Source: a virus
Strand: one strand, 5' to 3'
DNA: 28,110 nt
Virus record (IMG/VR): IMGVR_UViG_3300032116_010328
Location: 1 to 28,110 of that record
The translations under genes were made by a program, and so were the position numbers. This document shows positions 1 through 28,110 of the stretch, piece by piece; position 1 is the first letter of the stretch; the number at the start of each line of letters is the position of its first letter. The notes beneath the pieces were generated by a model. That model worked only from the letters and a program-made list of their open reading frames with translations. It was not told where the DNA came from and did no database searches.

Positions 1-927
1 AGAATCAGTCTCCAATTCAAAAATGGCGAGCCCAACATCACTACCGTCCCCATCAGTAACAGCAACAATACGATATTCTGCATCTACGAAGTCCTTTAGT
101 TTAAGTAGTGAATACGAACGCTTACCAATCTCATAATGCATCTTCGGGTCACGAATCATCGTTCCCTCGTATCCATCCTGCACGAACAACTGGTGGAGAT
201 GAGCGACTTGCGACTCGTCGTTCGCACGAACAGTCTTGACAATCTTGACATTTTCAGGTGCGTTAGCAACCAAGTCTTGAATAATCTCATGTCGTTGCGA
301 GAACGGCATACTATCATCCACGATGTCATACACATGGTAGAGTAGTTGTGAGGACAACTCTGGACGATACTTCTTGATAGCCTTCATGCTCTCCTGCAAG
401 AGAACGTTGTTCGGTAACATCAACTCACCATCCAAGATATACCCTTCGGTGTCAAACTTCAAGTGCTGAATGACTTCGGGAATCACTTCCTTGTTCCCTC
501 TGCTCCATCCGTTCTCTCCGTCAAACAGCATCCGCATGCCGTTGAGCTTCGGTTGGATATATGCGGGGAAACTCACCTTACTCTTATGGTCAACGAACTT
601 GTGGGCGAGCATCGGCATGGGACGGACATTCTTCCGTTCACCCTTCGCACGGAATCCCTTGTCCTTCTGCTTCTTGATAACGGCGTCAAACTCAAACTCT
701 GCCTGCTCTTGCGAATTCCGTTCGTTTGACCGACCGACATTCGTGGGTTCAGCAAAGTAGGGTTCAGACATCTGCTTCTTTGTCTCACGACCCGTCTTAC
801 TAATCTGATACCATTCAGTCTGGGTATAATAATCATTTCCGTCCTTGACGATATGCAACCGCCAGAACTTCTCACCACCATTCTTGTTTTCGGAAATCAA
901 CCAATCACTTGACTTTACGATTTTCAT
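1..927 (-). CDS. lig: ATP-dependent DNA ligase (C-terminus beyond window)
   Basis: Seals nicks in replicated or recombined phage DNA through a lysine-AMP intermediate. The frame is open to the left edge, so 309 residues are visible and the C-terminus is missing. Nucleotidyltransferase motifs are in order: motif I QPKLNGMR (125-132, AMP-accepting Lys127), LDGELM (165-170), YHVYDIV (197-203), motif IV EGTMIR (254-259) and motif V LLKLKDF (274-280). The sequence after residue 283 looks like the first strands of the OB fold. The first 95 residues are not catalytic; FWRLHIV, the later NVGRSNER and EQAEFEF, and KQKDKGF resemble the WGR-like N-terminal module seen in some phage ligases. The ATG overlaps the stop of the preceding 23-codon ORF (ATGA), so translation is probably coupled. 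The start is supported by that overlap and by motif spacing. Confidence 0.93.
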   Translation of the reverse strand, partial: MKIVKSSDWLISENKNGGEKFWRLHIVKDGNDYYTQTEWYQISKTGRETKKQMSEPYFAEPTNVGRSNERNSQEQAEFEFDAVIKKQKDKGFRAKGERKNVRPMPMLAHKFVDHKSKVSFPAYIQPKLNGMRMLFDGENGWSRGNKEVIPEVIQHLKFDTEGYILDGELMLPNNVLLQESMKAIKKYRPELSSQLLYHVYDIVDDSMPFSQRHEIIQDLVANAPENVKIVKTVRANDESQVAHLHQLFVQDGYEGTMIRDPKMHYEIGKRSYSLLKLKDFVDAEYRIVAVTDGDGSDVGLAIFELETDS

Positions 928-995
928 TTGATAACCCTGTCGAGGATGAACATAATGATAGTACTAACGACAAAAATCTTTAGTCCGATATTCAT
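924..995 (-). CDS. tiny membrane peptide, 23 aa
   Basis: A 23-codon ORF starting ATG in the ATGA overlap with the 39-codon ORF upstream and ending in an ATGA overlap with the ligase gene. The peptide begins MNIGLKIFVV, continues as an uninterrupted hydrophobic stretch through IIMFIL and ends in charged DRVIK. This is one short membrane span with a basic end. No family recognised. The evidence that it is real is the exact coupling on both sides and the hydrophobic pattern shared with the two ORFs before it. It could instead be a coupling leader whose main job is to deliver ribosomes to the ligase start. No separate Shine-Dalgarno is needed or seen. Confidence 0.55.
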   Translation of the reverse strand: MNIGLKIFVVSTIIMFILDRVIK

Positions 996-1111
996 ACGTC
1001 ACGCTCCTCATCCATCTTCATAAGGGCATAACTGATGTGGGCATATATTGCACTCAATAAGGTGAAGATTGCGAACCCACCAATAAGAACTACACCAATC
1101 TTGAATAGCAT
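992..1111 (-). CDS. small single-span membrane protein, 39 aa
   Basis: A 39-codon ORF whose ATG comes one base after the TAA of the 33-codon ORF and whose TGA overlaps the next ATG. Residues 4-26 (KIGVVLIGGFAIFTLLSAIY and following) form a single hydrophobic span; the tail KMDEERDV is strongly charged and probably soluble. No family recognised. The architecture, a short N-terminus, one helix and a charged tail, is common among phage inner-membrane effectors such as holin accessories, superinfection-exclusion peptides and inhibitors of host envelope proteins, but nothing here picks one. Confidence comes from tight coupling with its neighbours and conserved helical character, not from homology. 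Confidence 0.65.
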   Translation of the reverse strand: MLFKIGVVLIGGFAIFTLLSAIYAHISYALMKMDEERDV

Positions 1112-1112
1112 C

Positions 1113-1214
1113 TTAGTCCTCTGTGATAATCAGATATATGATGATAGCGAACCCAATCGCAGCAGACACCCATCCGGCGTTACCTCTGCTCAACCACACA
1201 CCAAGCCAACCCAT
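1113..1214 (-). CDS. small single-span membrane protein, 33 aa
   Basis: First gene of the short operon that ends in the DNA ligase. The ATG is preceded by a near-perfect Shine-Dalgarno, GGAGG, six bases upstream (1219-1223 on the plus strand), the strongest ribosome site in this part of the window. The peptide opens MGWLGVWLSRGNAGW, an amphipathic tryptophan-rich segment, followed by a membrane span (SAAIGFAIIIYLII) and a short acidic end (TED). A sigma70-like promoter lies just upstream. No family recognised. It could be an envelope effector, for example in lysis timing or exclusion. Good start signals make it likely that this very short frame is translated. Confidence 0.7.
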   Translation of the reverse strand: MGWLGVWLSRGNAGWVSAAIGFAIIIYLIITED

Positions 1215-1223
1215 TAGTTACCT

Positions 1224-1264
1224 CCAAAAATAAGGGACATATGAAATATATCATATGCCCCCTA
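1224..1264 (-). terminator. factor-independent terminator after the TonB-dependent receptor gene
   Basis: On the minus strand an 11-bp stem (GGGGCATATGA against TCATATGTCCC, with one G-U pair) closes a 6-nt loop (1245-1250) and is followed directly by TTATTTTT. It begins about 35 bases past the stop of the receptor gene. The stem and U-tract fit an intrinsic terminator. The same bases hold the -10 element and part of the spacer of the promoter for the next operon. Confidence 0.65.
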
Positions 1265-1273
1265 TTTTGTCAA
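1245..1273 (-). promoter_or_regulatory. sigma70-type promoter for the small membrane peptides and ligase
   Basis: TTGACA (1268-1273) and TATATT (1245-1250) are separated by exactly 17 nt on the minus strand. Predicted start is near 1238, leaving a leader of about 24 nt with a GGAGG site. The -10 hexamer is exactly the loop of the flanking inverted repeat 1234-1261, so a dimeric repressor could bind across it. Five of six -10 bases and all of the -35 match consensus. Confidence 0.75.
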
Positions 1274-1296
1274 GTGTCTTTATTATAAAGTATTAA

Positions 1297-4200
1297 TTAG
1301 AAGTTTACTCTGATTCCCATTTGCATTTGCCAACGAGACATCAAATCGTCCGTCTGATAGGTATTCTTCATTGGGTCAAAACTAAAGGTTGGAACGCTAT
1401 TCACACCACGACCTGAACGATATTGGAGTGGGTACACATTTTGATTATTGAGGTTTGGGACGAAATAAAACTTACCCCAATTCTCATTAAGTAAATTACC
1501 AAAGTTGGTAATATCAAATGTGACCTGCGTATTCTTCAAAATACCTTTTGTGACATCTTGTGTGATACGAACATCTACACGATGGTTCCACGGAGTACGT
1601 GCTCCATTTCGTCGTGCATATTCTCCACGATGCCCAGAAAGATATGGGTCATTACGAATGAATTCATCAAGGTCTGCCCAGATTTGTGCTGGGGTTCTGG
1701 TATCTACTTGACCCGTAGGACGAGCAGATGGAACTAACTTGATTTCATCAATATTACGAGGAATGTAAATCAAATCATTATGACTTGACCCGTCACCATT
1801 CAAATCACCAGAATAAACATACGAGAATGGTGAACCCGATGCGCCCGTATAAACTGCGGAAATGGTGGTGTTCTTCTTCCAGGTCCACGTTCCCGTTCCT
1901 ACAAATCGGTGACGGATATCAAAGTTAGACCACGTAAGGTCATATTGATTACCCTTCACCAATTGATTGTATTCTACGTGGGATTGGAATGAGTTGCGTT
2001 GACCATTTGCCAAATCCTTTGCTTCTCCATAACTGTATGCGACCATCGCATCAAAGTAATTCCACTTCTTACTTAAGTTTGCTGTGATATTATAGCGGTG
2101 TCCTAAGTTTGTATTGTTAAGTGCGAATACTGAAGTGTATGGATTGGATGTGGTTGTATTCAAACGAGTGGTGGTGTAAACAGGTCTACGGTCACCGCCT
2201 GCGAGATTTCCTGCTGGTGCGGGTAATCCGATATTAGTAAATACGATATCGTTTAAGGTCTTGGTGTATGTCCAATCCATTACCAATAATGCGTCATATG
2301 GAAGTTTGATATCTGCTGCCAAGTTCATTCTGCGCATTTGTGGTTGAACATAATTGTTGCCAATCACATTCATTTCATATGTCGTTGTACTACTTAATGT
2401 ACTTTGACGGAGTGGGTCCACAATCAACGGAACAGTTGTGGTTGGACGAGTATCAATATTCCCCACCACTAATCCGTTATGAATGAATGGATATGCGTAC
2501 CATGCGAATGGCATACGACCTTGGAAGTATCCAATACCACCACGATAGGTGACTCTATCCTTTTGCCAACTGAATCCGAATCGTGGACCAATCAATAAAC
2601 TACGACCATAATCGTTGGTCACGGTGCTGTATGGTTTTGCTCCATTCGTCAAGGTCAGATTGGTGAATGCCTCTGCTTGTGTTGGAGTATCCATAATGTT
2701 CCAATCTGCACGAACACCTGCGGATACCTTTAGTGCATCGGTGATAGCAACTTCATCTTGGATATACACACTTGGAACTGCGATATTGAAGTTCGCACCA
2801 GGATTGTTCAACACATAATCTAAACTGTTATCCGTTAAATCAAATGTGGCACGGATACGATTCGGTCTATTTGCGAAGAATGATGCGAGATTTGCATATT
2901 GCCAACGACCTGCATATCCGTTCACGAAGGTATATTGAATGTTGTAGAATTCGTTGTGAGTTCCTACAGTAATCGTGTGATTATTCTTTGACCACGTTAA
3001 ATTGTTTGTGAATTCAAAGGTACGACTGCGAGTACGATACACCACACCTTCACGGTCACTTCCTGCGTTGATTTGACCGAATTGAATGTCTTGGATTTCA
3101 ATTTGTGGAGCGTATACAGAACCATACGGATTTCTGTGGTCCTCAACAAGAGAATATCCCAATAACAAACTATTGGATACTCCTGTTCCAAGTTGTGACT
3201 TCAATTCTGCAACCGTATTCGTGGTTTGACTCAAATGGTCAAAGTCTTGTGATGCCAACTTGTTCAGTGCTTGACCACGTTCCAAGTTTCCTGCGATGGC
3301 ATTCACATAGTTACTACGAACGGTGAGAATGGAATTACCAATATTCCAATCTAAACGACCGAAATACTTTTCACTATTTGCATTAACATTATATGCACCG
3401 AATGTTCCTGCATCAAAGTTTGGAACACCAGAACGTGCGGCGAATGATACCAAACTATCACGGACTTGTTGTGCGATTGCTTCAGTCGCTAATGCACCAC
3501 CAGTACCAGGAGCAAATAGTACAGGGTCAGTGCGACGAGAGATTTCTACGTTTGCGAAATAGAATAACTTATTCTTAATGATAGGACCACCAATACGTGC
3601 ACCATTTTGCAACTCACGGAAGGTAGTGGGGATACGTCCAGAGATACCATTACCAATCATTTGTGGATTGCGACCGAAACTATAAATTGACCCTTCAGTT
3701 CTGTTGGTTCCCGAACGAGTCACTGCGTTTACACTACCACCTGTGAAATTACCAATCTTCACATCATATGGTGCGATAACCACAGACACTTGTTCGATAG
3801 CATCAAGTGAGATGGGTTGGGTTCTGGATAATGACCCAGGTGTTCCTGTTGGAACGGATGCTGTGGATTGACCTGATGATTGACTGAAACCGAATGCGTC
3901 ATTCGATGTCGCACCGTCAATCGTGAGGTTGTTATACCGATAGTTTGACCCAGCAAATGATACTCCATTTCCTTGTGGAGTCATACGGGTCATATCTTGG
4001 AGACTGCGTGATAGTGTAGGTAACACTTGTAACTTTTCGTGATTCAATTGTGCGGTGACACCATCCTTACGTGCTTGTGCAGCCAAGTCAGCCACTACCG
4101 ATACTTGGTCTAATGTAACCACAATCTTTTCCATCTCTAAATCTGCTGTAGTTGCTTCACCCAAACGAACTGTTAGATTGTCTGTAGACTTTGGACGGAA

Positions 4201-4452
4201 CCCAAGTGCGGTCACCGATACGGAGTAAGGACCGCCTGGCTTTAGATTCGATAATACGAATCGTCCTTCAGTTGTAGTTTTCGTAACAATTCTTTGGTTG
4301 GTTGGAACAAATACCACAGTAACATTTGCATTTTCAATTGTACTACCTGTAACATCTTTTACTGTCCCACGAAGGATTCCACTTGTGATTTGCGCGTAGA
4401 GTGGATTAGACAACATCGCAGTTGCTAAAAGAATTCCCAACATTTTTCTCAT
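1297..4452 (-). CDS. Oar-like TonB-dependent outer-membrane receptor
   Basis: A complete 1051-residue outer-membrane protein, normal length for Oar-type TonB-dependent receptors. Residues 1-20 are a typical Sec signal peptide (MRKMLGILLATAM, cleavage likely after LYA). Residues about 24-108 (GILRGTVKDVTG, FVLSNLKPGGPYSVSV) form a carboxypeptidase-regulatory-like beta-sandwich, common in this family. The plug domain follows (about 113-245), with LDAIEQVSVV and its end NFTGGSVNAVTRSGTN, the Oar plug signature. Beta-barrel strands fill 250-1051, with an acidic DLNGDG loop at 883-888 that may bind calcium, and the chain ends in a C-terminal Phe as needed for Bam assembly. The gene sits between the phage polymerase and ligase genes with no broken genes around it, and base use looks like its neighbours. 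The substrate cannot be read from sequence. Possible roles are nutrient uptake, receptor blocking or envelope alteration. The Shine-Dalgarno (AAGAGA) is weak. Confidence 0.93.
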   Translation of the reverse strand: MRKMLGILLATAMLSNPLYAQITSGILRGTVKDVTGSTIENANVTVVFVPTNQRIVTKTTTEGRFVLSNLKPGGPYSVSVTALGFRPKSTDNLTVRLGEATTADLEMEKIVVTLDQVSVVADLAAQARKDGVTAQLNHEKLQVLPTLSRSLQDMTRMTPQGNGVSFAGSNYRYNNLTIDGATSNDAFGFSQSSGQSTASVPTGTPGSLSRTQPISLDAIEQVSVVIAPYDVKIGNFTGGSVNAVTRSGTNRTEGSIYSFGRNPQMIGNGISGRIPTTFRELQNGARIGGPIIKNKLFYFANVEISRRTDPVLFAPGTGGALATEAIAQQVRDSLVSFAARSGVPNFDAGTFGAYNVNANSEKYFGRLDWNIGNSILTVRSNYVNAIAGNLERGQALNKLASQDFDHLSQTTNTVAELKSQLGTGVSNSLLLGYSLVEDHRNPYGSVYAPQIEIQDIQFGQINAGSDREGVVYRTRSRTFEFTNNLTWSKNNHTITVGTHNEFYNIQYTFVNGYAGRWQYANLASFFANRPNRIRATFDLTDNSLDYVLNNPGANFNIAVPSVYIQDEVAITDALKVSAGVRADWNIMDTPTQAEAFTNLTLTNGAKPYSTVTNDYGRSLLIGPRFGFSWQKDRVTYRGGIGYFQGRMPFAWYAYPFIHNGLVVGNIDTRPTTTVPLIVDPLRQSTLSSTTTYEMNVIGNNYVQPQMRRMNLAADIKLPYDALLVMDWTYTKTLNDIVFTNIGLPAPAGNLAGGDRRPVYTTTRLNTTTSNPYTSVFALNNTNLGHRYNITANLSKKWNYFDAMVAYSYGEAKDLANGQRNSFQSHVEYNQLVKGNQYDLTWSNFDIRHRFVGTGTWTWKKNTTISAVYTGASGSPFSYVYSGDLNGDGSSHNDLIYIPRNIDEIKLVPSARPTGQVDTRTPAQIWADLDEFIRNDPYLSGHRGEYARRNGARTPWNHRVDVRITQDVTKGILKNTQVTFDITNFGNLLNENWGKFYFVPNLNNQNVYPLQYRSGRGVNSVPTFSFDPMKNTYQTDDLMSRWQMQMGIRVNF

Positions 4453-4469
4453 AAAAGAGTCTCTTTAAC

Positions 4470-4493
4470 CGCGTCCCTCCTATGGGTGACGCG
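4470..4493 (-). promoter_or_regulatory. GC-rich leader hairpin before the TonB-dependent receptor
   Basis: CGCGTC and GACGCG form a 6-bp stem around a 12-nt loop that contains AGGAGG. The loop motif lies about 23 nt from the ATG, too far to be the working Shine-Dalgarno of the annotated start. The hairpin may be a weak terminator for the polymerase gene or a translational control element. A TATATT -10-like hexamer lies just upstream (4506-4511) but has no -35 at 17 nt. Function is inferred only. Confidence 0.35.
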
Positions 4494-4517
4494 ACGCAAG
4501 GGGTGAATATATATGTA

Positions 4518-7037
4518 TCAGAAACTAAACCATTCCTGAGCGTTCTGATTAATTTCGGTGGGTATATTACCCCATTTTAATGCCGAATAAAAATCTTCTA
4601 ATTTCTTTTGTAATTCGTTCTCAAATAATGCATTATAATCAATATAAGTATTTATTAGGTCAACGATTTCTGGCGGGTCATTATATCCCTTGACCGCCAC
4701 CGCTTCGAGATTCCACGGATTCTGCTTCAGATACAACCACTTGACCTTAGCGCCATCCGTAATCTTCTCATATCGGTTTTCCAACTTGAAATGCTTCAAC
4801 AAGGCGTTATACGTCAATGCCGCCTTCACGTGAGCTGGGGTTCCCTTCTGGAAGTCATTGAGTTTCCCGCTAGTGGAATATTCAGAAATATTCTTGACCG
4901 CAGTATTTCTGGCAACGTCCAAATAGCTCATTCCATTCATTGAATCACGGAAATCCAGAACATTTTTGTCAATTGTATCCTTGCTAATTTTGTTCAAGAT
5001 ATCCTTCATCATCTTATTCATAAAGTCACGGAATGCTGGTGGGAACGACGACCTGACCACATCCAATCCCTTCACCTTCATTTTGTTTGCGACATCAAGG
5101 TTGGATTCCAAATCATAGACCACATTCATCGTATATCGCTTCTTAGCAATCCAGACCGCGGTTTCTGCGACCGACTCGCCCTTGATGTGTAACCGATGAT
5201 TCTTACAGAAGAACAAGTCTTGTGCCATCACATCATAATATTCATTCAACTTCTTTTCCATCGCACGAGCGAGCTTGATGGTGAAGTCCTTTCCACCATT
5301 CTCTGGCATCAATGGGGTTGCTGAGAAATACAACGAATCGGTATCAATGTAGGTACAATAATCTTCTTGGGTACCCAACTTGGTTTGATAGAGTTCATTA
5401 GCGAATGCCGCAGATTTCTTAATCACATCTTGACCCGATGCGGTAACGGCAAGAGCATTATCAATATCAAAGAATCGGAAGATGGGAAGTCCCAGCACAC
5501 CATACAATGAATTCAAGAAAATCTTTTGGATGTGTTGGCGTCTGTCATAATATTCTGCTAGTTCTGTATTCCCCTCGTTCTTATACTTCTTCATCGTGTT
5601 CTTAAACTCCACACGTTGAGCAAACCAGCGGTCAAGCACCTCTGGAATAATCCCAACACCGTTTCCATTATACAACACGCCGTTGGAACTAATCATCAGA
5701 TTTTCCATCTTCATATACTTCAAGAATGCTTCACGTGACAATCTGACCACATCATCATCGTTGGTCCCACGGATGAGATATTCAGCCAGCTGCTCATTCA
5801 TGTGCTTGTCTACATTCCAGTTGGTTACGAACCCAATCTTCGTTTCTGGACTGATGTTGAGACTCATAATGATGGACGGATACAGCGATTGTAAGTCGAG
5901 GGAATATACCCACTCATACAACCCCGGCACAGGTTCCTTCACGAACGCACCAGCAAATCCCTCCTCATCGTTCTCCACCTTATTGTCCATCATCTCACGA
6001 CCACCAGCGGGCTTGTTCGTCACAATAATACCTTTCCGATGAAGATAAGTGACGATGGTTCCTTCCAAGAACTTTGAACTGAACCAATAATCTTCATATG
6101 ATACGTGACCCAAATGACAGATACCGCGGACGAGCTCAATCAGCTTGAGCTTCTTGTCCATCTCCACGATAATACGCACGTCTTGAAGATTATATTCGAT
6201 AAACTTGTTCAAGTCATCGCGGAATAATTCATCCAACGAACCTTCGTAATCAACCTTTCCCATACCCACTTCCAACCTACCAATTGTATCCAAGCGATAA
6301 TTCGGTTGCTGAGTATAAGTAAACTTCTTATAAAGAGTCAGATAGTCGAGCGAAGATACACCAGCAATCTGATATCGACCGCGGAACTTTGAATACTTAA
6401 TTTTACCAATCGGACTTAACCGACCAGCTGTATTTGGTCCACATTGCTGCTTCAACCGATTATATAGATATGGGATATCGAAGTGGTCACTATTCCACCC
6501 AGTGATAATTGTCGGGCCAATTTGCTCATACAAATCAATAAATCCATACAACAAATCCAACTCAGACCCATACATCACAACATTGATATTTTCTTTCTCA
6601 TAACTTGGATGTGTACCCGTCTTATCCAAGACCAATACCGTATATTGCTGTGTAATTGCATCATACACGGCAATAGAGGTAACTTCATTATTCGGATTCT
6701 CAATATTTGGCACACCATTTTCCATAGACACTTCGATGTCGAAAAACATCAACTTGTGTCCCTTGGAAGGCTCATCTTCGTTGAGATATAGGTCGGTGAG
6801 AACGCGAGTCTCTTGGGGAAGGTCGCTCTCAAATAGATTCGGGTCATCTCGCTTATACCGCTTGACCTTTGCGAGTTTTACACCCGTCATGCTGATATAC
6901 GTACCACTCCGGTCTGGCTTGTACGCATAGTCAAATTTATTATAGGGAATGGTTTTATAACCCAGCTCATCGTCCCAGAGATGCACGGTGTCATTTCCAA
7001 ATCCTTCACCACGTTCAATATAAATTGCTTGATACAT
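4518..7037 (-). CDS. family B DNA polymerase, replicative (T4 gp43-like)
   Basis: Main replicative polymerase, 839 residues, with proofreading. The 3'-5' exonuclease motifs are intact: Exo I FFDIEV (98-103, Asp100/Glu102), Exo II WNSDHFDIPY (181-190) and Exo III YNLQDVRII (282-290). Polymerase motifs follow: A SLDLQSLYPSII (379-390), B KIFLNSLYGVLG (505-516), C YIDTDSLYF (563-571) with the two catalytic aspartates, and KKRY (632-635). The C-terminus ends in EWFSF, a hydrophobic aromatic tail of the type that binds a sliding clamp in T4-like polymerases. The start has GAGG a few bases upstream and lies 6 nt after the stop of the small membrane protein gene, so both are probably on one transcript from the promoter at 7344-7372. 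Confidence 0.97.
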   Translation of the reverse strand: MYQAIYIERGEGFGNDTVHLWDDELGYKTIPYNKFDYAYKPDRSGTYISMTGVKLAKVKRYKRDDPNLFESDLPQETRVLTDLYLNEDEPSKGHKLMFFDIEVSMENGVPNIENPNNEVTSIAVYDAITQQYTVLVLDKTGTHPSYEKENINVVMYGSELDLLYGFIDLYEQIGPTIITGWNSDHFDIPYLYNRLKQQCGPNTAGRLSPIGKIKYSKFRGRYQIAGVSSLDYLTLYKKFTYTQQPNYRLDTIGRLEVGMGKVDYEGSLDELFRDDLNKFIEYNLQDVRIIVEMDKKLKLIELVRGICHLGHVSYEDYWFSSKFLEGTIVTYLHRKGIIVTNKPAGGREMMDNKVENDEEGFAGAFVKEPVPGLYEWVYSLDLQSLYPSIIMSLNISPETKIGFVTNWNVDKHMNEQLAEYLIRGTNDDDVVRLSREAFLKYMKMENLMISSNGVLYNGNGVGIIPEVLDRWFAQRVEFKNTMKKYKNEGNTELAEYYDRRQHIQKIFLNSLYGVLGLPIFRFFDIDNALAVTASGQDVIKKSAAFANELYQTKLGTQEDYCTYIDTDSLYFSATPLMPENGGKDFTIKLARAMEKKLNEYYDVMAQDLFFCKNHRLHIKGESVAETAVWIAKKRYTMNVVYDLESNLDVANKMKVKGLDVVRSSFPPAFRDFMNKMMKDILNKISKDTIDKNVLDFRDSMNGMSYLDVARNTAVKNISEYSTSGKLNDFQKGTPAHVKAALTYNALLKHFKLENRYEKITDGAKVKWLYLKQNPWNLEAVAVKGYNDPPEIVDLINTYIDYNALFENELQKKLEDFYSALKWGNIPTEINQNAQEWFSF

Positions 7038-7043
7038 ATAACC

Positions 7044-7337
7044 TCAGAAATATTCGAGTATGTTGAATCCTTTCCGCTTCTTCGTTGACTTAGTAATCTC
7101 AATTTTCATGCCGATATACTTACCCACCACACTACCTGATATATAAAATAATATAATGACAAAGTTACCTTTTAACAACCCGTCAATAGAAAAGAAGGTA
7201 GATGCCAATGCAACCAGATTTATCCAAACAGAATTGAATAAAAGTCTGGTTACATTGTGCTGTAGTGTATATCGTATTTCCAATACTTTAAAAATATTGA
7301 ATAATACTTGTGCACTGAAGATGAGTAGTAAAGTCAT
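7044..7337 (-). CDS. small three-span membrane protein, UPF0316/DUF5698-like
   Basis: 97 residues with three hydrophobic segments: about 1-20 (MTLLLIFSAQVLF and on), 37-56 (VWINLVALASTFF and on) and 58-78 (NFVIILFYISGSVVG and on), followed by a basic tail. The end of the last span, SGSVVGKYIGMKIE, resembles the G-x-x-x-G-x-Y-x-G-x-x-x-E ending of UPF0316/DUF5698 membrane proteins; this match is from memory and tentative. Function unknown. It directly precedes the polymerase gene. The promoter upstream places the predicted transcription start almost on the ATG, so the message may be leaderless unless the gene is also read from upstream. No Shine-Dalgarno is present before the ATG. Confidence 0.75.
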   Translation of the reverse strand: MTLLLIFSAQVLFNIFKVLEIRYTLQHNVTRLLFNSVWINLVALASTFFSIDGLLKGNFVIILFYISGSVVGKYIGMKIEITKSTKKRKGFNILEYF

Positions 7338-7343
7338 AACCGA

Positions 7344-7372
7344 AATATACTATTGTTCTTTGAGTTTGTCAA
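7344..7372 (-). promoter_or_regulatory. sigma70-type promoter for the membrane protein and DNA polymerase
   Basis: TTGACA (7367-7372), 17-nt spacer, TATATT (7344-7349) on the minus strand. The -35 and spacer are inside the last codons of the Vsr-like endonuclease gene (encoding VDKLKEQ), with its stop next to the -10. Predicted start is about 7337-7338, at the downstream ATG. Confidence 0.75.
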
Positions 7373-7742
7373 CTCCTATCTTTTTGATTTTAGACCTGAC
7401 AATCTTGGGGTTATTCCTAATATCACTTTCCCATAGGCAGAGGAATTTATAACCCATTTTTTCAAATTGTTCTTTCCGTTTCATATCCCGTTTCCAGATT
7501 TCTTCTGCGGTTTTCTTTTTACCCCTATTAAAATACGAAGAAGTATATTGGTGGGGATTACAGTGCCAAAAGTCACCATAACATTCCACAATATACTTCT
7601 TGTCTATAAGGAAATCAACCGTGTAGCGGTCAATTGATACTTGTTGTTCAAACGGGACATTCAATGATTCTAATATTGTTGCAACCTTTGTTTCTATTGT
7701 ATTTAATGAGGAAACCTTCTTACCATTCTTACGCCGTGACAT
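7350..7742 (-). CDS. Vsr-like / PD-(D/E)XK endonuclease, possible free-standing homing endonuclease
   Basis: 130 residues with the layout of very-short-patch-repair (Vsr)-like nucleases. An N-terminal helix (NTIETKVATILESL) leads to VDFLIDKKYIVECYGDFWH, giving the Asp of the DFL strand, the Glu of VECYGD and the FWH triad expected at the active site. KTAEEIWKRDMKRKEQFEKM and GYKFLCLWESDI complete the core. Phage members of this fold include free-standing homing endonucleases of the I-Bth0305I (EDxHD) type. The position next to the polymerase gene is typical of such invaders, but a repair role is equally possible. The Shine-Dalgarno (GAGAG) is five or six bases from the ATG. The 3' end carries the next promoter. 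Confidence 0.8.
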   Translation of the reverse strand: MSRRKNGKKVSSLNTIETKVATILESLNVPFEQQVSIDRYTVDFLIDKKYIVECYGDFWHCNPHQYTSSYFNRGKKKTAEEIWKRDMKRKEQFEKMGYKFLCLWESDIRNNPKIVRSKIKKIGVDKLKEQ

Positions 7743-7785
7743 AAACTCTCATGCGACATTCTCGGTTAAGGGTTTCCTATAAATA

Positions 7786-8205
7786 TCAAGTTCCCGTCGA
7801 ACCAAACCCCCCTTCTCCACGGAAATCAGCAGATATTACTTCGTCCACTTCTTCAACCTTGAAATCTACGGTTGGAATCAGAACAAGTTGAGCAATCTTT
7901 TCACCTGGCGCAACGTGAATTAAACTATCCGTTCCGTTGTGGAGGGCTATACAAATTTCACCAATATACCCATTATCAATAACACCAGCCACAGTAAATA
8001 ATCCTTTCTTTGTAGCCACAGAGGAACGGTCCTTGATAAATCCACCATATCCTTCTGGAAATTGGATAGCGATTCCTGTCTTAACAACTTTCGTTTCACT
8101 TGGAAATATTGCTGCACTTTCGTTTGCATATAAATCGTATCCTAAATCCCCAAGATGTGCTTTGGTTGGCAATTGTGCTCTGTCCGTTAATCTTTTAACT
8201 CGCAT
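7786..8205 (-). CDS. dut: dUTP diphosphatase (dUTPase), trimeric type
   Basis: Hydrolyses dUTP to dUMP, keeping uracil out of phage DNA and feeding dTMP synthesis. All five motifs of the homotrimeric family are present: I GDLGYDLYA, II KDRSSVATK, III GVIDNGYIGEI (with the catalytic Asp), IV GEKIAQLVLIP and V RGEGGFGSTGT at the C-terminus, whose Phe stacks on the uracil. I choose the ATG at 8205, giving 139 residues starting MRVKRLTD. A TTG three codons upstream sits only 2 nt from the GGAG site, whereas the ATG is 11 nt away. The start overlaps the end of the upstream thioredoxin-like gene by 11 nt. It belongs to the nucleotide-metabolism unit with nrdJ. Confidence 0.96.
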   Translation of the reverse strand: MRVKRLTDRAQLPTKAHLGDLGYDLYANESAAIFPSETKVVKTGIAIQFPEGYGGFIKDRSSVATKKGLFTVAGVIDNGYIGEICIALHNGTDSLIHVAPGEKIAQLVLIPTVDFKVEEVDEVISADFRGEGGFGSTGT

Positions 8206-8584
8206 ATAAATCAAAGCTCCCCATTGTTTGTTCTATTCCTTCTATAACTTCCATAACCACTTTCTTCATAACATTAGGGTCACCATACCCAGAGGTAACC
8301 TCATGTAACTTTTCTCCCATATAATAGTATCGGAATGTTGGTACGCCGTTTGTTTTTAAGTTATTATCTTCAATAAATTGTTTATATTCCTTTTGCCATT
8401 GATGAAACGTGTAGAATTTTACATTTTTAATATTATATTCTTCGAAGTGTTTTTCTAGAAGTATATAATGTGGCATAGTGGCCTTACACGGACCACACGT
8501 TGCACCATAATGCATAACCACGTGTAATGGACCTTCTTTGTTAATCTGCTCAAAGAATATTTCTGGTGTCAACTCAATTATCAT
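8195..8584 (-). CDS. thioredoxin-like protein with CGPC active site
   Basis: 129-residue thioredoxin-fold protein. The redox site is CGPC within GATCGPCKATMPHY (about residues 27-40), and the cis-proline loop NGVPTFRYYY follows around 79-88. CGPC is the classical thioredoxin site. The region between is longer and more charged than in bacterial thioredoxin (QWQKEYKQFIEDNN), so it is a divergent member and might have its own partner. It lies between the second thioredoxin and dut, in the same direction, seven bases after the former. A role as reductant for the B12-dependent ribonucleotide reductase three genes upstream is the simplest reading. Confidence 0.88.
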   Translation of the reverse strand: MIIELTPEIFFEQINKEGPLHVVMHYGATCGPCKATMPHYILLEKHFEEYNIKNVKFYTFHQWQKEYKQFIEDNNLKTNGVPTFRYYYMGEKLHEVTSGYGDPNVMKKVVMEVIEGIEQTMGSFDLYAS

Positions 8585-8591
8585 AATAACC

Positions 8592-8897
8592 TCACTTGAT
8601 ACGATTCAACTTTTGCTCAATTTTTGTCTTATCGTTTTTTCCGTAAAGGAATTCCCGCGTCCGTCCATCCTTATAGAACATTAACATCGGAATCGCCTTA
8701 ATACGATTCTTCTCTTTCAGTTCTGGTTGTTCATCTACATTTACCTTATAGAATGGAACAGTGGATTCATTTGCCACTTCTTCCACCATAGGTAACATTT
8801 CGATGCAGGTTGGGCACCAAGGAGCCCAGAAATCTACCACGAACGGCTCCTTGGATGCCAACTTTTCTTCAAATTCTTGTAACGTGAGTTCCTGCAT
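8592..8897 (-). CDS. thioredoxin with CPTC active site
   Basis: 101 residues, close to standard thioredoxin length (about 105-110). It shows VVDFWAPWCPTCIEMLPM with the active site CPTC in place of CGPC, and the cis-proline loop KAIPMLMFYKDG. A proline directly after the first cysteine changes the redox potential compared with CGPC. Its ATG overlaps the TAA of nrdJ by one base (TAATG), a strong sign of coupled synthesis. It probably reduces the C-terminal cysteine pair of that reductase. Two thioredoxins with different active sites in a row suggest a division of labour. Confidence 0.92.
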   Translation of the reverse strand: MQELTLQEFEEKLASKEPFVVDFWAPWCPTCIEMLPMVEEVANESTVPFYKVNVDEQPELKEKNRIKAIPMLMFYKDGRTREFLYGKNDKTKIEQKLNRIK

Positions 8898-10747
8898 TAT
8901 TGCACCTCACATCCACCACCACCACAAGCAACTTCACCTGCGAGGTCGGTATTATCTTCGACTTCAACCACCTTGGTCAAATCAATCTTATGTAAGTGAC
9001 CGACCATTTCCTTGTATTGTTCTTCGGTGATATCTTCGAATGGAGCTTGCATATAACTGTGGTCACTATACGGCAGAACACTTAATGCGGTGAAGTTCTC
9101 ACGATTGTCCCACATCCATTCTCCAACACCAACCCATTCGTCTGGCTTGATGGTGACGGTGACGGATACGTTATTCTTGTTCTCACCCTTACGATGACCA
9201 GCCTTTACCCATTCCTTCCATACCTTACTGGTACGTCCAAGAAGGTCAAGTGCAGATTCTTGTCTGGTGATTGCACCCTTTGGTGCCTTTTGTGGAACAG
9301 AGATAACTGCTTGTTGCTTCGGCTTGAAAAATTCATCTTCCACGATTTCTGGATGATTGTCTGCAAGATATTGATAGATACCTTCGTTCTTACCTACACG
9401 GATACGACGAATGTAGAAATCATTATGCCAAGCGTGAATGCCAGAGGAAGTTCCTAATACTAGAGATGAGGTTCCTTCGGGCTTGACAGTGGTGGTTCTC
9501 GCAGCCTTGTTTGTCCCAATCATTTCCGCCACACGTGCATTCTCTTCCTTCACCACGTTGGCTGCTTCTTTCATATCTAAATTCAGGACGGTGCCCGAAG
9601 CGATACCCGTCATCGACACTCCGATGAGTGCTTCCTTTTCCGTTGTTCTCTTCCATATATCTCTCAAATAGTGAAAATTAGTATAGCTTGCTTGTAATGT
9701 TCCAATGAATGCTGCTGCCTTCGCACGTGCGTTGAAATCATCTTGGTCCTTGATGTCACCGGCATTAATCGTGGTGAGGTTACAGAACTGGAATGGACGG
9801 AGTGAGATTTCTGCACAAGGATTCAATCCCCAATTTGCATCATTTGTGAAGAAGAATCCAGGTTCACCAGAACCACTCATTTCAATCTTCTTCCAAAGTT
9901 CTAAGAATACTTCCTTTTCAATCTTGTGACGAACGATAACTGCAGAGTTATTGGAACGACCACGCTGTGGATTGGTTTCCCACCAGTTGCCGAACTTACA
10001 GGTCAACATATCATCGTCATCCAAATCAAACAATGAAATCATTGCGGAACGACGAATGCCACCAGAAAGAACTGCATCAGCGATGAAGCACAGAATATCG
10101 TGCACTTCGAGTGTGGTAAGTTGTTGACCATTTTGCTTACGGTCGAAAATCTTTTGGATGTTGTGAAGTGCATCCTTGAGTGGTTCTGGACCAGGTGCCT
10201 TACCACCAGAGGTGAGTAATAATGCACCCTTTGGACGAACATCTGAGAAATCATAAACTGGTAATGCCTTCCCCTTCATATATGCTTCTACGAGCATCTT
10301 GACCGCATCTGCCCAACCTTCAATACTGTCACCGACGAGATAACGGCGTGACTTGACTGGCTTGTTGATTGGTGGAAGTTGTTCAATATGATTCTTCTGT
10401 ACGGAATAACCCACACCCGTTCCAGAAAGAAGAAGGAACATCACTTCACTAAATGCGTCTGTGTGATTGATTGGAAGGAAACAGCAATTGTACAAACGTG
10501 CATTATTGATTTGAATTGGCTTCCCTGCGAATTGGAGTGACCGCATGGATGGAAGTATCTTCTTATCATACACAAATTCGTATGCTGCTTCAATTTCTTT
10601 TTCTAACTTTGGGAACTTCTCTAAATGCATTGCTTTATTTCTATCTACGAGTTCCTTCCACGTTTCACGGCGTTGCTTCTTTGGAAGATACTTCGCATAT
10701 TTCATAAACGTTGTAATTTCTGACAATATCTTTGACTCTAGTTGCAT
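8897..10747 (-). CDS. nrdJ: adenosylcobalamin-dependent (class II) ribonucleotide reductase
   Basis: Makes deoxynucleotides for phage replication, using coenzyme B12 to generate the thiyl radical. 616 residues, monomeric type, resembling the Lactobacillus leichmannii ribonucleoside-triphosphate reductase. NPCAEI (309-314) holds the radical cysteine (Cys311) and Glu313. Cys322 lies 11 residues later, the same spacing as Cys408-Cys419 of that enzyme. Its partner is Cys88 or Cys89 in YNCCFLP. The C-terminal tail CGGGGC (608-613) is the swinging redox pair that thioredoxin reduces. The phosphate-binding segment is in PEGTSSLVLGTSSG (423-436). No NrdB-type partner is present, consistent with class II. 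The two downstream genes encode thioredoxins. Shine-Dalgarno GGAG lies 8 nt before the ATG. Confidence 0.95.
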   Translation of the reverse strand: MQLESKILSEITTFMKYAKYLPKKQRRETWKELVDRNKAMHLEKFPKLEKEIEAAYEFVYDKKILPSMRSLQFAGKPIQINNARLYNCCFLPINHTDAFSEVMFLLLSGTGVGYSVQKNHIEQLPPINKPVKSRRYLVGDSIEGWADAVKMLVEAYMKGKALPVYDFSDVRPKGALLLTSGGKAPGPEPLKDALHNIQKIFDRKQNGQQLTTLEVHDILCFIADAVLSGGIRRSAMISLFDLDDDDMLTCKFGNWWETNPQRGRSNNSAVIVRHKIEKEVFLELWKKIEMSGSGEPGFFFTNDANWGLNPCAEISLRPFQFCNLTTINAGDIKDQDDFNARAKAAAFIGTLQASYTNFHYLRDIWKRTTEKEALIGVSMTGIASGTVLNLDMKEAANVVKEENARVAEMIGTNKAARTTTVKPEGTSSLVLGTSSGIHAWHNDFYIRRIRVGKNEGIYQYLADNHPEIVEDEFFKPKQQAVISVPQKAPKGAITRQESALDLLGRTSKVWKEWVKAGHRKGENKNNVSVTVTIKPDEWVGVGEWMWDNRENFTALSVLPYSDHSYMQAPFEDITEEQYKEMVGHLHKIDLTKVVEVEDNTDLAGEVACGGGGCEVQ

Positions 10748-10804
10748 ACTTCTTACTCCAAAATCGTTAGGGGTTTGGGGTTAAATAAATACTACTGTGT
10801 TACG

Positions 10805-10838
10805 TGAAAAAATCGGTGATTACCCAACGATATTTTTT
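10805..10838 (-). terminator. probable terminator between helicase and ribonucleotide reductase genes
   Basis: Right after the helicase stop, ATCGTTG and CACCGAT (10812-10831) form a 7-bp stem with one mismatch, followed on the minus strand by six T (10806-10811). On the plus strand the other side also ends in a T-run, so the element could act in both directions, though no plus-strand gene is nearby. The stem is short; efficiency is uncertain. Confidence 0.5.
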
Positions 10839-12219
10839 AATCCAAATCCATCTCTAATAGTTTCTTTGCGAGGTTTTGTTTCGTAACCGTTTCACCATTT
10901 TCCATCTGCTTCTTCAACATAATCCCCTTTGCGGAGGATTCGTCGTAAATCTCTATCTTACCTACACTTGCGTCAATAATCATCGGGAACGTTTGACCAT
11001 CTCCACCAAATCGGTTCTTGATGATATGAGCGCGACCCGTCTTATGAACCTTGTCCTCTAGTTTCCGAGAGATTGAGAGTACCAAGTCGGCTGTCATAAT
11101 CTTGGAATACGATTCTGCAATCTTGTCCGCCTGAATCACTTCGTCTTGTAACGCACTTCTCTGAGTCTGTGAAGCCGTCCAAATCGGAACCTGCAATTCA
11201 CCAGCCAATCCACGAAGTTCTTCATAAACTGCACCCAACTCTTGATATCGTGCATCGGTTCTGGCGTTCGCACTCATCAAATCTGCATAATCAACGATGA
11301 TGAGGTCTGGCTTGAATCCCAACGATGCCATCTGTTGAACGTGAGCCTGAATCGTATGAGATGTAATAGTACGAGCGGGATAATACTTAATGATAATTTC
11401 ACCCTTAATCGTTTCCACCAAATCCTTAATCAATTCAGGATTCTCTGGAATCTTTCCAGGCTCAATACCAGTATAAATCGTATCGTACCGAAGTCCCACA
11501 TAATTTTCATTCAATTCCAAGGTATAATGAACAACCTTTTTACCTTGCCTCAATGCATTCGCACCAATTGTTGCGAGTGCCCAACTCTTACCGACACCAG
11601 ACGGAGCGATAACGACTCCAAGTTCACCACCAGCCAATCCACCACCGATAAGGGAATCAAGAGCATCCCATCCAGTCGGAATCGTATCACGGGCGTCCTT
11701 CAATAATCGTTTCTCGAAATCCTTTTTCCAATCGTGACCAACAGTCTTGGGTTGACCACTCCGAAGAGCATTATCAACAAGAACTTTGATTTCACCATAT
11801 TGACCAATCTGCAGAAGGTCCACCGACTTAATGATGGCAGACTTTAAGGTTTGATTCTTAGCGAAATCAAGGAAACTATCTTGAACATAATCCAAATCGT
11901 TATCGTTCATCTTTTGGAAGATACTACGAAGCGATTCCACGATACCAGTACGTAACGTATCGTCCTTGACATCCTTGTTCATCTCCACCTTGAATACTTC
12001 CAACGTAGGTAATGTCTTATACTCGTCAAAATATTCTAACGTAGTCGCAACAATCCACTGATTCGCATCCAACTCAAAGAAGTTTGGATTGATAACGTCA
12101 TAGGATTGAGCAAGGAAATCAGGAGAGTTCAACATAGCCGCCACAGCTTTCGCTTGGAAACTAGGTCCGAATTTTGCCAACGTATCTACATTCTTGTCGT
12201 AATTCTTATGGTCTACCAT
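10837..12219 (-). CDS. dnaB: replicative DNA helicase, DnaB/T4 gp41-like
   Basis: Hexameric helicase that unwinds DNA ahead of the fork, 460 residues. An N-terminal helical domain (1-170) is followed by a RecA-like motor: Walker A IAPSGVGKSW (around 204-213), HYTLELNENY (H1a-like with the conserved Glu), Walker B DLIIVDYADLM, the sensor segment PIWTASQTQRSA, and the arginine finger region KNRFGGDGQ near residue 400. This matches the DnaB family. The gene starts inside the last 14 bases of the exonuclease gene and is followed by a probable terminator. No primase was found in the window. A possible promoter lies upstream inside the exonuclease gene. Confidence 0.95.
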   Translation of the reverse strand: MVDHKNYDKNVDTLAKFGPSFQAKAVAAMLNSPDFLAQSYDVINPNFFELDANQWIVATTLEYFDEYKTLPTLEVFKVEMNKDVKDDTLRTGIVESLRSIFQKMNDNDLDYVQDSFLDFAKNQTLKSAIIKSVDLLQIGQYGEIKVLVDNALRSGQPKTVGHDWKKDFEKRLLKDARDTIPTGWDALDSLIGGGLAGGELGVVIAPSGVGKSWALATIGANALRQGKKVVHYTLELNENYVGLRYDTIYTGIEPGKIPENPELIKDLVETIKGEIIIKYYPARTITSHTIQAHVQQMASLGFKPDLIIVDYADLMSANARTDARYQELGAVYEELRGLAGELQVPIWTASQTQRSALQDEVIQADKIAESYSKIMTADLVLSISRKLEDKVHKTGRAHIIKNRFGGDGQTFPMIIDASVGKIEIYDESSAKGIMLKKQMENGETVTKQNLAKKLLEMDLD

Positions 12220-13246
12220 GATATCTCGCTAAAGGCGTAAAAGTAAATGTTATCCATTCATCATAATTCTGAATACTACTAATAATATTAGTACGAAACA
12301 TCAGTCTTGTCAAGTCCGACTTCCGAATTGGAGGGCATCCTTCTTCGTATTTATGTAATATTTTCATCTTTGCATCAATATTAATATCCACATCGTGCAA
12401 ATTCATTAATTGCAAATTTCTATTTACTATACTGGTATTATCCAGTATATTTTCTACCAGCTTTGGCTTCTTTTTAATATCAGCATATTTCTGTTCAATT
12501 AAATCCAAATTGACCTCAATATTTGGGTCAGCCAATTCTGGAATATACTTTAATACAGTTTTCTCACCAGCACCCTTGATTCCATCAATATTGTCACTCT
12601 TGTCACCAAGTAATGAACGATAGAATACAAAGTTGGATGGGTGAACACCATATGTTTCCATTACAATATCTATATCAAATGTTTTCTTCTTGACTGGATT
12701 GTATAGCTTAACGCTATCACTTACCATCTGTAAGAAATCTTTATCCGTAGAATAAATGATACTGGTACCACCATTCTTGGTGACCAACTCTGAGAAGTAT
12801 GCGATAGTATCGTCTGCTTCGATATTGTCCAACGCAAGAATAGAAACTGGTAAACATTCCACCATTTCTACAAGTGACACCAACTGCCACTTCATATTCT
12901 CCCGTTCTTGTTCATCCGTAGTCATATCATAGGAACGATTCAGACGAGTCGGTGGTTTCCGATTTGCCTTATATTCTTTATAAATCTTCCGTCTACGTTG
13001 TGACCCACCCTTTCCATCAAATACGAGTACGACTCTGGTAGGTTTGAAACTACGAATAGCAAACCCCAAAGATTTCATAAATCCAGCCATTCCCCCAATA
13101 TGATTACCATCTTCATCTAATGTGGGAATAGCGGCATAACTCCGCATAAATGTGTTGAGTGCGTCAACAATAAGGACACGGGAATTATACCCAATGTCCT
13201 TATTGTCAAACTGCATACTATCAAACACCTTCAATAAATCAGTCAT
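12206..13246 (-). CDS. 5'-3' exonuclease, RNase H/FEN-like (T4 rnh-like)
   Basis: Removes RNA primers and flaps on the lagging strand. 346 residues with the FEN-family metal sites: VDALNTFMR (27-35), FDGKGGSQRRRKIYKEYKAN with the basic helical arch, EADDTIAYF, STDKDFLQM, and the helix-three-turn-helix LGDKSDNIDGIKGAGEKT. The ATG at 13246 overlaps the end of recA by 8 bases (AAATGACTGA), so synthesis is probably coupled. The C-terminal third (after about 260) is not characteristic. Its last codons overlap the helicase gene and contain a possible internal promoter. Confidence 0.93.
   Translation of the reverse strand: MTDLLKVFDSMQFDNKDIGYNSRVLIVDALNTFMRSYAAIPTLDEDGNHIGGMAGFMKSLGFAIRSFKPTRVVLVFDGKGGSQRRRKIYKEYKANRKPPTRLNRSYDMTTDEQERENMKWQLVSLVEMVECLPVSILALDNIEADDTIAYFSELVTKNGGTSIIYSTDKDFLQMVSDSVKLYNPVKKKTFDIDIVMETYGVHPSNFVFYRSLLGDKSDNIDGIKGAGEKTVLKYIPELADPNIEVNLDLIEQKYADIKKKPKLVENILDNTSIVNRNLQLMNLHDVDINIDAKMKILHKYEEGCPPIRKSDLTRLMFRTNIISSIQNYDEWITFTFTPLARYHGRP
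12285..12313 (-). promoter_or_regulatory. possible internal promoter before the helicase gene
   Basis: TTGACA (12308-12313), 17-nt spacer, TAATAT (12285-12290) on the minus strand, inside the exonuclease coding sequence (codons for LTRLMFRTNI). The -10 matches consensus in only four positions. It lies in an inverted repeat with 7-bp arms (12278-12292). Spacing equals that of the other promoters; location within a gene makes chance possible. Confidence 0.35.
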
Positions 13247-14423
13247 TTAGTAGTTGCTTTTTGGATGGTGATACTTCGTCCTCATCCTCTGCAGCTTCCT
13301 TGTTAACCGCAGATGGGTCGAAGTCCTTCTCATACTTCATAATAAGTGCTTCACAAATCTTGTCATACAACGTACTCTTACGTTCTTGGTCGGCTTCGAG
13401 GAAGGCTGGAAATTCCTTTGATTGGAACTTCTCGTCCTCATAGGAATACCATGCACCAGATTGCTTGACGATGCCGTTCTCCTTCAACACATCCAACCAA
13501 CTGCTGTAGTCATCAATACCACGATTGAAGTAAATGTTGAATTCAGCTTCACGATACGGCGGACCCAAACGATTCTTGGTGATAACCGCCTTCGTGGTGA
13601 TACCAATAATATTTCCAGCCGAATCCTTCAACTTACCGACTTGTGACAGACGGATACGAGTTGAAGCGTGGAATCCGATTGCCTTACCACCAGACGTAGT
13701 GTATGGGTCAGAGAACGCAGGAGCGTTCATCTTCAAACGGAGTTGGTTCGTAAATACAAGTGCAATCTTCTCACGACCAAGAAGGTTCGTAATCTTTCTC
13801 ATTGCCTTACTGATAATGATGGACTTCGCAGTTGCGTAACCATCCTTATTGAAGTCTGCTGCCATTTCTGTCTTAGTAGAAGCGGCGGCAACGGAGTCAA
13901 CCACAATCGTGACCAACTTATCCTTCTTCCCAGAGGCACGAACCTTCTCAATTATGTTGACAATAGAATCGAAAATATCTTCAACGGTATCGTGTTGGAC
14001 ATATACGAGCTTCTTCATATCCACACCAACTGCGGAGAAGAACTCATCGTTCACTGCATTTTCGGTATCAATCAGAACCGCAACACCACCACGCTTCTGT
14101 GTGGTTGCGATAAGTGACGCACCGACGAGTGACTTACCAGATGCTTCCAATCCAGTCAACTCAGTAATACGACCAGCGGCGATTCCACCATACGGACGAT
14201 TACTGATTGCGATATCCAACATTGTATTTCCCGTCGAAATAAAATCTGTCAAATCAGTCGGGGTTTCCTCTTGACCATCCAAGAAATAAGCGACTTGCCC
14301 ATCCTTGTATAACTTGTTCAAGCTATCTGCGATAACTTGTGCCAGTTCATCGCGGTCTGCCGATGGGACTGGCTTCTTTTTTGCTTTTACATCTTCTGCG
14401 ATAGCAGCTTTCTTTGGTGGCAT
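13239..14423 (-). CDS. recA: RecA/UvsX-like recombinase
   Basis: Forms filaments on single-stranded DNA for strand exchange and recombination-dependent replication. Features: Walker A ELTGLEASGKSL (the G-x-x-x-x-G-K-S loop), VAVLIDTENAVN (with the catalytic Glu), Walker B LVTIVVDSVAAAS, loop L1 region TEMAADFN, and LVFTNQLRLKM leading into loop L2 with TTSGGKAIGFHAS. The C-terminus is acidic (EAAEDEDEVS) as in RecA. I start at ATG 14423 (394 residues, MPPKKAAIAED), because AAGG lies 8 nt upstream; a longer frame from a TTG at 14444 has no such site. Transcription probably comes partly through the hairpin after ssb. The stop overlaps the exonuclease ATG. Confidence 0.95.
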   Translation of the reverse strand: MPPKKAAIAEDVKAKKKPVPSADRDELAQVIADSLNKLYKDGQVAYFLDGQEETPTDLTDFISTGNTMLDIAISNRPYGGIAAGRITELTGLEASGKSLVGASLIATTQKRGGVAVLIDTENAVNDEFFSAVGVDMKKLVYVQHDTVEDIFDSIVNIIEKVRASGKKDKLVTIVVDSVAAASTKTEMAADFNKDGYATAKSIIISKAMRKITNLLGREKIALVFTNQLRLKMNAPAFSDPYTTSGGKAIGFHASTRIRLSQVGKLKDSAGNIIGITTKAVITKNRLGPPYREAEFNIYFNRGIDDYSSWLDVLKENGIVKQSGAWYSYEDEKFQSKEFPAFLEADQERKSTLYDKICEALIMKYEKDFDPSAVNKEAAEDEDEVSPSKKQLLND

Positions 14424-14440
14424 AATATGTACCTTATGTA

Positions 14441-14492
14441 ACAAAACACGCAGGCGCTAGGTAGTTCTGAGGCTACCTAGCACACAGCGTGT
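14441..14492 (-). terminator. strong hairpin between ssb and recA (terminator or attenuator)
   Basis: Inner 9-bp perfect stem GCTAGGTAG/CTACCTAGC with an 8-nt loop, extended after an internal loop by a second stem ACACGC/GCGTGT, then TTTTGTT on the minus strand. It lies 11 nt after the ssb stop and about 20 nt before the recA start. A partial terminator here would give more SSB than RecA from one promoter. Confidence 0.7.
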
Positions 14493-14502
14493 CTTTGGTT
14501 AA

Positions 14503-15291
14503 TTAATCGTTGAACAACTCGTCAAACGCATCAACAGCGTTCTTGACGTTCTCCTTCGGAGCTGCGGCGGTAGCGGTCACCGCCTTAGGTTCCTCAGCCT
14601 CACGGGCTGGAGTGATGACTGAATTATCGGGGTCGAGATACTTTTCAAGTACGACCTTCAGCTCATTGTAGGTTGGCTCAGAATAAAGCTCCTTGATATC
14701 CGGCTGTTCCGTCATCCACAACTTCATTTGAGCTGGGTCAGACGAAAGCGGAGTCTGAGCTGGCTTGACCTTCACCGAAGTCTTGGCGAAGTTGGTATCG
14801 CTCTTTTCCTTCGGAATATACTCAACTACGATGTCACGACCAGTCTTGGCATCGGTGATATCACCGTAGTCAGGGTCAGAGATGTACGAAAGAAGCTCTT
14901 GATAGACCGTCTTACCGAACGAATAGAAACGAACGCCCTTGTCCTCTTCACCACGAACGATGACAGGGATATAGGTACGGAGCTTCGGCATGAACGGACG
15001 AGCCTCGGCATAACGCTCCTTCGGGTCACGGGTCTGGTCTGACTTCAGTGCGTCAGCAAACTCCGCAATCGGGTCACGGTTGCCATATGAAAGTGGTGAG
15101 AGATGGGTCTTATTGCCCAAATAGTGGAAGTAGAGTTCGATAAAGGGATTCTCGGGGTTGTCCTTCCACGGAACGATACGGATGACTGTCTTTCCTTCCT
15201 TCGGCTTCCAGATAGCGGTATCGCGGTCCCCACCGCCAACTCGCTTGAAACTGTTAAGCTTACTCTTTAGTGCATTGATGTCTAGCGCCAT
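14503..15291 (-). CDS. single-stranded DNA-binding protein, T4 gp32-like
   Basis: 262 residues. The N-terminus MALDINALKSKLNSFKR carries the basic segment for cooperative self-binding, the core (VIRIVPWKDNPENPFIELYFHYLG, then LSPLSYGNRDPIAEFADAL) follows the gp32 OB-fold pattern, and the end is an acidic protein-interaction tail (DAFDELFND) as in T4 gp32. There is no cysteine in the whole protein, so the zinc ribbon of T4 gp32 is absent. It has its own promoter (15353-15381), a leader of about 55 nt and a Shine-Dalgarno AGG site about nine bases from the ATG, and is followed by a hairpin. This fits high-level expression. Confidence 0.88.
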   Translation of the reverse strand: MALDINALKSKLNSFKRVGGGDRDTAIWKPKEGKTVIRIVPWKDNPENPFIELYFHYLGNKTHLSPLSYGNRDPIAEFADALKSDQTRDPKERYAEARPFMPKLRTYIPVIVRGEEDKGVRFYSFGKTVYQELLSYISDPDYGDITDAKTGRDIVVEYIPKEKSDTNFAKTSVKVKPAQTPLSSDPAQMKLWMTEQPDIKELYSEPTYNELKVVLEKYLDPDNSVITPAREAEEPKAVTATAAAPKENVKNAVDAFDELFND

Positions 15292-15352
15292 ACTGTTTAC
15301 CTCGTTTAAAATGTTTAAGGGTGTTTATTGTGATATACCCCAAGTAGGAAGA

Positions 15353-15381
15353 AGTATACCACGCTTTGTTTAGTTTGTCAA
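15353..15381 (-). promoter_or_regulatory. sigma70-type promoter for ssb
   Basis: TTGACA (15376-15381), 17-nt spacer, TATACT (15353-15358) on the minus strand, in the 101-base gap after the hypothetical gene. Predicted start near 15346. The leader to the ssb ATG is about 55 nt, the longest for the promoters of this window. Confidence 0.75.
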
Positions 15382-15392
15382 GTCCCTACTTA

Positions 15393-15794
15393 CTAAAAGT
15401 TTAATATTTCTTTTATTTTGGTTTTAACTATTTTTAATTGACCATGTGCGGTAACTAAAATAGAATTCTTTAATTCATCCCAATCAATCTTATAGGACTT
15501 ATCTATTTTACCACCATTTTTACTTGCTATTAATGCGTTTAATGCATTAATCGTATATATTGTATTTGTTTGCTTCTTTCTGTGTACGGATATAGTGGAA
15601 GCTGGTGGTGCGTAATGTTCTTTTAATGAACCCACTACGATATTATATGTTAATATAAGTTGATTTGGGTCATCAATATTTTCAAGAACATACACGTTGT
15701 TGAACGCTAGTGTATAAGAATTCTTAATAAGATTTACATTTTCATCCAACTTATCAGCTGCTATAAACGTGCATAACAATTGAGTTTCGTTCAT
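15393..15794 (-). CDS. hypothetical protein, 133 aa
   Basis: I do not recognise the family with certainty. It is soluble, with an N-terminal alpha/beta-looking region (LLCTFIAADKLDENVNLIKNS, VYVLENIDDPNQLILTYNIV) and a lysine-rich second half containing VHRKKQTNTIYTINALNALI and a basic C-terminus (KIVKTKIKEILNF). The last part may bind nucleic acid. It stands between a family A polymerase-like gene and ssb, suggesting a part in replication or its control. The leader contains a 9-bp hairpin that overlaps the only GAG sequence near the ATG, so translation may be regulated. Confidence 0.75.
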   Translation of the reverse strand: MNETQLLCTFIAADKLDENVNLIKNSYTLAFNNVYVLENIDDPNQLILTYNIVVGSLKEHYAPPASTISVHRKKQTNTIYTINALNALIASKNGGKIDKSYKIDWDELKNSILVTAHGQLKIVKTKIKEILNF

Positions 15795-15800
15795 ATAGTA

Positions 15801-15831
15801 CTCATAAGACTGTTAACCGACTTCTTATAAG
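15801..15831 (-). promoter_or_regulatory. leader hairpin that could mask a ribosome site
   Basis: CTTATAAGA and TCTTATGAG form a 9-bp stem (one G-U) with a 13-nt loop, ending 7 bases from the ATG of the hypothetical gene. The GAG in the 3' arm is the only Shine-Dalgarno-like sequence at working distance. No T-run follows, so it is not a normal terminator. Confidence 0.4.
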
Positions 15832-15852
15832 TATCAAAATGTATTCAATAAA

Positions 15853-17127
15853 TTATATTTTGTATAGAGAAATTTGGTTATAATTGTGACCACGATATTG
15901 ACGGACAGGATATCCACCTTTACTGAGTTTTTCTGCGACATTCCCCATAATATCCAATTCATCGTTGTGGACATCCAGTAGAATAGCGTCATAAGTATAC
16001 AGAATGACCTTGGATTTGAACATATCCAAATACTGGCAAACTCCGTTTACTCTGGCAATCGCTTCTTCAGTCTCCGTCAACTGCATCATATAGTTAAACA
16101 CCTTATTACTGGTGGGGTCAAATACAGTCACTTTGCGACCCGTTCCTGACAATACAAATCCATTCTGACGGTATTTCTCCCACAAATCAGACGAGTACTC
16201 CTTGAGCTTTTGGAAGAACTCTACACCACCTGTATCGTCACTATATCCATACATCAATCCGAACGTGCGGGACTTGGATTCTTCATATTGTTCTTCGGTA
16301 ATATTATCTGTCCCATAATACTGTTTGGCAAGGAATTCGTGAACGGAACTTTCTGGGAGTTTATATCCGATAAGGTCAGCCGCAAGACGAAGATGGAATG
16401 CCTCATAGTCAAACTGGACAAGAGTACCATTCTCCCCAAACCGACTGACGAACTTCTCACGGGTACCATCGTTCTTATTGAGAGCGGCAAAGTTGATTCC
16501 ACCAAACGCATTACTCGGACGACCTGTAGAAGTGTAGATGTTATAATCAGAATACACGAACTGATTGTCAGTAGTCCAGAGTCCTGCTTGCTCAATCTTG
16601 GTCAACGTAGGAATGGTAATCTGATTAATGAATTCAAACGCAGATGTCTGTTCCGTGGACTGGCATCGGTCGTACATATGCTTACAGTGTTGTAAGAACG
16701 CCTCTGCGGTTTCTATCCACGAAGTCAACGGGATACTGTAATGGAGATTCTTGAACTTGAACTGGCTCTTAATCTGGTGCATCGCCATCGTGTAGTATTC
16801 CCGATACAACGGAATCACATCCCCATTCAAATGTATCAACGATGCCAAGTCAACTACATTCTTTGCATTAGTCAGTTGTTGTAATTCTTTTTTATGAAGG
16901 GTGACCAACTTATATGCATCACTCAGGTCCATCTGAAAGTGTGGGGCATCGGGATGATTGACCGACACAGTATACGAGGTTCCATCATCAAAGAGGAAAT
17001 GGAGTAAAGCAACACGATTCTGTGAAGAGTGTAGAAATGCGTCAACCGCCACGGGATAGACATAAGTAGTCTCACCCCGAAGGCGGTTGGTCAAATATTC
17101 TAGTTCTGCTTGTGTCGTAATAACCAT
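15853..17127 (-). CDS. short, divergent family A (Pol I-like) DNA polymerase
   Basis: 424 residues; a normal Pol I Klenow portion is about 600. The palm and fingers are visible: STGRPSNAFGGINF (the TGR-x-S element), motif A FDYEAFHLRLAADL (239-252, catalytic Asp240), O-helix ESKSRTFGLMYGYS with Lys285 and Tyr293 in the places of Klenow K758 and Y766, and motif C YTYDAILLDV (Asp380). In motif C the usual HDE is YDA, so the second carboxylate is lost, and the arginine four residues before Lys285 (R754 in Klenow) is a tyrosine. The first 120 residues recall the exonuclease strand pattern but without its carboxylates. It could be active, altered, or a structural or regulatory derivative. It has its own promoter and a GAGG ribosome site. 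Confidence 0.85.
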   Translation of the reverse strand: MVITTQAELEYLTNRLRGETTYVYPVAVDAFLHSSQNRVALLHFLFDDGTSYTVSVNHPDAPHFQMDLSDAYKLVTLHKKELQQLTNAKNVVDLASLIHLNGDVIPLYREYYTMAMHQIKSQFKFKNLHYSIPLTSWIETAEAFLQHCKHMYDRCQSTEQTSAFEFINQITIPTLTKIEQAGLWTTDNQFVYSDYNIYTSTGRPSNAFGGINFAALNKNDGTREKFVSRFGENGTLVQFDYEAFHLRLAADLIGYKLPESSVHEFLAKQYYGTDNITEEQYEESKSRTFGLMYGYSDDTGGVEFFQKLKEYSSDLWEKYRQNGFVLSGTGRKVTVFDPTSNKVFNYMMQLTETEEAIARVNGVCQYLDMFKSKVILYTYDAILLDVHNDELDIMGNVAEKLSKGGYPVRQYRGHNYNQISLYKI

Positions 17128-17155
17128 TGGTTCCTCAATAATATATTATAATTTA

Positions 17156-17184
17156 AATATACTATCAATCCACTCTATTGTCAA
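17156..17184 (-). promoter_or_regulatory. sigma70-type promoter for the family A polymerase-like gene
   Basis: TTGACA (17179-17184), 17-nt spacer, TATATT (17156-17161) on the minus strand. The -35 is inside the last codons of the 115-residue hypothetical gene. Predicted start near 17149, leader about 22 nt with GAGG five bases before the ATG. Confidence 0.75.
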
Positions 17185-17512
17185 CCCCTTGAAATCCTTC
17201 TAATGGATTAGACAATAATCTAGTTAACCCGGGCATGTTTTTGTCATAAAATACTGCGGTCACTGTATTCTTATGTTTTGCTCCATAGATAATTGTACCA
17301 TCCGATGATAGTGTATCATTTGCAAACCCCGTGATAACCCAAGGAAATTCTACACGTTCATATAATACGTTTGTCTTGAACGCTTCATACTGCTTTTTAT
17401 CTACTTCAGTTATCAACTTAGTAGAAATATGCCTTACAAAATACCGGGTAACAAATCCGCTACGTACATCAACTTGAGTTATTTTTGGGCGAGTACTATA
17501 TGGTGTTGTCAT
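17165..17512 (-). CDS. hypothetical protein, 115 aa, end of tail block
   Basis: Not recognised. A soluble, mostly beta-looking protein (QVDVRSGFVTRYFVRHI, FPWVITGF, TIIYGAKHKNTVTAVFYD). It begins directly after the stop of the 1148-residue hub gene (the ATG is two bases further on) and is the last gene of the tail operon before a new promoter. The context suggests a small baseplate or tail component, by position only. Its 3' end carries the -35 element of the next gene. Confidence 0.75.
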   Translation of the reverse strand: MTTPYSTRPKITQVDVRSGFVTRYFVRHISTKLITEVDKKQYEAFKTNVLYERVEFPWVITGFANDTLSSDGTIIYGAKHKNTVTAVFYDKNMPGLTRLLSNPLEGFQGVDNRVD

Positions 17513-17514
17513 AT

Positions 17515-20500
17515 TTATCGTCCGAATGGATTACGGAACGCGTCAAAACTTGAGGGGCGATTATTTACGGTTGTATTTCTCATCGGAGCATTCGCTGGGT
17601 TTGCCGAACGTGAAGTAACCGATGGACGGGTGGTAGGAGTTGATGCTACTCTACCAGAGGTACCAGACGCACCCGATGTACCTGCGGTACCCGTTGATGG
17701 TGATGTCGGTGCTCTGGATTCTGCTGCTTTTGGTCTATATCTAAAGCGTCCTTGTATCTTGGTAATCCATCCATTTTGTGAACTAAATTCGTGTGTGATT
17801 TTTGTTACGACATAAAATCCACGGTCAATAATAGATGGTATACGGTCAACTAAAAATGATTGGAATAGGTTAATACCACCAATACCAGGTAGTGTAACAT
17901 CGACAATAGTTTTTGTAAGATTAGAACTGTTAAATGCGTGTGCTTTTGAAGGAGTTCTACCTTCCTCTGCTGCGGTTGAATCTAAATTCAATCTTTTCAT
18001 CATACGTGCAGGATTAATTTCCATTAACTGTAGTGCGGTACCCAAATCCGCATACTCTCGTAATGTTCCAACTAGATTTGGATTGAATTGAGTCGAAGTA
18101 ACAATATCACGTTCTAATTGTATTGATGCAACGTTTCTTTGTGCACTAACAGTTCTTTCCGATGGACCAACGTTTACAAAAGTTTCACCTGTAAATTGTA
18201 GATTACCTTGTACACCCTGTCTAGCATCCTCTTCCCTTGCCAATCTTTCTTGTTCTACTGCGTCTGCCAATCGTCTGTCTAAACGTTGGAGTTCGTCACT
18301 CTGACAATTACCGTTACCATCATCATTACCACATGGGGTATATAATCCCTGTATTAATGAAAGTTGTTGAAGTTCCTTCACATCAATCGTGTTTAATAAT
18401 CCTTTTTGCGCCGGACCACCAATGTTTGCAATTGCCTGTACTGCCACTACTTGTGGCATATTGAATTCTACATTTAAATCTATTAAATCGCTGCCAAGTT
18501 CACCATCATTAAGAATTTTGGTACCACGATTGAACATATAAATATACTTTGGATTATCTTCAGACCCTTCATAATATCTGTTAATATTTACACCACTTAT
18601 ACTATTTAAAATGTTGGTTGTATCGGCATCTTCCGTATCTACAGAAACTAACTTTGGTGTTTTTGATAATCCCATATCAATTACGTGCATACCTGGATTT
18701 TTAACATCCGTAGAATATAATTGAAGATTCCAATACCCTTCTGTTGCTGAATTCATCATACTCAATAATGAATTGATACCAGAAGAAACTGTATCGGTAG
18801 AAGTAAACGCTTGTTTGATTGCACTAGTGTTAATCCATATACCTCTGGTTAAATACGAAGCGCCCGATTCAACCGATGGCCCTATTACATTTTCAAATGG
18901 ATTTAATGCTTGTTCAAGTCTACGTTCTAGTGTAGAATCTCTAAATGCTTGACTTATTGCCGAACTTCCCGACGCAGCAGCATTTGTTAAACTTGCAAAT
19001 ATAACATCATCATCTGAGTTGATATATTGGGATTGTGCAATAGGATTACGGATAAGCATAACGCCTGGATTAATTGACCGTAAACTTGGATGATATCCGA
19101 CTTGATTTGCAAACAATCCAGATTCCGCTAACGATCCAGTTACTTCTCTTGTGGGACGTAACAATGCTAATTGTGCCAATGCTTCTCTATTATCACCCAA
19201 CATGCTTGCGATTCCAAGAACTCTATCATTGAGAATTTTTTCTACGAAAAATCTCCACGACACAAAATATTCATTCTCTCTAGTACCAGCATTAGTACTT
19301 GCAGCACCAGCAGTTCTTTGTTCACTTTGATCATTTTTTATCGGAACAATCTGGTCGGACCAAACACTATCAGGTCCGGTTTGTATATTTCTATAATACG
19401 ATATTAACTTGGTAAAATGATTCGCCTTCCAGTTGTATACATCATTAAAATATTCTTGAATATCTATTACTTTACATGCTGATACTGGCGATGGGCAGGT
19501 AGATTGTACTGCGGTGTGTTTAGTAGGTACTTCAAATTGTTGAACAGAATGTATTGTTAAATCTATTTCAAATATATTATTCTTGTTATATTTTAGATTG
19601 AATTTTACTACATACCCGATAAAGATTTCGTAGTTTCCATAATTGTTGTAAACATATTGTTTAATAAAATCCTTTTGATGATCTTCGTCTTTGATAAGGG
19701 AAGTAAAATATTCTTTAATGTTTAATTTAATTTCACTATTATTCTTTTTATATCCTAACTCTCCTTTAACTGCTTTTTTCCAATCAAAAGGTGTAATTTT
19801 TATTTCATTTGGGCTAGATGAGGTACGACCCAATTCAAGAACCACTCTTGTAGCAGGACGTAAGAAATATCTAAGTAATGCATCTACTTGTCCAACGGAG
19901 TAGGCGACTATCTTTAAATCTGCTTTCATTAAGCCACCGCGAACGCCCATTGGGCCCGCAGTACTACGTTCTACATTTACTTGAGTGATGCCGGGAATTG
20001 GAATATTCTTTGCATCTTTTGATGCATTTGCAACAAGGATTGGTATTGTTCTGCTACCGTCTTGACTAATACCATATGCCACCGTACTTCTATTATTATC
20101 TCGCGTCAAGTAAATATCTTCAAACGACACATCGTTTAATCCGTGTATACCAAGCGAAGGGCAATAAGCTAATGTTTCACTATCAGGTAAATTATTCAAT
20201 GCAGTACCATCTAATAATTGTTTTGGTACTTGCGACAACGATGTAAGCTTTACAAACGGCATATAAGTATTTGCCGTTTCCGATGATATTCTACGTCTGG
20301 TTAATTCATATTGAATTTTTGGATGAAATGATTCTAACGCTTCAATATATGGACTGATAGCAGCTCGGGACGGTGGTACTTGTTGTACTGGTCTAGTAGG
20401 TCTAGTAGAATTAGTTGAACTGTTATAAGATACATTTGCCACAGCCGTTAGGTAAGGCAACGGGTCTATAGCCGTATCTGTAATTTGAAGAATAGTTCCT

Positions 20501-20961
20501 TCTTCGCCTATTTCCTTATCCCCAACATCTGGATCTCTGTTAACTTTCTTAAGTATAAAATGTAAATGTGGACCGAATGTTCGTCCTGTCATTCCTACTC
20601 GACCAACTACTTGTTGAGCGATTACCTTAGATCCTACAGTAATATTAAATTCTTGTGGGGAACCTGCTTGCATATGACAAACAGATGTTGTAAATCGTGG
20701 TTTACGACCATAATTAGTCACACCTTCTACATCTACTTCATCGTGTAATAACACAATCCCAACACCGCATGTTGCATTATTTACTAATCTGAATACGGTA
20801 CCATCCGCCACCGCATGTATTGGAGTACCGACCGGAGCAGCAATGTCCACTGCATTATGTGGTTCGATAGCATCATCTATTGTTCGTTTACCAAATCCAC
20901 TGGTAATATTTAAGACACCACTAGGTGGATATACTGGTGCAGATTTAAAGCGTATTGCCAT
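17515..20961 (-). CDS. baseplate hub protein with N-terminal M23 peptidase (tail lysin)
   Basis: 1148 residues. Residues 15-140 are a LytM/M23 zinc endopeptidase: HNAVDIAAPVGTP gives His35 and Asp39, VCHMQ gives His96, and GRTFGPHLHFIL gives His132 and His134. This domain would cut peptidoglycan peptides as the tail penetrates, the job done by the gp5 lysozyme in T4. Residues about 200-1080 are beta-rich and long, consistent with a gp27-like hub and trimeric spike stem; this is inferred from position and size. QSDELQRLDRRLADAVEQER predicts a coiled coil. The last 70 residues are a Ser/Thr/Pro/Gly-rich tail. No signal peptide. It follows the LysM-containing wedge gene by one base and has no clear Shine-Dalgarno, so it is probably coupled. 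Confidence 0.85.
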   Translation of the reverse strand: MAIRFKSAPVYPPSGVLNITSGFGKRTIDDAIEPHNAVDIAAPVGTPIHAVADGTVFRLVNNATCGVGIVLLHDEVDVEGVTNYGRKPRFTTSVCHMQAGSPQEFNITVGSKVIAQQVVGRVGMTGRTFGPHLHFILKKVNRDPDVGDKEIGEEGTILQITDTAIDPLPYLTAVANVSYNSSTNSTRPTRPVQQVPPSRAAISPYIEALESFHPKIQYELTRRRISSETANTYMPFVKLTSLSQVPKQLLDGTALNNLPDSETLAYCPSLGIHGLNDVSFEDIYLTRDNNRSTVAYGISQDGSRTIPILVANASKDAKNIPIPGITQVNVERSTAGPMGVRGGLMKADLKIVAYSVGQVDALLRYFLRPATRVVLELGRTSSSPNEIKITPFDWKKAVKGELGYKKNNSEIKLNIKEYFTSLIKDEDHQKDFIKQYVYNNYGNYEIFIGYVVKFNLKYNKNNIFEIDLTIHSVQQFEVPTKHTAVQSTCPSPVSACKVIDIQEYFNDVYNWKANHFTKLISYYRNIQTGPDSVWSDQIVPIKNDQSEQRTAGAASTNAGTRENEYFVSWRFFVEKILNDRVLGIASMLGDNREALAQLALLRPTREVTGSLAESGLFANQVGYHPSLRSINPGVMLIRNPIAQSQYINSDDDVIFASLTNAAASGSSAISQAFRDSTLERRLEQALNPFENVIGPSVESGASYLTRGIWINTSAIKQAFTSTDTVSSGINSLLSMMNSATEGYWNLQLYSTDVKNPGMHVIDMGLSKTPKLVSVDTEDADTTNILNSISGVNINRYYEGSEDNPKYIYMFNRGTKILNDGELGSDLIDLNVEFNMPQVVAVQAIANIGGPAQKGLLNTIDVKELQQLSLIQGLYTPCGNDDGNGNCQSDELQRLDRRLADAVEQERLAREEDARQGVQGNLQFTGETFVNVGPSERTVSAQRNVASIQLERDIVTSTQFNPNLVGTLREYADLGTALQLMEINPARMMKRLNLDSTAAEEGRTPSKAHAFNSSNLTKTIVDVTLPGIGGINLFQSFLVDRIPSIIDRGFYVVTKITHEFSSQNGWITKIQGRFRYRPKAAESRAPTSPSTGTAGTSGASGTSGRVASTPTTRPSVTSRSANPANAPMRNTTVNNRPSSFDAFRNPFGR

Positions 20962-20962
20962 A

Positions 20963-21220
20963 TTAAATATTCGGAATAAAAAGTCTGGTTCCGATAGGTA
21001 CTGCCATACTACCGTTTGCTAAATTGTTCGCTTTGGCAAGTACCCACCAGTTTTCTGTAGTGTTGTAAAACTTATATGATAACGTGTCCAATCGGTCACC
21101 ATCTTGCACAACATAATAGAATGGAATGTCCTCAGACGGAATTGACGTAGGCAACACCGTAGTATAATATGGAATCTTTTTTGTCGTATCCACTTGTGGT
21201 GGTGTAGTATATCGTTCCAT
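20963..21220 (-). CDS. LysM baseplate wedge protein, gp53-like
   Basis: 85 residues. After a 35-residue N-terminal arm the chain is a LysM-type module: YYVVQDGDRLDTLSYKFY, then WWVLAKANNL and the ending IPIGT-like VPIGTRLFIP. In T4-like phages gp53 of the baseplate wedge carries this domain; the peptidoglycan-binding role is not certain for phage members. T4 gp53 is longer (about 200), so this is a short version. Shine-Dalgarno AAGGA is eight bases before the ATG. It lies between the tail-tube/baseplate gene and the hub gene. Confidence 0.8.
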   Translation of the reverse strand: MERYTTPPQVDTTKKIPYYTTVLPTSIPSEDIPFYYVVQDGDRLDTLSYKFYNTTENWWVLAKANNLANGSMAVPIGTRLFIPNI

Positions 21221-21231
21221 TTAAGTTATCC

Positions 21232-22884
21232 TTAAGGAGTTTGGTTAAATCTTCTAATTTCTTCTAACTGATTTCTTGCATTTCTACGTTCTCTGATAAT
21301 CTGTTCAGCATCTTCTGTAATCTTATAGAATGGACTATCGTGGAACTTACTACGCTTTTCAAGGATACTGAGTTGCATATTTACATTGATTGCAAATGGT
21401 ACTTCTCTGTCAATATCAAATGTAATTGATTCATCTAAGAAATCATAGTCTAAAGATTCAATATAACACGGTTGGTTATCATATAATCCACCGATAGTAA
21501 ATTTAAATAGTGGTGGAGTCATAAATCCATTCTGCACACCCTTTGGAAATGCCAAACCAGTAAGATAATTTACCTTAGTCCACATCCCGTCAAGTTCACC
21601 GTCAGAAAATGCCACAATATTAAATGATAAACTTAATCCACGTTTTGCCCCACCATATGTTACGAATCGTTCGGTACGACCCACATATCGTTGTTCAGTA
21701 AATTCTGGTTTAATTGATTCCTTTATACTTGATATTAATGCTCTAAAGTGTACAGGATTACTGTTTGCATCTGTTGCATCACGGAATGTAAACTTTACAA
21801 TATCTGACTTTTCTTTTTGTGGTTTAGTAATATTTGCATAATTTAGTTTATCACCGACTAAGTTCCCTGCTGCATCAAAATTATTTTCGTTACTTTGAAA
21901 CTCTGCTATATTATACGGATCCTTTAATGTGGTATAACCAACTACAGGATCTTTTCTTGCTTGAACAATTCCAGTATCAAATTGTGTTTCGGTTGGATTT
22001 TCTGCTTCGCTAAAATATTTACTCTTGAATCGTGATGTTCTATTGTTCTTCGTAAAACTATCCTTAAATTGTTGTGCTTTTTGTTCAAACGTAAAGTCTG
22101 ATGCTGGGATAGGTACGTTTGGAACAGGAGGAACCGTATTTCTTAAATTTCTTGGTACAAGTCTATTTAGCGCAGATGTTGTGGATGCGACTAATCTGGT
22201 GGTCACTCTTGATGCAATTACATTTACAAGTGTGGCAGTTACATTTGTTCGTACAATTCCACGTTGACTTAATGGTTGGGCTGGAAATATACGAATTCCC
22301 TTTTCAAATGCTTTGTATTCTGGACGAGAGGTAGTGTAAAATTGAGGTAATGGAATAATAGAATTGGCAGCATTTTTTAATTGAGTTACCAAATAGTTTT
22401 TTGCCAAACTACCAATTGTAGGTAACAACCTACGTTGACCCGTAGTGAGTGCTTGTAATTCACCTATAGTGTTAAATCGACTCGCAACGGTATTAACGGT
22501 GGTCGTTTGTAATAATCCAGATGGTGAAGGTACTAATGTATTCGTTGGTATATTTCGTCTTATGTGTAAGAACGGAACAGCATTTAAAGCGGGAGATAGT
22601 GGATTGTATAATTTAGTATTGAGGAATGTATTTCCAGTTTGTAGTAATGCTTGTTTAGTAGTAAATAATACACCTTCTGGTGACGTTAAAAACTTACTGA
22701 CTCGACGAGTATCTCGTAATACCGATACGGTTGGGACTGACCGATTGTCATTTTTAATACGACTATTACTTCCAAACACTCCATCGGTATCTGGCTTGAC
22801 CACAATTAATTGGTCACTACTTGGCGAAAATCTCTTGTAGATGTCTTGGGATTTTTCTTCAAATAAATCTTTCAACGTTGCCAT
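21232..22884 (-). CDS. baseplate/tail-tube connecting protein (gp48/gp54 position)
   Basis: 550 residues. The N-terminal half is rich in Thr, Asn, Arg and Val with low complexity, and the C-terminal 220 residues are more ordered: VKFTFRDATD, then RYVGRTERFVTYGGAKRG, SLSFNIVAFSDGELDGMW and GLAFPKGVQNG. That module resembles phage baseplate or tube-initiator domains in myoviruses; I recognise it only at pattern level. The place between tape measure and LysM wedge matches the gp48/gp54 slot of T4-like clusters. It ends in a charged helix (ERRNARNQLEEIRRF). Shine-Dalgarno is weak; the start is 3 nt after the tape-measure stop. Confidence 0.7.
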   Translation of the reverse strand: MATLKDLFEEKSQDIYKRFSPSSDQLIVVKPDTDGVFGSNSRIKNDNRSVPTVSVLRDTRRVSKFLTSPEGVLFTTKQALLQTGNTFLNTKLYNPLSPALNAVPFLHIRRNIPTNTLVPSPSGLLQTTTVNTVASRFNTIGELQALTTGQRRLLPTIGSLAKNYLVTQLKNAANSIIPLPQFYTTSRPEYKAFEKGIRIFPAQPLSQRGIVRTNVTATLVNVIASRVTTRLVASTTSALNRLVPRNLRNTVPPVPNVPIPASDFTFEQKAQQFKDSFTKNNRTSRFKSKYFSEAENPTETQFDTGIVQARKDPVVGYTTLKDPYNIAEFQSNENNFDAAGNLVGDKLNYANITKPQKEKSDIVKFTFRDATDANSNPVHFRALISSIKESIKPEFTEQRYVGRTERFVTYGGAKRGLSLSFNIVAFSDGELDGMWTKVNYLTGLAFPKGVQNGFMTPPLFKFTIGGLYDNQPCYIESLDYDFLDESITFDIDREVPFAINVNMQLSILEKRSKFHDSPFYKITEDAEQIIRERRNARNQLEEIRRFNQTP

Positions 22885-22887
22885 ATG

Positions 22888-24585
22888 TTATCTCACTTCG
22901 TTGCGGGAGTACACACCAACCAATTGTAAGCGAGGAACCGTTTGCATATTACCACCGACATTAATTGTGGTAGTTGCATTTGACAACGCGGTAATTAAAT
23001 TATCCACCTTTCTGACTAAATCTGAGTTATCTGCCCCAGCTCTAAGCGACCCCTTCGGGAACAGATTAGTACCAGCGATAATATCATCTGCATTATTGAG
23101 AGCGAATGCTCCTTTTGGGGTGACTAATGTACGACTACCATATCCAGCGGAATACATATCGTTTGCTGGTGTTGTTGCTAATCCACCAAAATATCCACCC
23201 AACGAACCACCTATACTTGCTCCAATCAGAGTACCGCCTGGAATAAATGACCCAGCTATACCACCTAATATAGACCCAATAACACTACCAGTTAAACTTC
23301 CGGTAGTCGTACCACCTGCAGCGGTGCCCAATGCAGTACCAACTCCCATACCGATAGCACCACCCGCTACTCCACCTAGTCCCTTAAGTAAAGTTGCTTG
23401 CATAGCACCAGATGCAGCTACTTTTATTAAAGCTGCGGCGGCTGCATACGCTGCAATAGCTAATCCTCCAAATGACCCCATTAAACCAGAAGATAATTTA
23501 CTTGCTATACCACCAAGCTCTCCAAGAGTTTTTGTTGTTTTTCCTGTAGCGGTCGCTGCTTCTGTCATTTTTGCTTCTATAGCGTCTGCCGCACTAACTT
23601 GTTCACCACCGGACTTAATATAATCTTCAACAGAAATACCTAATTGTTTAAAGAGTGCACGGGTACTAGCACTTTGCATCAAGTTCGCAGGAACAGTAGC
23701 ACGGACATATGCCATCAAGGCAGCTGGACCTTCAGTTTCTGCAACTCTTATTAAGTTACCAAAGTCTATTTGACCACCTAATTGATTAATTTGTGCAACG
23801 GTATCGATGGTTCCATCAAGATTTGTGACCAATCCTTCTTGTGCAGCTTGGATACTTGCAAGATTTACTCCAAGACGTTCCGCATTAACGGCTGCTTTCG
23901 CAAAACTATTTCCGTATAAAAGGAATGATAATTGATTCTTGTTATAAAGAGTCGATAATTGGCTAGCAGATAATCCAGCTCTTCCCGATGCTACACGAAG
24001 TGCATTAAATTGTTCTGTGGTGGAAATACCTAATTGAGTTAGTGTACGGAATGTTTCTGCGGTTGGTTCAAATTCTGCACCAAATCCTTCCTTCAAACTT
24101 CTAACAAACTCTACACTTCCCTTTGAACTTAATTGCATACCCGCTGCAGCACCAATAAACACATCACTGAATCCAGTTTGTGCTGCCTTTAGTTGTTCAA
24201 CTGTAACTGCTAGATTTGCATTGAAGTTAGCTAACTGTGAAGCAACTGCTAGTCTATTTTGGATTTCAAGTTGGACACCACGGGTTGCGGTAGTGCCCAC
24301 CGCAGTACCAAACTTGACACCTGCGTTTGCAATATTAAGAAGTTCTTTTCCTAATGAAAGAGATTTATCTTTTAAGTCTTTTAATGCTTGGGATGACTTT
24401 TTTGTTTCGTCAGTTTCTTTCTTCTTTTCTTTTGTCGATTCTTGGGTGGCAGCAGTATTTGATTTGATTGCTTCATTAGTTTCTTTTTGAGCAGTAATTA
24501 AATCTTTAGTAGTATCAACCAATAGGTTTAAATACTCTACTGCTAACTCTGCTAAAGATTTTAAATCGGAGAAATCTTCTGCCAT
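22888..24585 (-). CDS. tail tape measure protein (T4 gp29-like)
   Basis: 565 residues, close to T4 gp29 (590). It has the expected build: an N-terminal helical, Lys/Glu-rich coiled coil (residues about 30-95, KEKKKETDETKKSSQALK), a helical middle part, and a Gly/Ala-rich hydrophobic stretch (about 355-475, with repeated GG-A-I-G patterns) suited to membrane passage. The C-terminal 80 residues return to soluble sequence. It sets tail length and is likely ejected ahead of the DNA. A Shine-Dalgarno-like AAAGAGA precedes the ATG, three bases after the gp51-like gene. Confidence 0.85.
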   Translation of the reverse strand: MAEDFSDLKSLAELAVEYLNLLVDTTKDLITAQKETNEAIKSNTAATQESTKEKKKETDETKKSSQALKDLKDKSLSLGKELLNIANAGVKFGTAVGTTATRGVQLEIQNRLAVASQLANFNANLAVTVEQLKAAQTGFSDVFIGAAAGMQLSSKGSVEFVRSLKEGFGAEFEPTAETFRTLTQLGISTTEQFNALRVASGRAGLSASQLSTLYNKNQLSFLLYGNSFAKAAVNAERLGVNLASIQAAQEGLVTNLDGTIDTVAQINQLGGQIDFGNLIRVAETEGPAALMAYVRATVPANLMQSASTRALFKQLGISVEDYIKSGGEQVSAADAIEAKMTEAATATGKTTKTLGELGGIASKLSSGLMGSFGGLAIAAYAAAAALIKVAASGAMQATLLKGLGGVAGGAIGMGVGTALGTAAGGTTTGSLTGSVIGSILGGIAGSFIPGGTLIGASIGGSLGGYFGGLATTPANDMYSAGYGSRTLVTPKGAFALNNADDIIAGTNLFPKGSLRAGADNSDLVRKVDNLITALSNATTTINVGGNMQTVPRLQLVGVYSRNEVR

Positions 24586-24588
24586 ACA

Positions 24589-24861
24589 TTATCTCTTTGA
24601 AGGTTTACTTCGCGCTTGTGCCTGTTTAACTTGTTCTGCTTCTTTCTTTTTTACGTCTTCCAATTGTCTCAAATGGAAATTACGAAGATAGACCGGCATA
24701 TTATAAACTTGGTCAAAATTAAATGCTCCATTACTATAATACGCCATTGTAAACAACGTTTTGTGAATATCGACTTTATGCTCGGATGTCAGGCCAAAAA
24801 AAGTTTGCCCCAAAGGGCATCCTCGCTTTAATTGCCGTATCACAGCTTGGACATACAACAT
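24589..24861 (-). CDS. small baseplate-hub assembly protein, gp51-like (start uncertain)
   Basis: Up to 90 residues. The conserved-looking part is SEHKVDIHKTLF and TMAYYSNGAFNFDQVY with NMPVYLRNFHLRQL, ending in a Lys-rich helix. It is in the slot of T4 gp51, between gp26 and gp29. The longest frame (ATG at 24861) overlaps the gp26-like gene by 86 bases and has no Shine-Dalgarno. A TTG at 24813 has GAGG seven bases upstream and is the better start; it would give 74 residues. The overlapped frame also contains a run of seven T, allowing a gp26-gp51 fusion by a +1 shift. The true start should be settled by comparison with relatives. Confidence 0.7.
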   Translation of the reverse strand: MLYVQAVIRQLKRGCPLGQTFFGLTSEHKVDIHKTLFTMAYYSNGAFNFDQVYNMPVYLRNFHLRQLEDVKKKEAEQVKQAQARSKPSKR

Positions 24862-25528
24862 TTAATTCAAAATTCACATCAGGTGAAACCTTTCTATATG
24901 CTTCTCGTAATGCACGAACATCACGAATAATCATTGCTTCTGCAAATTCCCGTACAGTCTTGCGGTCACGGTTTCCATTAAATGAAGTGACAATGTACTT
25001 TAATCGTGTAGTTGCTTCATTATCGACACCAGTACCAATCTTCTTTGTTGCGTTCACTTCATTCATAATTTCTTTTTCATCTGCTCTGGTCAATAACTTA
25101 AAGGTAACCTTGGTACCAGTTGGTAGGTCTATTTCATGTTCACCGTTGATTAATTCATCCGTAACATCAATCGTTGACAATCCAGATAAGTCAACTACGT
25201 GTTCGAATTTCTTTCCACAGTTTCCACATCCTAATTCAATTGGATAATCCTTACCGTAAGCTAAGATACGAGCCGCAACCATTACTGCATTTAAATCCCC
25301 AATCAATAAATCATCGGGTTTTACACCAGGTGTGACAATTAAACTTTCCATCAACTTATCAATAACCGTCCCTTTTTGGATAAGGTTGGTTGAGGTCAAG
25401 ATATCTTCTTCCTTTGCGGTCATATACTTGACATCAACCTTTCCACTCCGTAACGGACTTCCCTCTGGATAGAACTTCCCACCACTGGGCAAGTCTATCG
25501 TTTCTGTCGGGAAATTGTACTCTGCCAT
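24776..25528 (-). CDS. baseplate hub/assembly protein, T4 gp26-like
   Basis: 250 residues starting MAEYNFPTETIDLPSGGKFY, followed by VDVKYMTAKEEDILTSTNL, the widespread signature of the phage T4 gp26-type baseplate proteins. Two CxxC pairs, CGNC (101-104) and CPSC (226-229), could bind one zinc; the first is in GCGNCGKKFEH. The C-terminus FFWPDIRA is aromatic. It is the first gene of the tail block, with a strong ribosome site (AAGGAG, six bases from the ATG). It overlaps the gp51-like gene at its 3' end. Confidence 0.88.
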   Translation of the reverse strand: MAEYNFPTETIDLPSGGKFYPEGSPLRSGKVDVKYMTAKEEDILTSTNLIQKGTVIDKLMESLIVTPGVKPDDLLIGDLNAVMVAARILAYGKDYPIELGCGNCGKKFEHVVDLSGLSTIDVTDELINGEHEIDLPTGTKVTFKLLTRADEKEIMNEVNATKKIGTGVDNEATTRLKYIVTSFNGNRDRKTVREFAEAMIIRDVRALREAYRKVSPDVNFELNVVCPSCDTAIKARMPFGANFFWPDIRA

Positions 25529-25570
25529 AAATAACTCCTTAAACTGGTTAGTTTTATACCTTTATAAATA

Positions 25571-27481
25571 TCAATCGTCTACGTTTTTGGTGGAAATATC
25601 TTCCCTATAAACCTGACTAATTTTGGACACAAATTCCTTAAAATACGATTTAGAACGTTCTGGTGTGACCAATGCTCCGTCCACCACCAAATCTGCGACC
25701 TTTTGTTTCTCTTTGAGGATATCCCGCATATATTCGTCAATCGTATCGGCACATAACATATAATAAACTTGGACCTGACTCTTTTGACCGATACGATGGG
25801 TACGGTCCTCTGCTTGTTCGTGGTTTGCGGGAACCCAATCACAATTCAAGAATACGACTGTATCTATTTGTTTCTGTAACCCGTCAATACCCATACCTGC
25901 CGCTAACAGACTGAACAGACCGACCTTGGCTTCCCCACTTGTCAAACGGTCAATAGACTTCTGACGTTCCTTACTATTCATTTCACCTGTCAGTATGGCC
26001 GATTTCTGCCCATAATGTTCTTCTAAGAACTTCAGTGGAGCAATATAATTACTGAAGATAAGAATGGGTTTATCGTTATCTAAGAATTCATCAACCATTT
26101 CTACCAATCGTGGCATCTTCTTTTCAATCAAGAACTCTTGGATTTTCGGCATATGACCAATGGTGGGCTTCTCTACCTTCCACCGACCAAAGACTTCTCG
26201 TAACATTTCTTTATATTGCTTCTGTTCGTCCTTCGTCAATTCCACGTACAAATCATTTCGTTGCTTCGCAGGAAGTTCCGTCAAGATTTGTTCTTTCTTA
26301 CGGCGGATGACCAAATCTTTTGTACGGTCGTGGAGGTCTTGGAGATTACGAGGAGCCTCACCTTTCCATCCCCCGTACCTTTGGGTGAAATGGAAAAAGT
26401 TGTTGAAACGTTCTTTGTCGAGGAAGTTCAACAAAGCAAACGCTTCTATAGGACGAGACATCACTGGTGTGCCTGTGAGGAAGATACAGTACTTCGTTTT
26501 GATGCCTGGATATTTTCGTCGTTCCTTATATGACCCTAAGATACTCTTTGCTCTGATGGTTTGTCTGTTTTTGAGATAAGTTGCTTCGTCACATACCAAT
26601 AGGTCGAACTCTTGCTTCCGTAAGTCACCAACTACCTTACCCACGGCGTCATAATGAACGATGTGGAATTGGTTCTTTAACTTCCCATCATAACTCTTAC
26701 TATCCCAAATAGTAGAATCCTTACCAGTGAACTTTTTAATTTCACGTTGCCAGTTTACCACCACAGAGAGTGGGCAGACGATAATGGTCTTAAGATTCTT
26801 ATGTTGTGCGAATCCAATAGCTTGAGCGGTCTTACCCAAACCAGGCGCATCCGCGATAAGACACCGACCATCGGCTCGTTCCACGAACTTGACCCCGACT
26901 TTCTGGTATGGGTAGAGTTGAAGTTGCATGCCATCAATTGAGAAGTCCACATCTTCCTTAACCCGAATCTCGTCTAAGTCCTCTCTACGGTCACGCAATT
27001 TACTCAACATATTGAGTACTTTGTCATCACATTTAATATTTTGCTCCCCAAAGACGTTGAAAGCTTTCGGAAGGTGAACCGCAGGAAATTCCCACCACTT
27101 CTCTTCTCCATTCCATTTACGTCCGTCCACTTCGTACTTGAACTTCGCCATTAAGTTAGGATTATACGGCATGACAACCACCGCAGTTTTACTATCCTTT
27201 AAGTGAATAGAAACTGCGGTATCTGTCGATACTTGTGGTGTGAATGTGGAAGTCGGATTGTTTGTCTTTGCAATCTTCAGGTGGGAAATATCCTCACCTT
27301 TGAGCGTCAATGTTGCCGCTTCTTTCCAGACTTCAGGTATCCCAACGGTTTGTGTCATCCATTGAAGGTATGACTGATTGTTGTAGTATACGTGAGCGAG
27401 TGAATAACCTTTAAACTTTCCGAATGTCAGTATTGCTTGTTCAGCTGACTGATGTATCATTTGTTTGTTCGACCTTGACAT
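25571..27481 (-). CDS. SNF2-family helicase with HARP-like domain
   Basis: 636-residue DNA-dependent ATPase resembling SMARCAL1/HARP and phage UvsW-type fork remodelers. Residues 15-45 (ILTFGKFKGYSLAHVY, SYLQWM) form a small module with the GKFKG pattern seen next to some exonucleases. Residues 102-133 (MPYNPNLMAKFKYEVDGRKW, then EEKWWEFP) resemble a HARP annealing domain. Motor motifs: I DAPGLGKT (211-218), II DEAT (298-301), III TGTP (336-339), IV LIFSNY, V LLAAGMGIDGL and VI QAEDRTHRIGQ (556-566). It probably rewinds or regresses forks and recombination intermediates. The annotated start lies 41 bases inside the upstream gene; ATG at residue 8 is an alternative. Confidence 0.92.
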   Translation of the reverse strand: MSRSNKQMIHQSAEQAILTFGKFKGYSLAHVYYNNQSYLQWMTQTVGIPEVWKEAATLTLKGEDISHLKIAKTNNPTSTFTPQVSTDTAVSIHLKDSKTAVVVMPYNPNLMAKFKYEVDGRKWNGEEKWWEFPAVHLPKAFNVFGEQNIKCDDKVLNMLSKLRDRREDLDEIRVKEDVDFSIDGMQLQLYPYQKVGVKFVERADGRCLIADAPGLGKTAQAIGFAQHKNLKTIIVCPLSVVVNWQREIKKFTGKDSTIWDSKSYDGKLKNQFHIVHYDAVGKVVGDLRKQEFDLLVCDEATYLKNRQTIRAKSILGSYKERRKYPGIKTKYCIFLTGTPVMSRPIEAFALLNFLDKERFNNFFHFTQRYGGWKGEAPRNLQDLHDRTKDLVIRRKKEQILTELPAKQRNDLYVELTKDEQKQYKEMLREVFGRWKVEKPTIGHMPKIQEFLIEKKMPRLVEMVDEFLDNDKPILIFSNYIAPLKFLEEHYGQKSAILTGEMNSKERQKSIDRLTSGEAKVGLFSLLAAGMGIDGLQKQIDTVVFLNCDWVPANHEQAEDRTHRIGQKSQVQVYYMLCADTIDEYMRDILKEKQKVADLVVDGALVTPERSKSYFKEFVSKISQVYREDISTKNVDD

Positions 27482-27662
27482 AAGTAAATGTCTCTAGGTC
27501 TAATCTCCAACCATCTTCTGGATTAAGATTTAACATTCTCATCATTTCTTCGTTGGCTTGTGCGACCTTAGCAGTCAGCTCTGATTGGTAGATTTTTAAT
27601 AATTGATTATTACTTTCAATTAAATTTCGTAGTGCTAATGGTGCGGGAACCGTATTTGTCAT
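27441..27662 (-). CDS. hypothetical protein, 73 aa
   Basis: Not recognised. A short soluble protein, mainly helical (ALRNLIESNNQLLKIYQSEL, then VAQANEEMMRMLNLN) with a C-terminal LDLETFTYVKVEQTND segment. It has its own promoter and a good ribosome site (AAGG six bases from the ATG) and overlaps the SNF2 gene by 41 bases. A helical dimer or small adaptor is possible. It is the first gene of a promoter-driven unit, so it is probably real. Confidence 0.75.
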   Translation of the reverse strand: MTNTVPAPLALRNLIESNNQLLKIYQSELTAKVAQANEEMMRMLNLNPEDGWRLDLETFTYVKVEQTNDTSVS

Positions 27663-27689
27663 AATTTACCTTCGGTTAAAGTTTAATGA

Positions 27690-27718
27690 AATATACAATA
27701 TATTTTATTATTTGTCAA
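27690..27718 (-). promoter_or_regulatory. sigma70-type promoter for the 73-aa gene and SNF2 helicase
   Basis: TTGACA (27713-27718), 17-nt spacer, TATATT (27690-27695) on the minus strand. The -35 contains the stop codon of the upstream collagen-like gene. Predicted start near 27683, leader about 20 nt. It may also serve the tail genes by read-through, since no terminator is seen before 25528. Confidence 0.75.
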
Positions 27719-28110
27719 GGGATACTTGGATAAGTTGATGATACAGACCCACTAGGTAAATAGTCTGGACATACTGCATTTTCAGACGTACATCCTGGTG
27801 GAATTTGCATGCATACCTTAATGAATTGTGAACCCGATGGTCGCAATAAGTTTAATTGTGGTAAGTATTGATTTAAACTAGTACATTCAATAGTTCCAGC
27901 TGGGCAAGTGACATTATCTGTTCCTTTCGACCCCGTTGGTCCTTGTACACCCGCCGAACCAGATACGGTACTTGGTCCACATAATTCTGCTGTTTGATTT
28001 GTTCCTGCTGGACCACTAGCAGGCGTATTCAATGCTGTAGGTGCATATGATGCTGTCAGTACTGACAACGTTGCACTAACAGGAACGCTTGCGGTAGTGG
28101 CTAATATAGA
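27715..28110 (-). CDS. collagen-like fibre-type protein (N-terminus beyond window)
   Basis: The frame is open to the right edge, so the gene is partial; 131 residues are visible and no start is needed inside the window. The sequence is Ser/Thr/Ala/Pro-rich, with collagen-like pieces such as GPAGTNQT and GSAGVQGPTGSKGTD, and later cysteines in CPAGTIEC, KVCMQIPPGC and AVCPDYLP. Collagen-type Gly-x-y segments are common in phage tail fibres and head fibres, where they form trimers. Six or more cysteines are unusual for such a protein. Role as a fibre is inferred from composition and from its place upstream of the tail block. Confidence 0.6.
   Translation of the reverse strand, partial: SILATTASVPVSATLSVLTASYAPTALNTPASGPAGTNQTAELCGPSTVSGSAGVQGPTGSKGTDNVTCPAGTIECTSLNQYLPQLNLLRPSGSQFIKVCMQIPPGCTSENAVCPDYLPSGSVSSTYPSIP

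Follow-up and report, generated by a model that had tools for sequence, protein, structure and literature searches.

The 28,110-nucleotide virus fragment analysed here (IMG/VR record IMGVR_UViG_3300032116_010328; hereafter the window) encodes a complete TonB-dependent receptor (TBDR), T1, which lies in one of two fixed slots in the replication operon of a family of T4-like aquatic phages and is under purifying selection. Another TBDR can take its place, with the leader hairpin and the first part of the signal peptide retained. We propose, with confidence just short of an even chance, that it is an interchangeable cassette by which infected cells import a scarce ligand.

A complete receptor gene behind the phage polymerase

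The window derives from a T4-like phage and encodes gp32, a UvsX/RecA-like protein, a 5'-3' exonuclease, a DnaB-like helicase and a family B DNA polymerase (PolB), along with a class-II-like ribonucleotide reductase (RNR), two thioredoxins, a dUTPase, a T4 baseplate protein, an M23 peptidase and others. This phage has two polymerases, one family-A-like (15853-17127, below the Pfam cut-off) and one of family B (4518-7037).

T1 is encoded on the minus strand (1297..4452), from an ATG at 4452 to a stop codon at 1299-1297, and its 1051 codons contain no internal stop. Its borders are polB on the left (4518..7037, minus strand; PF00136, E=2.8e-41) and an ATP-dependent DNA ligase on the right (1..927, minus strand; PF01068, E=5e-21), whose 3' end lies beyond the window; we call this interval slot A. 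A sequence-only reading had recognized an intact, complete receptor gene between a phage polymerase and a ligase, and its coordinates and identification were borne out by Pfam and an AlphaFold2 model. Its remark that codon use resembles that of the neighbouring genes also agrees with our data, as the codon distance of T1 to the rest of the window (0.089) is tied with that of snf2 for the lowest value. T1 is the final gene of the T4-like replication operon, and the gene order suggests that it is co-transcribed with polB.

Between T1 and the ligase is a promoter-like sequence, TTGACA-17-TATATT (1245..1273, minus strand; σ70-type, 11/12 positions, with TG). Because a σ70 scan of the window gives about as many sites as shuffled sequence does (14 versus 11.5), the promoter claim rests on this single 11/12 site and on its recurrence before the ligase in L003, L004, L017, L020, L033 and L036, including contigs in which slot A is empty (L017, L033). 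An inverted repeat, GGGGGCATATGA-TATATT-TCATATGTCCC, spans the -10 box (1235-1270), and in L003 and L004 its two arms have changed in a matching manner. The region from the promoter-like site to the ligase (928-1240) contains very short open reading frames resembling single-membrane-span peptides, as it does in L003, L004 and L020.

The predicted protein begins with a signal peptide read from the sequence by eye (residues 1-21, MRKMLGILLATAMLSNPLYA, followed by Q; 4390..4452, minus strand, as for all parts of T1) and a CarboxypepD_reg domain (residues 26-106, 4135..4377; PF13620, E=1.5e-17). The stretch LDQVSVVAD (residues 114-122, 4087..4113) is a probable TonB box region, as it lines up with L.EVVV of bacterial relatives, with the preceding acidic position not kept. 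A plug, assigned from model and alignment (residues 141-252, 3697..4032), is 95-97% identical among phage copies. It is followed by a barrel of 22 strands, counted by hand on the AlphaFold2 model (residues 253-1051, 1300..3696), which matches the family OMP_b-brl_4 (PF25183, E=4e-40) and ends in an aromatic residue, Phe, read from the sequence. The T1 of the window had no match at E<=0.01 to Pfam Plug (PF07715) or PF00593; its orthologues match Plug weakly (14-16 bits, cut-off 23.9) and one matches PF00593 at 5e-5, below the cut-off. No specific family was found in NCBIfam or PADLOC, and a PDB sequence search gave no match. The AlphaFold2 model (54 sequences, mean pLDDT 76) has the plug and barrel of TBDR architecture, and solved TBDR structures match it over residues ~94-1051 with Z up to 33. 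These include siderophore, colicin, ferredoxin and B12 receptors, with no substrate singled out.

The Oar class of TBDRs is defined by a PF13620 N-terminal extension, a PF00593 barrel and a PF07715 plug (PMC6434023). The earlier description of T1 as Oar-type is supported by the CarboxypepD_reg extension, the TBDR fold and the overall architecture, together with a probable TonB box region. The PF00593-PF07715 pair was undetected in the window's T1, which matches PF25183 instead.

Two cargo slots and exchange between phage lineages

A search of 2.9 million viral contigs recovered T1 at ~87% identity in slot A, between polB and lig, of five further contigs (L003, L004, L005, L006, L014), and a 76% orthologue in a second position, slot B, between rnr and dut, in six contigs. 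The same junctions were found again in independent contigs. Slot A is reduced to 64-77 bp in L017, L033, L034 and L035 and holds other cargo in further relatives. A TBDR match was present in 14 of 45 records, many of them fragmentary; because most relatives do without a detected TBDR, any benefit is conditional. The N-terminal domains of slot-A and slot-B copies are only 49% identical, suggesting that this module was replaced separately. No tRNA genes were detected in the receptor-bearing genomes of the window's group (G002, G003, G005, G010, G022, G024); several receptor-less relatives have 21-31 (G014, G016, G019, G030, G041).

Slot B, empty in the window, lies directly behind the RNR gene (8897..10747, minus strand), and the enzyme, earlier noted as B12-dependent, is class-II-like by PF21995 (28.4 bits, cut-off 27) and phrog_367 (E=2e-131). 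Import of cobalamin for this RNR, a link that the sequence-only reading had thought conceivable, would fit the shared operon and the presence of BtuB among the structure matches (Z 30). We nevertheless regard it as highly improbable: the RNR is also present in relatives lacking a TBDR, no cobalamin riboswitch precedes the phage receptors sampled, and T1 is not BtuB-like in architecture, with many siderophore receptors matching equally well.

T1 also occurs in a second T4-like lineage (L002, L007, L084), with a cyanophage/pelagiphage-type gp32 and a permuted, betaproteobacterial-type tmRNA. L002 and L003 share 92% nucleotide identity over T1 and 50 bp upstream only, with no similarity elsewhere. 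L003 and L004 are 93.5% identical in T1 and only 83.4% in polB. As judged from these identities, T1 has moved between unrelated phages. The permuted tmRNA (RF04321/RF01850; tag GTYNTPLALAA) lies directly behind the receptor (L002:13129-13449, L007:1148-1468, L084:19295-19615). In the L002 copy (10001-13135), codon 176 reads TAG in frame where relatives encode Leu, either a nonsense mutation or a suppressed amber. L009 (G008, 101 kb, 27 tRNAs) provides an independent case: this separate phage encodes a TBDR of its own, 31% identical, and has Bacteroidota-like start regions. A 6-kb unverified faecal contig (MT837825, 29%) was left out of the phage cases.

The tmRNA lineage bears on a possible role in export. 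Oar of Myxococcus xanthus, which also has an N-terminal CarboxypepD_reg extension, secretes the subtilisin-like PopC, a protein lacking a signal peptide (PMC6434023), and T1 could similarly pass a phage protein, possibly a subtilase without a signal peptide, across the outer membrane. A subtilase of ~500 aa was found in 3 of the 33 records searched, all with T1; in the tmRNA lineage its gene follows T1 closely, and in G010 the two lie ~32 kb apart. These cases come from only two phage lineages (simple exact count, ~0.07), no subtilase was detected in the T1-bearing G002 and G005, and the subtilase resembles the phage protease family phrog_3677, so it may be virion-related. We consider export improbable. 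Oar itself is a cellular protein of the PF00593 barrel family, which T1 does not match at E<=0.01. A PP-loop (QueC-like) gene is paired with the subtilase in two otherwise unrelated receptor-bearing phages (L233:5074-7163 and L084:17217-19376; 62-63% identical).

Receptor replacement and a conserved leader hairpin

The closest relative by polB is L018 (95% aa identity). L018 and the window are homologous across polB, the leader and ~45 nt of signal-peptide code; similarity then ceases and returns exactly at the T1 stop codon. In place of T1, L018 has an unrelated TBDR, T2 (PF00593, PF14905, Plug), with a GT2 glycosyltransferase and an LpxH-like phosphoesterase. A T2 relative (42%) is found in slot B of L033/L034, in which slot A is empty, so that T1 and T2 are each seen in both slots. 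That two receptor types are interchangeable suggests that transport into the cell, and not one surface shape, would be under selection.

The GT2 and LpxH-like genes form a conserved pair in the same two slots (L018:13929-15372; slot B of L017, L023, L027, L042, L043 and L047-L049; slot A of L024 and L025). Small lipoprotein-like proteins are also among the slot cargo of relatives.

A 53-nt leader (4450..4502, minus strand), identified by sequence comparison, precedes slot-A receptors of both the T1 and T2 type and the L002 copy; slot-B copies are without it. Its layout is GCGTC-stem-ACCCAYAG..GG-stem-GGTTAWAGAGA-ATG, and in the window the hairpin is CGCGTC-ACCCATAGGAGG-GACGCG (4470..4493, minus strand). 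Four of the six stem pairs are altered on both sides across six sequences, covariation to which we give moderate weight because the sequences are few. A covariance model found one match in each of eight receptor-bearing records and no other significant match (37 records). A pattern scan of all viral contigs gave true cases only before TBDRs; 11 of the 18 matches were due to chance, with no receptor behind them. Folding the leaders as single sequences gave no significant result (T1 leaders, z -0.5 to -1.3; L018, +0.5); the case for an RNA element rests on covariation. Rfam, in gathering and E-value modes, returned chance matches only. The leader of T2 may be merely a retained T1 leader, since slot A is homologous among its carriers; that of L002 moved together with its T1 gene. 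The hairpin probably controls T1 translation. Two candidate features were discarded: an ACC/GGU pseudoknot, which would require zero-length loops, and a CsrA site (GGA in the loop), which is not conserved.

Selection and bacterial relatives

The dN/dS of T1 is 0.05-0.11, close to that of polB (0.045-0.069), consistent with the earlier view of a selected, long-resident gene rather than a fresh capture. In a tree with bacterial homologues the phage copies form a single clade (support 100), parted by a long branch from those of Bacteroidota. The best bacterial relatives are Bacteroidota proteins at 40-42% identity, found in a genome scan based on a pair of short peptide patterns, with 80 of its 201 matches retained, so that a closer relative could have been missed. 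A plasmid search independent of the chosen motifs also placed Bacteroidota first (39%), with proteobacteria at 25-28%. The bacterial family (Chitinophagaceae, Sphingobacteriaceae and Hymenobacter; L087-L166) comprises full-length homologues of 1039-1144 aa which, unlike T1, are chromosomal, have no conserved neighbours and no Shine-Dalgarno use around them. A neighbourhood comparison detected no conserved partner gene beside them.

The chromosomal location of these nearest relatives is what an assembly chimera, bacterial contamination or a neutral passenger might predict. Such an origin is barely credible here: the junctions recur in many contigs, selection is purifying, and the phage-only clade has no bacterial homologue above about 42% among the scan matches kept. 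T1 has been exchanged and swapped in place with its leader kept, and it is therefore a selected phage gene and not an assembly error. The two outcomes that the sequence-only reading had named as damaging, a chimeric junction at the gene borders and confinement to one assembly, were not what we found.

Conservation within the receptor bears on its role. The linker with the likely TonB box is 69-78% kept among phage copies and 48% in bacterial pairs. Extracellular loops exceed strands in conservation by 0.02-0.07 in phage T1 pairs, from only three divergent sequences and with loops and strands assigned by hand on a model of moderate confidence; the bacterial mean at similar divergence is -0.04, and loops equal or exceed strands in 14% of bacterial pairs. 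The sequence-only reading had offered four roles without deciding between them; we favour, from these sequence comparisons, a working ligand-gated transporter over a decoy or a diversifying surface protein. The loop conservation could equally come from a conserved protein partner.

The main rival to the import reading is superinfection exclusion or surface remodelling, in which the displayed phage TBDR, in relatives together with the GT2 and LpxH-like proteins, would titrate rival phages or bacteriocins dependent on host TBDRs or LPS, or prevent their adsorption. TBDRs are well-known receptors for phages, which can in turn block them: FhuA is inactivated by Cor (PMC11436027), and an FhuA-Llp exclusion complex has been solved (8a60). 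What keeps exclusion first among the rivals is that relatives have surface-modifying genes in these two slots, among them the GT2/LpxH-like pair, joined to a receptor in L018. Small lipoprotein-like proteins are found there as well, and cassette swapping is compatible with an arms race. However, the loops do not diversify, a TonB box or a near-invariant plug would be superfluous for a decoy, and the GT2/LpxH-like pair is mostly found without a TBDR. We thus see exclusion as a serious explanation, albeit a rather unlikely one.

Host and proposed function

In the window's phage group, 52% of genes have a Shine-Dalgarno-like motif ahead of them, compared with 12% for a control stretch (219 genes). 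The values are 5% versus 8% in Bacteroidota loci and 12% versus 9% in L009, the phage with the 31% TBDR, whose start regions are A-rich. Based on these signals, the host of the window's phage is probably not a typical Bacteroidota, despite the Bacteroidota-like receptor. The nearest isolate, Microcystis phage Mel-JY01 (polB 44%, RNR 62%), is too distant to assign a host.

T1 is bacteria-like, has a fixed place between core phage genes and is under selection, the features by which phage auxiliary genes are recognized. Under the import reading, T1, the final gene after polB, would be synthesized during the replication phase and exported into the host outer membrane by the Sec and BAM machinery. 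Driven by host TonB-ExbBD, it would import a ligand in short supply, be it a metal complex, a cofactor or an oligomer, that is limiting for virus production, and its role would be auxiliary metabolic. A more elaborate proposal, which we judge unlikely, is a modular receptor system: the leader hairpin would act as a regulatory RNA of a new kind, which may bind a ligand or a protein, and the signal peptide would be a docking site for unrelated TBDR bodies, together giving a non-Bacteroidota host a Bacteroidota-type importer during infection.

Relation to known phage genes

T4-like cyanophages carry cargo genes that are mostly soluble or photosynthetic enzymes. Like these, T1 is a host-like gene between conserved replication genes; unlike them, it encodes an outer membrane transporter with its own leader, and psbA was looked for and is absent, so there is no cyanophage marker. 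A phage-encoded, SusC-like TBDR has been reported in the marine megaphage Mar_Mega_1 and in LR745206, where it was proposed to raise uptake during infection (PMC9723777); LR745206 carries a 29% relative of T2. Those phages belong to another group and their TBDR to another receptor family, and it appears there as a gene-list entry without a slot, exchange, selection or leader (PMC9723777). The literature searched contained no phage-borne TBDR beyond that report. What appears to be new is that the slots are fixed, that phage lineages exchange the gene, that one receptor can be swapped for another and that a leader accompanies it.

Until now, phages were seen chiefly as exploiting or blocking TBDRs, apart from the one report of a megaphage that carries one. 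The TBDR described here is a phage gene that is stable, passed between lineages and possibly regulated, and the hairpin in its leader is a candidate for a new RNA element, its target being defined. Whether lytic phages increase outer membrane import while they infect, and whether nutrients or exclusion would be the reason, thereby become directly testable questions.
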